Origin: Thermoproteota archaeon
Lineage (GTDB): Archaea > Korarchaeota > Korarchaeia > Korarchaeales > Korarchaeaceae
NCBI GenBank assembly: GCA_027491915.1
Contig: JAOZGC010000002.1
Coordinates: 124,001-188,000, forward strand
Direction of reading: 5' to 3'
DNA: 64,000 nucleotides
Shown here: piece by piece, positions 1-64,000 of the stretch
Numbering within the stretch: position 1 is the first letter of the stretch
Layout: every line of letters begins with the position of its first letter
Notes under the pieces: generated by a model
Seen by the model: only the letters and a program-made list of their open reading frames with translations
The model's database searches: none
Told to the model about the DNA's origin: nothing
Position numbers and translations under genes: made by a program

Positions 1-1544
1 ACAGGGATCCGAGGAACTATGATCTCAGGGTTGCGGTGGTTTTTCCAGGGCCCTACAAAGAATCAATCAACTCCCTTGGCCATCAGCTGATCTACTTCCT
101 GGCGAACTCGGTTGAGGGGGTCATGGCAGAGAGGTTCACGTCGGACATACCCGGTTCCGTAGAATCCGGCTCAAAACTGCGTGATTTTGACGTTGTGTTG
201 GCCTCCGTTCACTACGAAGGGCAGATCCACGTTCTGCTGCGGATGCTCGCGAGGGAAGGGATATTGAGTCCCGGTTCCGGCGATCGCCCAATCGTGATGG
301 CCGGGGGCCCTGCTCTTAGTAATCCCCTACCTGCCTCCGTCTTTCTAGACGGAGTTTTCCTAGGAGATGGGGAGAGATCCGTCCCTGCCGCCATCAGGAC
401 GCTGGCCCAGGGGGGGAGCCCTTCAGATCTATCCGGTTACGGGGTCTACACCGGGGAGGGGAGGGTGAGGTTCGAGAGATCACCCATGGACTTCCTCCCA
501 CCGAGGCAGCTTAGGGCGATCCTCCCCGACGGCAGACGGAACCCATTCCTCTTGGAGGTATCCAGGGGGTGCTCTAACGGGTGCAGGTTCTGCCTCATGG
601 GATGGATCCAGCGTCCCAGGAGGGACAGGAGCTGGTCCGAACTCAGATCTCAGGTTGACCTGGCCAGGGAATTGGGATACGAGAGGATATACCTCATAGG
701 GAGCGACGTCCTAGGGAACCCGAGATCTCTCGACCTGATGAGTTACATCTTGGACAGGGGACTGAGCTTCTCCTTGCCGTCCATCAGGGCCGACAGGATC
801 TCCCAGGATCTGCTGGAGATCATCAGGATGGCCAGAATAAAGAGCGTCTCGCTCGCCCCGGAGACCGGGAGCCTCAACCTGGCCAAGTCAATAAACAAAC
901 CGGTGGATCCGGATATCTACATCTCGACCGCCAGTGACCTCAGAAACGCCGGGGTCAGGAGGATTAAAGCCTATTTCATTCTGGGCCTACCCTTTGAATC
1001 TGAGGAGGACGTCTTGGAATCCGCCCGCCTCGCGTCCAAGATGTCCTCCCCCGGAAATCCCATCAAGGTAACGATAAGCCACTTCGTCCCCAAACCTCAC
1101 ACGCCGTTCGAGCGCCTCCCCATGATCCCTCCGGGCAATTACAGGGAGAGGGTGAGGCTGTTCAGGAGCCACTACGACGGCCCCATAAACGTCATGCATC
1201 CGGGGAGAGCGGCCGTTCAGGCCGCCCTTTGTCTTGGAGACGAGTCCATCGGCAAGATCGCCGTCTCGGCCGCCAGCAGACCTTTCTCCAAATATTCTTA
1301 CTGGAAGATCGCCAGGAGAGAGGGGATAGATCTCGACCGGCTGGTCTACGGGGAGAGGCCTGCTCCCTGGCGCGACGCCGTCGACGTGGGGGTGAGGGCC
1401 GAATTCTTGGAGGAAGAGGCAGATAGGGCCGTTATTGGGGAGATTACTCCATCCTGCGACGAATACTGCTCCCTGTGCGGCGCGTGTCCCCTGGGGTTCC
1501 CCGAGCGAGACGGGGCCACCCGTACATCGAGGCCAGGGCCATGA
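1..1544 (+). CDS. Radical SAM protein, 5'-truncated
   Basis: The reading frame is open to the window edge and the residues before the first GTG (36) read like a normal N-terminal strand, so the true start lies outside the window. Counting from position 36, an N-terminal Rossmann-like region carries GGPALSNP near residue 91. The radical SAM cluster motif is C179-x3-C183-x2-C186. The C-terminus ends in a second Cys-rich motif (CDEYCSLCGAC), suggesting an auxiliary Fe-S site. The layout resembles B12-binding-type radical SAM enzymes of COG1032, but the substrate cannot be told. Its last 101 bp overlap the 3' end of the convergent DUF84 gene. Confidence 0.85.
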   Translation, partial: RDPRNYDLRVAVVFPGPYKESINSLGHQLIYFLANSVEGVMAERFTSDIPGSVESGSKLRDFDVVLASVHYEGQIHVLLRMLAREGILSPGSGDRPIVMAGGPALSNPLPASVFLDGVFLGDGERSVPAAIRTLAQGGSPSDLSGYGVYTGEGRVRFERSPMDFLPPRQLRAILPDGRRNPFLLEVSRGCSNGCRFCLMGWIQRPRRDRSWSELRSQVDLARELGYERIYLIGSDVLGNPRSLDLMSYILDRGLSFSLPSIRADRISQDLLEIIRMARIKSVSLAPETGSLNLAKSINKPVDPDIYISTASDLRNAGVRRIKAYFILGLPFESEEDVLESARLASKMSSPGNPIKVTISHFVPKPHTPFERLPMIPPGNYRERVRLFRSHYDGPINVMHPGRAAVQAALCLGDESIGKIAVSAASRPFSKYSYWKIARREGIDLDRLVYGERPAPWRDAVDVGVRAEFLEEEADRAVIGEITPSCDEYCSLCGACPLGFPERDGATRTSRPGP

Positions 1545-2025
1545 GGACCCCGTGCTCGTACAGGCCCGTCCTGTCCACCGCTCCCCCGGTGAGGAACCCT
1601 ATGGCGCCCTTACCCCTCTTGGCCTCAGGTTCTCCGGTGAGCTGGGCGATAACGTCCCCCAACTCTTCCCCACGGATCAGCCTCTCGAGGATCTCGGGCG
1701 GGCACTCAAACAGCCCCGAGAAACCCCTCCCGACGGTGCCGTCCCTAGCCACCACGTAGACCAGCCCGCCGAGGTAGTGGACGCCCGCTACCCTCACGAC
1801 TCCGCCCTCTATGCCCACCCCGAAATCAGCTCTGGCAACGATCTCCATCGCCCTCTCCGCCCTGTTCTTTGCCCCCCTCAATACCTCCGAGTAGAAGGGC
1901 TCCGGCGAGGTCCCGCTGCTGACTTTAACCGCCTTTACCTCGGGGATTTCTCCGAAGAAGGCTCCAAAGGCCCTCTTCACCGCGTTGACCTTAACCGGAT
2001 TGTCCGACCCGACGGCCGCCAGCAT
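1444..2025 (-). CDS. Inosine/xanthosine triphosphatase, DUF84/YjjX family
   Basis: The family hydrolyses ITP/XTP to keep deaminated purines out of nucleic acids. The N-terminus MLAAVGSDNPVKVNAV matches the family's substrate-binding opening, followed by GVGIEGG near the middle and DRTGLYEHGVLMAL near the end. I chose ATG 2025; the open frame reaches 2226 but the extension is not family-like and would cross the promoter. About 23 C-terminal residues are encoded opposite the Cys motif of the upstream radical SAM gene, so the tail looks lineage-specific. A TATA box at 2047-2058 suggests a nearly leaderless transcript. Confidence 0.82.
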   Translation of the reverse strand: MLAAVGSDNPVKVNAVKRAFGAFFGEIPEVKAVKVSSGTSPEPFYSEVLRGAKNRAERAMEIVARADFGVGIEGGVVRVAGVHYLGGLVYVVARDGTVGRGFSGLFECPPEILERLIRGEELGDVIAQLTGEPEAKRGKGAIGFLTGGAVDRTGLYEHGVLMALASMYGWPRLARGTPGDTRRTGSSIRRRME

Positions 2026-2046
2026 CTCCTTCCGGTTCTCCGGGGC

Positions 2047-2058
2047 AAATATTAATTG
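2047..2058. promoter_or_regulatory. Shared divergent TATA box
   Basis: The near-palindromic AAATATTAATTG lies about 28 nt from the DUF84 ATG (2025, minus) and 24-36 nt from the TTG 2077 / ATG 2089 of the plus-strand small protein. One box could serve both genes. Confidence 0.5.
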
Positions 2059-2088
2059 AGATCGGGGACCACCTGATTGGTGGGCGTC

Positions 2089-2367
2089 ATGCCAACTTAC
2101 GTGTTCCTCGTCTTTTACAAACTGGACTACCTCTCTCCAGAGGACGAGGAGAAGGCCAGGAGACAGTGGGAGGACATAATGGAAGAGTGGCCGGCCGAGG
2201 TAAGGTTCGTGGGAGTCTTCGACCACGCCTGGGGGACAGAGTACAACGGTTTTATAATGATGGAGGGTGAGAGCATGGATGCTTATGTCAAATTCTGGAA
2301 ATGGTTCAGAGACAAGATCCGATGGTACGTTAAAGAGACAAAAACGGTCATAGCCGTGAAGAGGTGA
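2089..2367 (+). CDS. Small aromatic-rich protein of unknown function
   Basis: A 92-residue protein I do not recognise by name. It begins with a hydrophobic strand (PTYVFLVFYK), then an acidic helix rich in Glu/Arg/Trp, a strand around RFVGVFDHAWG, and a Trp-rich helix before a final strand (TVIAVKR). The alternation suggests a small dimeric alpha+beta barrel fold such as DUF3303-like proteins; this is inference from pattern only. ATG 2089 was preferred; an in-frame TTG at 2077 sits exactly where a leaderless start would fall. The 3' end overlaps the convergent truA gene by 20 bp. Confidence 0.65.
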   Translation: MPTYVFLVFYKLDYLSPEDEEKARRQWEDIMEEWPAEVRFVGVFDHAWGTEYNGFIMMEGESMDAYVKFWKWFRDKIRWYVKETKTVIAVKR

Positions 2368-3097
2368 GCCTGCGTAGCATAGACGAGCGGAGCAGGAGTC
2401 CGGTCCCCCAGCCCCTGGCCTCCTCCTCCCACCTCCTCAGGAATCTGGATATCTGCCTCGGATAGACCTCGAATTCAGCGTCGCACTTGGTCTCCGCCAG
2501 GAGCAGGCCCTCGCCGGGCGCGGTGGAGACGGTCGGTCTCCCCATCCTCACGTAATTCTCCGCCGCGCCCACGATCCTCCTGACCGCCTCCCAGCAGAAC
2601 CTCTCCCCGGATATTCTTATCAAGATCCCCCAATCCACCTCTTCCACCCCGACGTCGTCGACCTCGAGCCGCCCCCCTCCCCTGCACAGCCTGCTAGGTC
2701 CCAGGGACAGGGCGGCCTCCAATCCCTCTCTGAAGACCTCCGGATCCAAAGGCCCCGGGATGAAGTAGACGTAGGTCTTGAGGCGACAGACGTCCCTCAA
2801 CCTGACTCCCTCAGGCGCCTTCCCCATGGCCCATGCGGAGACGTCCCCTGGCAACAGGTAGTTCAGCCTCCCGATGCGGCACGGAGAGCCGGGACTTCCA
2901 ACGACCGACACCACGTTATCCAGCGCCGATACTCCCCTGTCCGTCCTGGAAGAGACCTCCAGCCTCGGCTGAGTTTCGGCGCATTCAGATCTCCTTAGGG
3001 CCTCCTCCAACTCCCCCTGAACCGTCCTCAACCCCGGCTGCCTCGCGAATCCGTGGAACCCCGGGCCCAGGTAGGCCACCCTCAGCAGGAGCCTCAA
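2348..3097 (-). CDS. truA: tRNA pseudouridine synthase TruA (Pus3-like)
   Basis: Makes pseudouridine at positions 38-40 in the tRNA anticodon arm. The N-terminus has the family's YLGPGFHGFARQPG motif and the catalytic Asp is in SSRTDRGVSA (D53 with this start). I chose TTG 3097 because a TATA box (3115-3128) lies 25 nt upstream, giving a leaderless start; a longer frame from TTG 3154 exists but would include that promoter. With 249 residues it is close to the usual archaeal length. It is divergent from the PHI gene with which it appears to share the TATA box. Confidence 0.88.
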   Translation of the reverse strand: MRLLLRVAYLGPGFHGFARQPGLRTVQGELEEALRRSECAETQPRLEVSSRTDRGVSALDNVVSVVGSPGSPCRIGRLNYLLPGDVSAWAMGKAPEGVRLRDVCRLKTYVYFIPGPLDPEVFREGLEAALSLGPSRLCRGGGRLEVDDVGVEEVDWGILIRISGERFCWEAVRRIVGAAENYVRMGRPTVSTAPGEGLLLAETKCDAEFEVYPRQISRFLRRWEEEARGWGTGLLLRSSMLRRLTSSRL

Positions 3098-3114
3098 CGG
3101 CGGCGGCTCCCCCC

Positions 3115-3128
3115 GTTTTATTATATGG
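3115..3128. promoter_or_regulatory. Bidirectional TATA box between truA and PHI gene
   Basis: GTTTTATTATATGG is centred at 3122, 25 nt from the truA TTG (3097) and 23 nt from the PHI GTG (3145). No other AT-rich element exists in the 47-bp gap, so one box probably drives both leaderless genes. Confidence 0.65.
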
Positions 3129-3144
3129 TCGACCGATCTCTTGG

Positions 3145-3747
3145 GTGCCCCCAACGGGTGTCGCCGAGAAAGCCCTGAGGCTCACGGAAATGATTCGGGA
3201 GAACCTGTCGAAGGTGGATGAGGGGGAACTGGATGGCCTAATAAGGGCCCTCCTGAGGACCATAGGCTCAGGGAAGATCTTCGTCGTCGGCGCTGGAAGG
3301 TCCGGTCTGGTCGGCAGGGCATTCGCAATGAGGTTGATGCACGTTGGATTCAGCGTCTACGTTGTTGGAGAGACCGTCACCCCTGCCCTCAAACCGGGAG
3401 ACGTTCTAATTGCGATAAGTGGGTCGGGAGAAACTAGATACCCCATAACCATAGCCCAAGAGGCCAAGAAGATAGGGGCCCTGGTGGTGGCCGTGACCAG
3501 CTTTCCGAATTCCACCTTGGGCAGCCTCGCCGACGCCGTGGTGACCATAGGGGGGAGAGTCGTCCCGAGGGGACAGAAAGACTACGAGGCCAGACAGATA
3601 ATGGGGATACACGAACCCCTGACCCCGCTGGGGACTCTGTTCGAGTTGAGCGCCATGGTCCTGCTGGACGCCGTTATAGCGGAGATGGTCCACCTGTTGG
3701 GTAAGAGCGAGGAGGACCTGGCGAACCGACATGCCACAGTCGAGTGA
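3145..3747 (+). CDS. 6-phospho-3-hexuloisomerase (SIS domain)
   Basis: A 200-residue single SIS-domain protein. It shows the phosphosugar-binding signatures VGAGRSG and SGSGETRYP, then the FELSAMVLLDAVIAE helix typical of PHI enzymes. PHI interconverts 3-hexulose-6-phosphate and fructose-6-phosphate and in archaea feeds the reverse ribulose-monophosphate route to ribulose-5-phosphate for nucleotide synthesis. The partner hexulose-phosphate synthase is not in this window. GTG 3145 lies 23 nt after the TATA box centre; the longer open frame to 2833 is antisense to truA. It overlaps the start of cca by 17 nt, so the two are probably co-transcribed. Confidence 0.85.
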   Translation: MPPTGVAEKALRLTEMIRENLSKVDEGELDGLIRALLRTIGSGKIFVVGAGRSGLVGRAFAMRLMHVGFSVYVVGETVTPALKPGDVLIAISGSGETRYPITIAQEAKKIGALVVAVTSFPNSTLGSLADAVVTIGGRVVPRGQKDYEARQIMGIHEPLTPLGTLFELSAMVLLDAVIAEMVHLLGKSEEDLANRHATVE

Positions 3748-5125
3748 GGAGAAGCTGAGTGAGATCCTGGATTTGGCGGCCGCCCGGGTGACCCCCTCCA
3801 GGGAGGAGAGGGAGAGGGTCAGGGAGGTCGTTTCGCGGGCCGCGTCCAAGATGAGGGAGGCCCTCTCCAAGCTGGGCGTCAGGGCTCACGTGACGTTGGT
3901 CGGATCGATCGCGAGGGATACTTGGATATCAGGGGAGGCCGACGTTGACCTGTTCGTCCTCTTCAATAGGGATTTCCCGCCGGAGAGGCTCGGTCCCACT
4001 GTTCTAGAGGCGGCAGGCGCGGCCTTCGGTTCTTACGAACTTCGGTACTCGAGTCACCCCTACGCCAGGGTAACCTTAAACGGGTACCACGTGGACATAG
4101 TCCCGGCCTACGAGATAAGGGACGCCAGCGAGCTGGTAACCGCGGTGGACAGGAGCACCCTCCACAACTCATACCTAATTGAGAGGATGACCGAAGAGCA
4201 CAGAAAACAGGCCAGACTGCTCCGGGCCTTCATGAAGGCCATCGGAGCCTACGGGGCCGAGGTCAAGGTGGGGGGATTCAGCGGATATCTATGCGATCTG
4301 CTCATACTGGCTTACGGATCCTTCTTGAACCTCCTCCGTCGATCCATCGAGTGGAGGGAACCTCAGCTGGTGACTGTGGGAGGAGTCCTCCCAACGATGG
4401 ACATAGACTCCTACGGCAGGCCCCCCCTATTGGTTCCCGACCCGGTTGACCCCAGGAGGAACGCCGCCGCGGCGGTGAGCAGGACCCAGTTTCACCGCTT
4501 CAGGGCCGCCGCCAAATCTTTCCTGAGGTCTCCCTCGGTGAGCTTCTTCTCCGGGTGGGGAGGGAGACCCCACGTCCCTACCGCGTCCGAGGTGGTTGGG
4601 CGCAGGCTGGACCACATCCTCTTGGTGAAGTTCAGATCTCCTGCCCCTCCAGACACGGTCTGGACCCAGGTGAGGGCGGCGGAGAGGTACTTGGTCTCCG
4701 GTCTCGAGAGGGAGGAGTTCAGGGTACTCGGCTCCGACTCGTGGACGGACGAGCGGGGCGTCGCCGCCGTGCTGGTGGAGCCCTACTCCTTGAATCTCCC
4801 TCCGGTCGTCAGGAGGGTGGGGCCGCCGGTGTGCACCGACTGGGAGGAGGGATTCCTGGCCCGCCACCTGAAATCGGATCGATTGATCGCCGGACCCACC
4901 GTGGAGGGTGACAGGTGGGTGGTCCTGCTGAGAAGGAGGTGGACGGCGGCTGCCGATCTCCTCGCTCACCTGTGTGACTCTGCTGGCATGCCCAAACTTC
5001 TGAGGGGAGGATCTCCCGAGGTGATCCCAGGGAGGGAGGCCATCTCCGACCGGGATGTGGCCGACTTCGTAGAATCCTATCTCTTCGCTGGCGAACCCTT
5101 TGCCGCTGGTCTAGTCGATCCCTAG
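3731..5125 (+). CDS. cca: CCA-adding enzyme, archaeal class I
   Basis: Adds or repairs the 3'-terminal CCA of tRNAs. The nucleotidyltransferase motif is VGSIARDTW (G58-S59) followed by DVD (D71, D73), with the third carboxylate in VDIVPAYE (D122), the class I arrangement. The 464-residue length fits archaeal Cca with its central, body and tail domains. Both tRNA genes in this window already encode CCA, so a repair role is likely here. The 3' end overlaps the convergent enolase gene by 15 bp. Confidence 0.93.
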   Translation: MPQSSEEKLSEILDLAAARVTPSREERERVREVVSRAASKMREALSKLGVRAHVTLVGSIARDTWISGEADVDLFVLFNRDFPPERLGPTVLEAAGAAFGSYELRYSSHPYARVTLNGYHVDIVPAYEIRDASELVTAVDRSTLHNSYLIERMTEEHRKQARLLRAFMKAIGAYGAEVKVGGFSGYLCDLLILAYGSFLNLLRRSIEWREPQLVTVGGVLPTMDIDSYGRPPLLVPDPVDPRRNAAAAVSRTQFHRFRAAAKSFLRSPSVSFFSGWGGRPHVPTASEVVGRRLDHILLVKFRSPAPPDTVWTQVRAAERYLVSGLEREEFRVLGSDSWTDERGVAAVLVEPYSLNLPPVVRRVGPPVCTDWEEGFLARHLKSDRLIAGPTVEGDRWVVLLRRRWTAAADLLAHLCDSAGMPKLLRGGSPEVIPGREAISDRDVADFVESYLFAGEPFAAGLVDP

Positions 5126-6415
5126 AGCCGATTCCCCGGCGAAGACCGCCTCTGAGCCGAGTTCCTCCTCTATCTCCAGCAGCCTGTTGTACTTGGAGAC
5201 CCTCTCGCCGCGCGCCGGGGCCCCCGCCTTTATTTGTCCACATCTTAGGCCCACCGCCAAGTCGGCTATTGCTGGATCCGTCGTCTCGCCCGACCGGTGG
5301 CTCACCATCACCGAATAGCCTGCTCTGAGGGCAACTTCGGCGCAGTGAAGGGACTCGCTCAGGGTTCCTATCTGATTTATCTTCAGGAGAAGGGCGTTTC
5401 CCGCCCTCATCTTTATCCCTTTCTTCAACCTCTCCACGTTCGTTGTGAAGAAGTCGTCCCCCACAAGCTGGACTCTTCCCCCTATTTTTTTCGTTAAGGA
5501 GGAAAACGACTCGAAATCCTCCTCGTGAAACGGGTCCTCTATGCTCACTATCGGATACCTCTCCACCAGATCAAGGTAGAAATCTTCCATCTCTCCAGGG
5601 GACATGGACCTCCCGTCCACGAGGTACTTACCGTCCTCCTCGTCGAAAAACCCGCTGGCCGCGGCGTCGAGCGCCAGCTTAACCTTCCCTGAGAATCCAA
5701 CCTCCTCTATCGCCCCGACCAAGATCTCCAGCGCCTCCTCTGATCTACCGATGGGTGGGGCGAACCCCCCCTCATCTCCGAGGTTCTTGGCCGATCTGCC
5801 GTACTTTCCAATCAACAGGGACTTGAGCTCCCTGTAAACCTCCACCCCGGCGAACAGCGCCTCTCTGAACGTGTTGAACCTGAGCGGAACTATCATGAAC
5901 TCTTGTATGGCCAACTCGTTGCCGGCGTGGACACCTCCGTTTATTACGTTCATGAAGGGAACGGGAATCTCCCGCGCTCCCACTCCCCCCAGGTACCTGT
6001 AGAGGGGCTCCCCCAGGCCTGCGGCGGCCGCCCTGGCGGTCGCCATGGAAACCGACAGGATCGCGTTTCCCCCGAACCTTGACTTGTTCTTGGTCCCGTC
6101 CGCCCTCACCATCGCCTCGTCAATTTCCCACTGCCTCCTGACGTCTCTCCCCCTCACGACCTCGGCCAGGGGACCCTCAACATTCGCCACCGCGGTCAGG
6201 ACCCCCCTCCCTCCCAACCTCTTTCCGCCGTCTCTCAGCTCGAAGGCCTCGGATCTGCCTCGAGACGCGCCCGCCGGAACCGAGAAGGAGCCAGAGAAAC
6301 CCCCCTCCGTTGAGATCCTGGTCATTATGGTAGGCTCTCCCCTAGAGTCGAGGATCTCCATCGCCCTGACCTCTGATATCGAGAAGGCCGCCAACCCAGA
6401 CCCCACGTCGGGCAT
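5111..6415 (-). CDS. eno: Enolase
   Basis: Converts 2-phosphoglycerate to phosphoenolpyruvate. Hallmarks include EILDSRGEPT at the N-terminus, SRGRSEA, IEDPFHEED with the metal-binding Glu/Asp, the catalytic Lys in LLLKINQIGT and the SHRSGETTD loop. The 434-residue length is normal. ATG 6415 was taken, but the TATA box at 6428-6440 lies only about 19 nt upstream, so transcription may begin inside the first codons and GTG 6406 or TTG 6394 may be the real leaderless start. In several archaea enolase sits downstream of the uS9 operon; here it is detached. Confidence 0.95.
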   Translation of the reverse strand: MPDVGSGLAAFSISEVRAMEILDSRGEPTIMTRISTEGGFSGSFSVPAGASRGRSEAFELRDGGKRLGGRGVLTAVANVEGPLAEVVRGRDVRRQWEIDEAMVRADGTKNKSRFGGNAILSVSMATARAAAAGLGEPLYRYLGGVGAREIPVPFMNVINGGVHAGNELAIQEFMIVPLRFNTFREALFAGVEVYRELKSLLIGKYGRSAKNLGDEGGFAPPIGRSEEALEILVGAIEEVGFSGKVKLALDAAASGFFDEEDGKYLVDGRSMSPGEMEDFYLDLVERYPIVSIEDPFHEEDFESFSSLTKKIGGRVQLVGDDFFTTNVERLKKGIKMRAGNALLLKINQIGTLSESLHCAEVALRAGYSVMVSHRSGETTDPAIADLAVGLRCGQIKAGAPARGERVSKYNRLLEIEEELGSEAVFAGESALGID

Positions 6416-6427
6416 CTCCCGGCGCCG

Positions 6428-6440
6428 AAATATAATAATC
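6428..6440 (-). promoter_or_regulatory. TATA box for enolase
   Basis: GATTATTATATTT on the minus strand is an isolated AT-rich element in the 81-bp gap between eno and the M42 peptidase gene. Confidence 0.5.
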
Positions 6441-6496
6441 GGCGGGACCAGCGCCGTTTTAATCGTCCCGTCGCGACCTTCCACCGGCGTTTTCGG

Positions 6497-7546
6497 ATGG
6501 ATAGGGAGTGGGAAGAAGAGGTCATCTCTATAATAGAATCTCTGGTGTCTATCCCGACGGTCACGGGACACGAGCACACCGCCGTCGAGAAGATCGGGGA
6601 CATGCTCTCGGATGTCGTCGACGAGGTATCCTCCGACAGGTGGGGCAACCTGGTGGCGACCGTGAATCCCGGATCGGACAGATCCCTGATGCTCGCGGCC
6701 CACTTGGATCAGATAGGGTTCATCGTGACGTCGGTGGACGAGGACGGATTCATCAGATTCGCCCCCGTGGGGGGGTGGGATCCACGCGTCGCCTATGGCT
6801 CCAGGGTCCTCCTGCTGGCGGAGGGCGGTCTAGTTCCTGGGGTCATAGGATCCGTCCCTCCCCACCTCAGGGAGAGGACGAAGGGTGAGGAGAAGCTGGA
6901 TTTCAAGGATCTAGCGATGGACGTTGGAGCCTCCTCCAGGGAAGAGGTGGAATCCATTGGAATAGGGGTTGGAACCTACGCCGTCCCGGATCTCAGCATC
7001 TGGAAGACCGCGGTTGGCACCAGAATATGCGGGCCGGGGATGGACGATAAATCGGGCCTGGCCTCCATCTTGGTTGCAGCCAAGATGCTGGCCCGAGGAC
7101 CAGGGACCGACGCCGCCGTGCACTTTGTCTCCACCGTGCAGGAGGAGATAGGCCTGAGGGGGGCGGCGATGGCGGCCTTCAACCTATCTCCCGACGTCGC
7201 GATCGCGGTCGACGTGACCCACGCCAGGGCCCCGGGGATCCCCCGGGACAGGGTTAGGGTGGAGCTCGGCAAGGGGCCCGTGATATCTCTTGGTCCCATA
7301 TACCACAGAGAGGTGGTAGACCTCCTTTTGAGGGCCGCCGACAAGGTCGGGGCCCCTTATCAGAAGGAGGCGGATCCCAGGGGAAGGGGCACGGATACGT
7401 GGGCGATTCAGACGGCCAGGGGAGGGATTAAGACGGGTCTACTCTCCATACCTAATAGATACATGCACAGTCCCGTAGAGATGGTGGATGTGACCGACGT
7501 CTACAACGCTGGCAGGATCCTGGCTGCCGCCGCCACCCTGATCTAA
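6497..7546 (+). CDS. M42 family aminopeptidase (TET-like)
   Basis: A di-metal aminopeptidase of the family that forms tetrahedral dodecamers degrading peptides released by the proteasome. Metal and catalytic motifs are in order: AHLDQIGF, GPGMDDKSGL (bridging Asp), QEEIGLRG (catalytic Glu), the DVTHA segment and a C-terminal MHSPVEMV His. The 349-residue length is typical, and a PDZ-like insert follows the first motif. The upstream GTTTTAATC at 6456-6464 is a plausible TATA element. Which peptide N-termini it prefers cannot be read from the sequence. Confidence 0.9.
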   Translation: MDREWEEEVISIIESLVSIPTVTGHEHTAVEKIGDMLSDVVDEVSSDRWGNLVATVNPGSDRSLMLAAHLDQIGFIVTSVDEDGFIRFAPVGGWDPRVAYGSRVLLLAEGGLVPGVIGSVPPHLRERTKGEEKLDFKDLAMDVGASSREEVESIGIGVGTYAVPDLSIWKTAVGTRICGPGMDDKSGLASILVAAKMLARGPGTDAAVHFVSTVQEEIGLRGAAMAAFNLSPDVAIAVDVTHARAPGIPRDRVRVELGKGPVISLGPIYHREVVDLLLRAADKVGAPYQKEADPRGRGTDTWAIQTARGGIKTGLLSIPNRYMHSPVEMVDVTDVYNAGRILAAAATLI

Positions 7547-7549
7547 CGC

Positions 7550-7915
7550 CTAGCACGTCACATGAAATATCCCCAGGACGTCGACCCCGGCCGATTCCAT
7601 CTCGTTGAAGTCTCTTATGACCTCAGGCGTTGGCCCGACCACGACCCTCTCCACTCTGGATCTCAGCATCTCCAGGTCCTCGACGGGCAGCGCCCCATAC
7701 TGTCCGGTCCCGATCACCACTGCCTGCGGGGGGTTGTCCCCCAAATAACTCCTGACCTCGGCCCACGTCAGGGGAGTGTGCCCGTGCGTTCTCCTCAGGC
7801 GGGAAGAGATCTCCTTTTTCCTCTCCTCGATCGAATCTCCCCTGACGACCACGTCGTGATGGTATTTCCTACCTGACACCGAGATCCACCCGAATCCCGT
7901 CTCATCCACCTTCAA
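7550..7915 (-). CDS. MTH938/DUF498 domain protein
   Basis: A 121-residue single-domain protein of the MTH938 (NDUFAF3/AAMDC) family. It shows the opening GFGWISVSGRKYHHDVVV, the central PPQAVVIGTGQYG and VDVLGIFHVTC at the C-terminus. The biochemical role of the archaeal family is unknown; eukaryotic relatives assist complex I assembly or metabolic regulation. Its start overlaps the pheT 3' end by 14 nt, so it is the third gene of the pheST operon and ends only 3 nt from the convergent M42 gene stop. Confidence 0.85.
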   Translation of the reverse strand: MKVDETGFGWISVSGRKYHHDVVVRGDSIEERKKEISSRLRRTHGHTPLTWAEVRSYLGDNPPQAVVIGTGQYGALPVEDLEMLRSRVERVVVGPTPEVIRDFNEMESAGVDVLGIFHVTC

Positions 7916-9605
7916 CTCCCCTCGCCTCCCCCCTCTCTCGCTCGCCTCTCCTGCGGAGGAGGAACTCCAGACTCAACTCAAAGACGCCAACCGGGTTCTT
8001 GATCCTGTTGATCTCCAGCACCTCCGGAGACACCTCGGCTATGATCCCTATCTCGCGTCCCCCCGAGCGAATCGAGGCGCACCTTCCGCTCAGGGCCCAG
8101 GGCCTGTCCGTAGGCGTGAGCTCAGCCTCGATTCCGAGGCCGACGGTCAGCGAGAAAAGGTGGGACTGAACGTCCTCGAAACCGACCTCCGTGTCCTCGT
8201 AGGCTGCCGCCACCCTCCTCTCATCCCTGGCCCTGGTCTCCTCAGCAGGATCCGGTATGACCACGTCCCCCACCTCGAACACCTTGTGTGGGAGGGGCTC
8301 TGCCTGATTCTTCGACAGGAAGGCCACAATTCCTGGTATTAGCGTGTCCCTCAGGACGGAGTAAGATTCTGACACCGGATTGGCCACCTTGACTACCTCT
8401 CTGGGGGGAGATCTCATCCTGCGGAACAGTACGTCACCGCTGGTCATCACGTAATTGAGGATCTCCTGGTAGCCGAGGCCAATCATGAGTTCCCTGACTA
8501 TCCTGGAAATCCTCTCCCTGAGGTGTCTGGCGCCAAACGTGTCCACGTATCCCGGGAGTGCTGGCCTCAGCTTATCGTAGCCCACGGCCACCGTAAGCTC
8601 CTCCACCAGATCCACCGGATGCAGGAAGTCGTCTCTGTAAGCTGGTATCTGAACCGAGATCTCTTCCCCAACGGGCTCGGCCCCCAACCTCATCTTCCTG
8701 AGCAGGGAAGCTATCTCTTTGCCGGAGTAGTCAGTTCCGGCCACGAGGTTGAGGTAGTCTACTCCGACTCTCATGGGTGTGGGCCTCAGGTCTGGCGTCA
8801 CGACGGCCTCTCCGTCCGGTCGGATTACCCTAACGAGTCCGATCTTGCCGCCCCTCTCTGCCAGCGCGGTGACCAGCACCCTCAAGGTTTTCCTAACCGC
8901 CCTCTCATCCGGCCCCGTGACGTCTACGAACATGTCCCTGGTTTCCTCCGTCACCCTCGTCATATCGGAGTTTATTATCGGTGGGATCGACAGCACCTTC
9001 CCCCTCGAATCTCTGAGAACGGGGATCAGATCCCCGGGAACCAGGTGAGCGTACTTTCTTCCCTTCTCAGTTTCAGATAATATCTGGGACACTGTCATCT
9101 CATAATCTCCCCTCAGAGGGACGAATCGAACTTCTTCCTTCCTCTCGGCAGAGTATCTTATTGGAGGAACTATGGGGGAGGCGTCGTGTAGTCCGGCGGA
9201 CACCTTCCTCCTGTCTCTGCCTATCGTCGCGTGGATCTTCTCCTGGGCCTGCATCAACTCGGCGACTGCATCAGGGGAGAGATTCACTCCCTCAACGACG
9301 CCGCAGGCTATGTAAGGCCTAAGGGGAAGGACCTCTCTCTCCACCTTGACTTCGAAGCCCGAGTCGAACGTCTCATATTCCGGGATCCCCTCCTCCAGGC
9401 CCAGAATCCCCCTAACCGCCCGAGCCAGCCCCTCAATCGTCACAAGATCCAACCTATCAGCCGTTATTTCTAAGATTATATTTCCATTTTCCTCACCTTC
9501 AAAATTGACTTTCAGCCTCTCCAGCGAGGAGACGAGGTCGTCGAAACTCAGCGGGGCCCCTATCAGATTAAGGAGATCGGAAATTGACGCCTCAATCACC
9601 GGCAA
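7902..9605 (-). CDS. pheT: Phenylalanine-tRNA ligase beta subunit
   Basis: The structural and tRNA-binding subunit of the heterotetrameric enzyme, in the short archaeal/eukaryal form of about 560 residues that lacks the bacterial N-terminal tRNA-binding domain. Recognisable stretches are the B1-type N-terminus (ITADRLDLVTIEGLARAVRG), the B3/B4 editing region, and the catalytic-like B6/B7 domain (YQEILNYVMTS, FEVGDVV). It overlaps pheS upstream and the MTH938 gene downstream by 14 nt each, consistent with a translationally coupled operon. Confidence 0.95.
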   Translation of the reverse strand: MPVIEASISDLLNLIGAPLSFDDLVSSLERLKVNFEGEENGNIILEITADRLDLVTIEGLARAVRGILGLEEGIPEYETFDSGFEVKVEREVLPLRPYIACGVVEGVNLSPDAVAELMQAQEKIHATIGRDRRKVSAGLHDASPIVPPIRYSAERKEEVRFVPLRGDYEMTVSQILSETEKGRKYAHLVPGDLIPVLRDSRGKVLSIPPIINSDMTRVTEETRDMFVDVTGPDERAVRKTLRVLVTALAERGGKIGLVRVIRPDGEAVVTPDLRPTPMRVGVDYLNLVAGTDYSGKEIASLLRKMRLGAEPVGEEISVQIPAYRDDFLHPVDLVEELTVAVGYDKLRPALPGYVDTFGARHLRERISRIVRELMIGLGYQEILNYVMTSGDVLFRRMRSPPREVVKVANPVSESYSVLRDTLIPGIVAFLSKNQAEPLPHKVFEVGDVVIPDPAEETRARDERRVAAAYEDTEVGFEDVQSHLFSLTVGLGIEAELTPTDRPWALSGRCASIRSGGREIGIIAEVSPEVLEINRIKNPVGVFELSLEFLLRRRGERERGEARGVEGG

Positions 9606-11067
9606 GGCCCACCGCCCTCCCCACGGGGAATTTCCTCAGGAACGCTAGATCCTGGGAGTGTAATTGCCTTATGTCCCCTATTCCAAGCTTCACCATGGCC
9701 AGCCTCCCTATTCCTATCCCCCACGCCAGGGCCTGGACCTTCGGATAGTCATACCCCATTGGTATCAGTATCTCCGGCCTGAAGAGTCCGGATCCGGCTA
9801 TCTCTATCCATCCGAGCCTGGGGTGCCTGACATAAGCCTCCACGCTCGGTTCGGTGAAGGGGAAGTAGGCTGGCCTGAACATGACCTCCCCAAAACCCAG
9901 CCTCTTGGCGAACTCCTCCAGGTAGCCGAGCAAGTGCCTGACGTTCAACCCCTCCGCGAGGACCACTCCCTCACACTGGTGGAACTCCATGGAATGGGTT
10001 CTGTCCAGGGCCTCCGGCCTGAACACCCTGTCTATCGCGAATATCTTCAGCGGGGGGTTCGGAGTTCCGGCCAGCGTCCTGGCCGACGCCGCGGTCATCT
10101 GAGACCTGAGGATGAGTCTCCTGGCGATATCGAAGTCCCACTCGTAGCCCCATCCGGTAGATCCCGTTCCCTCACCAGTCTCGTGCGCCCTCTTAATCTT
10201 CTCCACCAATTTCAGATCCTTAATATCGGCCGGACCCGCGGGAACCGACACGGCGTAGGAATCGTGGACCTCTCTGGCCGGATGATCCTGAGCCTGGAAC
10301 AACGCGTCGAAATTCCAGAATTCGGCCTCAACTATGGGGCTCTTCACCTCAAGAAATCCCATCCCAACCAGTATCTCTCTGACCTCGTCTAAGAACTCCA
10401 CGTAGGGATGCGGCTTTCCCGGGTAGACGGTCGGGGGCATGGAGGTGACGTCATATGCCTTGATCTCTACCTCTCTCCACCTTCCACTCTCTATGAGTTC
10501 TCTACTTAGTCTCGCAACCTCTCTCCTGACGGTCAACCTGCCGGATAGGACTGCCTCACCTAGGTCCGTGATCTCCAGGTACACCTCCTTGCTCTCGTCT
10601 ATCTCTACCAGTCCCCTCTTGACTAGTTCCCTCACGACATCTGTTGGGAGATCCCCCTCTTCCGCCACCCCTCCTTTGAGCCTGTCGAGCGCCTCCCTGA
10701 GGGGGTATTCATCTGGGATCTCCTTGAGCGCAACGACTACCCCGCTCCCCACCCTCTCCAGCCTAACCCACCCCCTCTTTTTTGCGATCCCAAGGGCGAC
10801 GTTGAACTCCTCCCCCGACCCGGGGAAATCCTTCCTGATCTCGTCGATCTTCCTGGCCTCACCGATTGATAAGATTTTGAGAAGCTTCTCCTCTGGAAGG
10901 CCAGAGTCGGCCGCCTCCCTGCCCCTGTCGGTGAGTTTCAAGAACTTCCGCGCCTTAACAGATATCCTGACGAGCCCCTTCTCCTCGAGCAGTCGACCGA
11001 GGGCGGCGGCAGATTCCCTCCCGAGGGAGAATGCGTCGGCGGGCAGGAACCCCCCGCGGAAGCTCAC
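9592..11067 (-). CDS. pheS: Phenylalanine-tRNA ligase alpha subunit, start uncertain
   Basis: The catalytic class II subunit: motif 2 (FRPEALDRTHSMEFHQCEG) and motif 3 (ALAWGIGIGRLAM) are intact after N-terminal winged-helix modules. GTG 11067 is the first standard start in frame, but it sits directly on its Shine-Dalgarno (AAGGAG) and cuts off a family-like first helix (LTDGEHRLLKEV) encoded upstream in the same frame. No ATG, GTG or TTG lies between GTG 11067 and the stop at 11143-11145, so CTG 11100, ATA 11106 or ATT 11136 may be used. The TATA box at 11167-11180 predicts transcription from about 11148, which would include this extension. Confidence 0.93.
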   Translation of the reverse strand: MSFRGGFLPADAFSLGRESAAALGRLLEEKGLVRISVKARKFLKLTDRGREAADSGLPEEKLLKILSIGEARKIDEIRKDFPGSGEEFNVALGIAKKRGWVRLERVGSGVVVALKEIPDEYPLREALDRLKGGVAEEGDLPTDVVRELVKRGLVEIDESKEVYLEITDLGEAVLSGRLTVRREVARLSRELIESGRWREVEIKAYDVTSMPPTVYPGKPHPYVEFLDEVREILVGMGFLEVKSPIVEAEFWNFDALFQAQDHPAREVHDSYAVSVPAGPADIKDLKLVEKIKRAHETGEGTGSTGWGYEWDFDIARRLILRSQMTAASARTLAGTPNPPLKIFAIDRVFRPEALDRTHSMEFHQCEGVVLAEGLNVRHLLGYLEEFAKRLGFGEVMFRPAYFPFTEPSVEAYVRHPRLGWIEIAGSGLFRPEILIPMGYDYPKVQALAWGIGIGRLAMVKLGIGDIRQLHSQDLAFLRKFPVGRAVGLAGD

Positions 11068-11166
11068 CTCCTTGAGTAGACGGTGCTCCCCGTCGGTCAG
11101 CCGTATAGCCTCTCTCCCGCCCTCCCCCGAAACAATAAGGACTCACCAGAACGGCCTGCCCTCTCC

Positions 11167-11180
11167 GAATTATAAAAAGT
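11167..11180 (-). promoter_or_regulatory. TATA box for pheST operon
   Basis: ACTTTTTATAATTC on the minus strand lies between the COG2100 gene stop and pheS. It predicts a transcript start near 11148, about 48 nt before CTG 11100. Confidence 0.6.
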
Positions 11181-11186
11181 CTGCTC

Positions 11187-12230
11187 TCACGGCTCCGGCC
11201 TGGCCAGGTATACGTTGTCCTTATTCCTCAATATCCTGACGCGGACCTCGGCGCCGATCGGTATCCCCAAAGCCGAGACCACGGTCACCACCCTGTCCCT
11301 CGCCACGCCCAGGACCTCACCCCTCCTCCACCCAGGCGCCACCACCCTCACCAAGACCTTCTCCCCCACCTCCATGGTCTTGGGGACCTCCCTGTCCTTC
11401 TTTATCCCGAAGTCTCCCGGCTCGAGAACCAACTTCACGCCGTACTTCTCCTCCCACCTGCGCAAGGCCCGGTAGAAATCTCTCCACCTCATGGGTCTGA
11501 CTCCCGGAGGTCTCCTGCCGTGGCGGTGCTCCTCGTACTTCTGTATCCCGAGGGGAGGCCACCTCTTACCGGCGCCTATATCCAGCGCGAACTCTATTAT
11601 TTTCGGGATGTCCTTGTCGTTTACTCCCGGCACCCAGACGGGGGCAATCAACAGATCGACCTCACTATTTGCCAGCACTTTGGCGAATTCAATCACCCTG
11701 CTGACGTCGTACGAGCTGGTCCCCGCGAGGAGGCGGGCCTTCGCTGGGTTCAGGCTGTCGATGCTGAGGTTGACCCTATCGACCCCTGACTCCTCCAGCC
11801 TCTCAACGTCTCCCGGCCCCAGCAGGATACCATGGGTCTGGGTTGAGACCACGGCAGTTTCTTTCTTATTTTTCAACTCTCTGAATAATTCATATATACG
11901 AGGGTAGGTGAAAGGGTCTCCGACGGTATCCACGTGGGCCTCCAACCTCCCCGAGACTTTGATCGATGCGACCAGATCGTACCATTCAAGCAGGTAATCC
12001 AGGTCCACCAAGTACTCGGCCGCGCGCGTCCTGCTTCGGGGTCCGGCGTCGGTCGAGCAAAAAATGCATGACATGGAGCACGAGCTCGAAGGCCTAACCT
12101 GTATGAGTGAAGTTCCCCTATCTATTACTCCAAAGGCCACCGTTCCAATCAGCGGAATCCCGGATCTATCAGATATCCTAACTATCTGCAGATCTCCCGC
12201 CGCGTCTCGGAGGAGAAACTTCCCATTCAC
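11187..12230 (-). CDS. Radical SAM protein with C-terminal TRAM-like domain (COG2100)
   Basis: The radical SAM cluster motif is C51-x3-C55-x2-C58, preceded by a short beta domain and followed by family strands such as VNLSIDSLNP. After about residue 270 a small beta domain (KVLVRVVAPGWRRGEVLGVA) resembles TRAM/OB RNA-binding folds. The combination matches the archaeal COG2100 group, whose reaction is unknown; the TRAM-like tail hints at RNA modification. It starts inside the last codons of the Nudix gene (4-nt overlap), placing it fourth in the pantothenate-salvage operon, though I see no direct functional link. Confidence 0.82.
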   Translation of the reverse strand: MNGKFLLRDAAGDLQIVRISDRSGIPLIGTVAFGVIDRGTSLIQVRPSSSCSMSCIFCSTDAGPRSRTRAAEYLVDLDYLLEWYDLVASIKVSGRLEAHVDTVGDPFTYPRIYELFRELKNKKETAVVSTQTHGILLGPGDVERLEESGVDRVNLSIDSLNPAKARLLAGTSSYDVSRVIEFAKVLANSEVDLLIAPVWVPGVNDKDIPKIIEFALDIGAGKRWPPLGIQKYEEHRHGRRPPGVRPMRWRDFYRALRRWEEKYGVKLVLEPGDFGIKKDREVPKTMEVGEKVLVRVVAPGWRRGEVLGVARDRVVTVVSALGIPIGAEVRVRILRNKDNVYLARPEP

Positions 12231-13018
12231 CCCTCAGTCCACCCTCCGGGTCGCTCTTCGCCGCCGGCAGGTCCGACGGATCCAAGGACCTCTGTCGTTA
12301 TCTCGCGTATTATGTCCTCCTCCGGCCTATCATCTTCCAATAGCTGATACCTGTCGTAGCCCTCCTTCCTCTCTTCCCCTCCCAATTCTCGGGCGGACAG
12401 GGATATGGCCCTCCTGAGCGGGTGCATCTCCACCTCGACGGCGGCCCTCGCCAGGTTCTCCATAGTGGCCTCCTGAAGAATCAATTTTGATCCGTCCCGC
12501 AACACAATAACCGTTCTGGCGTGCTTGTGACCCTCCGGTACCCCTATTAGCACCTTTTTGACGTCTCTGTTTTTGATCACCAGTGAGAAAGGTTTCCTGA
12601 TCTCTTCTATCAATTTCCTGGTTCCGTCGGTTAGCATTAGATGGAGGGAATCCTCCAGCCTTGTCCACCTGACCTCCTTGGCATCGCCGCCCGGCCTCAG
12701 GGATCCCCCCACCCTCCTGCAGAGGTAGTCCACTATGACGTAGTGGTATCTTACCCTCCCCTCCCCGTCCACCTCCACGTAATCGAAGGCGTAGATCGGT
12801 CTCTCCGCGGCGACCCTCAGCCCCGTCTCCTCCGAGACCTCGCGCTCAACAGCCTCGTCCAGCCTCTCCCCCAACCTCACCAGGCCGCCTGGTATGGACC
12901 AGAGCCCCTTCCCCGGTTCGTTCTTCCTCCTGATCAGTAAAATCTTGTTATCTTCCAGGAGGACTCCGCCCACCCCAACCAACGGGACGTCAGGATACTC
13001 CCTCCTCAGGCCCCTCAC
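12227..13018 (-). CDS. Nudix hydrolase fused to an unrecognised C-terminal domain
   Basis: Residues 12-140 form a Nudix fold with the signature G45-x5-E51-x7-REVSEETGL, which binds Mg2+ and hydrolyses a nucleoside diphosphate linked to another group. Residues 145-215 form a second compact domain with LIGVPEGHKHARTVIVL and LQEATMENLARAAVEVEMHP that I cannot assign, followed by a charged low-complexity tail. It overlaps the pantothenate kinase gene upstream and the radical SAM gene downstream by 4 nt each. Given the operon, a CoA or phosphopantetheine-related substrate is conceivable, but the motif alone does not specify it. Confidence 0.8.
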   Translation of the reverse strand: MRGLRREYPDVPLVGVGGVLLEDNKILLIRRKNEPGKGLWSIPGGLVRLGERLDEAVEREVSEETGLRVAAERPIYAFDYVEVDGEGRVRYHYVIVDYLCRRVGGSLRPGGDAKEVRWTRLEDSLHLMLTDGTRKLIEEIRKPFSLVIKNRDVKKVLIGVPEGHKHARTVIVLRDGSKLILQEATMENLARAAVEVEMHPLRRAISLSARELGGEERKEGYDRYQLLEDDRPEEDIIREITTEVLGSVGPAGGEERPGGWTEG

Positions 13019-13866
13019 CTCCCAGGGAATGTCTCCTCCAGCAGGATCTTCTTGGCGGCCCCTATGGCCGTCGCGTACGCAGCCAGTCTGGGCACCCTCC
13101 CCCTCCCGCCGAACAGCGATATGGTCCTGATGATGGCGTTCGCCACAAGTGGGTACTCCACCAACCTACCGACTAACACTATCCTATCTTCCAACCCCTC
13201 AGACTTTGCCGCGAAGTAGGAGACGGTGCCGACGACCTCCGATATCATGTTTACTATCCCTATGGCCGCATCCTCGGGTCTCGTTTGATCTCCCACCTTG
13301 CCGAAGTTAGACGCCGTCGTATCAGGGGGGAGGTCCCCTATCCCCCTCCCTACGATCTCCCCTATGGATAGGTCGACCCTGCCGAGATCGCCCTCCTCGG
13401 CCATCCTCAATATGCTCTCAGGTTCCGTCTTATTCAGTATGAGCCTGCCAAGGCCCATTAAGGTTCCGCCCCCGACGCCGGTCCCGCCTACGTGCTTGAC
13501 TCTGATCCCACCCCTTCCCCTCCAGGCCGCGACCACCGCGGTCCCCGTGCCCACGCTGACCACGGCCGCGGCGTCGGAGCTCGATAGATAACACCCGCCT
13601 ATCCCTATTCCCTCCACCTCCTCTACCTTGGACACGGGAAGGCCCAGTATCTTCCCCCCAATGAAGTTGGCTCCTCCCCCACTGGCCGATATGGCCTCGA
13701 TCTCTTTCAAGCCGATTCCGGCCTCCGTCAGCAGCTTACCAACCGCGCCGGACGCCGACGCTATGGGATCCGACGCCCTGACGTCTGTGTATCCCTCCAC
13801 CCCCCTCTCGCTGAAAAGAACCGCCTTGGTGGTGCTGCCCCCGACGTCCAACCCTATTACCAGCAA
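13015..13866 (-). CDS. Type II pantothenate kinase homologue
   Basis: An ASKHA-fold kinase of 283 residues. It has the N-terminal phosphate loop GLDVGGSTTKAV, the VGTGTAVV strand, HVGGTGVGGGTLMGLG and TTASNFGKV, the same order as staphylococcal CoaW and eukaryotic PanK. Type II PanK phosphorylates pantothenate to 4'-phosphopantothenate. Most archaea instead use pantoate kinase plus phosphopantothenate synthetase, so this gene suggests salvage of external pantothenate. It follows the ECF S-component by 7 nt and overlaps the Nudix gene by 4 nt. A different small-molecule kinase activity cannot be excluded. Confidence 0.8.
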   Translation of the reverse strand: MLVIGLDVGGSTTKAVLFSERGVEGYTDVRASDPIASASGAVGKLLTEAGIGLKEIEAISASGGGANFIGGKILGLPVSKVEEVEGIGIGGCYLSSSDAAAVVSVGTGTAVVAAWRGRGGIRVKHVGGTGVGGGTLMGLGRLILNKTEPESILRMAEEGDLGRVDLSIGEIVGRGIGDLPPDTTASNFGKVGDQTRPEDAAIGIVNMISEVVGTVSYFAAKSEGLEDRIVLVGRLVEYPLVANAIIRTISLFGGRGRVPRLAAYATAIGAAKKILLEETFPGR

Positions 13867-13873
13867 TCGAGGG

Positions 13874-14563
13874 TCACCTTGCCGTCTCCAGGACCTTGAC
13901 CAGGGGCGGGCCGAGGAGGATTATGAATGGTATCTCCGAAGAGTAGGTCCACAGGAACCACAGCGCGGCCGCGGCGGCGGGCAGATTCGACTCCCCGGTT
14001 GGCAGCACGAAGAACTGACTGAAAGTCCAGACTCCGGCCCCTATAACGGCGCTGCCCAGCATGAGACCTATGGATCCGGCCAGGAAGAAGTCCACCCACC
14101 TTCCCCTCCACCTGCCGACCAAGACTATCAGGATCGTTGAGATTCCGCAGGCGATCGCGTAAGCCGCGGCCACCGGATCCTGGGTGAGGAACCAAATCGT
14201 TCCAGAGGCCGTCAGCGGCAGGATCTGGACCGTTATCGCCGCGGCTAGTTGATTTTCCCCCTTGATCCTGTTGTAGATCCATCCCATGGTGTAGAAGCCC
14301 AAGAAGTTGGCCGGAACGCCCACGATTAGGCTTAGCAGGGCGTTCCCGTGTATCAACATGTCGGAGACGAATATGCCCACGGCGGCCCCCAACCCACCGA
14401 CCGTCGGACCGAAGACTGCGGAAAACGATGCCGGAATAACGACGGACGGCCAAAACCGGACCACGCCGAAGATCGGCGCGAAAATCCCGAGGTAAGTCAT
14501 GTACCCCACCGCGGCGTACAGGGCGGCGTTGACCCCGGCGAGCGAGACCTCCCTAGTGTCCAT
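13874..14563 (-). CDS. ECF transporter substrate-binding (S) component, probably for pantothenate
   Basis: A 229-residue integral membrane protein with about six hydrophobic segments (GVNAALYAAVGYMTYL, FSAVFGPTVGGLGAAVGIFVSDML, LLSLIVGVPANFLGFYTM and others) in the layout of ECF S-components, which capture vitamins and depend on separate EcfA/EcfT energising proteins not found in this window. The direct coupling to a pantothenate kinase-like gene suggests pantothenate as substrate, as for PanT of Gram-positive bacteria. First gene of the operon; TATA box at 14585-14597, 27 nt before the ATG. Confidence 0.75.
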   Translation of the reverse strand: MDTREVSLAGVNAALYAAVGYMTYLGIFAPIFGVVRFWPSVVIPASFSAVFGPTVGGLGAAVGIFVSDMLIHGNALLSLIVGVPANFLGFYTMGWIYNRIKGENQLAAAITVQILPLTASGTIWFLTQDPVAAAYAIACGISTILIVLVGRWRGRWVDFFLAGSIGLMLGSAVIGAGVWTFSQFFVLPTGESNLPAAAAALWFLWTYSSEIPFIILLGPPLVKVLETAR

Positions 14564-14584
14564 CGGTCGGACCGCACCCTCAGA

Positions 14585-14611
14585 AATAAATATTTATTTT
14601 CTATATAAGAG
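14585..14611. promoter_or_regulatory. Divergent promoters, ECF operon and PhoU-like gene
   Basis: Two adjacent TATA boxes: AAATATTTATTT (14585-14597) read on the minus strand is 27 nt from the ECF ATG (14563), and TCTATATAAGAG (14600-14611) read on the plus strand is about 34-43 nt from the TTG/GTG of the PhoU-like gene. Confidence 0.6.
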
Positions 14612-14638
14612 TAAGATATCTATATAGATGGGGAGATA

Positions 14639-15637
14639 TTGGAGGGCGTGAGGCAGATCCGCAAGGTCCAAGAGGTTGGAGGGGGCACCCTGGTAATCTC
14701 CCTTCCCAAGGAGTGGGCCGTAAGGGTCGGCCTCCAGAAGGGGTCTGAGGTCGTTGCCCAAGAGGCTCCTGGGGGGTTACTCTTGATCTATCCACTTTCT
14801 GCCACCGTCCGGATCGGGTGTTCGGCCCGGCACGTCCCTGGCCAAGTCGGGAACACTTTGGACTCCATACTGGAGGCGTACCTCGAAGGCTGCGACGTGC
14901 TGGAAGTGGAATGTTCCGGTCGCCTGGGGCTGGAGGACAGGAGAGCGATCAAAAAACTTCTGGCTTCTCTGGTGGGCTCCGAGATAGTTGAAGAGGGAGA
15001 GGGCATCCTGAAGGTTCAGTTCCTCGTTGACTTGGACGCCACCGATCCACACGGGCTGCTGGAGAGGATGATAAGATCGGCCGGCAACATGCTCCTGGAC
15101 GCCATAACCGCAATCTCCCTCGGAGACAATGAGCTTGCGAATTTGGTGATCGAGAGAGACGATGAGATAGACAGAACTTACTTTCTACTAGTTCGTGCTC
15201 TGAGGAAGGCGGCCCAAGACGTTAGGGCCCTTGCGAGGGCCAGGTTGTCCCCCATGATTCTACTGGATCTGAGGGTGGCCGCCCTGATCGCCGAGGGCAT
15301 AGCCGATATGGCGGTTGACGTTGCCTCCCTGGCCAGGAAAGGGGTGAGAGTCGACATAATTGACCTGAAACTTCCCTTCAAGACCCTCTTCTCACTGCTG
15401 GCCCCCATCTCCAGGGGGCGCGGGACCGACAGCAGGGTCGAGAGGATACGCGAGATCAACAGGCTGATATCCGACCGGCTGCTGAGGATGGTGGAGGAAG
15501 GAGGGGGTGGGACCATGGAGGCCGTCGTCGCTGAGAAGCTGATGGCCTCCTCCAGGGCCGCGCTAGATCTGGCGGATCTGTTCCCCTCGAGAGGGGTCCT
15601 CCTAATGAGATCTCGGGCGGAACCGGAAGGATATTAA
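14639..15637 (+). CDS. PhoU-like regulator with N-terminal AbrB/SpoVT-type domain
   Basis: Residues 1-50 (RQIRKVQEVGGGTLVISLPKEWAVRVGLQKGSEV) are a swapped-hairpin AbrB DNA-binding motif. Residues from about 120 to 320 are helical with two PhoU-type repeats carrying Glu/Asp-rich metal-binding positions (ERDDEIDR). This fusion is common in archaea and is thought to control phosphate uptake. Start may be TTG 14639, preceded by GGGGAG, or GTG 14648, preceded by GGAGGG. No phosphate transporter genes are adjacent, so its target operon is elsewhere. Confidence 0.85.
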   Translation: MEGVRQIRKVQEVGGGTLVISLPKEWAVRVGLQKGSEVVAQEAPGGLLLIYPLSATVRIGCSARHVPGQVGNTLDSILEAYLEGCDVLEVECSGRLGLEDRRAIKKLLASLVGSEIVEEGEGILKVQFLVDLDATDPHGLLERMIRSAGNMLLDAITAISLGDNELANLVIERDDEIDRTYFLLVRALRKAAQDVRALARARLSPMILLDLRVAALIAEGIADMAVDVASLARKGVRVDIIDLKLPFKTLFSLLAPISRGRGTDSRVERIREINRLISDRLLRMVEEGGGGTMEAVVAEKLMASSRAALDLADLFPSRGVLLMRSRAEPEGY

Positions 15638-15660
15638 CTGTTATATCTCTCCCCGCGCCC

Positions 15661-16200
15661 GTGCGCGGGAGACCCCGGAGGGCCCTAATGATCGGCAGGT
15701 TTCAACCCTTCCACTTGGGTCACCTCAAAGCTGTGGAGTACGTGCTCTCTCAATCCGAGGAGTTGGTCATAGGCCTAGGAAGCTCTCAATACAAACGGAC
15801 CCCCAGGAATCCCCTCTCTACGGACGAGAGATACGAGATGATCGTGAGGGTGATGAGGTCCGTCGAGATAGATCTTTCCAAGGTCTTCCTGGTTCCGATC
15901 CCAGACACTGAGTCCCGAGAGGAGAGCTGGGGGTCCATAGTCCTGGATAGGATTCCCAGGGTCGACGTCGCTTACACGAACGATCGGGAGACCAGGATCG
16001 ACCTGGAGGCCGTGGGAATGGAGGTCTTTCCCATTCCCCTGTATCGCAGGGATATACTGTCGGCCACTAACATAAGGAGGTTGGCGGCGAGCGGCAACTC
16101 CCTGTGGAGGCAGTTCGTCCCGGACCCCGTGGCCTCCTTCTTGGACGAGATAGATTTTGAGGGGATTATGAGAGATATCACCGAAGGCGGTAAATCCTGA
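15661..16200 (+). CDS. nadM: Nicotinamide-nucleotide adenylyltransferase
   Basis: Transfers AMP from ATP to NMN to make NAD+. The 179-residue archaeal NadM type shows GRFQPFHLGHLKA (HxGH-type nucleotide binding) at the N-terminus, SSQYKRTPRNPLSTDERYEM and the C-terminal LSATNIR motif. GTG 15661 is 23 nt after the PhoU-like gene stop and has a weak TATA-like GTTATATC at 15640-15647. The last 23 bp overlap the convergent PIN-ATPase gene. Confidence 0.92.
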   Translation: MRGRPRRALMIGRFQPFHLGHLKAVEYVLSQSEELVIGLGSSQYKRTPRNPLSTDERYEMIVRVMRSVEIDLSKVFLVPIPDTESREESWGSIVLDRIPRVDVAYTNDRETRIDLEAVGMEVFPIPLYRRDILSATNIRRLAASGNSLWRQFVPDPVASFLDEIDFEGIMRDITEGGKS

Positions 16201-17803
16201 GGACACCCCTCTCCAGGGCCTCCGAGATCCTCCTGCCGTAAGGCCCCCTCTTGGCCAGGGATATTCTTCCCCTGGAATCGGTGACGAACCTGCCTATCTC
16301 ACCGCCCTCATCCCTGATGGAAACCTCAATCGAGGCATTCTCCGGTCCCAAATCAACCACTAGGATGTGTTTTTTCCTCCTGATGCTATACCTGAGACCT
16401 GCCTCCTCCTCGGCCCCCTCGACGTGCCCGCGTCTCACCCGGGAGGGGCCCCCCCTACCGAGGGGCATCACAACTATCTCGTCGCCGAACTTGTATATCT
16501 CGTATTCCGGCCTCCCCGTCTCGAAATCGCTTACGGTCACCACCGGCCTGGCCAGAGAGGGATCCCTCATTCCGGTCGGCAGCTTGACGGATATCCTGAG
16601 ACCGTATACTTTCTCGACCTTTCCACCTTGAATGAAGATAACCGTGTCCACCACGTGCGGCAGGACGCCCAGGTCCACCCTCCCTATGAACCTCTGAATT
16701 GCCTCTATCGGCGATCCGCAGTGCACCACCCCCACCATTCCTATCCCAGCCAACCTCATGTCGGTGAATATGGAGAAGTCCTCATCCCTTCTCATCTCGT
16801 CGAAGGCGACGTAATCCGGCCTGACCAGGAGGAGGAGATCTACGGTGTTGGCGAAGCTCCCGTCCAACCTGCCGTACTGAGTGACCTCCGGCCCAACCAT
16901 CAGGTCCCTGGGCGACTCGAGAGTCTTCACTATCTTACCCATCGACCTGTAGAACTCGATCAACGCGCTGGTGAACGTGGTTTTCCCGGATCCCGGGGGG
17001 CCGGCGATGATCAACCCCTCCGCCCGCAGGGAGAGCCTCTCCCTGAGCCTATCGCTCAGGTCGTAGTCGTCCAGCGTCACCCTGACCAGCGGCCTGACGG
17101 CGGTGATCTCTATGCCGTTAGAAAAGGGTGGGAACGCCACCAGAATCCTGTACTCCCCCATCTGAATCACGTAGGCATCCCTCCTCTTGACCTCTAGGAA
17201 GGCCTCCGGATCGAGCTTCGCAGTCTCTATCACCCAATAAGCAAGTCTTCTCATCTCTTCCGACCGTAAGGGCTCTTCTCTCAGCTTGACCAGTTTGAAT
17301 TCTCCCGGTCTGCCCATCTTCGCCATGGGAGGGGCTCCTTCCTTGAGGTGGACGCTCATGACCCCGGGTTCGAAGAAATCTCTGACGTCCCCCGCCGCGC
17401 AGATCGAGCCCGCGTACGTCACCTTTACTCCCCTGTTCTTCAGCACGAGCGCCCTGACTCCATCTCCCGTCAGTACCCTGGCGCCGTTCTCCATGGCCAG
17501 GGAGATCAGGGCGTCCGTTCCCTTCTTCCCCGACTTCGTCTCAGCTATCTCAAATCTCAACACCTTACCCTCTGCCTCCATCCTCCTTAGATCATCTATC
17601 TCGGCCAGGCCCACCAGGGCCCTCTTGTCTCCCAACCTGGCCGACCTCTCAAATTCCGCCACCACGTAGTCCGGGATCAGGATCTCCCTTCCCGAGATGT
17701 GGCTGACCAGGCTCTCGTCCTTCAGGAGGGAGTTGAGCAGAACGTACTCGTCCAGCACCACCCTATCAGGTTCGGCCTGGGAGCCCCCCCCAGCCGCCCT
17801 CAT
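16178..17803 (-). CDS. PIN-domain and PilT/VirB11-like ATPase (COG1855)
   Basis: A 541-residue multidomain protein conserved in archaea. Residues 14-135 are a PIN-type nuclease-like domain with acidic residues at VLDEY, TDALI (D97) and LTGD (D114). The central domain is a secretion-type ATPase with Walker A at G258-T265 (GPPGSGKT), Asp-box VAFDEMR and GVVHCGSP. The last about 90 residues resemble a KH-like RNA-binding fold. The combination suggests an RNA-acting nuclease with ATP-driven remodelling, but its cellular role is not established. Confidence 0.87.
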   Translation of the reverse strand: MRAAGGGSQAEPDRVVLDEYVLLNSLLKDESLVSHISGREILIPDYVVAEFERSARLGDKRALVGLAEIDDLRRMEAEGKVLRFEIAETKSGKKGTDALISLAMENGARVLTGDGVRALVLKNRGVKVTYAGSICAAGDVRDFFEPGVMSVHLKEGAPPMAKMGRPGEFKLVKLREEPLRSEEMRRLAYWVIETAKLDPEAFLEVKRRDAYVIQMGEYRILVAFPPFSNGIEITAVRPLVRVTLDDYDLSDRLRERLSLRAEGLIIAGPPGSGKTTFTSALIEFYRSMGKIVKTLESPRDLMVGPEVTQYGRLDGSFANTVDLLLLVRPDYVAFDEMRRDEDFSIFTDMRLAGIGMVGVVHCGSPIEAIQRFIGRVDLGVLPHVVDTVIFIQGGKVEKVYGLRISVKLPTGMRDPSLARPVVTVSDFETGRPEYEIYKFGDEIVVMPLGRGGPSRVRRGHVEGAEEEAGLRYSIRRKKHILVVDLGPENASIEVSIRDEGGEIGRFVTDSRGRISLAKRGPYGRRISEALERGVLRIYRLR

Positions 17804-17888
17804 GCCGCTTGCCCCCCACTTAGACGCGGGCCGCCGCCCCGAAACGGGCCCACCCTAGACGAATCGGTCTCGCGCGTTCCAATACCCC

Positions 17889-18464
17889 TCAGAACAACTC
17901 CCCCTCCAGGAGGGTCTTCGGGGCGACGAAGATGTAATAATTCTCCTTGCCAGAGATCTCGCTCATGACCCGAGCTGCCAGGGCAGAAACCGGATTCTTC
18001 ATCCCGGTTCTCTCCTCCAGATCGGAGTAGCTGGAGAAGGGTCTCTCTTCCCTGGCCTCCAATATGCGCCCCAGCATCTTTTTGCCGACCCCGGGAATAA
18101 GCTCCAGTTGATGCAGTCTCCTCGTTATTGGGACTGCCTGATTGAAAAACTCTATGAAGAAAGCCTCCCCCTCTGTGAGTATCCTCCTAACCGCGTCCTC
18201 GAGACTCTGCCTCGCCGACGGATGGAGCTCCTCATAGTCTAGATACCTCAAGAATCTGCTGACCTCCTCCCTCGGTCCCCTCCCCACGTAGACCTTCTGT
18301 CCCTCCTCAACCTCGACACCCTGCCTGAGGGAGAACTCCATCAATATGAAGTACCTGTCTCCTATTACCTGGACCACCCGCCTCCTGGATACCTCCACCC
18401 CCAGCACGTAGGCCCAGTTATCGTGGGGTCTCTTTTTCCCGCTAGAATACCTCCACAAGATCAA
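17889..18464 (-). CDS. DUF655 nucleic-acid-binding protein
   Basis: A 191-residue archaeal protein (COG1491). The first about 100 residues form an OB-like beta domain (WAYVLGVEV, GQKVYVGRGPREEVSRF), followed by helix-hairpin-helix motifs (LELIPGVGKKMLGRILEAREERPF). It is typically found just after rpl21e and rpoF, exactly as here, and overlaps rpoF by 4 nt. A role in rRNA handling or transcription-translation coupling is inferred from this conserved neighbourhood only; the usual downstream ksgA gene is not present here. Confidence 0.85.
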   Translation of the reverse strand: MILWRYSSGKKRPHDNWAYVLGVEVSRRRVVQVIGDRYFILMEFSLRQGVEVEEGQKVYVGRGPREEVSRFLRYLDYEELHPSARQSLEDAVRRILTEGEAFFIEFFNQAVPITRRLHQLELIPGVGKKMLGRILEAREERPFSSYSDLEERTGMKNPVSALAARVMSEISGKENYYIFVAPKTLLEGELF

Positions 18465-18799
18465 TCGCCCTCCTTTAGGGTCCTTAGGATCTCCAGTATC
18501 CTCGAGTACGCCTCGTCTCCCAGAAGCGGGTAGGACTTGTAGAGGAAAACTCTCAACTCATCTTTGGTCTCGGGTATCACGTTAACCAGATTTATGGCGT
18601 CCTCCTCATCTAGATTGAACTCCTCAACCAGTCTGTTCACCGCGGCCCTAGCCGCCTCGGCGTCCTCCACCTTGACGAACTTCGCCAGGTACTCCATGAG
18701 CCTCTTCTGATCAGAAGTCAGTGATGCCTGCTCGGACGCCCATCGTGAGAAGACGAGAGCCTTAACTTCTGAGAGGGTCAGGGGCCTCTTGTTGGGCAA
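18461..18799 (-). CDS. rpoF: RNA polymerase subunit F (Rpb4 homologue)
   Basis: A 112-residue helical protein that pairs with RpoE (Rpb7) to form the polymerase stalk. The C-terminal HRDC-like helices (DAINLVNVIPETKDELRVFLYKSYPLL) are characteristic. Located 3 nt after eL21 and overlapping DUF655 by 4 nt, an order conserved across archaea. RpoE is not in this window. Confidence 0.9.
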   Translation of the reverse strand: MPNKRPLTLSEVKALVFSRWASEQASLTSDQKRLMEYLAKFVKVEDAEAARAAVNRLVEEFNLDEEDAINLVNVIPETKDELRVFLYKSYPLLGDEAYSRILEILRTLKEGD

Positions 18800-18802
18800 G
18801 CT

Positions 18803-19129
18803 TCAACCCTCTCTCCAACTCACCGGCTCGCGATGTGGTCTCAGGTGGACGGGCGAGACTATGAGGTGCTTTAACTTCTTCCCGAGCCTCACGTCCACCA
18901 GGTAGGCGCCCCCCCTCCTGCCGGTCACCACCCCAACCTTCCCTTGATACCTCCTGTGGGGCATTCCCCTCCTCTCAGAGGGGGTCACGTCTATCACAAC
19001 CTTCTGGCCGACCTCGAACCTCTGAAGGTACCTAGATACCGGGGGCATCCCCTTCTCCCTCGGGCCCTTCTTCAGGAACTTCCTGGATTTATGTAGGTAT
19101 CCCGCCGACCTCTTCCCCAAGAAACTCAC
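18803..19129 (-). CDS. rpl21e: Ribosomal protein eL21
   Basis: A basic 108-residue large-subunit protein. The N-terminal GYLHKSRKFLKKGPREKG motif, the KOW-like beta barrel (QKVVIDVTPSERRGMPHRRYQG) and VVTGRRGGAYLV match eL21. ATG 19129 overlaps the pus10 stop by 4 nt, so it is translationally coupled to the tRNA modification gene ahead of it. Confidence 0.93.
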   Translation of the reverse strand: MSFLGKRSAGYLHKSRKFLKKGPREKGMPPVSRYLQRFEVGQKVVIDVTPSERRGMPHRRYQGKVGVVTGRRGGAYLVDVRLGKKLKHLIVSPVHLRPHREPVSWREG

Positions 19130-20334
19130 CTCTGGCGAGAGGAGCCTGTCGGGTTCACCACGGCGAGTACATCGAGCTCCCTACAAAAAGCTTTTTTCCC
19201 CAACAGGGAGGCGACGCTTGGCCTAGTTCTTCCATCGTCTCCTGATATCAGCTCCTTGACATATAATCCACCGTCACATATTACAATTATTTTAAAAGAT
19301 TTTCCGTCTAATGGCCATGTTTTTACCCGATATACCCTCTTCTCCCTTACCATGTCGGCCCTCCTCTTTAGGACCCTGCGCGGCGTCCTCTGGGATATCA
19401 CCGCGCCGCTGAGGGCCCTCTCAATCAAGGCCAGGTCTCCCAAGTCGTACCCCCCCTCCACCTCAACCCGACACCTGTAGACCTTCTTGCTCTTGGGAGA
19501 CTCTTCTTTTAACCGGATCACGGTCCCCCAATCGCTGTAACTGAGCTCGGACACCTCAATCCTCCCGCCCGCCTTGAGGTTGATCTCCTCTCTGAGCCTC
19601 TCCAAGTCGGCTCTCCTCTTCCTGGGTCTCCTGATCTCAAGGACGAAGGGCCGACCCGTCCCCAGCATCCGCGCGTCGACGTCCTCCCGGCCCGCCCCGT
19701 GCAGCCTGTAGTCTTCTCCCCCGAACGCCTCCACGGCGGGTTCTCCTATCATCTCCTCCACGGACGGATTGTCCGGGTTGGCCTCTCCACCGTATCTCGT
19801 CTGGGGAATGCCCCTGACGAGCTTCTTGTACCTGCCAAATATCAAGACTGGCGCAAACCTAACCGAGACCCTACCAGCCTCGAAATCCAATAGTCCCTCG
19901 GCCTCCGGCCTGTGGGGGTCTATCTCCGTACCGGGAAACTTTTCCACCACGAAGGCGTCCACGTACCTAGATATGGTAACCTTTATCGCCTGAGGAGAGG
20001 AAGGGACCAGAGAGGCCCTCAACTCGTCGAAGTTCTCCTCTACTTCCGGGGGTATCCTCGTCCCAGACTTAAAAGACTTGAACTCGACATCTTCCAGCTC
20101 CCGCGTGAGCTCTTCCAACAACGCGTCCAGTTTTTCCTCAAAGAGACCTCCACACACCGAACAACCTCCGCTCAGGTCGGCCGCCGAATTGGAATCCCGG
20201 ATCTCTCTCAAGATCTCTCCAGCTCTCCCGACGGGATCATCGCCCAACTCTCCCGCCAAGAGGCTCGCAAGGCAGAATCGACATATCGGCCCCCTGGCCA
20301 GCGCCTCGGCCACCAGCCCGCCATTTTCCGCCAT
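19126..20334 (-). CDS. pus10: tRNA pseudouridine synthase Pus10
   Basis: Makes pseudouridine 54 (and often 55) in the T-loop of archaeal tRNA. The N-terminal THUMP-related region carries a zinc site (CRFC and CSVCGG); the catalytic Asp lies in GAGREDVDARMLG, followed by GRPFVLEIRRPRKR. I prefer ATG 20334, preceded by AAGGTG at a good distance; GTG 20352 is an alternative. An AT-rich codon island lies at about 19240-19320. The gene heads a four-gene operon with eL21, rpoF and DUF655. Confidence 0.92.
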   Translation of the reverse strand: MAENGGLVAEALARGPICRFCLASLLAGELGDDPVGRAGEILREIRDSNSAADLSGGCSVCGGLFEEKLDALLEELTRELEDVEFKSFKSGTRIPPEVEENFDELRASLVPSSPQAIKVTISRYVDAFVVEKFPGTEIDPHRPEAEGLLDFEAGRVSVRFAPVLIFGRYKKLVRGIPQTRYGGEANPDNPSVEEMIGEPAVEAFGGEDYRLHGAGREDVDARMLGTGRPFVLEIRRPRKRRADLERLREEINLKAGGRIEVSELSYSDWGTVIRLKEESPKSKKVYRCRVEVEGGYDLGDLALIERALSGAVISQRTPRRVLKRRADMVREKRVYRVKTWPLDGKSFKIIVICDGGLYVKELISGDDGRTRPSVASLLGKKAFCRELDVLAVVNPTGSSRQR

Positions 20335-20367
20335 AGGGGCACCTTGGGCCACGCGGTGAAGTCCGCC

Positions 20368-20769
20368 TCACCTGGTCCTTATCACCTTCTTCTTGCCCAG
20401 CGCGACCCAATACTCCACCTCGACTCCTGGCTCCAGCCTACCGGCGACCTCCGGATCCAGATCGTCAACGCTCACTTCGAATACGTCCTCGTAGTTCTCC
20501 ATGTCCATTATCTGAACGATACCGCCGCTGACTGAGATGACCTGTCCAACCCTCTTGTCTATTATGGGTATCTCGACGTCCGCCCCGGCGGGGAATATCC
20601 TGGACCTCCTGTTCCCGTCGAACAAACCCCTGGCTTCTATCCTCACCTTGGCGGCCCCGTGCTTCCCGGGCTTTGACTTGGAGACGTCCAGGACGACGCA
20701 CGGCTCCCCATCTATCACTATGTAACTTCCTTTCCTCAGATCTCCGGCAGAACCGTGGGTTATCCCCAT
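20368..20769 (-). CDS. eif5a: Translation factor aIF5A
   Basis: A 133-residue factor that relieves ribosome stalling, especially at polyproline. The Lys that is converted to hypusine or deoxyhypusine sits in SKPGKHGAAKVRIEA; the C-terminal OB domain follows. The upstream gap (20770-20808) contains GATTATTAGC, a plausible weak TATA element. Deoxyhypusine synthase is not in this window. Confidence 0.94.
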   Translation of the reverse strand: MGITHGSAGDLRKGSYIVIDGEPCVVLDVSKSKPGKHGAAKVRIEARGLFDGNRRSRIFPAGADVEIPIIDKRVGQVISVSGGIVQIMDMENYEDVFEVSVDDLDPEVAGRLEPGVEVEYWVALGKKKVIRTR

Positions 20770-20808
20770 GAGGTCACCCGGGTAGGAAGCTCATCCAGAT
20801 GCTAATAA

Positions 20809-21243
20809 TCACCTATACGACTTCTGGAAGCGTGCCCTGGCCCTTCTTCCCCCGTACTTCTTTGGCTCCCTCTGTCTCGGGTCGCCAGCCAATATGGTCC
20901 TGTCGTACTCCTTGTACAAGTTCTCCAACTCCTTAGATCCCGTGTAGGCAACCAGCGCCCTGCCTATCGCCATCCTGACGGCGTCAGCCTGCCCCATGAA
21001 TCCTCCTCCCTTGACCCTGACCCAGATGTCGACGCCGCCGATCACGTCCTCTCCGGCTAGCCAGAGAGGTTCTAATATCTTCATTCTAACGAACTCGTTT
21101 GGCGCGTAGACTTCAACGGGTCTTCCGTTGATGAACAACCTACCGCTTCCGGGGGTAAGCCTGGCGAACGCCCTGGCCGTTTTCCTCCTGGCTGATGCGT
21201 ATACGACCCGCCCACCGCGGCTCTCAGAAACCAACACCCTCAC
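20809..21243 (-). CDS. rps9: Ribosomal protein uS9
   Basis: A 144-residue small-subunit protein whose C-terminal tail (GGRRARARFQKSYR) reaches the P-site tRNA; VYASARRKTARAFARL and PLWLAGEDVIGGVDIWVRVKGGG are typical. GTG 21243 gives the longest frame; TTG 21234 fits the Shine-Dalgarno GGAGGTGA better. It overlaps uL13 by 20 nt in the conserved archaeal order eL18-uL13-uS9. The usual next genes rpoN and rpoK are absent. Confidence 0.93.
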   Translation of the reverse strand: MRVLVSESRGGRVVYASARRKTARAFARLTPGSGRLFINGRPVEVYAPNEFVRMKILEPLWLAGEDVIGGVDIWVRVKGGGFMGQADAVRMAIGRALVAYTGSKELENLYKEYDRTILAGDPRQREPKKYGGRRARARFQKSYR

Positions 21244-21697
21244 CTCCTCTCCACCCCATCCTCTCAGCCAGCCAGCCCAGGGTCACGTAATCCCTCCTCT
21301 TCTTGGGTTTGAGGTGTTCTACGGTGTAATCCTTTGGCATCCGGATGGCCCTCTCCAACTCTATCCCCGGAGGGATCCCGATATAGACCCTTATCCTCCG
21401 CATGGCCTCCCTGCCCCTCGGCTTCTTGATGGGAAGCATCCCTCTTATGGTCTTCCACAGGATCCTGTCTGGCACTCGAGGCTGCACCGGTCCCTTCTCG
21501 GGGCTGGGCTTTCCCTGGATGCGCCTCCTCTTGAGGTATTTTTCCAGAATTGACCTCCTATTCCCCGTGATGACTGCCCTCTCCGCCCTTATTATAGTCA
21601 CCCTTTTACCCTCCAAGGCCGCCTTGGCGGCATAGCTGGCCAGCCTACCCAGTATGGCGCCGTCCGCGTCTATGATTAGATCCCGTCCGCCGCCCAA
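21224..21697 (-). CDS. rpl13: Ribosomal protein uL13
   Basis: A 157-residue large-subunit protein. The opening IIDADGAILGRLASYAAKAAL, ITGNRRSILEKYLKRR and the PVQPRVPDRILWKTIRGMLP segment are diagnostic. TTG 21697 is the only suitable start before the first conserved strand and lies 13 nt after the eL18 stop. Confidence 0.94.
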   Translation of the reverse strand: MGGGRDLIIDADGAILGRLASYAAKAALEGKRVTIIRAERAVITGNRRSILEKYLKRRRIQGKPSPEKGPVQPRVPDRILWKTIRGMLPIKKPRGREAMRRIRVYIGIPPGIELERAIRMPKDYTVEHLKPKKRRDYVTLGWLAERMGWRGGEGVGF

Positions 21698-21710
21698 GAG
21701 GCATCACCTC

Positions 21711-22073
21711 TCATACCACTATCCGCACTCCTGTCCCCTTGGGGTTCTCTCCGACGGCTTCCACGAGGCTGATGGCCCTACCACCCACCCTTTCTATCTT
21801 CTTCCTGGCGGAGACCGAAAACTTGAGCGCGGCCACCGTGATCGACTTTGTCAAGTCGCCGAACGCCAGTACCTTCCCCGGGACGACCACGAAATCTCCC
21901 TCCGAGGCGAGCCTCTCTATCTTCCCCAGGTTGACCTCTACCCTCCTCCTGGGGGAAGATATCTTATCGGCCACCGCCAGCCACACTCTGGCCTGATTTT
22001 CCCTCCCCGCCTTCTTGAGGGCCCTGTAAGCTATTCTTATCTCCTCACTAGTCGGACCGCTCGGCTTGGGCAA
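21711..22073 (-). CDS. rpl18e: Ribosomal protein eL18
   Basis: With start TTG 22073 the product has 120 residues, the usual archaeal length, beginning MPKPSGPTSEEIRIAYRAL. The family core EVNLGKIERLASEGDFVVVPGKVL and ending NPKGTGVRIVV are intact. The open frame extends up to 22181 across the tRNA-Leu gene, but a TATA box at 22101-22112 supports a near-leaderless start at 22073. First gene of the eL18-uL13-uS9 operon. Confidence 0.92.
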   Translation of the reverse strand: MPKPSGPTSEEIRIAYRALKKAGRENQARVWLAVADKISSPRRRVEVNLGKIERLASEGDFVVVPGKVLAFGDLTKSITVAALKFSVSARKKIERVGGRAISLVEAVGENPKGTGVRIVV

Positions 22074-22100
22074 GCCTATCCCGGAGCCGGGCGCGGCGGG

Positions 22101-22112
22101 TGATAAATAAAC
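22101..22112 (-). promoter_or_regulatory. TATA box for eL18 operon
   Basis: GTTTATTTATCA on the minus strand lies just after the tRNA-Leu 3' end and 33 nt before the chosen TTG. Confidence 0.55.
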
Positions 22113-22126
22113 GTGACCACCGAATC

Positions 22127-22215
22127 TGGTGCGGGGGGTGGGATTCGAACCCACGCGGGCCTGCGCCCACTCGGCCCTCAACCGAGCGCCTTGGACCTGG
22201 CTTGGCTACCCCCGC
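22127..22215 (-). tRNA. tRNA-Leu (anticodon GAG), CCA encoded
   Basis: Reading the minus strand: acceptor GCGGGGG pairs with CCCCCGC, the D arm is GCC/GGC, the anticodon arm is CTCGG-TTGAGGG-CCGAG with anticodon GAG, a long class II variable arm follows, and the T arm is GTGGG-TTCGAAT-CCCAC. The discriminator is A and the 3' CCA is encoded. No intron is seen. The tRNA-Leu upstream of eL18-uL13-uS9 is an arrangement also known from haloarchaea. Confidence 0.95.
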
Positions 22216-22233
22216 AACCTCTGGGTTCGTCTC

Positions 22234-22249
22234 CCGAAATATAATCTTG
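22234..22249 (-). promoter_or_regulatory. TATA box for tRNA-Leu
   Basis: GATTATATTTC on the minus strand is centred about 26 nt upstream of the tRNA 5' end, just after the rpoD stop codon. Confidence 0.6.
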
Positions 22250-22254
22250 TCGAG

Positions 22255-23058
22255 CTATCCCCCGCCCTCCGCATTGGATATTTTCTCCTTCAATGAGTTA
22301 AATTTTTTCAATAATTCGTCCGTCGCTGCCACGAGAATTTCCCCTATTGTCAGGGCTTCGGTAGTCTCAAAGCTCATGATGAACCGACTGCCGTCCCAGT
22401 CCTCCACCTCGACGGATTCAGGATCCCTTCTCCTCTGGACCTCAATGCAGTCCTCCAACCCAGGGCAGTCTAGGTAACTCTCAACGACGTAATCTCCCCC
22501 TTCTTTCCTGAAGGAACCGTCGGGGCACCTCTCGACGTACTTCCTGCAGGCCCTGACGGCCCCTCCCCTCAACCTGTAGATCGGGTAATAGGAGTATCCG
22601 AGCCCGCTGACCGCCTGCCACTTGCTGTGCCACTTGCCTTTTCCCATCCTCACTATGGCCTCCAACTTTATCCTGGCTCCTTTGTGCATCTTCACTATGG
22701 GTATCCTCTCGTTCGCCGGGATCACAACCGGATCTGAGCTGACCAGATCCCCAGAGTAGACGATCTCCCCGTCCTCCTCTGCAACCCTGTCCAGACTAAG
22801 GGTGACCACCTTCCCATCTCCTACGGAATATGATCTAAGATCGGTCCTTATGGGCACCATCGCCAACCTGTGAGCCACGTACTCGTCAAAGTAGTGGGTC
22901 GTGTTGGTGAAGAAGACGACCTCGTCGACGGCCATGACCGGAACCTCGCCGAGGAGGGCCCTCCTAAAGGCGTTTGCGAGCGCCGGATTGGCTTTTTCTA
23001 AAACAAATTTCACGGAAATTGGTGTATGAGATACTATCTTAATCCGCATCCTCACCAC
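22255..23058 (-). CDS. rpoD: RNA polymerase subunit D (Rpb3 homologue)
   Basis: Assembly-platform subunit, 267 residues. The alpha-like motif FRRALLGEVPVMAVDEVVFFTNTT and the RLAMVPIRTDL strand are clear. The inserted domain has four cysteines arranged as C-x5-C and C-x5-C, reminiscent of the ferredoxin-like insertion that binds an Fe-S cluster in some archaeal RpoD, but the compact CxxCxxC pattern is missing, so cluster binding is uncertain. GTG 23058 overlaps the preceding unknown gene by 20 nt; ATG 23049 is an alternative. Confidence 0.94.
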   Translation of the reverse strand: MVRMRIKIVSHTPISVKFVLEKANPALANAFRRALLGEVPVMAVDEVVFFTNTTHYFDEYVAHRLAMVPIRTDLRSYSVGDGKVVTLSLDRVAEEDGEIVYSGDLVSSDPVVIPANERIPIVKMHKGARIKLEAIVRMGKGKWHSKWQAVSGLGYSYYPIYRLRGGAVRACRKYVERCPDGSFRKEGGDYVVESYLDCPGLEDCIEVQRRRDPESVEVEDWDGSRFIMSFETTEALTIGEILVAATDELLKKFNSLKEKISNAEGGG

Positions 23059-23998
23059 CCTTCTCCGACAGCACCCGGGCCCAGGGATTGTCCCGGGCGA
23101 ACTCCTCTATCAACTCGAAGGATATTGAACCTTCCGGGGGCGGGATCACCGCCTCGTCTTCCTCCCCCCTCGAGGTCGCAGTGGTCTCCTCTCCCTCCGT
23201 AGGTCGTCCTCTGGCCCCCGCCACATCACGGACGATAGATCTCCCCGAAATCGGAGCCGTTCCGGCTCTCTCCCTCGGGAGGTTTTGGAAGCCTGCCAGA
23301 TCTGAATTGATCTCTTCCCACAACGGCGGGATGCGGTCGGCGGAGCGGACAGCGATCTCCCTGTCGGCCAGCAACTTGACTATGGTCTCCAATAGATCCA
23401 ACCTCTTCTCCAGAGACCTTAACCTCTCCCGGAAGAGCTCCTCTCGGGCGGCCCCTTCACCCACCTCTCTTCCCCCTCTCGGGGGCACCACCGAGACATC
23501 GGCCTGCCGCGCGTCAAATGGGAGCCCACGATCGGTCCCGCTGGCTCCCGGGACAGGCCTCACACCCGCCCTATCTCCCTGGAGGGACATCCTGTCGAGG
23601 CTGAGCAGTTGTCCCACAACCTCTCCCCTTACGGAGAGTGAAGAGAGACTCCTAAGCTGTATTCTATCGAATATTTGCCGGTAAGCGGGCCTCTCCCTTG
23701 CCTGCGCCTCTATGAACTCTCTTAGCTCCTCGAGCTCCTCCGGCCTGATCCAGACGTGTATGGCAGATAGCTTCAATCCCCTCCCCTTGGCGTCGGAGAG
23801 CAGGGCTGCGAGCCACCGCAGGAACTCCCTCCCGGCGTCCCCGTCGTATATCGCCGACGCCACGTTTATTCTCCTGCCTGCCTTCAGATCCAGACTGAGA
23901 TAGGCCGAGGCCTCGTCCGGACCCGGTTCCAGCACCTCGGCTTCTATACCGCGCTCCCTGTACCAGTGCATCAAGAGGTCCGCGGCCGAAATGGGCAA
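23039..23998 (-). CDS. Unrecognised 319-residue protein inside the RNA polymerase/ribosomal operon
   Basis: I do not recognise this protein. Residues 1-135 look like an ordered alpha/beta domain (INVASAIYDGDAGREFL, LKLSAIHVWIRPEELEELREF). Residues 136-183 are a Gly/Pro/Arg linker, 184-212 a strong coiled coil (RERLRSLEKRLDLLETIVKLL), 240-290 a charged disordered stretch, and 291-314 a compact C-terminal motif (FELIEEFARDNPWARVL). It lies where uS11 is normally followed directly by rpoD. TTG 23998 sits 30 nt after its own TATA box; ATG 23971 is an alternative. It overlaps rpoD by 20 nt, so it is co-transcribed with it. Confidence 0.75.
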   Translation of the reverse strand: MPISAADLLMHWYRERGIEAEVLEPGPDEASAYLSLDLKAGRRINVASAIYDGDAGREFLRWLAALLSDAKGRGLKLSAIHVWIRPEELEELREFIEAQARERPAYRQIFDRIQLRSLSSLSVRGEVVGQLLSLDRMSLQGDRAGVRPVPGASGTDRGLPFDARQADVSVVPPRGGREVGEGAAREELFRERLRSLEKRLDLLETIVKLLADREIAVRSADRIPPLWEEINSDLAGFQNLPRERAGTAPISGRSIVRDVAGARGRPTEGEETTATSRGEEDEAVIPPPEGSISFELIEEFARDNPWARVLSEKGGEDAD

Positions 23999-24022
23999 CC
24001 CTAACTCCTTTACCCCCAGACC

Positions 24023-24033
24023 GTTATAATAAA
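24023..24033 (-). promoter_or_regulatory. Internal TATA box ahead of the unknown gene and rpoD
   Basis: TTTATTATAAC on the minus strand is just past the uS11 stop and centred 30 nt from TTG 23998. It would let the unknown gene and rpoD be transcribed independently of uS13-uS4-uS11. Confidence 0.6.
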
Positions 24034-24037
24034 TGAT

Positions 24038-24436
24038 TCAGACCCTCCTGCCCCTCCTGCCGTGGGGCCTGCGAGTCCCGTCGTGAGGTATCGGCGTGAC
24101 CTCCTCCACCCTTATTATCAGCATGCCGGATCTGGCCAATCCCCTTATTGCCGCCGCGGCGCCCGGCCCAGGTATCCTGCTCTTTATGCCCCCGGGAGCC
24201 CTAACCTTGACTATCAACTGGTTCACCCCCTTGGACAAGGCCTCCTTCGCGGCCGCCATGGCCGCCTTCAGGGCGGCGTAAGGGGATCCCTCGAGTCTGT
24301 CCGCGTCGACGAACATCCCTCCAGATGCCCTGGCTATGGTCTCCCCGCCGGTTACGTCTGTTATGTGGACTATCGTGTCGTTGAACGAGGAGTATATGTG
24401 GGCCACTCCAATCCTACCTTTCTTCGGCTGCGACAT
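24038..24436 (-). CDS. rps11: Ribosomal protein uS11
   Basis: A 132-residue platform protein: [41 protein letters not shown] and the ending [20 protein letters not shown] are diagnostic. It overlaps uS4 by 23 nt within the alpha-type operon. Confidence 0.96.
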
Positions 24437-24986
24437 TCTCTATCTCACCTCCCACGACTCCCTCGGGGGTCTCTTGACCGGACTCGGTGGACTCTCCTCC
24501 CTCGGAGAGGCACGAGGGATGGCGACACTCTATCAGATCCTCCTCGTCCGACCTGACAAGATAACCGGGCTGCCTGATCCTCCTCCCGGCCACGTATATG
24601 TGCCCGTGAACCACAAACTGCCTGGCCTGATAGGGCGTCCTCGCGAATCCCTTCTGCCACACCAGGGTCTGGAGTCTCCTCTTCAGGAAGTCTTCGGCCG
24701 TCAGATCGAGGAGGCTGTCGACGGTTGCATCCTCGCCCAGCACCCCGAGCCTCCTGAGCCTCTCCATAACCGGCCTCAGCTTCCTCTCTGCCTCCTCCGG
24801 GCCGACGGCCAGATACTTCCTAACCAGCCGTCTATATCTCTTGGCCAGGTAGGCGGCCCTCCAGAGCTCCCTCTTGTTCCTTATTCCATAAATCCCAGCG
24901 AGCCTGTTGGTCTCTTCGAGCATGAATCTGTCCCATGGTTTGAGAGGTCTCTCATATTTCTTCCTTGGTTTCTTTGGATCTCCCAA
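24414..24986 (-). CDS. rps4: Ribosomal protein uS4
   Basis: A 190-residue primary 16S-binding protein. An N-terminal basic segment and helical domain precede an S4-type RNA-binding domain around [19 protein letters not shown]. The last about 35 residues are an acidic, Ser/Glu-rich tail ([16 protein letters not shown]), longer than in many archaea and overlapping the uS11 start. Confidence 0.95.
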
Positions 24987-24998
24987 AGATGTCTCACC

Positions 24999-25466
24999 TC
25001 ACTTCTTCTTCTGGTACCCCACGGTCCGGCCCACCCTTCCAGTGGACTTGGTCCTCTGTCCCCTGACCTTCAAGCCGAGGTGATGCCTGATCCCCTTCCA
25101 AGAGCGGATCCTCTTCATCTTGGCTATATCCTGCTTTACCACGAACGCTATGTCGTCTCCCAGGAGGTGCCGCGTCTCTCCCGTCTCCGGATCAAACCTC
25201 CTGTTTTGCATCCAATCTGGGATGCCAAAGTCGGACGGCCTGCTTAGTATCTCCTCTATCCTGCTCACCTCTTCCTCCGTGAGCTCTCCCAGCAGCCTGT
25301 CGCCGGGGATGCCCGCCGCCTTGGTGACCGCCTCGGCCATCCTGAATCCCACCCCCTTTATGTGGGTAAGGGCCACCCTGAGGTGTTTCGTGCCATCCAG
25401 GGAGGTATTGGCGATCCTAACTATCCTCTTCATCTCCCTCTGGGCCAACCGAGCTCTCCCCCTCAC
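24999..25466 (-). CDS. rps13: Ribosomal protein uS13
   Basis: A 155-residue head protein. The core IVRIANTSLDGTKHLRVALTHIKGVG and the basic tail GQRTKSTGRVGRTVGYQKKK are typical. GTG 25466 lies about 29 nt after a TATA box centred at 25495, consistent with a leaderless start; ATG at MKRIVRIA would be an internal alternative. First gene of the uS13-uS4-uS11 operon, preceded by tRNA-Ser as in other archaea. Confidence 0.95.
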   Translation of the reverse strand: MRGRARLAQREMKRIVRIANTSLDGTKHLRVALTHIKGVGFRMAEAVTKAAGIPGDRLLGELTEEEVSRIEEILSRPSDFGIPDWMQNRRFDPETGETRHLLGDDIAFVVKQDIAKMKRIRSWKGIRHHLGLKVRGQRTKSTGRVGRTVGYQKKK

Positions 25467-25488
25467 AGCGGACCTTCTCCTCTCTCCC

Positions 25489-25500
25489 CTTATTTAATGG
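25489..25500 (-). promoter_or_regulatory. TATA box for uS13 operon
   Basis: CCATTAAATAAG on the minus strand is centred 29 nt upstream of GTG 25466. Confidence 0.6.
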
Positions 25501-25518
25501 TTGTCGGTGCCGTCCACG

Positions 25519-25607
25519 TGGCGCCGGGGGTGGGATTCGAACCCACGCGGCCCTCGCGGGCCACGGGCTCTCCAGGCCCGCCCCCTTCCGGGCTAGGGCA
25601 CCCCGGC
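25519..25607 (-). tRNA. tRNA-Ser (anticodon GGA), CCA encoded
   Basis: On the minus strand the acceptor GCCGGGG pairs with CCCCGGC and the anticodon arm is CGGGC-CTGGAGA-GCCCG (anticodon GGA). A long class II variable arm follows, then the T arm GTGGG-TTCGAAT-CCCAC. The discriminator G is the serine identity base and CCA is encoded. No intron. A TATA box (GTTTATAACG, 25629-25640) overlaps the cbf5 stop codon and is centred 27 nt from the tRNA 5' end. Confidence 0.95.
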
Positions 25608-25628
25608 CCAATCGTCGTCCGGATTTCA

Positions 25629-25640
25629 CGTTATAAACTC
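25629..25640 (-). promoter_or_regulatory. TATA box for tRNA-Ser
   Basis: AGTTTATAACGT on the minus strand overlaps the last codons of cbf5 and is positioned for transcription from about 25609. Confidence 0.55.
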
Positions 25641-26666
25641 TTTCTCTCCTCCCCCCCAGATCCCTTCGGCCAGACCCTGGGATAGATTCCCCTCTCCATT
25701 ATTATCCTCTCCGGGACCGCGGCCACCCCCCTCTCTAACGTGAGGACTTCCTTCGTTCTCCGGGACGCCCTGGCCGTCCCTATCACCTCTCCCTTGAGGG
25801 TTTTCAGGAGGACCCTCTGGCCGGGCGAGATCCCAGGACTGAGCATCGCCACTCCCCTAACCTTGAGGCTTGCCCCGTGGACCACGCTCTCGACTGCGGT
25901 ATCCTTAACCACCATGACCGGGAGATCGGGTAGGACCTCCTCCACCGGCCTGACCACCTTCCTCAGGAGATCCTCGTTACCATCCTCCCTCCAGATCCTG
26001 ACCGCCCTGCGCAGATCCTGCAGCGTAACGAGCTCCTTCTCCCCTATATCACCGACCCTCACCCGCCTGAGCTCCCTCATGCTACCTCCTACACCCATCA
26101 CTTCCCCTATGTCGTAGAACAGCTTTCTGATGTATGTTCCAGCCTCGACCTCGGCTCTTATCAGAAAGTATCTTCCGTCTATTTCATCCAACACCTCCAT
26201 AGAGAAGATCCTACGGACCCTGAGCCTCCTCGAGACCGCAGACTTCACTGGGGGTCTCTGATATATCGGGCCGATGAATTCCGAGAGGATGCGCCTTAGA
26301 TCGGAGACGTCCACCCTATCATGGAGGTAGAGAACTCCGACGTACTCCTTGCTTTCTCCCGCCACAAGATCGGCCAGTCGGGTCGCTCTTCCCAGAAGTA
26401 TCGGGAGGACTCCGGTCACCTTGGGATTTCCCCGGCGAGATCCCTAGGGTCCCGCAGTGACCCATTCGATCGATCCCCAGGATCCTCCCGACCCACCTGG
26501 TCACGGTGTGGGAAGTGGGCCCCCTGGGCTTGTCCAGCTTCACCACCCCGTACCTCAGTAGGAGGTCGGGCGGACGCTCGCCAGGGGGAAAGCCGTGGGG
26601 ACCCGGCTCGGCCTCCTCCCTGACGACCAAATCTCTGGGGAGCCAAGGATCGCCTCCCTTCATCAA
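25631..26666 (-). CDS. cbf5: H/ACA RNP pseudouridine synthase Cbf5, split by an intron
   Basis: Catalytic subunit of H/ACA guide RNPs. Exon 1 (26666-26444) encodes YGVVKLDKPRGPTSHTV through RMGHCGTL; exon 2 (26427-25631) resumes with the rest of the catalytic DPKVTGVLPILLGRAT motif, the core domain and a C-terminal PUA domain. The two lie in different frames; removing 16 nt (26428-26443) joins them to an intact 339-residue protein of normal length and restores the catalytic Asp codon G|AT. A bulge-helix-bulge structure surrounds the junction (see intron feature). Unspliced mRNA would stop at 26319 without the catalytic Asp. The start codon ATG 26666 overlaps the eL14 stop by 4 nt. Confidence 0.93.
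26428..26443 (-). other. 16-nt archaeal pre-mRNA intron in cbf5 (BHB motif)
   Basis: Intron GGATCTCGCCGGGGAA. The flanks fold as a canonical bulge-helix-bulge. Outer helix: GGGA (26453-26450) with TCCC (26426-26423). Central 4-bp helix: CCCT (26449-26446) with GGGG (26433-26430), including one G-U pair. Each strand has a 3-nt bulge (AG|G and AA|A) with the cut after the second base. A further 6-bp helix GGTCAC/GTGACC (26462-26457 with 26419-26414) clamps the structure. Only these boundaries restore TLDPKVTG. The inner side is essentially a 9-nt loop. Confidence 0.88.
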
Positions 26667-26938
26667 ATCTTCCCTCGCCCCGTTCCCTTAGAGAACTCTT
26701 CCAACAGATTCGCCTCGCGCAGGGCCTCCCTCACACTCTCGTCGTCGGCCCCCTCATCTATCTCCACCTTCTGCGGCAGCGGAACCAGGTGCCTGACGTT
26801 GACCTTCCGCCTCCTGACGCCTGATACGTCCTTCGGACCGGTCACCTCAACGAATTTTTCGTCCAGCACCCTGACTACCACGCACCTCCGGCCAGCGTCC
26901 CTCCCGGCTATCTTGACGCACACCCGGCCGATCTCCAT
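26663..26938 (-). CDS. rpl14e: Ribosomal protein eL14
   Basis: A 91-residue KOW-type protein when started at ATG 26938: MEIGRVCVKIAGRDAGRRCVVVRVLDEK is the family opening, followed by VTGPKDVSGVRRRKVNVRHLVPL. The open frame extends upstream, but the extra residues are not family-like. It overlaps the cbf5 start by 4 nt, matching the conserved eL34-eL14-cbf5 order; the cytidylate kinase often found here is missing. Confidence 0.92.
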   Translation of the reverse strand: MEIGRVCVKIAGRDAGRRCVVVRVLDEKFVEVTGPKDVSGVRRRKVNVRHLVPLPQKVEIDEGADDESVREALREANLLEEFSKGTGRGKI

Positions 26939-26961
26939 TACCCCCACCGCACATTCCCCCC

Positions 26962-27249
26962 TCAAGACAGCGCGGCGGCGAGGTGGACCTTCCTGGCGCA
27001 CCTGGAGCAGAGGTATCCTCCAAACGGCCTGTTTGGCCTCCTCTCGCTCTTGGCCAGCTTGCGCATCTTGAACTTAGGTCCCGTGGGGGTGCCGGTCAGC
27101 GGCCTGCCGCACAAGGCGCACCTGGCCTTGGAGTGGACTTTGTGCCTGTATTGCACGACGACCCGCCCGCCGGGGGTTCGAACCCGGATAGCCCGCTTCT
27201 TTAGTCTTCTTCCCCTCCCCGGATCCTCCTTCCTCGCCAAACCGCCCAC
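26962..27249 (-). CDS. rpl34e: Ribosomal protein eL34
   Basis: A 95-residue basic protein with a zinc-ribbon-like Cys arrangement (CALCG and CSRC), preceded by RTPGGRVVVQYRHKVHSKARC. GTG 27249 is 27 nt from the centre of a TATA box at 27271-27281, consistent with a leaderless start. It heads the eL34-eL14-cbf5 transcript. Confidence 0.92.
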   Translation of the reverse strand: MGGLARKEDPGRGRRLKKRAIRVRTPGGRVVVQYRHKVHSKARCALCGRPLTGTPTGPKFKMRKLAKSERRPNRPFGGYLCSRCARKVHLAAALS

Positions 27250-27270
27250 CGCCCACCTCGACTCAAGGGG

Positions 27271-27281
27271 CCTATTTAAGT
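27271..27281 (-). promoter_or_regulatory. TATA box for eL34-eL14-cbf5
   Basis: ACTTAAATAGG on the minus strand is centred 27 nt upstream of GTG 27249. Confidence 0.6.
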
Positions 27282-27288
27282 CTCCCCC

Positions 27289-27783
27289 TCAATCCAGGGA
27301 CGTTCCAGCGATCCTCTGCAGGATCAGGGTGAAGAAATAGGAGGCCATTATGTAGTAGCCCAGGTATCCCACAACGTCCGGGGAGAACACAGTCTTCCTG
27401 ATCATGTCTATCATGGGGATCTCAAAGGGGAGCCTGACGACGGGCACCTCGTAGTAGATGCCCCTCAGCGCCCAGAATATCAGCAGCATCGGTATAGTCG
27501 TGTAGAGAAGCGGCCTGAAGGAGGCCCTGCTTATCTCCATCTGAGCCCGCTGATAGGCTGGCGTCATCTTCTCAACCTTCCTCTCTAATTTCTTATCTCC
27601 GGACAGGAGAGCCTTCCTCTTTAGTTCTGTATACTCCTTGACGATCTGCCTGTTCCTTCTCATCTTCTCGTAGTCTATCAACCTCCTGTTCAGGAGGATG
27701 GTCCCCGCCGAGATCCCCAGCGCCAGGACGGTCAGGAAGAGCACGGAGTATGGCGGGAAGAGGATGGCCCAGGCGAGATTCAA
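27289..27783 (-). CDS. DUF106 membrane protein, YidC/EMC3/TMCO1-like insertase
   Basis: A 164-residue protein with three hydrophobic segments (near residues 8-28, 92-108 and 132-156) and a long charged cytosolic helical hairpin between the first two (RNRQIVKEYTELKRKALL). This matches the archaeal Oxa1-superfamily DUF106 proteins that assist membrane insertion. It follows secY by 13 nt, as in other archaea, consistent with action at the translocon. The adenylate kinase often placed between them is absent. Confidence 0.88.
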   Translation of the reverse strand: MNLAWAILFPPYSVLFLTVLALGISAGTILLNRRLIDYEKMRRNRQIVKEYTELKRKALLSGDKKLERKVEKMTPAYQRAQMEISRASFRPLLYTTIPMLLIFWALRGIYYEVPVVRLPFEIPMIDMIRKTVFSPDVVGYLGYYIMASYFFTLILQRIAGTSLD

Positions 27784-27796
27784 ATCCTCAACCCCC

Positions 27797-29212
27797 TCAC
27801 TTGAGGCCGAGGAACTTGCTCAGTCCCGGATACAGCTCCAGGGCCCTCTCTCTGGCTATGACCTCGTAGAACGAGGCTATTATCGTGACGGCCAGCAGTA
27901 TTCCGCTTCCCGTACCCAACGCTCCACTGAAGTCTGCTCCGGCAGCAAGAAGCCCGACGAGGGCGCCCCCAGCTATGGTAACCGAGTTTATGTATCTCTT
28001 TATCGCATCGGCGACCGTCTTGTATCTGGACCTCCTCCCGGGCATCACCATCCCCTGGGCGATCAGCTGTCTGGCTACGCTCTCCGCGTCCATCCCAGAT
28101 GTTATCACCCACACCTCCGAGAACACTATGGAGAGAAGGACGAAAAGCAGTAGGTACACGAGCGCTCTCACGGGATCTGTGAATAGGATCTGCGGTCCCC
28201 TGGGGACTTGAACGTAGTACATCAGCCCCCCCGACGGATAGACCGTCCCAGTGTTGGGGTCAACCTCAAACGTCCCTAGCACGCTGGCCAGGAAGCCGAG
28301 CAGCTGATCCCCCGTCTCCCTGAACCTGTTCCACACTATGTTGGCGACTATGTTCAGGTCTCCATACAGGGCCTGGGTGAATATAATCGGTATGTTGCTC
28401 ACGTACAGGAGCCTCAGGGGGTACCTCACCCTCTGACCGCCGACCAGCGAGTGGGCTATTGGGACTTCTACCCTGACCTCGTAAGCCCATATGACTATCA
28501 AGAACACCACCAGGGTGGCTATCAGGCCAGCCAGGTCCGGGAGCTGTCCCCTGATCAGCGCGCCGGCTCCCTCCGTGAACAGGGCCGGCACTGCGCCTAC
28601 TAGGAATCCCTCCCTGGTGGTTAAGGGAGAGAACGCCTCCCAGAAAACCCTCTGAGACACTCCGGCCAGTATGAACAGACTTATCCCGCTGCCTATTCCC
28701 CACTTGCCCACCAGATCATCCAGCACCATCAGCAGGAAGGAGCCCAGGGCCAACTGGGCGGTCACGGAGAGGGCTGTCACAGAATCGAGGTATCCGTAGG
28801 ATCCACCCATCACGTATGCCGCGTTCTCGAAGAGAATGAAGAAGAGGGCGGCCACCCTCTGGGCCTGCTGGAAGTAGGTCCTGTTCTCCGGTTCGGTCAG
28901 ATCCAGGGGAATTATCCTGCTGCCTACCAGCAGCTCCAGCACTATACCCGCGGTCACCACGGGACCTATCCCCAGCTCTATGATGCTCCCCCTCGTCCCG
29001 GCGAAGATCAACCTGAGCTCGCTCAGTATGTCCCCCCCGGTCACCCTGACCCCGTATATGGGTATCTGAGCCATGATGTAGTACAGAATCAGGACCACGG
29101 CGCTCCACCCGAGCCTCTCCTTCAGCGATGGTCTCTGCTTTGGTTTCTCAACCTCTGGAATGACTCTGTTAATGGCCGAGATCGCCGACCTGAACACGCC
29201 CATCTCAGCCAC
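27797..29212 (-). CDS. secY: Protein translocase subunit SecY
   Basis: The central Sec61/SecY channel, 471 residues with ten predicted membrane segments. Typical motifs include the plug region (PIYGVRVTGGDILSEL), LDLTEPENRTYFQQAQ, KWGIGSGISLFI and the conserved cytosolic loop VEVPIAHSLVGGQRVRYPLRLLY. It overlaps uL15 by 8 nt in the classical spc order. Confidence 0.96.
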   Translation of the reverse strand: MAEMGVFRSAISAINRVIPEVEKPKQRPSLKERLGWSAVVLILYYIMAQIPIYGVRVTGGDILSELRLIFAGTRGSIIELGIGPVVTAGIVLELLVGSRIIPLDLTEPENRTYFQQAQRVAALFFILFENAAYVMGGSYGYLDSVTALSVTAQLALGSFLLMVLDDLVGKWGIGSGISLFILAGVSQRVFWEAFSPLTTREGFLVGAVPALFTEGAGALIRGQLPDLAGLIATLVVFLIVIWAYEVRVEVPIAHSLVGGQRVRYPLRLLYVSNIPIIFTQALYGDLNIVANIVWNRFRETGDQLLGFLASVLGTFEVDPNTGTVYPSGGLMYYVQVPRGPQILFTDPVRALVYLLLFVLLSIVFSEVWVITSGMDAESVARQLIAQGMVMPGRRSRYKTVADAIKRYINSVTIAGGALVGLLAAGADFSGALGTGSGILLAVTIIASFYEVIARERALELYPGLSKFLGLK

Positions 29213-29675
29213 CCGCCTGCTCCTCCACTGCCTCCACTATCTCCCCGCCAGCCTCGGCTATCTTCTCCGCGGCCTTCCTGCTGAACTCCCTCACCCGAAT
29301 CCTCATGGCGGTTCCGACCCTTCCGGCCCCTAGGAGCTTGTCGTATCCGGCCCTGGTCAGGTCGACAAGTAGGATCTCGCCCTCCCTCTTGGCCGTTCCC
29401 GACTCTATGAACTTCTCCAATCTGGACTCTATCTCGCCGACGTTTATTGTCTTTGGTTCTCTGGGGGAACCCGGCCTTCTGAACCCCCTGCGGCCGCGCC
29501 CAAAGTAGTCTGGCCAGTGGGCGGTGTACCAGGTCCACCCGTGCTTGTGTGACCCGGCGTTGCCGAATCCCCCTCCCCTTCCGCTCCTCCTGTGTTGCCT
29601 CTGAAGTCCGAATCCGTGTAGTCTGCTCCCTCTGAGCTTCCTGGACTTCTTCCTCCTCCTCGGGATGGTCCTCAT
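29205..29675 (-). CDS. rpl15: Ribosomal protein uL15
   Basis: A 156-residue protein: a basic Gly-rich N-terminus (RSGRGGGFGNAGSHKHGWTW) followed by INVGEIESRLEKFIESG and a KOW-like C-terminal domain (GAGRVGTAMRIRVREFS). Located between uL30 and secY. Confidence 0.95.
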   Translation of the reverse strand: MRTIPRRRKKSRKLRGSRLHGFGLQRQHRRSGRGGGFGNAGSHKHGWTWYTAHWPDYFGRGRRGFRRPGSPREPKTINVGEIESRLEKFIESGTAKREGEILLVDLTRAGYDKLLGAGRVGTAMRIRVREFSRKAAEKIAEAGGEIVEAVEEQAGG

Positions 29676-29676
29676 G

Positions 29677-30171
29677 CTACATCATCCTCCTTAGGAGATC
29701 TTCTATCTCCCTCCCCCTGTATCCCAGCTCTCCGCCGGCTCGCCACCCCCTCTTGGTGCTCCTCTTAAATCCCCCTTTGGGGGGGCTCAGCCTGAAGTAG
29801 GGAAGTATCCAACGGAGCTTGTGAAAATTCAACCTTCCGCTGCAAATTGCCTCCGCCAACTCCCATATGCTCCCAAAATTGCTCTCCGATCGGACGACCT
29901 CGTCCGTGACTCTCCCCCCTCGCCTCAGCCTTCCCCTTCTGCTCAGGAGGAGAGCCACGGTCTCTGGCCCAACCTCGCCGTAAGTGGAGTAATCCTTCAC
30001 CTTCCTCAACATGCCAGCGTAGGATGGGGTCGGCTCCACGATGGTTGCCCAGAACTTCCGCCTGATGTGTAGCATCTCCAGGGTGGCCCTTATGTCCGGC
30101 TTTAACCCCGTCCTTCCCCTCAACCTGACGACCACTATGGGACTGGAATCGCTATCCCCCTCCGGGTCCAT
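29677..30171 (-). CDS. rpl30: Ribosomal protein uL30
   Basis: The longer archaeal form of about 160 residues: IVVVRLRGRTGLKPDIRATLEMLHIRRK is the uL30 core, followed by an archaeal extension (FRLSPPKGGFKRSTKRGWRAGGELGYRG). ATG 30171 has the Shine-Dalgarno GGAGG; TTG 30174 directly precedes it. Unlike its neighbours it is separated from uS5 by 89 bp holding a structured leader. Confidence 0.94.
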   Translation of the reverse strand: MDPEGDSDSSPIVVVRLRGRTGLKPDIRATLEMLHIRRKFWATIVEPTPSYAGMLRKVKDYSTYGEVGPETVALLLSRRGRLRRGGRVTDEVVRSESNFGSIWELAEAICSGRLNFHKLRWILPYFRLSPPKGGFKRSTKRGWRAGGELGYRGREIEDLLRRMM

Positions 30172-30186
30172 CAAGATCGCCTCCGT

Positions 30187-30229
30187 GGCAAGCCGCCATC
30201 GAGCGCCCCGGCGCGCCTAACGGCATGCC
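30187..30229 (-). promoter_or_regulatory. Structured leader hairpin ahead of uL30
   Basis: In the uS5-uL30 gap, GGCATGCCG (30229-30221) pairs with CGGCTTGCC (30195-30187) with one U-U mismatch, and an inner GCGC/GCGC helix is capped by a short loop. A TATA-like AACTATATTAGG (about 30249-30260) upstream could start a separate transcript near 30230. The hairpin ends just before the uL30 Shine-Dalgarno. Confidence 0.4.
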
Positions 30230-30260
30230 CGACCCAATCGGCTCTTCCACCCTAATATAG

Positions 30261-30911
30261 TTAACCGCCCTCCGGAGGCTGCGCTGTCCTCCAATCGGAG
30301 GGTAGGTGCATCTTCAAAAGCCTTTCGAGGGCGTCCATCACCGCGTAAGCGTAGTTCATCCTGTTTCTGGTCTCCCCCCTTGAGAATACCCTCACGTCCT
30401 TCAGTCCGCCCAGCGACAGTATGACCTTGCCCACCTCACTGGCCACCAGACCGAGCCCTCTGGGGGCAGGCATCAGGGTCACCCTGACGGAGCCAGACTT
30501 GCCGGTCACCGTTGCCGGTATGGAGTGAGGTCTCCCACATCCACACTCGAAGGACCCGCAGCCTTTTCTCACCTTGATCATGTTGAGCTTGGCATCCTTT
30601 ATCGCGTCTGATAGGGCCTCTCTGAACTCCCTTCCCTTGCCCCTTCCAACTCCCACATACTCCTGGCCGTCTCCGACCGCCACTATTATTCTGAGTTGGG
30701 TCATCTCACCGGCGTCCGTCTGCCTCTGAACCCTCCTGACCTCTATTATCTCCTCCTTTAGACCGGGCAGGAGGGCATCCACGATCTCTGGCTCCTTGAT
30801 TATGTAACCCTGCCTGAGAATCTCGTCCAGAGACCTTATCTTACCCTGGGCGACCGCCAACCCTAGCCTGGTCCTCGGAACCCACTCCTCCGTCTCTCCG
30901 ACCCTGCTCAA
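30261..30911 (-). CDS. rps5: Ribosomal protein uS5
   Basis: A 216-residue protein with the dsRBD-like N-terminal domain (RIIVAVGDGQEYVGVGRGKGREFREAL) and the second domain (VTLMPAPRGLGLVASEVGKVILSLGGL). Between them, CGSFECGCGRPHS is the archaeal/eukaryal Cys-rich segment. It overlaps the uL18 stop by 4 nt. Confidence 0.96.
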   Translation of the reverse strand: MSRVGETEEWVPRTRLGLAVAQGKIRSLDEILRQGYIIKEPEIVDALLPGLKEEIIEVRRVQRQTDAGEMTQLRIIVAVGDGQEYVGVGRGKGREFREALSDAIKDAKLNMIKVRKGCGSFECGCGRPHSIPATVTGKSGSVRVTLMPAPRGLGLVASEVGKVILSLGGLKDVRVFSRGETRNRMNYAYAVMDALERLLKMHLPSDWRTAQPPEGG

Positions 30912-31498
30912 GATCGCTCACCCCTCAGTCTCTCCAGCACAGAATCAAAAATTCGTCCCATATCGGTCGGATCCGCGCCGCCCTCGATGTAGCCAGAGAA
31001 CTGCCTCTTGTAGAGATCTTCCCTAGCTTCTCTCAATTCCTCAGCCCAGGAGGAGATGTGCTCCCCCCTAACCCTGTCATCGGCGGGCAGGACCTCCTCC
31101 GAGTGGGGGACTTGGAGGCCGGCGTCCAGGGCCCCCTTGAGGGCGGCGTACAATCTCGATCCTGGCGTTGACGGGAAGCGGCCGAGGTCCAGCACCGCCT
31201 CCCGATATCCGGCCCTCACGGCGCGCAGTCCGGCCAGATAGCCCGTGAGATAAGCGGCCGGCACGTTCTTTCCGGAGTACTTCCAACCGTACCTCGTCAG
31301 CTCCTTCGAGTGGGCTCCGACGATTGTCCTATCCCCCTTCGGATCGTACTCCACGAGCTGTACCGTTATGTACCTGTTGCTTCTTCTCACGACCAACCTA
31401 GGCATCCCGCTCTTGAGGAGGGCGAGGCGCTTCCTGTAGTCGGTCTTTCCCTCCCTCCTCCTCCTGAACTTGACCCTGTACCTGCCGGACCTGGCCAC
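30908..31498 (-). CDS. rpl18: Ribosomal protein uL18
   Basis: The 5S rRNA-binding protein, 196 residues from GTG 31498, which has a strong upstream Shine-Dalgarno (GAGGGGGAGG). RYRVKFRRRREGKTDYRKRLALLKSG, VLDLGRFPSTPGSRLYAALKGALDAGL and PHSEEVLPADDRVRGEHI are the archaeal/eukaryal L5-type signatures. The longer open frame to 31654 is antisense-type extension over eL19 and is not used. Confidence 0.95.
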   Translation of the reverse strand: MARSGRYRVKFRRRREGKTDYRKRLALLKSGMPRLVVRRSNRYITVQLVEYDPKGDRTIVGAHSKELTRYGWKYSGKNVPAAYLTGYLAGLRAVRAGYREAVLDLGRFPSTPGSRLYAALKGALDAGLQVPHSEEVLPADDRVRGEHISSWAEELREAREDLYKRQFSGYIEGGADPTDMGRIFDSVLERLRGERS

Positions 31499-31500
31499 CT

Positions 31501-31941
31501 CTACCTCCCCCTCACTACGGACGACCTCAGGTGCGACACGGACGAATACATGCCCAGTCTCCTGTAGATCTTCCTGTAATCCGCCCTGGAGATCTTGCCG
31601 GAGTCTCTCAACTTCTTCAGCTCTCTCCTCAGCGCCCTGATCTTGTTGATCCACCTTCTCTTCCTGCTGAGCCTAGAGTACTTCCCTCCTTTCCTCCTCC
31701 CGGGCCCCCTTCTCCTGCCCCTCCTAACCCGGGCCCTGCTCACTCCTCTCTTGGGGGTGATCCTGATAAAGCCGAGTGAGATCATCTTCCTGACGTCCTC
31801 TCTCGTTACGGCCTCCCCTATCTCCACCAGCTTCCCCGGGTCGAGTCTGACCCTGCTCACCCCAACTCCGGCCACCTCGGCGGCCACCCTCTTCACGTAC
31901 CTGAGATCTCTAGGATTCACCTCCTCCTCGCCGACTGCCAT
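31501..31941 (-). CDS. rpl19e: Ribosomal protein eL19
   Basis: A 146-residue helical basic protein: RYVKRVAAEVAGVGVSRVRLDP, the Arg/Gly-rich bridge RGRRRGPGRRKGGKYSRLSRK and WINKIRALRRELKKLRDSGKI match eL19. It starts 1 nt after the eL32 stop. Confidence 0.95.
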   Translation of the reverse strand: MAVGEEEVNPRDLRYVKRVAAEVAGVGVSRVRLDPGKLVEIGEAVTREDVRKMISLGFIRITPKRGVSRARVRRGRRRGPGRRKGGKYSRLSRKRRWINKIRALRRELKKLRDSGKISRADYRKIYRRLGMYSSVSHLRSSVVRGR

Positions 31942-31942
31942 G

Positions 31943-32356
31943 TCACTCCACCTCCTCCCTTACTCTCGCCTCAATTGGGTTGGCGATCCTCACCCCCATC
32001 TCCTCGGCGGCCTTCTGGAGGACCACGCGCTTCCTCTTGCCGACCGTGGCCCCGATGTAGACCATCCCATACCCCTCCTCTTTGGCCTTCCGGAGCTCCC
32101 CGACATTGTGGACGATGGTCCACCTGAATCCGGAAGGGTGAAGTCCTCGGATAGCCTCGGGATTCTTATATCCCACCCCAGGGAGCCTCGGCCTGCTCTT
32201 CAACCTGAGCCTCTGCTTGTTGTCTATTCCCCTGGGCCTGCGCCAGGACTTGACGGATCCGTCGTGCCACCACCTGGCCAGATTGATGAATCTGGGCTTC
32301 CTCCTCCTAATCTTCCGCCTCAGGAACCTAAGACGGGCCGATTTCTCCTCCCTCAT
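31943..32356 (-). CDS. rpl32e: Ribosomal protein eL32
   Basis: A 137-residue protein with FLRRKIRRRKPRFINL, WRRPRGIDNKQRLRLKSRPRLPGVGY and LHPSGFRWTIVHNVGEL, all diagnostic. Placed between uL6 and eL19 in conserved archaeal order. Confidence 0.95.
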   Translation of the reverse strand: MREEKSARLRFLRRKIRRRKPRFINLARWWHDGSVKSWRRPRGIDNKQRLRLKSRPRLPGVGYKNPEAIRGLHPSGFRWTIVHNVGELRKAKEEGYGMVYIGATVGKRKRVVLQKAAEEMGVRIANPIEARVREEVE

Positions 32357-32390
32357 AAATCACCACACCTCAACCGCTCCCCTCCAACGG

Positions 32391-32942
32391 TCACTCCACG
32401 ACGTATATCCCGTCCATGAAGACCCTGGGATCCTTGCCCCTTATCTTGGTAGCCTGCCTTATGTTGGCGGCGGTCTGCCCGACGTCGTCCTTGGACGGCC
32501 CCTCTATCACTATTCTGTCACCTCCCTCCAGCCGGACCTTTGCGCTCCCCACTATCCTCGCGTACCTCGGACTCTTCTCTCCCAAAAAATTGTTTATCTT
32601 AACAACCTTATTTTCTTCATCTATCTCAACTCTTATCGGGAAGTGGGAGAAGACGATCACCATCTCCTTCCTGAATCCCCTGGTCACCCCCTCGATCATG
32701 TTCCTCACGTGAGACGCCATGGTTCCCAGGTAGGCCCTGTGGAACTTCCTCCTGCCGAAGACGGCCAGCCTAACTTCCCCATCCTCCACGGAGATCTCTA
32801 TCATCCTGCCGTTGTAGGGCTTCTCCACGCTGCCGAGCGGGCCGCTCACCCTGATGACGTTCTCCGGGTCGACCTCTACCCGAACACCCTCCGGTATGGG
32901 TACCCTTATCTCGCTCTCGCGTCCGGATACCTCGGCCCTCAA
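32391..32942 (-). CDS. rpl6: Ribosomal protein uL6
   Basis: A 183-residue protein with two related domains; VRVSGPLGSVEKPYNGRMIEIS-type N-terminal strands, SHVRNMIEGVTRGFRKEMVIVFSHFPI and the second-domain GPSKDDVGQTAANIRQATKIRGKDPRVFMDGIY are typical. A short island of A/T-ending codons lies at about 32580-32640 (VEIDEENKVVKINNFLG). Confidence 0.95.
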   Translation of the reverse strand: MRAEVSGRESEIRVPIPEGVRVEVDPENVIRVSGPLGSVEKPYNGRMIEISVEDGEVRLAVFGRRKFHRAYLGTMASHVRNMIEGVTRGFRKEMVIVFSHFPIRVEIDEENKVVKINNFLGEKSPRYARIVGSAKVRLEGGDRIVIEGPSKDDVGQTAANIRQATKIRGKDPRVFMDGIYVVE

Positions 32943-32960
32943 CGCGAATCCTCTCCCTCC

Positions 32961-33353
32961 TCAGTAGTAGAAGCCTATGAGGACTCCACCGATGCCCAGC
33001 TCCTTGGCCTCTCTGTGGGTCATCACCCCTCTGTTGGTCGATATCACTATGCTACCTATCCCGGCGGCGGGGAGGTACCTCTTCTCCAGCTTCTCTATCT
33101 CCGCCCAACCGACCGAGAACCTGGGCTTTATCACTCCGGCCTTGTTCAATCTCCCGATAAGCCGCACCTTATACTTCCCGAACCGTCCGTCGTCCACGTA
33201 CTCAAATTCTCCAATATAACCGTCTTCCCTCATGAGTTTTAGAACCCTGCCGATCAGCTTCGAGGCAACGGGTATCACGACCTCCCTCTTGCCCAGCCTG
33301 GAGGCGTTGGTGAGGGCGCTCATGGCGTCGGCCAGCGGATCTAGTCTGGTCAC
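32961..33353 (-). CDS. rps8: Ribosomal protein uS8
   Basis: A 130-residue primary 16S-binding protein: [30 protein letters not shown] and the C-terminal [28 protein letters not shown] signature are complete. Confidence 0.96.
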
Positions 33354-33369
33354 CCGGAGACACCCCCTC

Positions 33370-33525
33370 TCACTCGTACTTCTTCCACCCCATCAGGGGG
33401 GCAACTTCCCTGAAGCAGGACCTGCACAGGTAGAGGTTGTACTTTCTGATGATCCCGTATCCCCTCCTCCCACATCTCCTGCAGACGTAAGCTCCTTTCC
33501 CCCTCCTTTTCCTCTTCTCCACCAC
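33370..33525 (-). CDS. rps14: Ribosomal protein uS14, zinc form
   Basis: A 51-residue protein. The translation from GTG 33525 begins [15 protein letters not shown] and has two CxxC pairs (CRRCG and CRSCF), then [14 protein letters not shown], the archaeal uS14 pattern. GTG 33525 has a Shine-Dalgarno (GAGGGGTGAT) at proper spacing; GTG 33534 and 33522 are alternatives. It sits between uL5 and uS8 as expected. Confidence 0.93.
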
Positions 33526-33547
33526 GGAGATCACCCCTCGAAGAGGC

Positions 33548-34111
33548 TCAGGTCACCTCCATGTTTAAGTATTTCTGAGCGTAGTAGATCGACTCCTCCC
33601 GGCCTAGTCTGTGTCTCCTGGGAATTCTCCTTCTCTTGATCCGCCTCTTGGCCACCCTGTAGCCGGGTCTTCCCATGGAAACTGCCACGTCCATCCCAAA
33701 TATTCCTATCTCTGCCTTGTATTTCATTCCAGGGATATCTATGTGCTCCCTTATTCCGAAGGCGAAATTGCCCTCGTTGTCGAAAGAGCTTGCCCTGACT
33801 CTGCGACCGACGGCGTCAAGCAACCTGTTCAAGAGGGCCCCCGCCTTCTCCCCGCGGACGGTCACCGACACGGCTATGGAATCACCCTTCCTTATCCCAA
33901 AATCTCTAATCGTCCTCTTTGCCTTCCTCACAACCGGCTTCTGTCCAGTCAGCTCCTCCAGGACGGATCCGGCCCTCTGGAGGATTTCGCCTCCCCTCCC
34001 AACGCATATGTTCAGCGTTACCGATCTTATCACGGGCCGCCTCATCGGATTGTCTCCCCACGGATCAGCTTCCCTACTCCCCGCCTCGACGCCGCCCTCC
34101 ATGGAGGTCAC
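33548..34111 (-). CDS. rpl5: Ribosomal protein uL5
   Basis: A 187-residue 5S rRNA-binding protein: [56 protein letters not shown] and [14 protein letters not shown] are diagnostic. An N-terminal extension of about 22 residues precedes the NPMRR motif; ATG 34111 overlaps the eS4 stop by 4 nt, supporting the longer start. Confidence 0.95.
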
Positions 34112-34824
34112 CTCACCGTTATCGGCGGGTTGAGGCCTATCACTATCAAGTCCTCTCTCTTCGACAGGAAGGTACCGGGCTCCTCCTCCGTCCCCCTCAA
34201 CCTTATCAGGGAGTCGATTTCCTCTATCGTCCCCACCCTCCCAACGTCTCTCCCACCGAGCACTATCGCCATCTGACCGACCTCCAGGCGGAGCGTCTCG
34301 ACGATGGTCTGCTCGGGCACCCTTATCAGCAGAGAGTCGCCTATCTTATATCCCCCCTCATTAGAACCGGATTCTATCAATATATTTCTTCCATCATGGC
34401 AGGAAAGCTGAATTTTTCCGCCGCGAACGGACTTCTTACCCCTTATGGCCACTATCTTCATGTCGGCCTCCTCCCCGCCCACCTCCCTGAGCTCTAGGAA
34501 CCTCTTCCTGCTCGGGACCACCCTGAAGATCTTCCCGACCTCGGTCAGGGAGACGACGTCGTACACTCCGAGGGGGAACTTGGGATCCCTGACGATCCTG
34601 CCGTCCACCTCGACGCCTCCCCCCTTTATCACCTTCTTGGCCTCCCTGTAGGACGTTGCGAGTTCGAGCACGTCCCTGATCATTACCGCCAGCGGGATGC
34701 ACTTGCGCGCCGGGTGGGGCCCGGGGCTGGGCTTCACCGCCCACTTGAACCTCTTCCTGGGGAGCTTCCAGTGTAGTGGCATCACCGTCCTCTTCATCTG
34801 CCTGGATCCTCCCATTCTGGCCAA
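34108..34824 (-). CDS. rps4e: Ribosomal protein eS4
   Basis: A 238-residue protein: MKRTVMPLHWKLPRKRFKWAVKPSPGPHPARKCIPL opens the family, followed by the S4-like RNA-binding segment (REAKKVIKGGGVEVDGRIVRDPKFPLGVYDVVSL) and a C-terminal KOW domain (LGGRDVGRVGTIEEI). It lies between uL24 and uL5. Confidence 0.95.
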   Translation of the reverse strand: MARMGGSRQMKRTVMPLHWKLPRKRFKWAVKPSPGPHPARKCIPLAVMIRDVLELATSYREAKKVIKGGGVEVDGRIVRDPKFPLGVYDVVSLTEVGKIFRVVPSRKRFLELREVGGEEADMKIVAIRGKKSVRGGKIQLSCHDGRNILIESGSNEGGYKIGDSLLIRVPEQTIVETLRLEVGQMAIVLGGRDVGRVGTIEEIDSLIRLRGTEEEPGTFLSKREDLIVIGLNPPITVR

Positions 34825-34828
34825 TGGA

Positions 34829-35209
34829 TCATCTCCCTCCCTTCCTGTCCAGGATCTTTTGCCTCACCTGATCGTCCAGCTTCAATTTGGTTATGATGAC
34901 CTTGGAGGGGTGTATGGGAACCGGGATCTCAGTCCCGTCGACCTTCCTCCTAGTCAGGTCCTTTATGAAGATCCGCCTCCTCTTGGTGTCCACCCCTATT
35001 ACTTCTCCCTCGCGTCCGATGTGGTCCCCCCTGACGACCAGAACCGTGTCTCCCTTCCGAACCGGGAGGGACCTGGTTCCGTACTTGGACCTCAACTCGT
35101 CGCTCAGGTGGGCCCCCATGAGCCTGTGCCTGTGGTGATAAGGGGCGGCGGCCTCGTACCTCCTCTGAACCCTCGGCTTGGACGACCTGGGCCTGCCCAC
35201 TCGCATCAC
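34829..35209 (-). CDS. rpl24: Ribosomal protein uL24
   Basis: A 126-residue protein of the archaeal/eukaryal L26 type: a basic N-terminal extension (PRSSKPRVQRRYEAAAPYHHRHRLMGAHLS) precedes the KOW domain PVRKGDTVLVVRGDHIGREGEVIGVD. Confidence 0.95.
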   Translation of the reverse strand: MMRVGRPRSSKPRVQRRYEAAAPYHHRHRLMGAHLSDELRSKYGTRSLPVRKGDTVLVVRGDHIGREGEVIGVDTKRRRIFIKDLTRRKVDGTEIPVPIHPSKVIITKLKLDDQVRQKILDRKGGR

Positions 35210-35210
35210 C

Positions 35211-35639
35211 TCACACGACCGTCGCCGATATGGATGATAACACTTCCCACCTCTTGACGGCCTCCTTGGCTATCGGCCCCTTGACCTCCGTCCCCTTGGG
35301 CGTGCCGTCGTCGTTGACCAGGATGACGGCATTATCCTCGAATAAAATCCACTGACCGCTCTTCCTCCTGTACGGTCTCCTCTGCCTGACGACGATCGCT
35401 TTCATCGGCTTGTGGAGCAGCTCGTACTTCCCCTGCTTGACCACGACCGACACCATGTCTCCCACCCTGGCCGCCGGGAGCCTCGCCTTCCTGCCCTTGT
35501 ATCCCATCACCCCTATTATCTGACAGACCCTCGCCCCGGTGTTGTCCACGCACTTCACCTTCGCCATTACCGGGAGTCCGGGAGTTATCTTCGGCAGTAC
35601 CCCCTTCCGCTTCTTCCTCCTTGCTGCCCTCCTCGCCAT
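35211..35639 (-). CDS. rpl14: Ribosomal protein uL14
   Basis: A 142-residue protein: [36 protein letters not shown] and [23 protein letters not shown] are diagnostic. It is the first gene of the long minus-strand block; its usual upstream neighbour uS17 is 18 kb away on the other strand. Promoter: TATA box at 35680-35692 with a 22-nt leader and Shine-Dalgarno GGAGGAGG. Confidence 0.95.
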
Positions 35640-35679
35640 CTAGACCCTCCTCCTTCGGATCGAGTCGGACCTCCGCGGC

Positions 35680-35692
35680 CATTAATAAGCTT
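35680..35692 (-). promoter_or_regulatory. TATA box for uL14 (start of the spc-like block)
   Basis: AGCTTATTAATGG-like element on the minus strand predicts a transcript start near 35661, 22 nt ahead of the uL14 ATG. Confidence 0.6.
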
Positions 35693-35693
35693 T

Positions 35694-37070
35694 CTAAGGC
35701 GGGGCGCCGCCCATCCTCCTTGAGATCTCCCTCCCTATCACCACGCCGCTCGCCGAGGCCTGGACGAGCCCCCTGGAGACCCCACCTGCGTCTCCCCCTA
35801 TGAAGAGGCCCTCGACGGTCTCTGTCTCCAGGGAAGGCTTCAGTCTGAACTTGGCGGTGTGGAGCTTAAGCTCCACCCCGTAGAGGAGGGTGTGATCCGA
35901 TGATATTCCAGGCATGACACCGTTGAGCGCATCCAACGTCTCCAGCAGATCCACCAAGTACCTGTAGGGATAGACGAAGCTCAAGTCGCCCGCCACGGCG
36001 CCCTTCAAGGTGGGACGGACGACGCTCCTCGAGATCCTCTCGGGGGTCGAGCGGCGCCCCCTCCTCAAGTCCCCCAGCCTCTGTATCAACGGCTGGTTCC
36101 CGGCTATGTTGTTGGCTAGCCTGGCTATGTCGAGCGCGTAGTCTATGGAGTTCCTGTGGGGTTCCGTGAACTTGGTCGACACCAGTAAGGCGAAGTTGGT
36201 GTTGTCGGTCTTGCAGCATTCCCTGGCCTGCCCGTTCACCGTCACTATTCCCCAGTAGGACTCCGTCACAACCTCCCCCCCCGGGTTGACGCAGAACACC
36301 CTGACCTTGTCGTCGAACGTTGGGGTGTAGTAGATGAGCTTCGGCTCGTACAGCACCTCCGTGAACTCCCTCATGACCTCCTCCGACACCTCCACCCTGA
36401 CCCCCAGATCCACCCTCCCCCCCTCAAACGGTATGCCCAGCCTCTCCGCCTCTCCCACCAGCCAGTGGGCCCCGACCCTGCCGGGCGCGGCGATCACGTA
36501 TCTCCCAGCCACAAGCTCTCCCCCCTCAAGCTCCACCCCCCCAACCCTCCCCCCGTCGGTCACTATCCTCCTCGCCCTCGTCCTGAACCTGAACTCGACC
36601 CCCATCTCCTCAAGCCTCTTCCTGAAGTTCTCGAGCACTGTCCTCCCTCCGTCGCTCCCCATGTGTCTTATTCTGAAGGGAACCAGAAGGAGACCTTGCC
36701 TGTAAGCTTTCCTCTTCAATTCCCTGATCCTCTGTCTATCTACCCCATACAGGCGCTTCGGCGCCCCCATCTCCAGGTACACCTCATCCACGTAATCTAT
36801 CAAATCCCAGACCGCCTTCTCCCCTATGTAACTGGCTAAGTCCCCTCCAACATCCTTTGTCAGGTTAAGTTTTCCATCGCTGAATGCCCCCGCCCCACCA
36901 AAACCGGAGACCACGCCGCAGACAGGGCAGAGGACGCATTTCCCCACGTCTTCGCGGGGACAGTTCCTACCGGTCAGGTCCTCTCCCATCTCCACCAAGA
37001 GGATCTCCGAGTCAGGTTTCAGCCTCTTGATCTCGTAGGCTGCGAATATGCCGGTGGGGCCGGCGCCCAC
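35694..37070 (-). CDS. FAD-dependent oxidoreductase (COG2509 type), start uncertain
   Basis: A 458-residue flavoprotein with a Rossmann FAD site (GAGPTGIFAAYEIK), an unusual Cys-containing loop (NCPREDVGKCVLCPVCG) and SGFGGAGAFSDGKLNL, with the C-terminal FAD motif LFIGGDAGGVSRGLVQAS. This resembles the COG2509 dehydrogenase-like group whose substrate is unknown. GTG 37070 falls in the middle of the first beta strand: the upstream in-frame codons read RWDVVIVGAG, so the real start must be earlier. No ATG, GTG or TTG is available there; CTG 37097 is the best candidate. Confidence 0.87.
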   Translation of the reverse strand: MGAGPTGIFAAYEIKRLKPDSEILLVEMGEDLTGRNCPREDVGKCVLCPVCGVVSGFGGAGAFSDGKLNLTKDVGGDLASYIGEKAVWDLIDYVDEVYLEMGAPKRLYGVDRQRIRELKRKAYRQGLLLVPFRIRHMGSDGGRTVLENFRKRLEEMGVEFRFRTRARRIVTDGGRVGGVELEGGELVAGRYVIAAPGRVGAHWLVGEAERLGIPFEGGRVDLGVRVEVSEEVMREFTEVLYEPKLIYYTPTFDDKVRVFCVNPGGEVVTESYWGIVTVNGQARECCKTDNTNFALLVSTKFTEPHRNSIDYALDIARLANNIAGNQPLIQRLGDLRRGRRSTPERISRSVVRPTLKGAVAGDLSFVYPYRYLVDLLETLDALNGVMPGISSDHTLLYGVELKLHTAKFRLKPSLETETVEGLFIGGDAGGVSRGLVQASASGVVIGREISRRMGGAPP

Positions 37071-37127
37071 TATGACGACGTCCCACCTTCCGCTCAGCCT
37101 GTTCCCTTGCCGGATCCGGGCTCGGGT

Positions 37128-37140
37128 GATTATATAAAGG
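37128..37140. promoter_or_regulatory. Bidirectional TATA box between FAD oxidoreductase and SWIM gene
   Basis: GATTATATAAAGG is centred at 37134, 26 nt from the SWIM-protein GTG (37160). On the other strand CTTTATATAATC would start the oxidoreductase transcript near 37109. No second box is present. Confidence 0.6.
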
Positions 37141-37159
37141 ATCGTCTCAACGTCCGCCC

Positions 37160-37513
37160 GTGGCGCCCAGGGCCCGCCGGATCCGCGACGACCTCAGCCT
37201 CCTACCCCCCGAGAGCGCCATAAAGGCCATAAGGGCCGTTGAGGATGGGAGGGTGATTTCCATACGTGTGGATGGGGAGGATACAGGCGTGAGGTTGGTC
37301 AGAGGGGAAGAGGGCACCTACTTGGTTCTCTCCGGGTCTTTCTGTTCCTGCCCCGACTTCTACGTCAGGGTCCTGTCTAGATCCGAGAGGCCCCTCTGCT
37401 ACCACCTGGCCGCGGTCAGGGTGGCCGAGTCGGAGGGCTCCCTAAGGAGGATTGACCTCTCCCGCGGCAGGCTGATGGAACTAATCTGCCGGCTCCTCTT
37501 CTCGGAAAGCTGA
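37160..37513 (+). CDS. SWIM zinc-finger protein
   Basis: A 117-residue protein with the SWIM zinc motif CSC-x15-20-CYH (FCSCPDFYV to RPLCYHLAAV). Archaeal SWIM proteins are often linked to DNA-processing genes; here no such partner is adjacent. GTG 37160 is 26 nt from the TATA centre, so the mRNA is probably leaderless. Its stop codon overlaps the TATA box of the next gene. Confidence 0.82.
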   Translation: MAPRARRIRDDLSLLPPESAIKAIRAVEDGRVISIRVDGEDTGVRLVRGEEGTYLVLSGSFCSCPDFYVRVLSRSERPLCYHLAAVRVAESEGSLRRIDLSRGRLMELICRLLFSES

Positions 37514-37523
37514 CTTTTTATGA
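37513..37523 (+). promoter_or_regulatory. TATA box for HTH regulator gene
   Basis: ACTTTTTATGA overlaps the SWIM gene stop and is centred 28 nt upstream of ATG 37546. Confidence 0.55.
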
Positions 37524-37545
37524 TTCGAATCCGCCTACCGACAAG

Positions 37546-38301
37546 ATGTCTCCGGGGAATTCGCTGGATGAGGTGACGGCCTCCTACCACAAGAGGATCC
37601 TGAAGGAGATGGTCGCCAAGAAGATAGCCGGGGACATTCTCTTCTCAAAGAATATAGGGCTCGCCATGAGGAAGTGGAGGGAATATTTCAACATTAGGCA
37701 GAGCGAGCTCGCCAGGCTACTGGGGGTATCCGCCTCGGTCATATCCGACTACGAGTCCGGTCGCAGGAAGAGTCCGGGATCCCTCGTGCTGAAGAGGTTC
37801 GTGGAGGCGCTGATAGCAGAAGACGAGAAGAGGGGGGGGGCCGTCATCAGGATAATAGCCAAAACGTCCGGGATATCGGGTCTCCTCACGAGCGTGATAG
37901 ACATAAGGGAGTTCTCTGTTCCTATACCGTCAGAGGAGTTCGTGGAGATGGTCGACGGTGTTGAAATAGTGCCGCCGGAGCCCCAATCATACGTGAACGG
38001 GTACACGATAATAGACAGCATAAAGGCAATCGAAAACCTCTCCGGCTCCGACTTCATGAGGCTCTTCGGGGTCTCGACCGAGAGGGCCCTCATATTCACA
38101 AAAGTCTCCATGGGTAGATCTCCCATGGTGGCGCTCAGGGTCTTCGACATAAGGCCGACCCTGGTTATCCTCCACGGTCCAGATCCAAACAAGGTGGACT
38201 TCCTGGCCACCAAGCTTGCCGAGATCATGCGGGTGGGCCTGGTGGTGACCAGGGTGCCCGACGTGGCCGAGCTGGCCGAGCGACTCAGGGAATCCATCTG
38301 A
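37546..38301 (+). CDS. XRE-type HTH transcriptional regulator (COG1709 type)
   Basis: A 251-residue archaeal regulator. Residues 36-90 are a Cro/CI helix-turn-helix (IGLAMRKWREYFNIRQSELARLLGVSASVISDYESGRRKSPG, given here as key features RQSELARLLGVS and SVISDYESGRR). The C-terminal 150 residues form a conserved effector-like domain (IIDSIKAIENLSGSDFMRLFGVSTERALIF). Ligand and targets are unknown; the divergent-free neighbourhood gives no hint beyond the adjacent iorAB operon. Confidence 0.85.
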   Translation: MSPGNSLDEVTASYHKRILKEMVAKKIAGDILFSKNIGLAMRKWREYFNIRQSELARLLGVSASVISDYESGRRKSPGSLVLKRFVEALIAEDEKRGGAVIRIIAKTSGISGLLTSVIDIREFSVPIPSEEFVEMVDGVEIVPPEPQSYVNGYTIIDSIKAIENLSGSDFMRLFGVSTERALIFTKVSMGRSPMVALRVFDIRPTLVILHGPDPNKVDFLATKLAEIMRVGLVVTRVPDVAELAERLRESI

Positions 38302-38334
38302 TGCACTTTCGTCTTTCGTCGAATTAGTAGCCGG

Positions 38335-38359
38335 TCGTGGGCGAAATTTATATCCACGA
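38335..38359. promoter_or_regulatory. Inverted repeat around a TATA-like element
   Basis: TCGTGG (38335-38340) and CCACGA (38354-38359) flank AAATTTATAT in the 219-bp gap upstream of iorA. It could be an operator or the end structure of the regulator mRNA. Confidence 0.35.
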
Positions 38360-38468
38360 TCGGGCCCCACCCACCGGAACCGAGGGCCGGGGACGGATAG
38401 GTTCTGGATCAATTGTCAACAATACTTCCGATAGGACTAAATATAACTAATATTCGAATATGGGTAAC

Positions 38469-38479
38469 GTTTTTTAAGC
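38469..38479 (+). promoter_or_regulatory. TATA box for iorAB-mevalonate operon
   Basis: GTTTTTTAAGC predicts transcription from about 38499, leaving a short leader with Shine-Dalgarno GGGAGGAG before GTG 38521. Confidence 0.5.
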
Positions 38480-38520
38480 GATCGTCGTGGTGCGTCGGTC
38501 CGCGGTCGGGAGGAGTGGAC

Positions 38521-40398
38521 GTGCCCCTCGACGATGATGATGACGCCGAGGTCAGGTTGATGACCGGCAACGAGGCCATAGCCAGGGGGGCCGTCGAGGC
38601 TGGCGTGTCCTTCGCGACGGCCTACCCCGGAACCCCAAGCAGCGAGGTCCTGGCCAACCTGGCGAGGATGACCGATCCGGAGAGGGTGTACGTAGAGTGG
38701 TCCACCAACGAGAAGGTCGCTTTCGAGGCGGCCTACGCCGCGTCTCTGGTCGGGGCTAGGGCCATGGCCGTGATGAAGCACCTGGGAACCCACTGGATTG
38801 TCGACCCCCTGGCGGTCGCCGCAGTCGCAGGGACGCGCGGCGGGTTGGTCGTGGTGAGCGCTGACGACCCCTACCCCCACAGCTCCCAGAGCTCGGTGGA
38901 TACCAGACTCACAGGCAGGCTCGTCAACGTTCCGGTCGTGGAGCCGTCGGATCCAGCCGAGGCCAAATCTCTCCTAAAGGAGTCCTTCAAGTTGTCGGAG
39001 GAGCTGGAGCTCCCGGTACTCTTCAGGTACACCACCAGAGTCGCGCACTCCAAATCCCCCGTTCCCCTGGAGGAGCCCGAGGAACCGGAGAGGATCCCCG
39101 GGGACTTCGAGAGGGACCCGGAGAGGTTCGTCTCCATAGCCCCGAACGCCAGGAAGAACATACCCAAACTCATAGAGAAGATAGACAGGGCCGCCGAGCT
39201 GCTCGCCAGGCCGCCCTTCGTTGTCAGGGAGGGGGCCTCGCGCGGCGAGGTCGGCCTGGTGGCATCTGGGGTTCCATATCTCTACGCCCTGGACGCCATG
39301 GAGGTCCTGGGCAGAGAGATCCCCGTGCTTAAGGTGTCCCTGGCGTATCCCCTCCCGCCGAAACCGGTCGACGATTTCCTGAGCGGTCTGAGCCGGGTTC
39401 TGGTCTTGGAGGAGATGGAACCGGTCATAGAAGATCAGCTGATTAAGACGGCCTACCTCTCCGGGAGGAACGTCGAGATCCTGGGGAAGTCCACCGGGGC
39501 GACCAAGAGATTCGGGGAGACCGATGCCGACGCGACTCTGAGGGCGGTATCCGCTCTGGTTGGGATGGACGCGCCGGCCAGCAAAGTCAGGTGGTTTGAG
39601 GACAGGAGGATACCCCAGATGTGCGCCGGGTGCCCCCACAGGGGAAGCTACCTATCCATAAAGCGGGGCCTCATCAGGGCCCGCAGGGGGAGGGGCGTCA
39701 TCTTCGGCGACAGGGGCTGCTACAATCAGGGCGCCAATCCTCCTCTGGAGGCCATAGACACGTGCATAGCCATGGGGGCGAGCATAGCCATGGCCGCGGG
39801 CGCCAAGAAGGCCGGTCTGAGGGAGCCAGCCGTGGCCGTGATAGGGGACTCGACCTTCTTCCACGGGGGCATACCCCCTCTCATAGACGCCGTGGAGGGG
39901 AGGGCCCCGATAGTCGTCGCGATACTAGACAACAGGTGGACTTGCATGACCGGCCATCAGCCGAGTCCGACCACCGGGAAGAATGCCAGGGGGGAGGAGG
40001 CGCCCGTCATACTCCCCGAGGACGTAGTCAGGTCCCTGGGAGTCGGGCACGTCGAGGTGGTCGACGCCTACGACCTGAGCAGGGGGGAGGAGGCGATCTT
40101 CAGGGCGGTGGAACACGCGGAATCTTCCGGAGAGCCGGCGGTCGTAGTGTTCAGGGGGGAGTGCGTCCTCCAGGTCCTGAGGCGGATGAGCAGATCCGGC
40201 GAGAGACCGACTCCCTACGAGGTCGTTCCCGACAAATGCGTCGGCTGCAGGATGTGTGTCCTGACGGGATGCCCAGCAATCTCCTTCGATCTGGAAGAGT
40301 CAACGGCCTCGATAGAGGCAACTAAGTGTACCGGGTGCGGCGTCTGCGCTCAGGTCTGCCCGACCTCCGCGATAGTAAGATCTGGGGTGGGATCTTGA
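38521..40398 (+). CDS. iorA: Indolepyruvate ferredoxin oxidoreductase, alpha subunit
   Basis: Oxidatively decarboxylates aryl pyruvates from aromatic amino acid transamination to aryl-acetyl-CoA, reducing ferredoxin. 625 residues from GTG 38521, which has GGGAGGAG at correct spacing. Order: pyrimidine-binding domain (FATAYPGTPSSEV), C-terminal transketolase-like domain, TPP site (GDSTFFHGG, DNRWTCMTG), and two ferredoxin clusters at the end (CVGCRMC-x4-CP and CTGCGVC-x3-CP). It overlaps iorB by 4 nt. Confidence 0.94.
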   Translation: MPLDDDDDAEVRLMTGNEAIARGAVEAGVSFATAYPGTPSSEVLANLARMTDPERVYVEWSTNEKVAFEAAYAASLVGARAMAVMKHLGTHWIVDPLAVAAVAGTRGGLVVVSADDPYPHSSQSSVDTRLTGRLVNVPVVEPSDPAEAKSLLKESFKLSEELELPVLFRYTTRVAHSKSPVPLEEPEEPERIPGDFERDPERFVSIAPNARKNIPKLIEKIDRAAELLARPPFVVREGASRGEVGLVASGVPYLYALDAMEVLGREIPVLKVSLAYPLPPKPVDDFLSGLSRVLVLEEMEPVIEDQLIKTAYLSGRNVEILGKSTGATKRFGETDADATLRAVSALVGMDAPASKVRWFEDRRIPQMCAGCPHRGSYLSIKRGLIRARRGRGVIFGDRGCYNQGANPPLEAIDTCIAMGASIAMAAGAKKAGLREPAVAVIGDSTFFHGGIPPLIDAVEGRAPIVVAILDNRWTCMTGHQPSPTTGKNARGEEAPVILPEDVVRSLGVGHVEVVDAYDLSRGEEAIFRAVEHAESSGEPAVVVFRGECVLQVLRRMSRSGERPTPYEVVPDKCVGCRMCVLTGCPAISFDLEESTASIEATKCTGCGVCAQVCPTSAIVRSGVGS

Positions 40399-41021
40399 CG
40401 GGGGGAGAAAAGCTCGACGTGGTTCTGGCCGGCATAGGGGGGCAGGGAGTGGTGCTCGCGTCGGACATACTAGGCAGGGCGGCCATGCGGGCGGGCTTCC
40501 GAGTAAGGATAGCCAACACCCACGGCCTCGCCCAGAGGGAGGGATCCGTCAGCAGCCACGTCAGGATTGGCCGCGGGATCCACGGTCCGATGGTCAGGCT
40601 CGGGGGCGCCGACGTCGTGGTCGGATTCGAGCTGGCCGAGGCGGCCCGCAACCTCAAATACCTGTCCGACTCGGGCGTCCTGATCTCCAACTCCACCCTG
40701 ATCTACCCCTTGGCCCACTACTCAGGTCACTCTCCCTGGCCTGATGGTCGAGAGATACTGCGCATGATAACCGATCAGATCTCCCCAGACCGCCTGATAT
40801 TATTGAACGCCGAATCTCTGGCGCTGCGGGCCGGGAACATCCGCACGGTCAACGTGGTCATGCTGGGCGTCTTGTCCTCCCTCGATCTCCTCCCATTCCC
40901 GGAGGAGATCCTGTTGTCCGAGATAGAGAGATCCGTCCCCAGGTTCGCGGTCGAGAGCAACCTGAGGGCTTTCGAGTATGGCAAATCCGCCGTTGGGGGT
41001 GGAGATGGTGAGACCGGATAG
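40395..41021 (+). CDS. iorB: Indolepyruvate ferredoxin oxidoreductase, beta subunit
   Basis: The gamma-domain subunit of the 2-oxoacid oxidoreductase, 208 residues. [21 protein letters not shown] and [17 protein letters not shown] are the family marks. TTG 40395 overlaps the iorA stop (TTGA), giving translational coupling. Its last 17 nt overlap the HMG-CoA synthase start. Confidence 0.93.
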
Positions 41022-42087
41022 AGGGGTCGGCATAGTTGGTTGGGGGGTGTACATACCCGTCCACAGGATAAGGGCCGAGGAGTTGGCCAGGGCGTGGGGC
41101 AGGGACTGGAAGAGGTTCGCCGCCGGGGTCTTCGTTGAGGAGAAGAGCCTGCCGGGGCTCGACGAGGACACGTTCACGATAGCCTACGAGGCCGCCAAGA
41201 ACGCGCTTAGGAGGGCCAGGATAGATCCCAAGAGCGTGAGGGCGGTCTACGTCGGGACTGAGTCGAAGCCGTACGCCGTCAAGCCAACATCCACCATGTT
41301 GATAGAGGCCCTGGACCTCGGCGAGAGGAGCACCACCGGAGCCGACTTCGAGTTCGCGTGCAAGGCCGGAACAGAGGCCCTGGAGGCCACGATAGGTCTG
41401 GTCGGCTCTGGCATGATAGATTACGGCCTGGTTATAGGCGCCGACACTGCCCAGGGGGCGCCGGGCGATCCCCTGGAGTATACCGCCGCCTCCGGGGGAG
41501 CAGCGCTCGTGATCGGGCCTGTCGAGAACTCGATCGCCGAGATAGTGGCATCTCACTCGTTCGTGACCGACACACCCGACTTCTGGCGTCGGAAACTGGT
41601 TAAGTATCCGGCCCACACGAAGGCCTTCACCGGAGTCCCAGCCTACTTCAGACACATAACGACCGCGGCGAGGGCCCTGATGGACGAGCTGGGAACCAAC
41701 CCAGGGGATTACGACTACGCGGTGTTCCACCAGCCGAACGGCAAGTTCCCCCTGAGGGTCGGCAAGATGCTCGGCTTCCCCAAGGAGAAGATACTACCAG
41801 GCCTGATAACCCCAAAGATCGGAAATACCTACAGCGGATCGTCCCTCGTGGGTTTGTCTGCCGTGTTGGATGTTGCCAAGCCGGGTCAGAAGATCCTCGT
41901 CGCCTCCTTTGGCTCCGGCGCCGGGAGCGACGCCTTCCACATAGAGGTCCTCGACGGGATAGAGGAGGCTCAAGCGCTGGCCCCCAGAGTTTCGGACTAC
42001 GTGAACTGGAAGAGGTACGTGGACTACGCAATCTACGCCAGGAACAGAAGGATGTACAAGATGCCGAACGACATGGGAGCCTACTGA
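41005..42087 (+). CDS. Hydroxymethylglutaryl-CoA synthase, archaeal type
   Basis: Condenses acetoacetyl-CoA with acetyl-CoA in the mevalonate pathway to archaeal lipids. The catalytic triad is visible: Glu in YVGTESKP, Cys in [12 protein letters not shown] and His in [14 protein letters not shown] 41005 has GGGGGTGGA upstream; ATG 40978 lengthens the protein by nine residues. It is followed by acetyl-CoA acetyltransferase and DUF35, with which archaeal HMG-CoA synthase forms a channelling complex. Confidence 0.95.
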
Positions 42088-42108
42088 CCTATTTGGAGAG
42101 GTGGGATC

Positions 42109-43245
42109 GTGACGAGCGTGTCGATAACCGGGGTCGGCCTCACCAAGATTGGCCAGCATTGGGATCGCTCCCTCCGGAGCCTCGCCGTCGAGGCCGCCTC
42201 GAGGGCGATGGAGGACTCCGGGATTGAGGGGGTGGATGCCATATTCGTCGGGAACATGATGTCCGGTCTGCTGAACGGCCAGGAGAACCTGGGATCCCTC
42301 TTGGCAGACTACCTCGGCCTGGCGGGGATCCCGTCGGTTAAGGTGGAGGCGGCGTGCGCCTCCGGGGGGGCTGCCGCAGTCCAGGGCTTCATGGCCGTCA
42401 AGTCGGGCCTCTTCCGGAGGGTCCTCGTCGTTGGGGTCGAGAAGATGACCGACATGACCGACTCGGAGGACGTGAGCGCCGCGCTGGCCACGGCCGCCGA
42501 CGCCGAGTACGAGGTGTTCTACGGAGCGACCTTCGTCTCGCTCAACGCCCTCATCATGAGGCTGTACGCCAGGAGATACGGCCTGTCTGAGGAGGACTTC
42601 GGTTACCTCCCCATACTTATGCACTCTAACGCGTCGGACACGCCGCACGCCCAGCTCAGGTTCAAGATAGACATGGAGAGGTATCTGGGCTCCCCCATGA
42701 TCTCGGACCCCCTCAGGCTCATGGATGCGGCCCCAGTGGGGGACGGTGCGGCGGCCGTGGTGTTGGAGGGATCGGATTCCGGGGTTGAGGTGGCAGGCGT
42801 GGGCATGGCCACAGATCAAATTGCCCTCCACAGCAGGGGGGACCTACTCAGACTGCCGGCCGTGGAGCTGGCAGCAAGGAGGGCCATGGAGATGGCTGGT
42901 ATAACCCAAAAGGAAGTCGACGTGTTCCAGATACACGACGCGTTCAGCGTCATGGGCTACCTGAACATGGAGTCGATAGGCCTGGCCGAGCCGGGTCGGG
43001 CTTACATCCTCGCGGAGTCCGGGGAGATCGCCAGGGACGGACCTGTTCCTGTCAACCCGGAGGGCGGTCTGAAGGCCCGGGGCCACCCGGTGGGGGCCAC
43101 CGGGATATACCAGCTGGCGGAGCTGTACAATCAGATAGTCGGCAGGGCCGGCCCGAGTCAGGTAGAGGGGGCGAAGCTGGGCTTCGCGATCAACGTCGGA
43201 GGGACCGGGTCCAACGTCGCCGCGGTAGTGTTGAGGGGGAGGTGA
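42109..43245 (+). CDS. Acetyl-CoA acetyltransferase (thiolase, SCP-x type)
   Basis: Makes acetoacetyl-CoA for HMG-CoA synthase. The nucleophilic Cys lies in VEAACASGGAAAVQGF, followed by FQIHDAFSVMGYL and GLKARGHPVGATGIYQ with the catalytic His residues. The 378-residue length fits archaeal thiolases of this complex. GTG 42109 follows GGAGAGGTGG. Six nucleotides separate it from the DUF35 gene. Confidence 0.94.
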   Translation: MTSVSITGVGLTKIGQHWDRSLRSLAVEAASRAMEDSGIEGVDAIFVGNMMSGLLNGQENLGSLLADYLGLAGIPSVKVEAACASGGAAAVQGFMAVKSGLFRRVLVVGVEKMTDMTDSEDVSAALATAADAEYEVFYGATFVSLNALIMRLYARRYGLSEEDFGYLPILMHSNASDTPHAQLRFKIDMERYLGSPMISDPLRLMDAAPVGDGAAAVVLEGSDSGVEVAGVGMATDQIALHSRGDLLRLPAVELAARRAMEMAGITQKEVDVFQIHDAFSVMGYLNMESIGLAEPGRAYILAESGEIARDGPVPVNPEGGLKARGHPVGATGIYQLAELYNQIVGRAGPSQVEGAKLGFAINVGGTGSNVAAVVLRGR

Positions 43246-43251
43246 GCGATC

Positions 43252-43674
43252 GTGTGGTCCGTCAAGGCGAGCGTGCCGTCTCTCTGGAGGGAGGCCCCCT
43301 CCAGATACAGGTTGGAGGCCACCGAGTGCGTCGAGTGCGGCGCCAGACACTACCCACCGAGGGAGATCTGCCCCAGGTGCGGCTCGAAGAATCTCAGGAG
43401 GGTGAGGCTGCCCGAGAGCGGGAAGGTGATCTCCTTCACCCACGTCAGGGCGCCCCTGAGGGGTTTCGAGTACTACACCCCCTTGACGCTGGCGATAATA
43501 GAGCTGGACGACGGGACCAGGATCCTAGGTCAGCTGACCGACGTCGATCCGGAAGATGTGGTCGAGGGGATGAGGGTCTCCGCGGTTATAAGGATCGTCA
43601 GGGTCAGCGGGGAGACGGGCGTCGTCTCTTACGCCCTGAAGTTCAGGCCGGAGATGCCGACTGGTGATCGCTGA
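43252..43674 (+). CDS. DUF35 scaffold protein of the thiolase/HMG-CoA synthase complex
   Basis: A 140-residue protein with a rubredoxin-like zinc ribbon (CVECGARHYPPREICPRCG) and a C-terminal OB-like DUF35 domain (KVISFTHVRAPLRGFEYYTPLTLAIIEL). Related archaeal proteins bridge thiolase and HMG-CoA synthase and let acetoacetyl-CoA pass between them. Its position directly after both enzyme genes supports this job. Confidence 0.92.
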   Translation: MWSVKASVPSLWREAPSRYRLEATECVECGARHYPPREICPRCGSKNLRRVRLPESGKVISFTHVRAPLRGFEYYTPLTLAIIELDDGTRILGQLTDVDPEDVVEGMRVSAVIRIVRVSGETGVVSYALKFRPEMPTGDR

Positions 43675-43712
43675 GGGGGGGCGAGGGGACGGGGTCGGAT
43701 CTCGCGAGGCGG

Positions 43713-44921
43713 GTGCTGGCGGGCGAGCTCAGCCTGAGGAGGCTATCCGAGCTGACCACCAGCGAGAACGAGGCAGCCGAGCTGAGGAGGAAGTTCCTCG
43801 AGGACGTGACTGGGGCCGACCTGTCCCCGCTGGCAGCCCCCCAACTTAACTTCGACGAGCTGGTCGGCCGCAACATAGAGAATCCTGTGGGGGCCGCCTC
43901 CATACCCCTGGGCGTGGTGGGCCCCCTCAAGGTGGAGGGAGACTACGCCAGGGGGGTTTTCTTCCCCGTGCTAGCCACCAGCGAGGGAGCCCTGGTCGCC
44001 TCGGTCAACAGGGGCGTCGCGGCCATCCACAAATCGGGAGGTGCGAGGGCGGCTGTTCTAAATGACGAGATGACCAGGGCGCCGCTCATCAAGACGAGCG
44101 GACTCGGAGAGTCGCTGAGGATAGCCAGGTGGGTGGAGGACAACCTGACCCTACTCCAAGAGGAGGTCTCCGAGGTGACCCGCCACGGGAGGCTCATCGG
44201 GGTTAGGGCCTTTCCCCACGGCAGGAATCTCTTCCTCAGGCTGAGGTTCTCGACGGGGGACGCCATGGGGATGAACATGGTTACCATAGCCTCGGAGAGA
44301 ATAGTCCGCAGGATAATGGAGGAGTTCCCCGGGGTGATCGAGGTGGCCCTCAGCGGCAACCTGTGCACGGACAAGAAGCCGGCCGCGGTAAACTGGGTGT
44401 CAGGCAGAGGTAAGACCGTGGCGGCGGAGGCCGTCATAGGCAGGAGGATAGTATCCTCCGTCTTGAAGACCTCCCCCGAGGAGATCTTCGAGGTGTACTG
44501 GAGGAAGAATCTCCTGGGATCGGCGGCCGCCGGGACCCTGGGGGGCTTCAACGCCCACTTCGCCAACATAGTGGCGGCCATGTTCGCCGCCTACGGCCAA
44601 GATCTGGCCCAGGTGGTCGAGTCCAGCATGGGAATCAGCGTCTTCGAACTGACAGAGCGAGGGGACCTCTACTCCTCGGTAATCCTGCCGTCCCTGGAAG
44701 TCGGCACCGTTGGAGGCGGGACCCGCCTGCCGCACGCCAGGGCCGCCCTCTCAGCGTTGGGGTGCCTCGGCGGGGGGAGACCTCCCGGTTCCAACGCCAA
44801 GAAGTTCGCGGAGATAGTCGCCGCCACGGTCCTGGCTGGGGAGCTCTCGCTCCTGGCCTCCCTGGCGGAGGGCAGCCTCGCCCGGAGTCACAGGATGTTG
44901 GGCAGGGGGGGCCAACTTTAA
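43713..44921 (+). CDS. Hydroxymethylglutaryl-CoA reductase, class I
   Basis: Reduces HMG-CoA to mevalonate with NADPH. Motifs: ENPVGAASIPLGVVGPL, catalytic Glu in LATSEGALVASVNRG, Lys in CTDKKPAAVNW, Asp in the GQDLAQ region and the C-terminal catalytic His in RSHRML. GTG 43713 is the first standard start but weakly preceded by GAGGCGG; the upstream in-frame codons (SDLARRVLAG) extend the first helix, so CTG 43671 may be used. Last gene of the mevalonate cluster. Confidence 0.95.
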   Translation: MLAGELSLRRLSELTTSENEAAELRRKFLEDVTGADLSPLAAPQLNFDELVGRNIENPVGAASIPLGVVGPLKVEGDYARGVFFPVLATSEGALVASVNRGVAAIHKSGGARAAVLNDEMTRAPLIKTSGLGESLRIARWVEDNLTLLQEEVSEVTRHGRLIGVRAFPHGRNLFLRLRFSTGDAMGMNMVTIASERIVRRIMEEFPGVIEVALSGNLCTDKKPAAVNWVSGRGKTVAAEAVIGRRIVSSVLKTSPEEIFEVYWRKNLLGSAAAGTLGGFNAHFANIVAAMFAAYGQDLAQVVESSMGISVFELTERGDLYSSVILPSLEVGTVGGGTRLPHARAALSALGCLGGGRPPGSNAKKFAEIVAATVLAGELSLLASLAEGSLARSHRMLGRGGQL

Positions 44922-44945
44922 TCCCAGGGGAGGAGAGATCGAGGG

Positions 44946-46292
44946 ATGGGTCTCTCCTACAGGGGAAGGGCGAGGGCCCTATTGGAGGAAGCCGGGGCTG
45001 AGGACTACGACCTGTTGGAAATGAGGACCGGATCTCGGAAGCTCTCCGGGATCCTGATGCCGAGACCTGAGATACTGGACGATGAGCACGTCGTGATCAA
45101 GTTGGACAACGGCTACAACATGGGAGTAGCCGTCGCCAAGATCTCGGGCGTCAGAGTGCTCAGGAAGGGCGGCGCGGCCCCTGAGCGCAGGCCGCCCGCC
45201 CCGTCTGCCCCCCGTGGAGGCCTTCCCAAGGTCTCCATACTGGCCACCGGCGGGACCATAGCCTCGAGGGTCGAGTATTCCACCGGCGCCGTCAGGCCGA
45301 CCGAGAGTCCTGAGGAGCTCTTGGATCTCATCCCAGAGATGGGAGAGGCGGCCGACGTGTCCTATAAGTCCATAATGGCGGTCTTCAGCGAGGACATCTC
45401 CCCGGAAGACTGGGTCGAGATAGCCCGCGCCGCCGCCTCGGAACTAAACTCGGGGGCCTCCGGAGTGGTGGTGGCCCACGGCACCGACACCATGCACTAC
45501 ACGGCGGCGGCCCTCTCCTTCCTCCTCCAGAATCTCACGAAACCCGTGATCCTCGTGGGGGCTCAGAGATCCATAGACAGACCCAGCACCGACGCCGTGC
45601 TGAACCTCTCCTCCGCCGTGAGGATGGCGGCCTACGGTCCGGCGGCCGAGGTCATGATAGTGATGCACGGGAGCACGTCCGACGACTTTGCCTTTGCCAT
45701 AAGGGGGGTTAAGGCCAGGAAGATGCACACCTCGAGGAGGGACGCGTTCCTCCCGGTGAACGAACCCCCCATCGCCGTCATATCCTCGGGGGGTGACATA
45801 GAGATCACGGGGAGGATAAGGCGTCGGAGGGGGAGTGGGAAGGTGGACGTCGACCCCAGGATAGAACCCAGGGTGGCCCTGATATACGCGTGGCCCTCCA
45901 TTACTGGAGATTACCTGCGGGCGGTATCATCCTCCGGATATGAGGGGGTGGTCATAGCGGGCACCGGCCTGGGCCACGTGCCAAATAGGATCATCTCCGA
46001 GATAGGGGAGCTCGTGGACTCCGGAATCCCCGTGGTGATATCCTCCCAGTGCCTCTTCGGGAGGGTGAACCTGAGGGTCTACTCCACGGGTCGGAGGCTG
46101 CTGGCCGCCGGGGCTATCCCGGCGGGGGACATGCTCCCGGAGGTGGCCACGGTTAAGCTGATGGTCGGGCTGGGGAGGGGATACCGGGGCGACGAGCTGA
46201 GGGAGTTCATGACCTCCAACATCGCCGGGGAGATCTCCGAGTCGATTCCCCCAAACTCCTTCCCGCCGTGCTATCGCCCGGGGGCGATATAG
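44946..46292 (+). CDS. gatD: Glutamyl-tRNA(Gln) amidotransferase subunit D
   Basis: The asparaginase-like subunit that releases ammonia from glutamine for Gln-tRNA(Gln) synthesis. An N-terminal about 90-residue domain precedes the type I asparaginase core: SILATGGTIASRVEY (catalytic Thr), VVVAHGTDTMHYTAAAL (Thr-Asp) and the Lys in AIRGVKARKMHTSRR. ATG 44946 has an upstream GGGAGGAG. The gene abuts gatE without a gap. Confidence 0.95.
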   Translation: MGLSYRGRARALLEEAGAEDYDLLEMRTGSRKLSGILMPRPEILDDEHVVIKLDNGYNMGVAVAKISGVRVLRKGGAAPERRPPAPSAPRGGLPKVSILATGGTIASRVEYSTGAVRPTESPEELLDLIPEMGEAADVSYKSIMAVFSEDISPEDWVEIARAAASELNSGASGVVVAHGTDTMHYTAAALSFLLQNLTKPVILVGAQRSIDRPSTDAVLNLSSAVRMAAYGPAAEVMIVMHGSTSDDFAFAIRGVKARKMHTSRRDAFLPVNEPPIAVISSGGDIEITGRIRRRRGSGKVDVDPRIEPRVALIYAWPSITGDYLRAVSSSGYEGVVIAGTGLGHVPNRIISEIGELVDSGIPVVISSQCLFGRVNLRVYSTGRRLLAAGAIPAGDMLPEVATVKLMVGLGRGYRGDELREFMTSNIAGEISESIPPNSFPPCYRPGAI

Positions 46293-48185
46293 TTGGTTGA
46301 CGTTCCCCGCGTCAGGGTCGGACTGGAGATACACCAGAGGCTGGCGACCCACAAGCTCTTCTGCAACTGCCCATCGGAGCTGAGAGAAGATGAGCCGGAC
46401 TACTGGGCGCGTCGCAGGCTCAGGGTGTCGTACAGCGAGCTTGGCTCCATAGACCCGGCCGCCAGATTTGAGAGTCTGAGGAACAGGACGTTCACCTACG
46501 GGGCGTACTCGGACGCCACGTGCGAGGTGGAGCTGGACGAGTCCCCTCCTCTGCCCATGAATCTCGAGGCGCTTGAGATAGCCCTGGAGGTCTCCCTGAT
46601 GCTGGGAATGGATCCCGTGGACGAGGTGCACACCATGAGGAAGATCGTGATAGACGGCAGCAACACCACGGGATTCCAGAGAACCGCCCTGGTGGCCATG
46701 GGGGGAGAGGTGAAGACGTCGAGCGGGACCGTTAGGCTGAAGACCCTATGTCTCGAGGAGGAGAGCGCCTACATAATCTCCACCGCCCCCGAGGGGGCGA
46801 CCTACAGATTGGACAGGCTCGGCATACCCCTAATAGAGCTGGCCACCGAGGCCGACATAACATCACCTTCTCAGGCCAGGGAGACGGCCTTGACCTTGGG
46901 GAGGGTGCTGAGGGCCACGGGAAAGGTGCAGAGGGGAATAGGGACGATACGGCAGGACTTAAACGTCAGCATAGAGGGAGGCGCCAGGCAGGAGATAAAG
47001 GGGGTTCAGGAGCTAGCCCTTATACCCAAGATAGTCGAGAGGGAGGCCGTGAGACAGGCCACCCTCCTGGAGCTCAGGGACAGGATAAGGGAGACCGTGG
47101 GGGAGGTTAGGGTCTCGGAGCCGAGGGACGTGACGTCGGCGCTCCTTGGGTCAAAATCTAGGTTGATAAGGAGGGCCCTCTCCAACGGTGAGAGGATCTT
47201 TGGGGTAAGGGTCGACGGCCTGGCCGGATTCCTCGGCGTCGAGATACAGCCCGGGAGGAGATTTGGGACGGAGCTCTCGGGATACGCCAAGGTTTTTGGA
47301 GGGGTAGGTGGAATAATTCACTCCGACGAGCTGCCGGGATACGGCATATCGGAGGACGAAGTGCGCGCGCTGAGGGAGGCGCTGGGGGCGGACAGGTCAG
47401 ACGCCTTCATACTGGTCCTCGCCGAGGAGGCGGCCGCCTCCACGGCCCTGGAGGCCGTGTCCGAGAGGCTGATCCAAGCGGGTCTGGGGGTCCCCGAAGA
47501 GACCAGGAGGGCCCTGCCCGACGGCAACACAGAGTTCATGAGGCCGCTTCCTGGTCCCGCCAGAATGTATCCCGAGACGGACGTTTTTCCAGTCAAAACC
47601 GGCCCGCTCATCGAGAGAATCTTGAGGAAAGGGCTTCCAGAGATGCCGGATGCGACCATCGATCGTCTGCAGAGAGAATATGGGCTGACTAGGGAGCACG
47701 CGGAGATGCTCTTGGACGAGGGGAGGGTCGGCCTGTTCGAGCGGGTGGCGGCCGCGTCGGGGAACCTATCCCCCAGGTACGTCGCGGCCATCCTGACCTC
47801 CGAGATGAGGGCCCTCAAGAGGGAGGGGGTGGATGTGGAAGGGATAGGGGAGGAATCCCTCTCCGAGATAGTGTCTCTGGTCGACTCCGGCATCCTCCCG
47901 AAGGAGGGAGTCCGCGACGCGTTGACCGAGGTGGCAGAGAGGGGACCCGCAGCCCTAGAAGATCTGCGGAGACGTAAACCGCCGTCCGAATCTGAAATAA
48001 GAGATATCGTGAGAAAGTTAATCAGGGACAACGCGGAGCTGGTCTCCCGCAGGGGCGAAAGGGCGTTCTCCCCCCTGATGGGGGAGGCTATGCGGATCCT
48101 CAGGGGGAGGGCCCCCGGTTCTCTCGTGAGCGGGATCCTTAAGGAGGAGCTGAGGAGGGCCCTCAGAGGTACCCCTCGAGGCTAA
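46293..48185 (+). CDS. gatE: Glutamyl-tRNA(Gln) amidotransferase subunit E
   Basis: The tRNA-binding kinase/transamidase subunit, 630 residues. It has the GatB-type cradle (RVGLEIHQRLATHKLFCNC, IDGSNTTGFQRTALVA, IGTIRQDLNVSI), an inserted AspRS-like GAD domain (SGYAKVFGGVGGIIHSDELPGYG) that distinguishes GatE from GatB, and a YqeY-like C-terminal tail. TTG 46293 immediately follows the gatD stop codon. It overlaps convergent polB1 by 23 bp. Confidence 0.95.
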   Translation: MVDVPRVRVGLEIHQRLATHKLFCNCPSELREDEPDYWARRRLRVSYSELGSIDPAARFESLRNRTFTYGAYSDATCEVELDESPPLPMNLEALEIALEVSLMLGMDPVDEVHTMRKIVIDGSNTTGFQRTALVAMGGEVKTSSGTVRLKTLCLEEESAYIISTAPEGATYRLDRLGIPLIELATEADITSPSQARETALTLGRVLRATGKVQRGIGTIRQDLNVSIEGGARQEIKGVQELALIPKIVEREAVRQATLLELRDRIRETVGEVRVSEPRDVTSALLGSKSRLIRRALSNGERIFGVRVDGLAGFLGVEIQPGRRFGTELSGYAKVFGGVGGIIHSDELPGYGISEDEVRALREALGADRSDAFILVLAEEAAASTALEAVSERLIQAGLGVPEETRRALPDGNTEFMRPLPGPARMYPETDVFPVKTGPLIERILRKGLPEMPDATIDRLQREYGLTREHAEMLLDEGRVGLFERVAAASGNLSPRYVAAILTSEMRALKREGVDVEGIGEESLSEIVSLVDSGILPKEGVRDALTEVAERGPAALEDLRRRKPPSESEIRDIVRKLIRDNAELVSRRGERAFSPLMGEAMRILRGRAPGSLVSGILKEELRRALRGTPRG

Positions 48186-50652
48186 CCCTCCCCTTCCCCC
48201 GACCGGAGAGCTCGTCGAAGTCCAGGCCTAGGACGTCCAGTACCTGCTCGAAGGTGCTCCTCATGATCTCCAGGTACTTCCTAACGTCGACGTCCTCCGG
48301 CCTCGCCAGGGCGAGCGGCTTCACCCCATCCTTTCCGGTCGTCTTGACGTATTCTATGACCTCCCCGGGGAGGGGCTCTATTCCGGTAGCCTCTTTGATC
48401 ATGCGGGCAGCCTTTACGTGCTGGGGGGTCGTCTTGACGTACGATGAGATCGGCTTGGTCATAACGACCCTGAAGGAGACCTCCCCCATGTCGAACCTCC
48501 TGTCCTCCAACCTGCTCACGTACCTGGATATCACGTTCTTTATGTTCTCGATCGCCCTATCCAGATCATCCGGCGTGTGGACGGCCCTGAGCTCATCTAT
48601 GACCTCCGAGAAGGCCCTCCTCACTATCTCTGGGACGTTCCTCTTCTTTCCCAGGAGACCCTTTATGTCCACGGTGCCGTCGTCTCTGACCCCCAGGTAG
48701 TTCTTCTTCAGGCTTGAGAGTATGACGTACCTGTAGTGCTTGTCCAACTCTATGTCTATGCCGAGCCTGTCCTCTACGATCTCCTCGAACGATTCCAACT
48801 CGTCCAGATCGGCCCCCTCTATGAACAGGGAATCGGTGTCCCCGTAGATCACCCTGAGCCCCATCTCCCTCGCTATCTCGAGGGAGGTCTTTATCGCCTT
48901 CCTCCCGAGCGCCGCTATCATCTCGGCCACCGGGGGAGAGTATAGCGGGAACTTCTCATATCCGAAGACCCCGTAGGAGGCGTTCAACATGACCTTCAGG
49001 CTGCTCTGAATCACGCCGTACCAGGAGCGCTCCTCCTCAGGGATGCTCTCGTCCCTGGAAAGTCTCTTGTACCTGTAGACCCTCAGATCCCGGAGACCCC
49101 CTATCAGTCTGTGGACCAGTCCCACCTCCCTCCTCTTGCATATCCAGTGGGGGAGGGTCTCCACCGGCCTGTTCGACCTGCACTCGTCGTGGGGACAGTT
49201 TATCGTCTCAAAGGAGACCCTCCACCTCTCTATTATTGAGGGATACAGGCTGGCGAAGTCCATCACCGCGACGTCGAAGTGGGCGCCCGGGACCGGCTCC
49301 AGGACGATCGCCCCGGCGTACTTCTTACCCCTTATCGCGGCGCTGCTGTAGGTCTCGGCCCCCCTCACCCTCAGCACATCCTCCGGATTCGGTATGAGCC
49401 ATCTTCTGGACCTGTACTCCGCGTATATCATGCTCTGAATCCACTGGGATATCCCCTCCCTTGACACGTCCTCCAGCGGGAGCCTGGATATCCTGGCGAA
49501 CACGAACAGCAGCTTGAGAAGCTTGTCCCCTATGGCGGTTCCCAGCCTGTAGGTGAGCTCCGCATCCTTCAGACAATATCTCGCCAACAGCCCTGCGTCT
49601 AGGGATCCCAGGTCCTCGGACGGGAGTTCCACCTTCCCCTCCCCGAGCATGGCCTTGGATATCTCGTCCAGAGTGTGGCCAAGGTACCTGTTCCCGAACA
49701 CGTAAACCTGAACCGATCTGTTGCCGTAGAGCTTGTACAGGTCTATGTGCACCCCGGTCCTCAGGAGGGATCTGTTCCTCTCGACTATAACTGGATGCCT
49801 CTTGATGCCCAAGAACTCGGCCCTGGCGGCCAGGTATGGCAGATCAAATCCGTCTCCGTTGAACGTGAACACCACCGGGAGGCTGGAGATCCTGTCGAAG
49901 ACCTCCCTCAGGAGGTCAACCTCAGTTTCGTGGACCGCAACCCTGGCCCCATCGACCTCCTCGGGCTGACTTCCCCTCTTGAGGACGTGGACCTCCCTCA
50001 AGCCGTCTCCAACGATGGCCACCGCTATGACCGGCCTCTTGGGTTCCCTGGGATCTGGGACGTGTCCAACCGGCGTTGAAACCTCTATGTCCACGGCACC
50101 CCTGCTCATCTCGGGTACGGGGCTCTCCAGAAGCCTGGCATATCTCTCTATTATCCCTGCGGTCGTCTCGTCGCTCTTCGGCACGCCCGATAGGTCGGGA
50201 GTTTCTAGGTCGACCGGCCTGATGCGCCCGCTCCCCTCCACCTCGTAGGGGAGACCCGGAACAATCCCGGTGTCGTATATGTAAGACATGTAGTACCTTA
50301 TCCGCGCCTCCCACGCCCCCCAGCCCGATTTCCTCAGCCTCTCCCTCAGAGAGACTGGAGAGCCGCCTATGGCCAGGGGATCGGCCGCCTCCACCTTGAG
50401 AAGCCTCACCCTCCTGAGTGTCAGCGGATCCCACATCTCCACCTGACTCGCGCCCTCGATTCTGGGGGCCAGGGCGGGTCCGGCCGCCTCCCTGATCTCG
50501 CCCTCCGGGGCGTCGGTAAGCAGGTAAGGTTTGTGCCCTGTCATGTCTTTTATATTAAATATCTCTCTCTTTTCCGGATCATAAAAACGCATAACGACTC
50601 TATTTTCATTCTTATCATAATAAACAGATAGCAGAAAGGCCCTTCTCCTCAT
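48163..50652 (-). CDS. Family B DNA polymerase, PolB1 type
   Basis: Replicative-type DNA polymerase of 829 residues, colinear with Sulfolobus PolB1 (GHKPYLLTD, YMSYIYDTGIVPGLPY, STFEQVLDVLG). 3'-5' exonuclease motifs are DIEVSTP, TFNGDGFDLPYL and YCLKDAEL. Polymerase motifs are DFASLYPSII (A), KVMLNASYGVFG (B) and YGDTDSLF (C). The N-terminal PIP-like extension seen in Sulfolobus is missing. A TATA box at 50674-50683 predicts a leaderless ATG. The first about 40 codons have strikingly A/T-ending usage. Confidence 0.95.
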   Translation of the reverse strand: MRRRAFLLSVYYDKNENRVVMRFYDPEKREIFNIKDMTGHKPYLLTDAPEGEIREAAGPALAPRIEGASQVEMWDPLTLRRVRLLKVEAADPLAIGGSPVSLRERLRKSGWGAWEARIRYYMSYIYDTGIVPGLPYEVEGSGRIRPVDLETPDLSGVPKSDETTAGIIERYARLLESPVPEMSRGAVDIEVSTPVGHVPDPREPKRPVIAVAIVGDGLREVHVLKRGSQPEEVDGARVAVHETEVDLLREVFDRISSLPVVFTFNGDGFDLPYLAARAEFLGIKRHPVIVERNRSLLRTGVHIDLYKLYGNRSVQVYVFGNRYLGHTLDEISKAMLGEGKVELPSEDLGSLDAGLLARYCLKDAELTYRLGTAIGDKLLKLLFVFARISRLPLEDVSREGISQWIQSMIYAEYRSRRWLIPNPEDVLRVRGAETYSSAAIRGKKYAGAIVLEPVPGAHFDVAVMDFASLYPSIIERWRVSFETINCPHDECRSNRPVETLPHWICKRREVGLVHRLIGGLRDLRVYRYKRLSRDESIPEEERSWYGVIQSSLKVMLNASYGVFGYEKFPLYSPPVAEMIAALGRKAIKTSLEIAREMGLRVIYGDTDSLFIEGADLDELESFEEIVEDRLGIDIELDKHYRYVILSSLKKNYLGVRDDGTVDIKGLLGKKRNVPEIVRRAFSEVIDELRAVHTPDDLDRAIENIKNVISRYVSRLEDRRFDMGEVSFRVVMTKPISSYVKTTPQHVKAARMIKEATGIEPLPGEVIEYVKTTGKDGVKPLALARPEDVDVRKYLEIMRSTFEQVLDVLGLDFDELSGRGKGRVSLEGYL

Positions 50653-50673
50653 GTCGGGTTCCCCGGGCGGCGT

Positions 50674-50683
50674 AGTGTATAAC
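50674..50683 (-). promoter_or_regulatory. TATA box for polB1
   Basis: GTTATACACT on the minus strand is centred 27 nt upstream of ATG 50652. Confidence 0.5.
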
Positions 50684-50716
50684 CCCTCCCCGACCCGACA
50701 GCCCCCGCCGTGAAGC

Positions 50717-50727
50717 CTTTTTTAACC
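50717..50727 (+). promoter_or_regulatory. TATA box for surface protein gene
   Basis: CTTTTTTAACC is centred 25 nt upstream of GTG 50747, consistent with a leaderless transcript. Confidence 0.5.
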
Positions 50728-50746
50728 CCCTATCCCAGACGCCGCG

Positions 50747-51775
50747 GTGCTGCCCTTGAGAGAGACCAAAAATATAATCACATATTTGATGTTATTTATG
50801 ACAATAATTACTCTCTACCCCTTAGCAAAAGCATTTTCACAGCCTTTGATAGGTTCGTTCGCTCCGTTCAGGGACGAGTCCTACATCCAGATAACCTTCG
50901 ACGAGAGCATGGTGGGCAGGGTGACCGCCAACATCCTGAGGCCCCTGAGCTACGCCGACGTGGCCAACTTCAACCAACTGGGGATTCCCATCCTCCCAGG
51001 TATGATGTACAACGCCACCATAGAGTTGAAGAGACAGGGAACGAAGCTCAAGGGGAACTACACTCTGGCAATGGCTCCCGTGCCGGCGCCCAACAACGAC
51101 CTGGACCTGGCCATGAAACTCTATGCACAGCTCCAATCCTCCGGCTCCCCGTACCTGATCTTCAATCAGCTGATGTCCGCCCTCTACGGTCAGGACGTCC
51201 TGTCCATACCAAGGCCCTCGGTAGCGCTCACCCAGACGAACGTGAGCATATCTGGCCCGGCCGTGCGCAAGCACTATGTTTTGGTTAAGGGATTGCTACT
51301 GACGGCCCCCGTTTCTTGCAACACTCCATTTATTGACACCCTTAAAGTGAGATATTATCTCGCAATAATGCCAGAAATACAACCTAATTGGACCGGCTAC
51401 ATAAAGTACCGCGTCAACATGAAGACCCTGGAGATGGGAGGTCCCTACCCCGTCTCCGAGGAGTCGGGGAGGATGTCCCTGAACCTGGATCCGATCTTGA
51501 CCCTTCTCCCGAAGGGGGCAACCTCTACAATATACTTGGCCTTCTCCGATCCCTCCCTCAGGATTGTCGGCGGGCAGCCACGTCCTAAACTGACGATATG
51601 GAACTCCGGGGTCTGGCAGTATGATCCGGTTCTGTCCCAGCCCACCCTAGTGGTGGAGGCCGTCAGGTGGGGGGGAGAACCCGGAGGCCTTGATTGGCTC
51701 ACCGCGGCCGCGGTCGTCCCGCCAGTGGCGGCCGGCGCCTACCTGGCGTACACCCTGAGGAGGAGGGCATCCTAG
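50747..51775 (+). CDS. Predicted cell-surface membrane-anchored protein, unknown function
   Basis: A 342-residue protein I do not recognise. It has an N-terminal hydrophobic segment (IITYLMLFMTIITLYPLAKAF) that looks like a signal peptide, a beta-rich extracellular middle with several N-x-S/T sequons (NAT, NYT, NVS, NWT), and a C-terminal membrane anchor (LTAAAVVPPVAAGAYLAYTL) ending in RRR. This is the layout of archaeal surface glycoproteins. The first about 30 codons are AT-rich. It is followed by the uL22 operon on the same strand but has its own promoter. Confidence 0.7.
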   Translation: MLPLRETKNIITYLMLFMTIITLYPLAKAFSQPLIGSFAPFRDESYIQITFDESMVGRVTANILRPLSYADVANFNQLGIPILPGMMYNATIELKRQGTKLKGNYTLAMAPVPAPNNDLDLAMKLYAQLQSSGSPYLIFNQLMSALYGQDVLSIPRPSVALTQTNVSISGPAVRKHYVLVKGLLLTAPVSCNTPFIDTLKVRYYLAIMPEIQPNWTGYIKYRVNMKTLEMGGPYPVSEESGRMSLNLDPILTLLPKGATSTIYLAFSDPSLRIVGGQPRPKLTIWNSGVWQYDPVLSQPTLVVEAVRWGGEPGGLDWLTAAAVVPPVAAGAYLAYTLRRRAS

Positions 51776-51778
51776 CGA

Positions 51779-51791
51779 GCCTTTAAATACC
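51779..51791 (+). promoter_or_regulatory. TATA box for uL22 operon
   Basis: GCCTTTAAATACC predicts transcription from about 51811; a Shine-Dalgarno GGGGAGGAGG (51817-51826) precedes TTG 51831. Confidence 0.6.
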
Positions 51792-51830
51792 CCGGCCCGA
51801 TCGGGGACGGCGATAAGGGGAGGAGGTCCC

Positions 51831-52292
51831 TTGGGAAGATACGGCTACTCCAGGCCCCCAAGAGGCGAGGGGGAGGTTGCGGCCTCCGCCACCGACCTAG
51901 ACGTCTCCTACAAGGAGATGGTCGAATTATGCCGGTACCTCCGAGGTATGAGGTTGGAGGAGGCCAAGAGGGCCCTCGAGGAGATAGCGGCCCTCAGAAG
52001 GCCGGTCCCCTTCAGGAGATTTCACGGTGGGGTGGGACACAGGAGAGGTCTGACGGGGTGGAAGGCCGGCAGGTATCCTCGAAAGGCGGCAACGATGATG
52101 CTGAAGCTCTTGGCCTCGGCTGAGGCGAACGCGGTCGACAGGGGCCTGGACAGGGGGTCTCTGAGGGTGATCCACGCCGCCGCCCACAAGAGCAGGAATA
52201 TCCGCTCCTTCTTCCCAAGGGCCCAGGGCAGGGCCACCCCTAAGACGAGGCAGATGGTCCGCGTTGAGGTTATTTTGGGTGGGTCCAAATGA
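51831..52292 (+). CDS. rpl22: Ribosomal protein uL22
   Basis: A 153-residue protein lining the exit tunnel: MVELCRYLRGMRLEEAKRALEEI, RRFHGGVGHRRGLTGWKAGRYPRKAA and the loop end AHKSRNIRSFFPRAQGRATPK are diagnostic. TTG 51831. The usual upstream partners uS19, uL2, uL23, uL4 and uL3 are absent; the gene starts a five-gene transcript. Confidence 0.94.
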   Translation: MGRYGYSRPPRGEGEVAASATDLDVSYKEMVELCRYLRGMRLEEAKRALEEIAALRRPVPFRRFHGGVGHRRGLTGWKAGRYPRKAATMMLKLLASAEANAVDRGLDRGSLRVIHAAAHKSRNIRSFFPRAQGRATPKTRQMVRVEVILGGSK

Positions 52293-53191
52293 GCGAGGGA
52301 GAGGCGTCTCCTATTCGCAGATCTCCTGTGTACAGGAGATTCGTGGAAGAAGGCTGGATAAGATCGCAGGTTTTTGAGTTCCTTGAATCAGAATTCGAGA
52401 GGGCCGGTTTTCACCGAGCCGACGTGGTCACCACTCCTATGAGGGACGTCGTTACGGTCCACGTGGAGAGACCCGGCATAGTCATAGGAAAGGGGGGGAG
52501 GAGGTCTAAGAGGCTCGCGGACGTCATGAAGAAGAGGTTCGGCTTCGAGAATCCCTACATAAAGGCTGTCAAGATAGAGGAGCCCTTCCTGAGCGCCAGG
52601 GTGGTCGCTGGCTACATCGCCCGGAGAATAATGAAGGGAGACAGGCACAAGAGGGTGGCCTACTCCGCCCTGAGGAGGGTAATGGCCGCAGGCGCCAGCG
52701 GAGTTGAGATAAGGCTATCCGGAAAGTTCGGGAGCGACAGGGCGAGGGAGGAGCGGTTCAGAGCCGGCGTCATCTACCGCTGCGGGGAGCACGCCAAGAC
52801 CCACATAGACTACGCCGTCAAGCACGTCATGCTCCCCCAGGGGGTATTGGGAGTCAGGGTTCGGATAGCCAGGCCCTTGGAGAGGCCTCCCGACACGGTG
52901 AATGTGCTTCATGAGGAAATAGAGTCTCTAATTGAAAGTCTCCGCGAGGAGGCTGCCGAGACTCCAGTTGGGGAGGAGGCGATCGAGACCCCGTTCCCCG
53001 TCGAGGGGGCAGCGGGGGTGGGGAGCTCCCCCGGAGCCGGGAGGGATGTCGGCATCGGGGAGGGGGGAGGATCTGGGGAGGTGGAGTCCGTCTCCCTTGG
53101 AGGTGATGTGGGTGCCGTCGAGGAGGGCGGAGGAGCTGAGGAGCCTGAGCAGGGAGGAACTGGAGGAGAAGCTGAGGGAACTCAGGAGTAG
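52289..53191 (+). CDS. rps3: Ribosomal protein uS3 with a long acidic Gly-rich tail
   Basis: Residues 1-215 are a complete archaeal uS3 with the KH motif VERPGIVIGKGGRRSKRLADVM and SGKFGSDRAREERFRAGVI. Residues 224-300 form a Gly/Glu/Val-rich low-complexity tail without family resemblance. The tail coding region overlaps uL29 by 80 nt and includes the uL29 Shine-Dalgarno. The start overlaps the uL22 stop by 4 nt. Confidence 0.93.
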   Translation: MSEGEASPIRRSPVYRRFVEEGWIRSQVFEFLESEFERAGFHRADVVTTPMRDVVTVHVERPGIVIGKGGRRSKRLADVMKKRFGFENPYIKAVKIEEPFLSARVVAGYIARRIMKGDRHKRVAYSALRRVMAAGASGVEIRLSGKFGSDRAREERFRAGVIYRCGEHAKTHIDYAVKHVMLPQGVLGVRVRIARPLERPPDTVNVLHEEIESLIESLREEAAETPVGEEAIETPFPVEGAAGVGSSPGAGRDVGIGEGGGSGEVESVSLGGDVGAVEEGGGAEEPEQGGTGGEAEGTQE

Positions 53192-53318
53192 GCTCTTCTT
53201 CGAGATAGAGTCCAAGCTCGCTGTGGGGGCCCCTCCTGAGAAGTTGCACGTCAGGAGACAAATCAGGAGGGAGATAGCTAGGATTTTAACTATAATGAAG
53301 GAGAAAGGATACAGATGA
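53112..53318 (+). CDS. rpl29: Ribosomal protein uL29
   Basis: A 68-residue two-helix protein: LRSLSREELEEKLRELRSRLFFEIESKL and HVRRQIRREIARILTIMKEKG match uL29. GTG 53112 has GGAGGTGAT at proper spacing; ATG 53106 overlaps that motif. It overlaps the uS3 tail by 80 nt and rnp1 by 4 nt. Confidence 0.92.
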   Translation: MPSRRAEELRSLSREELEEKLRELRSRLFFEIESKLAVGAPPEKLHVRRQIRREIARILTIMKEKGYR

Positions 53319-53590
53319 GGAATCTTAGGAGGACCTCCCATTTGATGTACCACGAGCTGGTGGGTCTCGCGGTCCAGGTGGTCGCGACTCCCCAACCTCA
53401 CGAATTCGGCCTCAGGGGGAAGGTGGTCTGGGAGACTGCCAACCTTTTAATAATCGAGACCCAGCGGGGCCTCAAGAGGATCCCCAAGGGCGGCAGGATC
53501 TTCCGGGTGTCCCTACCGGGCGGGACCGAGGTGGATCTCTCGGGAGATAAGATCCTGGGGCGCCCAGAAGAGAGGGTGAAGAGGTTATGA
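53315..53590 (+). CDS. rnp1: RNase P protein component 1 (Rpp29/Pop4)
   Basis: A 91-residue Sm-like protein subunit of archaeal RNase P, which matures tRNA 5' ends: HELVGLAVQVVATPQPHEFGLRGKVVWETANLLIIET and GLKRIPKGGRIFRVSLPGG. Position between uL29 and uS17 is conserved in archaea. It overlaps both neighbours by 4 nt. Confidence 0.93.
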   Translation: MRNLRRTSHLMYHELVGLAVQVVATPQPHEFGLRGKVVWETANLLIIETQRGLKRIPKGGRIFRVSLPGGTEVDLSGDKILGRPEERVKRL

Positions 53591-53934
53591 GGGTGGAGAC
53601 GAGGAGATCCTTCCCCGGAGTTAGCCCGCCGGAGCGCGCGTGCGGCGACAGGAACTGCCCGTGGCACGGAACAATCTCGGTGAGGGGGAAGACAATGAGG
53701 GGAAAAGTTATATCTACTAAAATGCAACGAACTGTTGTTATTGAAATCAAATATGAACATTATATACCAAAATATAAAAGATATGAGAGAAGAAGATCAA
53801 AAATCCATGCCCACCTTCCACCGTGCTTGGACGTCGCCGAGGGGGACGAGGTCGTCATAGCGGAGACCAGGAGGCTTGCCAAAACCGTGAGCTTCGTGGT
53901 GCTCGGTAAACCTCATGAGGCGAAACAGGGATAA
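53587..53934 (+). CDS. rps17: Ribosomal protein uS17
   Basis: A 115-residue protein. A short N-terminal extension with CGDRNCPWHG precedes the OB domain (GKVISTKMQRTVVIEIKYEHYI, SKIHAHLPPCLDVAEGDEVVIAETR). Codons between about 53700 and 53815 are almost all A/T-ending, sharply unlike the flanks of the same gene. In other archaea uL14 follows directly; here the cluster stops and GcvT lies convergent. Confidence 0.94.
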   Translation: MRVETRRSFPGVSPPERACGDRNCPWHGTISVRGKTMRGKVISTKMQRTVVIEIKYEHYIPKYKRYERRRSKIHAHLPPCLDVAEGDEVVIAETRRLAKTVSFVVLGKPHEAKQG

Positions 53935-53964
53935 AAATTTCGATTACCTCTCCTTATCTTCGGC

Positions 53965-55074
53965 TCACCCTTGGACTTTTCTTTTCCACCCGTACCTATC
54001 TTGATCATAGAACGGCGTCTCGACCACCTCGACGGATATCTTTCCCCTGGGCCCGAGAGACGAGAGCCTGGTTCCCGGCCGAGAACTTTCTATCTGGACG
54101 TACCCCATTCCTATCCCAAGGCCAATCGTAGGGCTGAATGCGCCGCTAGTTACGATACCAACCTCCTCCCCATCCCCTGTCAATAGCCTGTCTCCCGGCC
54201 TGGGCGCCCTCCTCCCGGTCGCCCTGAGGCCCACCCTCTTCTTCTCTCTTCCCCTGTCCCTCTTCTTCTCCAGGGCCTCCTTTCCTATGAAGTCTTCTTT
54301 CTCCATATCCACCGCGAACTCCAGGTCGGCCTCGAAGGGATCGGTCTCCTCGTTCATATCCTCCCCGTACAGGGGGAGACCGGCCTCCAGTCTTAGGATG
54401 TCCCTGGCCTCCAACCCACACGGCTGGGCCCCCATCGCGACCGCCTCCCGAAAGAACGTCGCGCCCTCATCTTGATCGAAGAAGATAATCTCGTAGCCGT
54501 CTTCTCCCGTGTATCCGGTTCTGCTGACCACGAGACCCCTGTCCTCAAGGTGGGCGACCCTAAACTTTCGCCCTGGAAGGTTCTCTCCCAAGATCTCTCT
54601 CACGGTCTGGACCGCTTTTGGCCCCTGAACGGCGACCATGGCCGTCTCCTCCGTTTCATCCTCCACGCTTAACTCCGATCCTCCCCAGGACTCCCTTACC
54701 TCATCTATCCACGAGATTATCTTCTCCCTCGAGGCCGCGTTCACCACCAGTATATATTTTGTATCTTCTAAAACCATAGCTATATCATCATCTTTTATAC
54801 CACCAAGGTTATTCAAAAATAAAGTGTACCTAGTTCTCCCTGGCCTCCCCGGGATGGAGTTAGACGTCGCGTAATTCAGGAAGGATCTCGCCCCGCCGCC
54901 TGAGATGACGATCCTGCCCATGTGCGACACGTCAAAGATGCCGACCGCCTCCCTGACGGCTATAGTCTCCCTCAACGCGCTGGAGTACCTTAGGGGCATG
55001 AACCACCCTCCAAATTCTGTGAACCTGGCGCCGAGATCCCGGTGAACCTCCTCCAGCGGGGTGCGGAGGGCCAT
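53965..55074 (-). CDS. gcvT: Aminomethyltransferase (glycine cleavage T protein)
   Basis: A 369-residue tetrahydrofolate/tetrahydropterin-dependent enzyme releasing ammonia from the aminomethyl-lipoyl intermediate. Motifs: FGGWFMPLRYSSALRETIAVREAVGIFDVSHMG, GYTGEDGYEI and the C-terminal GFVTSGAFSPT-like GIVTSGAFSPTIGLGIGMGYV. The gcvP and gcvH partners are not in this window. Codons at about 54735-54830 are AT-shifted. TATA box at 55088-55100 makes the ATG near-leaderless. Confidence 0.93.
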   Translation of the reverse strand: MALRTPLEEVHRDLGARFTEFGGWFMPLRYSSALRETIAVREAVGIFDVSHMGRIVISGGGARSFLNYATSNSIPGRPGRTRYTLFLNNLGGIKDDDIAMVLEDTKYILVVNAASREKIISWIDEVRESWGGSELSVEDETEETAMVAVQGPKAVQTVREILGENLPGRKFRVAHLEDRGLVVSRTGYTGEDGYEIIFFDQDEGATFFREAVAMGAQPCGLEARDILRLEAGLPLYGEDMNEETDPFEADLEFAVDMEKEDFIGKEALEKKRDRGREKKRVGLRATGRRAPRPGDRLLTGDGEEVGIVTSGAFSPTIGLGIGMGYVQIESSRPGTRLSSLGPRGKISVEVVETPFYDQDRYGWKRKVQG

Positions 55075-55087
55075 GACGCTCGCCCGG

Positions 55088-55117
55088 GAAACTTTATTGA
55101 ATATCGCTTTTAACTAC
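55088..55117. promoter_or_regulatory. Divergent promoters, gcvT and GlcD-like gene
   Basis: TCAATAAAGTTT (55088-55100, minus strand) is centred 21 nt from the gcvT ATG; CTTTTAACTAC (55107-55117, plus strand) is centred 23-26 nt from ATG 55134/55137. Confidence 0.5.
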
Positions 55118-55133
55118 TTTGGATCGGTCGATC

Positions 55134-56462
55134 ATGATGGAAGCGGAGTTAGGATCCATATTCAAGCCGATAGTGGGGGAAGATAACTTCTTAGACTCCG
55201 AGATAGACCTCGAGGCCTACTCTATAGACGCCTCCAGGATTGCAGGGAGGCCCAAGGCAGTTGTCAGGCCGGGGGGAGAGGATGAGGTGGCCGAGATCCT
55301 CTCCGTCGCCAGCGAGAATGGAGTGCCCATCACCCCCAGGGGGAGGGGAACCTCCCTCGTCGGCGGGCCGGTGCCCCTGAGGGGCGGGGTAGTCCTCGAC
55401 ATGACCAGGATGACCGGTATACTGGAAGTGGACGAGGAGAACGGCCTGGTCTCAGCCTGGGCTGGCACCCCGGTGTCCGAGCTGCAGGACGCGATCGACG
55501 GCTACACCTTCCCCATAAATCCGGACGGCCTCGGCCTCTCCACCCTGGGGGGAATAGCGGCCGAGGATTCCGCATCGATGCTCTCCTCCATATTCGGCAC
55601 GGCCCGGGCCAACGTGGTGGGAGCTGAGGTGGTCCTCCCCAGCGGGGAGATAGTCGACCTCGGGGGAAAAATTCCTTCTGGTCCGAGGGTAGCCTTGGAT
55701 ACTTTCTTGGGATCAGAGGGAACCCTCGGCGTCTTCATCAAGCTGTCCGTCAAACTGGCGCCCCTGCCACCGTCGGCTAAGACGGTGGAGATAGAGCTCG
55801 TGGACGCCGTCGACGCCATCGACATAAACCAGAGCATGAGAAAATCGTGTCCCGTCCCATACACGATGGAGGTGATCTACCGGGATGTGCTAGATATTCT
55901 ACACGGTGAGGAGAAGGAGGCCGGGGCGGTGGCCAGGGTTGGATTCTATGGAAGTGAGAGCTGCGTGCAGGAGGCGGTCGATGGGCTGATCCGGGAAGCC
56001 TCCAAGTACCATCCTCTATCAACCGACGTAAGGGATGGGATGCCAAAACCGGCTCAGAGAGATCTTTACACCGCCTTGGAGCGGACGGAACTCAGCGTCC
56101 ACGTCCTGAGCGTTGCCGCGTCCCTATCTTACCTCAGAGACCACCTGCAGGAGATAGATCGGGTGTCCAAGAGTTTCAATTTGAATACCGTGAGCCTCGT
56201 TAATGTTCCACTTGGTTGGATATTGGTCGGGGTTCTCTTTGACCCAACCGATAGGAAATCGACCATGAGGACGGACGGCGCCGTGCGCAGGCTGTCAGAG
56301 AACTTCACCAGGAGTGGTGTATTCATGGGCTTCGGAACCGGGGTGGGGGCCTCCATGGCCGGCCAGATTGGGAGAAACGGACTGATCTCTGTCTACTCCC
56401 ACCTAAAGCGTGCCCTCGACCCGGTTGGCGTCATGAATCCCGGGAAGCTAGTCCCACTATAG
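55134..56462 (+). CDS. FAD-linked oxidase, GlcD/D-lactate dehydrogenase-like
   Basis: A VAO-type flavoprotein: AVVRPGGEDEVAEILSVASENGVPITPRGRGTSLVGG binds FAD, then GLSTLGGIAAEDSASMLSSIFG, and the C-terminal ALDPVGVMNPGKLVP. Such enzymes oxidise 2-hydroxy acids such as glycolate or lactate. An ATG pair (55134, 55137) lies where a leaderless start is predicted; TTG 55119 is the longest option. The next gene, 14 nt downstream, encodes an Fe-S electron acceptor, so the pair probably works as GlcD plus GlcF. Confidence 0.88.
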   Translation: MMEAELGSIFKPIVGEDNFLDSEIDLEAYSIDASRIAGRPKAVVRPGGEDEVAEILSVASENGVPITPRGRGTSLVGGPVPLRGGVVLDMTRMTGILEVDEENGLVSAWAGTPVSELQDAIDGYTFPINPDGLGLSTLGGIAAEDSASMLSSIFGTARANVVGAEVVLPSGEIVDLGGKIPSGPRVALDTFLGSEGTLGVFIKLSVKLAPLPPSAKTVEIELVDAVDAIDINQSMRKSCPVPYTMEVIYRDVLDILHGEEKEAGAVARVGFYGSESCVQEAVDGLIREASKYHPLSTDVRDGMPKPAQRDLYTALERTELSVHVLSVAASLSYLRDHLQEIDRVSKSFNLNTVSLVNVPLGWILVGVLFDPTDRKSTMRTDGAVRRLSENFTRSGVFMGFGTGVGASMAGQIGRNGLISVYSHLKRALDPVGVMNPGKLVPL

Positions 56463-56476
56463 GAGGTGCCTCCTGA

Positions 56477-57520
56477 TTGCCGCTCTTCACTCCCAGGCTA
56501 ACGGCCGACATCAGCAGGTGCGTGAGATGCGGGGCCTGCAACTCCCACTGTCCGGTCTACTCCCTCCACTCTCACGCGGAGACTAAATCTCCAAGATCAT
56601 GGATAAAACTATCTTCCTCAGTAAATAAAAAAGAAATATCCGTCTCTGTAGAGTTTATAGAATTCATGTACGGGTGCACCCAGTGCGCCCTCTGCAGCGG
56701 GGTTTGTCCCGTCGGTTTGGACCCCTCCTACATAATACTCAAAGTTAGAAAGGAGCTCATAGATCAGGGATACGTCCCGCCGATGGCGGTGGCCGCCCTG
56801 CCAGAGGAGGTTCTGGGGGGGGAGGTCTTCCCCACCCCCCTGGAGACGGTCGCCCCGATGGCGGGAGGTAGGCCCACTTACTTGGCCGGATGCTGGGGAG
56901 AATCGACCCCGGAGGTGGACGTTGCAGCCTCTGCCGCGCTGGAGAGACTGCTCGGGAAGATCAGGCTTGGAGATCGCGCTTGCGGCGTCATCCTCAGGTA
57001 CGCCGGTTACTTCGACCAAGAGGAGGAGGTCCTGGAGGTGCTGGTCAGGGAGAATTCGGACGCGCGATTCTTAGTCTCCGCGTGCCCAGAGCAGGTAAGG
57101 GCGATAAGGGAGAGTCATCCGGAGATGGACGTGAGGTTCATCTTCGATCTGCTCGAGGAAATTCCGGTCGGCAGGATCAGGGGGGAGAGATACCTCATCA
57201 TCCCTGACTGCCGAAGCCCGTCGGTTGGTGAGAAGATCGGGGAGATCTTGGCGGCCGCCGGGGCCGAGGCGATGCTGGCCCCGGACGAGTTGTGCTGCTC
57301 GTGCGGGCACCTAGTTACCCGCAGGGCTCAGCCAGACGTGATACGCCGGCTCGCCGTGGGAATTGTGAACGAGGCGACCGCCGTCGGGTCGAGCGCGATA
57401 CTCTTCGTCAATCCGGCTTGCTATGGGATGATCTCGGAGGTTATCAGGTCGGCCAAGGGAATCAAGTTCTCAGGTCGCCTGTCAGAGCCAGCGGAAGAAC
57501 TGCTCCGGCTCTTGAAGTGA
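56477..57520 (+). CDS. Fe-S oxidoreductase, GlcF/HdrD-like
   Basis: Two N-terminal [4Fe-4S] sites (CVRCGACNSHCP and CTQCALCSGVCP) are followed by two CCG-type segments: one around YLAGCWGES to ACGVILRYAGY and one around DCRSP to DELCCSCGH. This is the plan of glycolate oxidase GlcF and heterodisulfide reductase HdrD. TTG 56477 has GGAGGTG upstream. Codons around 56585-56665 are AT-shifted. The 3' end overlaps the convergent dehydrogenase gene by 59 bp. Confidence 0.87.
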   Translation: MPLFTPRLTADISRCVRCGACNSHCPVYSLHSHAETKSPRSWIKLSSSVNKKEISVSVEFIEFMYGCTQCALCSGVCPVGLDPSYIILKVRKELIDQGYVPPMAVAALPEEVLGGEVFPTPLETVAPMAGGRPTYLAGCWGESTPEVDVAASAALERLLGKIRLGDRACGVILRYAGYFDQEEEVLEVLVRENSDARFLVSACPEQVRAIRESHPEMDVRFIFDLLEEIPVGRIRGERYLIIPDCRSPSVGEKIGEILAAAGAEAMLAPDELCCSCGHLVTRRAQPDVIRRLAVGIVNEATAVGSSAILFVNPACYGMISEVIRSAKGIKFSGRLSEPAEELLRLLK

Positions 57521-58883
57521 CGCGCTGCCTCTTGGGTCTCCCAACCCCGGCGTAGAGGAACCCAGCCCTCTCAAAACCCTCCCTGTCGAGGGCGTTCTTT
57601 CCGTCAAACAGGATGACGCGTGATTTCCCGCCCACCATCCTCTTGAGACGCTCCGGCTCGATCCTCTTGAACTCGTCGTGATCCGCCCCCAGGATGATAA
57701 CGTCCGCTCCGCTCAGGGCTTCCTCCAGGCTGCCTGCCCTGGGAAGACCGAAAGACTCGGTGCTCATGGGGTCGTACACCACCACCCTCGCCCCGGCCTC
57801 CGAGAGGCTCAGCGCCAAGTCCCTCACCGGCGTCTCTCTGATGTCCGGCACGTTCCCCTTGTAAGTCACCCCGAGGATGGCCACCTTGGCCCCCTCCGGA
57901 TCCACGCCCTCCTCCTCCATAATCTTCAGTACCTGCTCGGCGCAGATCCTGGGCATGGCCTCGTTGACCTTGCGGGCCGTGGTCGTCAGCTCCAGGTTCA
58001 CCCCCTCCCTGCCCGCGGCCCTCGCCAGGAACAGTGGGTCCTTGGTGAGGCAGCTGCCGCCGACTCCTATGCCGGGTCTGAGTATGCGCACCCTCGGATG
58101 TCTGTTGGCCAGGGAGATCACCGACTCCACGTCCACGTTGAGGGCGGCGCACGCCAGCGCGACCTCGTTTGCGAACGCTATATTGACGTCCCTGTAGGCG
58201 TTCTCCACCAACTTAGACACCTCCGCCACCCTCACGTGGGTCCTGTGGAGCTCCCCGCGGACGAAGGATCCGTAGAGTCTCTCTACCAGATGGGCCGATC
58301 TCTCATCCAGGGAACCGATTATCCTATCATTTTCCCTCATCTCGTACAGAAGTCTTCCTGGAAACGCCCTTTCCGGGCAGAAAGAGTAAAACCAGTCCTC
58401 CCCCAACTCCATCCCCGTCTCCGACTGGACGAAGGGCACTATCTCCATCTCGGAGGTAAGCGGCGGGATGGTGCTCTCCACTATGAGCAGGGTCCCCGCC
58501 GTCATCCTGGCCGACGCCTCCCTCACGGCCGAGTAGACGTACGCCAGGTTGGCCTCGCCGCCGTCTATCCTGGGCGTCGGCACGGCCACGATGAACACGT
58601 CCGACCCATCCATGTCAGACGGATCGTGCGTGGGGGCGTACCTGCCGCTCGAGAGTTCCCCCCTAAGCAGCTCCCCGACGCCTGGCTCTCGATCCACCAG
58701 GTGATGCCTCCCCTCCCTCAACCCATCTATCAACCCGAGATTCAAGTCATACCCCACCACCCTGTATCCGGCGGAGCTAAGCAGCAGCGCCGTCGGCAGG
58801 CCTATGTAACCCTGCCCTATGACGGAGATCTTGGCCCTCCTAGAATCTATTCGGTTTAAAATGGTCAGATACGAACTCTCCAT
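57462..58883 (-). CDS. UDP-sugar 6-dehydrogenase (WecC/UDP-ManNAc dehydrogenase-like)
   Basis: Oxidises the C6 hydroxyl of a nucleotide sugar twice to a uronic acid for surface glycans. Rossmann motif SVIGQGYIGLPTALLLSSAGYRVVGYD, the catalytic Cys in GIGVGGSCLTKDP and the C-terminal UDP-binding domain (GVTYKGNVPDIRETPVRDLALSL) are complete. The order resembles WecC rather than Ugd. The last about 20 residues are encoded within the overlap with the GlcF-like gene. Leaderless from a TATA box at 58904-58916. Confidence 0.88.
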   Translation of the reverse strand: MESSYLTILNRIDSRRAKISVIGQGYIGLPTALLLSSAGYRVVGYDLNLGLIDGLREGRHHLVDREPGVGELLRGELSSGRYAPTHDPSDMDGSDVFIVAVPTPRIDGGEANLAYVYSAVREASARMTAGTLLIVESTIPPLTSEMEIVPFVQSETGMELGEDWFYSFCPERAFPGRLLYEMRENDRIIGSLDERSAHLVERLYGSFVRGELHRTHVRVAEVSKLVENAYRDVNIAFANEVALACAALNVDVESVISLANRHPRVRILRPGIGVGGSCLTKDPLFLARAAGREGVNLELTTTARKVNEAMPRICAEQVLKIMEEEGVDPEGAKVAILGVTYKGNVPDIRETPVRDLALSLSEAGARVVVYDPMSTESFGLPRAGSLEEALSGADVIILGADHDEFKRIEPERLKRMVGGKSRVILFDGKNALDREGFERAGFLYAGVGRPKRQRVTSRAGAVLPLALTGDLRT

Positions 58884-58903
58884 CGCGATCGGCTCCTACA
58901 GAG

Positions 58904-58916
58904 GGCAAAATAAGGG
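58904..58916 (-). promoter_or_regulatory. TATA box for nucleotide-sugar dehydrogenase
   Basis: CCCTTATTTTGCC on the minus strand is centred 27 nt upstream of ATG 58883. Confidence 0.5.
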
Positions 58917-58923
58917 TTCCCGG

Positions 58924-58950
58924 GTGAACGGTAGAAACGGTGTGAACGGT
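58924..58950. repeat. Three tandem 9-bp repeats upstream of the dehydrogenase promoter
   Basis: GTGAACGGT, AGAAACGGT and GTGAACGGT lie head to tail just upstream of the TATA box at 58904-58916, in a position suitable for an activator site. Confidence 0.55.
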
Positions 58951-58965
58951 GGGGCCCGGTGGGTT

Positions 58966-58986
58966 GCCGGCCACCCGAAGGCCAGC
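58966..58986 (-). terminator. Hairpin after eS17
   Basis: On the minus strand GCTGGCC pairs with GGCCGGC (one G-U) around a 7-nt loop, 17-38 nt after the eS17 stop. It has no clear T-tract, so it may only protect the mRNA end. Confidence 0.35.
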
Positions 58987-59003
58987 CCGGTTCCCCCTAT
59001 CCG

Positions 59004-59207
59004 TCAGACCAGGGTGCCCTGTTCCTCCCTGACCTTCAGTCGGGTGATGTAGCCCGCTATCCTGTTCCTGTACACCTTGGATGGGATGTCCGCGACCCTG
59101 GACAACGTCCTCTTGTTGTGCTCGAAGTCCCTCGTCCAGATCTCTGGGTACTTCTTGACCAGCTCGTAGGCTATCCTCTTTATTGCCCTCTCCCTGACGG
59201 TGCCCAT
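59004..59207 (-). CDS. rps17e: Ribosomal protein eS17
   Basis: A 67-residue protein from ATG 59207, preceded by GGGCGGGGAG: MGTVRERAIKRIAYELVKKYP and IAGYITRLKVREEQG are typical. The open frame extends to 59234, overlapping trpS, but the extra residues are not family-like. Likely co-transcribed with trpS, whose stop is 16 nt upstream. Confidence 0.92.
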   Translation of the reverse strand: MGTVRERAIKRIAYELVKKYPEIWTRDFEHNKRTLSRVADIPSKVYRNRIAGYITRLKVREEQGTLV

Positions 59208-59223
59208 CTCCCCGCCCCGGGCC

Positions 59224-60345
59224 TCACCACCCACTATTTAAAGATTCGGCGGCGGCCTCGACTATCTTCTCAGCCTGCGGCCTGACCTCCTCCTTTCTCC
59301 TGCGATGTTCCCTCAGGAAAAGAGCCATCCTCTCAGCGACCTCCCTCTTGCAGGGGCCGCACAGCCTCTCGCCGGACACGCACTTGTCCCACATCTCCTT
59401 CAGCTCCTCGTCGTCGTACAGGTGGAATCTGGCCAGCTCGTAGACCACGCACCTCGTGGGATCCCCGCCCAGCCTCCTCTGCTCCTCCGCGGTGTCCCTT
59501 CCCCCGGTGAACGCGTTCATGACCTTCCTGTAGGCGAGATCAGGATCGTCTGCCATGCTGATGAAACTCATGGGATCCCTCTTCGACATCTTCTTGTCAC
59601 CCAGGAGACTCCGCATGAGTAGGTGGTAGGTGGACGACGGCTCCACCAATCCGTACCTCGACCTCATCCTCCCGGCCACGTCCCTGGTTAGGCGGATGTG
59701 GGGATCCTGGTCTATTCCAACGGGGACCACCGTCGGCTTCGGCCCCCCGAGGTCGGGGTGCTGGGGGAGCAGTATGTCTCCCACCTGGATGAGCGCCGAT
59801 AGATACAGCCCTATGCCCCTCTCTCCGTAGACGGCCCTCATGGTGGCCATGGTTATTCCGCGGGCGGCTATCACCGCCATGCGCTGAACCCTGGCCTCCC
59901 TGCTTTGGAAATAGATGTAGGCCCTCTCAGGATCCAGCCCGGCCGCCAGGAGGTCCGCCACGTTGTCCACCGCCACCTCTCTGCTGACGTCGAAGAACTG
60001 TCCGTTGTCTTCCCACGCCTCCACGTCCGCTATGGCGAACACCGCCGAGGAGGCCGTGGACCTCTTCTGGAAGTAGACGAACTCCTTGGCCGTCTGAAAC
60101 GTTCCCAGGTGGTACGGGCCGGTCGGCTTTATGCCCGTTATCACCGCGTACTCCCTCCCGCTGATCACGGCGTCGGCCACCCTCTCGAGGTCCCTGTGGG
60201 CGAAGATGACGCCCCTCCTGAAGAAAGGACTGTCTCCGAACACCTCCATCAGCTTTTCGTCTATCCTCCTTATGCCGAACCTCTCCATAACCTCCTCGTA
60301 GTCCGACACCAGCGTGGTAGCCCATGGGTCGAGCCCTTCGCTCAA
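59224..60345 (-). CDS. trpS: Tryptophan-tRNA ligase
   Basis: A class I aminoacyl-tRNA synthetase of the archaeal/eukaryal type, 373 residues. The HIGH-like motif is GPYHLGTF and the KMSKS motif is DKKMSKRDP; VPVGIDQDPHIRLTRDVAGR is characteristic. A C-terminal CGPCKREVAERMALF segment is conserved. TATA-like ATTAAAAAAC at 60378-60388 lies upstream, with a short leader. Confidence 0.94.
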   Translation of the reverse strand: MSEGLDPWATTLVSDYEEVMERFGIRRIDEKLMEVFGDSPFFRRGVIFAHRDLERVADAVISGREYAVITGIKPTGPYHLGTFQTAKEFVYFQKRSTASSAVFAIADVEAWEDNGQFFDVSREVAVDNVADLLAAGLDPERAYIYFQSREARVQRMAVIAARGITMATMRAVYGERGIGLYLSALIQVGDILLPQHPDLGGPKPTVVPVGIDQDPHIRLTRDVAGRMRSRYGLVEPSSTYHLLMRSLLGDKKMSKRDPMSFISMADDPDLAYRKVMNAFTGGRDTAEEQRRLGGDPTRCVVYELARFHLYDDEELKEMWDKCVSGERLCGPCKREVAERMALFLREHRRRKEEVRPQAEKIVEAAAESLNSGW

Positions 60346-60377
60346 GGAGACACCCGTCAGACGGCTGGCGTCGAGGT

Positions 60378-60388
60378 GTTTTTTAATC
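60378..60388. promoter_or_regulatory. Possible shared TATA element, trpS and prenyl synthase
   Basis: GTTTTTTAATC is the only AT-rich element in the 75-bp divergent gap: 38 nt from both the trpS ATG (60345) and the prenyl synthase ATG (60421). Confidence 0.45.
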
Positions 60389-60420
60389 CCCGCGGCGGCC
60401 CGCCGAGAGGTGCGCCGGTT

Positions 60421-61488
60421 ATGGACCTCGGGCCGGCCCTGACCGAGTTCGTGGAAAATTACAAACCGAAAATAGACGCTAGACTCCAGGAATTCTTGGA
60501 GTCCAGGGAGGAAGATCTGAGCAAAAAGGGGTTCAGCGGATACTACGATCTCCTGAGGGACTACGTCTCCAGGGGGGGTAAGAGGCTGAGGCCGATCTCC
60601 TGCCTAGCCTCGTACCTGGCCTTCGGCGGCAACAGGATGGACGAGATCCTGACCGCGAGCCTGAGCGTGGAGTTCCTCCACAACTCCTCCCTCATCCACG
60701 ACGACATAATGGACAGGAGCAATAAGAGGAGGGGGGGGCCGGCCTTCCACGTCGCCGCGTCCAACCTGATCCCGGGGGTGGACGACGGGGGACACCTGGG
60801 GATATCCCTGGGGATCCTCGGGGGAGACTCCCTGCTCGAGATGGGGGTGGGAGCCCTCATTTCCAGCGGATTTCCAGCCGAAAAGGTCAACTCAGCCATC
60901 TCCACCTTCGTATCAGCCTACAGAAAGCTGATAGAGGGACAGATCCTGGACCTGGCCCTCAGCAGGAGCGTATCGCCTTCCGAGGATGAGGTTCTCAGGA
61001 TGCTCTACCTGAAGACCGGCGCCCTGCTGGAGGCGTCGCTCACGATAGGGGGGATCCTGGCGGGCGCCGGGGACGAGGAGCTGAGAAGGGTGGGGAGGGT
61101 CGGGAAGAGGATAGGAATCGCCTTCCAGATCTGGGACGACTACCTGGGGCTCTACGGGGATCCGGCCGTGACCGGGAAGCCCGTTGGCAGCGACGTCAGG
61201 GAGGGAAAGAGAACCCTCCTCGTCGTGAAGGCCTTGGAGCTGGCCGACTTAGATGGCAGATCCTTGCTCCTCTCGGCCCTCGGCAACGAGTCTCTCACCG
61301 AGGAAGATCTGGAGAGGGTGAGGGAGATAGTAAGGGAGGTGGGCGCGCTGGACTACTCTCTGGGGGTTGCGGAGGAACTCGTGGGGGAGGCGCTCGCCGA
61401 GCTGGAATCCCTGAGGGGCAGTGCCAACGATTCCCACCTGGAGGTCCTCAGGGATCTCTGCAGGTCGGTTATCGGGAGGAACCGTTAA
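60421..61488 (+). CDS. Polyprenyl (geranylgeranyl/farnesyl) diphosphate synthase
   Basis: Builds the isoprenoid chains for archaeal lipids. RGGKRLRPISCLASYL, first Asp motif HDDIMD, LDLALSRSV and second Asp motif FQIWDDYLGLYGD are in order. Residues just before the first Asp motif (VEFLHNSSLIHDD) set chain length; I cannot assign C15 versus C20 from them with confidence. It complements the early mevalonate genes at 41-45 kb. Its stop codon overlaps the TATA box for the downstream guide RNA. Confidence 0.9.
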   Translation: MDLGPALTEFVENYKPKIDARLQEFLESREEDLSKKGFSGYYDLLRDYVSRGGKRLRPISCLASYLAFGGNRMDEILTASLSVEFLHNSSLIHDDIMDRSNKRRGGPAFHVAASNLIPGVDDGGHLGISLGILGGDSLLEMGVGALISSGFPAEKVNSAISTFVSAYRKLIEGQILDLALSRSVSPSEDEVLRMLYLKTGALLEASLTIGGILAGAGDEELRRVGRVGKRIGIAFQIWDDYLGLYGDPAVTGKPVGSDVREGKRTLLVVKALELADLDGRSLLLSALGNESLTEEDLERVREIVREVGALDYSLGVAEELVGEALAELESLRGSANDSHLEVLRDLCRSVIGRNR

Positions 61489-61494
61489 ATAAGC
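61484..61494 (+). promoter_or_regulatory. TATA box for the predicted H/ACA RNA
   Basis: GTTAAATAAGC overlaps the prenyl synthase stop codon and predicts transcription from about 61512, exactly at the base of the RNA's lower stem. Confidence 0.6.
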
Positions 61495-61512
61495 TCGCGG
61501 GCGCGGCGGCGC

Positions 61513-61593
61513 GCGCCCGCCTCTCATGACCTCCGCAGAGAGAGGAAGGCGTGGGCCGATCTCTGACGCGGAGGACTAGTGGGCGGGCGCACA
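61513..61593 (+). ncRNA. Predicted H/ACA guide RNA with K-turn
   Basis: Lower stem GCGCCCGCC (61513-61521) pairs perfectly with GGCGGGCGC (61582-61590), followed at once by ACA (61591-61593). A bipartite pocket (TCTCATGA 61522-61529; ACTAGTG 61575-61581) separates it from the upper stem CCTCCGC/GCGGAGG (61530-61536 with 61568-61574). Above lies a K-turn: 3-nt bulge TCT, tandem G-A pairs (G565-A539, A566-G538), an A-C pair, then helix GAGAGG/CCGATC with a 10-nt loop. The pocket-to-ACA distance is 16 nt, within the family rule. The target is not identified; Cbf5, its enzyme, is encoded at 25.6-26.7 kb. Confidence 0.72.
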
Positions 61594-61630
61594 CCGGGTT
61601 CGCCCGCGATTTCGGGTCGTTTGAGTCGAG

Positions 61631-62863
61631 GTGATGTTTGGCTTGGGTTCGCACAGGCTGTTTAAGGACCTCAACTCCCAGGAGAAGTATACAATCCATT
61701 TGGAGATAGTCGTCAACGGGCACGTGGACCACAGCGATGTCATCGGGGCGCTCTTTGGTCAGATGGAGGGCCTGTTGGGTCCTGAGCTGGAGCTCAAGGA
61801 GCTCCAGAAGACGGGGAAGGTGGGGCGAATTCACGTCAAGATGAAGACCGAGGGGGAGAAGATGAGGGGGACCATCACGGTCTCTTCCAGCCTAGACAGA
61901 GCCAGGACGGCCCTGCTGGCCGCCGCCCTGGAGACGGTAGATAAAGTGGGTCCATACAACGCCTCGGTGACTCTGAAGAAGATAGTTGACGAGAGAGATG
62001 AGAAGAGGAGAAAGATAGCCAAGAGGGCCGTTCAGATAATAAAACAGTGGAGGGCCGAGTCTGCCGAGTCATACAGGGAGCTCATAGACCTGGTCATCAA
62101 GGAGTCGGCCGAGGAGGAGATCATACTCTACGGCCCCGAGAGGCTGCCGGCCTCTCCCGGCATAGGGGAAGCCGAGAGCGTGATCGTCGTCGAGGGCAGG
62201 GCCGACGTCGTGAACATGATGAGGTACGGTTGGAACAATGTGATATCGATAGGTGGAGCTGTGGAAAAGGTCCCGGAAACGGTGGTGAGATTGATAGGGG
62301 AGAGGGAGGCGACCGCCTTCGTCGACGGCGATAGGGGGGGAGAACTCGTCCTCAGGGCCCTCTTGGAGCAGACCGACGTCGACTTCGTGGCCAGGGCGCC
62401 GCCCGGAAAGACGGTGCAGGACCTGACCGCCAAGGAGATCAGGAAGGCCCTGGCCGCGGCCGAACCAGCGGAGGAGGTCAGGAGGAGGATGGGGATCAAG
62501 GGTCCGAGTCCGGCGCCCGCCGCGGAGGCGGCGCCCCGGACCAGGAGCGCCGAGCCGGAGGTCAGGGACAGGAGGCTCGCCAGGCTCCCCCCCGGCATGA
62601 GGGAGCTGTACAGGAAGGCGGAGGAGGAGGGAGTCGCCATCTTGGCGGACGAGGAGATGACCCCTCTTGCCTCGTTTCCGCTGAGCGATCTCTACGACTC
62701 GATGGACAAGGTTGAGGGTGCGGCATACTTGGTCTACGCCGGTAACCTCACCCAGAGAATAGTGGACAAGGCCTTCAAGTCGGGCCTCAGGGCCATAGCG
62801 GCGAGGAAGCTGTTCGACGTCACCCGGGTCCCGGCCGGGGTCAAGGTGTACACCGCTGAGTGA
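61631..62863 (+). CDS. dnaG: Archaeal DnaG-like protein (TOPRIM)
   Basis: A 410-residue protein with the archaeal N-terminal domain (KYTIHLEIVVNGHVDHSDVIGALFGQMEG), a central TOPRIM domain (VIVVEGRADVVNM with catalytic Glu, and FVDGDRGGELVL with the DGD motif) and a helical C-terminal region. Archaeal DnaG is a core exosome component that helps recruit poly(A)-rich RNA and may also have primase activity. Start is GTG 61631 or ATG 61634; GAGGTGAT serves as Shine-Dalgarno. The pelota gene follows after 3 nt. Confidence 0.93.
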   Translation: MMFGLGSHRLFKDLNSQEKYTIHLEIVVNGHVDHSDVIGALFGQMEGLLGPELELKELQKTGKVGRIHVKMKTEGEKMRGTITVSSSLDRARTALLAAALETVDKVGPYNASVTLKKIVDERDEKRRKIAKRAVQIIKQWRAESAESYRELIDLVIKESAEEEIILYGPERLPASPGIGEAESVIVVEGRADVVNMMRYGWNNVISIGGAVEKVPETVVRLIGEREATAFVDGDRGGELVLRALLEQTDVDFVARAPPGKTVQDLTAKEIRKALAAAEPAEEVRRRMGIKGPSPAPAAEAAPRTRSAEPEVRDRRLARLPPGMRELYRKAEEEGVAILADEEMTPLASFPLSDLYDSMDKVEGAAYLVYAGNLTQRIVDKAFKSGLRAIAARKLFDVTRVPAGVKVYTAE

Positions 62864-62866
62864 ACG

Positions 62867-63961
62867 GTGCCGAACTTGAGGATCCTCGTGCTGGACGAGC
62901 GCAGGGGCACCGCGAAGCTGAGGCTCGAGGGGGTGGAGGACGTCTACTACCTCTACTCGGTCCTCTCCCCGGGAGACTACGTTAGGGTGAGGACGGCCCG
63001 GAAGGTGAAGGGAGATTCCTCGCGCCCGGACAGCGGTGAGAGGATCCCCATGACGCTGACCCTCGAGGTGGAGAAGCTGGAACTCAATCCAGAGGGAGGG
63101 GGGCTCAGGATACTCGGGATCATAAGGGAGGGACCGGAGAAGTACGGGATCCAGGGCAAGCACCACGCCGTGACCCTGGGCCCCAATCAGGAGGTATCCG
63201 TCAGGAAGACCAGGTGGGAGAAGGTCCACACGGACCTCCTCAGGGAGGCCGAAGGGAAATCTCAGAGGCCGAGGCTCATAGCCGTAGTGCTAGATGAGAG
63301 GAGGGCCATGATCGCCCCGATAACCGACTACAGGATAGAAAAACCGGTAGAGATCGTATCCAAAATACCTGGCAAGGCCGGCGATAGACAGAGGTTCAGG
63401 GATCGAGAAATCAGGAGGTTCTTCGAGGACGTGGCCGCGACGATAGTTGAGCTACAGAGGAGACACGGGGAGATCCCTGTGCTGGTGGCCGGACCGGGGT
63501 TCTTCAAGGAGGAGTTCCTTCGTTACCTGAGCTCCAACTTCCCAGAACTTTCTTCTCACTGTAGGCTAGCTCAGGCCTCCACGGCGACCAGGAGTGGATT
63601 GAGGGAGCTTGTAAGGAGGGGAGAGGTGGCGGCGGTCGTCCGGGATCTCTCCCTAGCCGAGGACGCCGCGGCGGTCGACGAGCTCATGAGAAGGATGGCG
63701 AGGGGATCCCGCCTTGTGGCCTACGGCGAACAGGAGGTCAGGGAGGCCCTGACCTTCGGCGCCGCGGATCTGCTTCTCCTGACCAGCAAATTCGTTTTTT
63801 CCGATGAGACCAGGGAGGTCGCCCTGAAGATGCTCGAGGAGGCCAGGTCCACGAGATGCAGGCACAGGATAGTGGACTCCTCGACGGAACCAGGGGAGAT
63901 CTTAGACGGGCTGGGTGGAGTTGCCGCCCTCCTGAGATTCGATTTCACTCGATCAGATTGA
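62867..63961 (+). CDS. pelA: Ribosome rescue factor Pelota (Dom34)
   Basis: An eRF1-like protein that enters stalled ribosomes and promotes subunit splitting. 364 residues: N-terminal Sm-like domain (GTAKLRLEGVEDVYYLYSVLSPGDYVRVRTARKVKG), central domain (LVAGPGFFKEEFLRYL, QASTATRSGLREL) and C-terminal domain (GAADLLLLTSKFVFSDE). The GGQ motif of release factors is absent, as expected. Adjacency to dnaG, an exosome component, fits coupled ribosome rescue and RNA decay. Confidence 0.95.
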   Translation: MPNLRILVLDERRGTAKLRLEGVEDVYYLYSVLSPGDYVRVRTARKVKGDSSRPDSGERIPMTLTLEVEKLELNPEGGGLRILGIIREGPEKYGIQGKHHAVTLGPNQEVSVRKTRWEKVHTDLLREAEGKSQRPRLIAVVLDERRAMIAPITDYRIEKPVEIVSKIPGKAGDRQRFRDREIRRFFEDVAATIVELQRRHGEIPVLVAGPGFFKEEFLRYLSSNFPELSSHCRLAQASTATRSGLRELVRRGEVAAVVRDLSLAEDAAAVDELMRRMARGSRLVAYGEQEVREALTFGAADLLLLTSKFVFSDETREVALKMLEEARSTRCRHRIVDSSTEPGEILDGLGGVAALLRFDFTRSD

Positions 63962-64000
63962 GGCTATCGCCTCCAGCACGAAGAACAGGATCACCCCGGC
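63953..64000 (-). CDS. C-terminal end of a gene running off the window, probably a membrane protein
   Basis: On the minus strand the frame reads AGVILFFVLEAIASI then a TGA at 63955-63953. The hydrophobic ending suggests a membrane protein. It overlaps the pelota stop by 9 bp, in keeping with the convergent overlaps elsewhere. Only 15 residues are visible. Confidence 0.35.
   Translation of the reverse strand, partial: AGVILFFVLEAIASI

Follow-up and report, generated by a model that had tools for sequence, protein, structure and literature searches.

The cbf5 gene of a korarchaeote is divided within its catalytic Asp codon by 16 nt that very probably constitute a spliced intron, orthologous to the crenarchaeal cbf5 intron and inherited vertically within Korarchaeota. 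Judged by its sequence, the insert is the known archaeal cbf5 intron and no new kind. It is the range of this intron that appears to be new.

The interrupted cbf5 gene

The initial annotation named no strand; cbf5 is encoded on the minus strand of the window, the 64,000-nt stretch of korarchaeal DNA that was analyzed. The gene runs from an ATG at 26663, which overlaps the stop codon of the upstream ribosomal-protein gene, to a stop at 25631, and is interrupted by GGATCTCGCCGGGGAA at 26443..26428. Its neighbors are ribosomal-protein genes, secY and a tRNA-Ser gene, a setting usual in archaea. On the minus strand the junction context is ...GGTCACTGC GGG ACC CTA G / GGATCTCGCCGGGGAA / AT CCC AAG GTG ACC... 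The gene is composed of the following parts:

26444..26663, minus strand: cbf5 exon 1, 220 nt, in frame with exon 2; its final base is the G of the Asp codon
26428..26443, minus strand: predicted cbf5 intron GGATCTCGCCGGGGAA, 16 nt, placed by the junction and by comparison across genes
25631..26427, minus strand: cbf5 exon 2, from the AT of the Asp codon to the stop, placed by frame and domains

The initial annotation held that two cbf5 frames join exactly when 16 nt are removed. This is the case: no excision other than that of GGATCTCGCCGGGGAA, between the G and the AT of the Asp codon, regains CTA GAT CCC (L D P), and the result is a single Cbf5 of 338 amino acids. The joined protein contains the DKCLD, TruB_N, TruB_C_2 and PUA domains, all above curated cut-offs, matches the solved archaeal Cbf5 2apo_A over its full length (E 1.6e-98), and also aligns with eukaryotic CBF5/DKC1. 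In the unspliced gene, the downstream part is a 262-residue frame by itself and the upstream part continues into a different frame. No relative was found among viral contigs. A group I or group II intron was considered and rejected because 16 nt is much too short for a self-splicing core.

Fold around the splice sites

The RNA of the minus strand forms 4+4 pairs, the exonic GGGA/UCCC and the exon-intron CCCU/GGGG, which correspond to the 4-bp outer and 4-bp central helices described initially. Of the two 3-nt bulges described with them, one is merely formal, having no stable inner helix to close it. The elements of the fold are positioned as follows:

26450..26453, minus strand: outer helix, 5' exon strand GGGA (fold)
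26423..26426, minus strand: outer helix, 3' exon strand TCCC (fold)
26446..26449, minus strand: central helix, 5' exon strand CCCT (fold and covariation across introns)
26430..26433, minus strand: central helix, intron strand GGGG (fold and covariation across introns)
26443..26445, minus strand: bulge at the 5' splice site, AG/G, closed by no stable inner helix (the cut follows residue two of the bulge, in agreement with PMC2738675)
26427..26429, minus strand: bulge at the 3' splice site, AA/A (fold and register)
26434..26442, minus strand: intron loop GATCTCGCC, with no stable inner helix (fold)

The mean pair probability of both helices and a distal 7-bp stem is 0.95 at 37 °C and 0.75 at 80 °C. 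A 49-nt segment of the minus strand folds with -24.4 kcal/mol compared to -16.9 ± 2.7 for shuffled sequences (z -2.78; 4 of 200 shuffles as good), an excess that is not significant once the flanks are lengthened. Folding of the plus strand of the intron region gave nothing. The distal stem, GGUCACU/GGUGACC, was tried as a conserved element and dropped, as on visual inspection the comparison locus L013 does not preserve it.

On the intron side no helix that would leave a 3-nt bulge was found, the favored fold having a 2-bp GG/CC stem there. The structure thus departs from the strict (canonical) BHB motif in that the exonic helix is present and the bulge-compatible intronic helix is absent. Since the intron side has no stable helix, the motif is relaxed, with the 5' splice site in a hairpin loop, a feature that speaks against a spliced intron.

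Covariation of exon and intron

The comparison covered 98 distinct introns of 13-67 nt, all at one shared nucleotide, and 108 intronless genes. In the central helix 389 of 392 pairs form, compared to 359.9 ± 2.1 (maximum 367) when the introns were shuffled among the genes 2000 times, a test that ignores kinship. Where the wobble position of the Thr codon has C, T or A, its partner in the intron is G, A or T, respectively (79, 9 and 9 cases, with one exception), and the first Leu base, C or T, is matched by an intron G or A in 92 and 6 cases. Compensatory pair types are therefore C-G/T-A/A-T at one pair of the central helix and C-G/T-A at another, and they recur in genomes of Korarchaeota, Bathyarchaeota and Asgard archaea. 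The outer helix keeps 3.14 of its 4 pairs in intron genes versus 2.13 in the 108 intronless ones; the Leu codon is CTA in 85/98 and 12/108, respectively. All 22 in-phase introns contain an in-frame stop, which carries little weight because most loci were chosen for a short open frame; among the 32 loci fetched without this filter, the in-phase introns have a stop in 8 of 8 cases.

The idea of a BHB-type intron dividing the catalytic Asp codon is thus strongly supported by the exact junction, the helix register, another 97 distinct introns at this nucleotide and the compensatory changes. These data also bear on two readings in which there is no intron at all. One is that the 16 nt is an assembly or sequencing error within an uninterrupted cbf5. 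The genome is indeed of draft type (4 contigs, 91% complete), but the insert coincides to the nucleotide with the site of a known intron, where eight further korarchaeal genomes likewise have inserts, of 15-33 nt. Furthermore, all four central-helix pairs form, which a random insert would achieve about 1% of the time even before the exact site is required. An error is scarcely credible under these circumstances. It is equally hard to credit that cbf5 is a pseudogene, through decay or a frameshift, or that it is read by programmed frameshifting, even though the insert does break the reading frame. The genome contains a single TruB-family gene, cbf5 itself, which should therefore be functional; both its exons are open and none of its domains falls below the cut-offs. 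Frameshifting would neither delete 16 nt nor rebuild the Asp codon, and some of the homologous introns are in phase and contain stops.

The probable splicing machinery

The same genome encodes both a splicing endonuclease and the RtcB ligase, which adds to the case for a BHB-type intron. The endonuclease is encoded by one gene, at G000 contig 1, 14024-14836, with two PF01974 units, a layout found also in the other 14 korarchaea with an endonuclease match (15/15 in total), whereas two separate endonuclease genes are the rule among Thermoproteota and Asgard genomes that have the intron. The C-terminal unit of the korarchaeal protein keeps the catalytic Tyr, His and Lys motifs. Its best matches are 3p1z_B and 3ajv_B, which we take to be structures of the Aeropyrum pernix (A. 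pernix) endonuclease, and it has the loop FWGHPMGVEKPKP/YYGQPLDVEKPRG in common with them. This loop is the one linked to broad specificity. Such a korarchaeal enzyme, a homodimer with this loop, has been described (PMC4033280).

Work from 2009 linked the cbf5 intron to hetero-oligomeric endonucleases encoded by two genes (PMC2738675), and the single-gene, two-unit enzyme of Korarchaeota therefore counts against splicing of the window's insert. The link may, however, be better put as a link to the loop.

We infer that these 16 nt are removed from the mRNA as an intron by the tRNA-type splicing pathway of archaea. The pre-mRNA of cbf5 would fold into the exonic 4-bp helix, the 4-bp central helix of exon CCCU and intron GGGG, and the bulge/loop pair. 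The korarchaeal endonuclease would presumably cut each bulge behind its second nucleotide, AG/G and AA/A, after which RtcB would ligate the exons. The catalytic Asp and the remainder of Cbf5 would then be encoded by the spliced mRNA only.

Distribution among archaea

The intron caller was run on genomes which we take to be those of A. pernix, D. mucosus, S. hellenicus, I. aggregans and C. lagunensis, and returned 38, 16, 36, 39 and 29 nt, equal to the published sizes. It returned 0, as published, for a genome (G007) presumed to be K. cryptofilum.

A comparison with cbf5 of related metagenome-assembled genomes (MAGs), which the initial annotation had proposed, revealed the intron at the same nucleotide in nine of the 27 korarchaeal genomes that gave a match to cbf5; its sizes are 16, 21, 21, 33, 20, 22, 23, 15 and 15 nt. 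Each of the five families in the phylum-level group includes a carrier. Two korarchaeal genera are intronless, Korarchaeum (g4) and Methanodesulfokora (g5); the latter is represented by Ca. Methanodesulfokora (Korarchaeia; G010), of the same family as the window's genome.

Some 30 further families of Thermoproteota have the intron as well, among them named Bathyarchaeota, Methanomethylicota SJ3.Bin21 and Thermofilaceae MAGs; many Thermoproteota loci were chosen for short frames, so that frequencies are not population estimates. Among Asgard archaea it was found in 13 of the 141 sampled genomes and in one Sigynarchaeota MAG; the named carriers are Jordarchaeia and the Asgard MAG LC30. None of 96 Halobacteriota has an apparent cbf5 intron, as judged by open-frame length. 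Contamination of MAGs may affect single genomes. Two Asgard genomes, G522 and G553, were rejected as carriers: each has a second cbf5, and the intron-bearing copies group with Thermoprotei or Bathyarchaeota and probably lie on contaminant contigs.

Published cbf5 introns measure 16-44 bp, with 16 in Desulfurococcus mobilis and mucosus (PMC2738675), so the statement that known ones are tens of nucleotides long was mistaken. The published minimum is 16, and candidates of 13-15 nt exist. They are L222 (G064) with 13 nt, L223 (G282) with 14 nt, and L033 (G027) and L034 (G028) with 15 nt each, the last two being korarchaeal. The published maximum of 44 is exceeded by L181 (G424; 67 nt) and L167 (G400; 57 nt).

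An insertion of another kind was observed in some Asgard Cbf5 proteins, namely an in-frame intein of about 500 residues with a LAGLIDADG domain, located at TYIRKL/C in L253:104-2611 (minus strand; G490), L254 (G520), G517, G572 and G516. Pfam identifies it as Intein_splicing (6.2e-18) and LAGLIDADG_3 (3.2e-18).

Origin and descent

The window's intron is probably orthologous to the crenarchaeal one. Vertical inheritance within Korarchaeota is the most likely course, from an intron in an ancestor of the TACK (probably also Asgard) archaea, followed by repeated, precise losses, for example in Korarchaeum and Methanodesulfokora. The intronless korarchaeal locus L005 has GGGACCCTAGATCCC, which is identical to the joined exons of the window over at least 15 nt and is likely the scar of such a loss.

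Transfer of cbf5 from Crenarchaeota to Korarchaeota could be imagined, as the two groups share hot habitats. It is very unlikely, because an AU test rejects the grouping of korarchaeal and crenarchaeal intron genes as a clade without the intronless korarchaea (p = 0.0009), a result that covers the whole gene and not the intron stretch alone. Korarchaeal Cbf5 from three families (f1-f3) forms one clade with a support of 80, which together with the AU rejection indicates that the gene is no recent acquisition from crenarchaea. A real intron gained independently in many lineages at a favored site is a less likely but realistic alternative to inheritance from a TACK/Asgard ancestor. The range is patchy; the Cbf5 tree of 116 sequences is weakly resolved and requires at least 17 changes of intron state, which also weighs against single descent; and the intron interiors are too short and too variable to show homology. 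Nevertheless, the nucleotide, the phase and the helix register are identical in all cases found, and they, like the scars of precise loss exemplified by L005, favor one old intron that was lost precisely many times.

The wide range suggests that this one old intron originated before the TACK/Asgard split and was lost many times. We consider it more likely than not that a single homologous intron was present in the TACK-Asgard common ancestor, on the line towards eukaryotes, that its place and pairing were kept through many losses, and that in Korarchaeota it is removed by the one-gene, loop-bearing endonuclease.

In the published view the cbf5 intron was gained in the ancestor of Desulfurococcales and Sulfolobales. 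Its presence in Korarchaeota, Bathyarchaeota and Asgard archaea points to a much deeper origin, so that it is probably much older than thought and may be the oldest intron in a protein-coding gene that can be traced in archaea. Korarchaeota, previously recorded as intron-free from one species, now include carriers. In many archaeal genomes cbf5 may be mis-annotated as split or truncated. The intron also offers a clean test of how the type of endonuclease limits mRNA introns and how introns vanish precisely.

Comparison with known introns

The pre-mRNA intron of crenarchaeal cbf5 was reportedly described by Watanabe in 2002. According to the later survey, it occurs in Desulfurococcales and Sulfolobales, where it separates the first letter of the codon for the catalytic Asp from the second, and the cut in this class falls after the second bulge nucleotide (PMC2738675). 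Unpublished results quoted there state that cDNA agrees with the predicted splicing, including that of D. mucosus; Korarchaeum cryptofilum, the one korarchaeal species surveyed, is given as 0 (PMC2738675). A later paper counted crenarchaeal cbf5 as the only other mRNA case besides HVO_1309 (PMC7714728). No report of a cbf5 intron outside crenarchaea was found in the literature searched, which covered few subscription papers and preprints.

The window's intron resembles the crenarchaeal one (Yokobori 2009, PMC2738675) in gene, position in the Asp codon, helix register, cut position and overlapping size. It differs in that its host is a korarchaeote with a one-gene endonuclease. The carriers reported here extend beyond the published Desulfurococcales/Sulfolobales set up to Asgard archaea, and their sizes go down to 13 nt. 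With archaeal tRNA introns of the relaxed BHB (bulge-helix-loop) type the window's intron shares the exonic and central helices, one splice site in a loop, and a size within their range, quoted as 11-175 nt (PMC2738675); unlike them, it lies in an mRNA and breaks a catalytic codon. The 5'-UTR BHB intron of Haloferax volcanii HVO_1309 is likewise part of an mRNA that serves as a substrate of the archaeal splicing endonuclease, as the cbf5 mRNA of the window presumably does, but it is situated outside the coding sequence and in an unrelated gene (PMC7714728).
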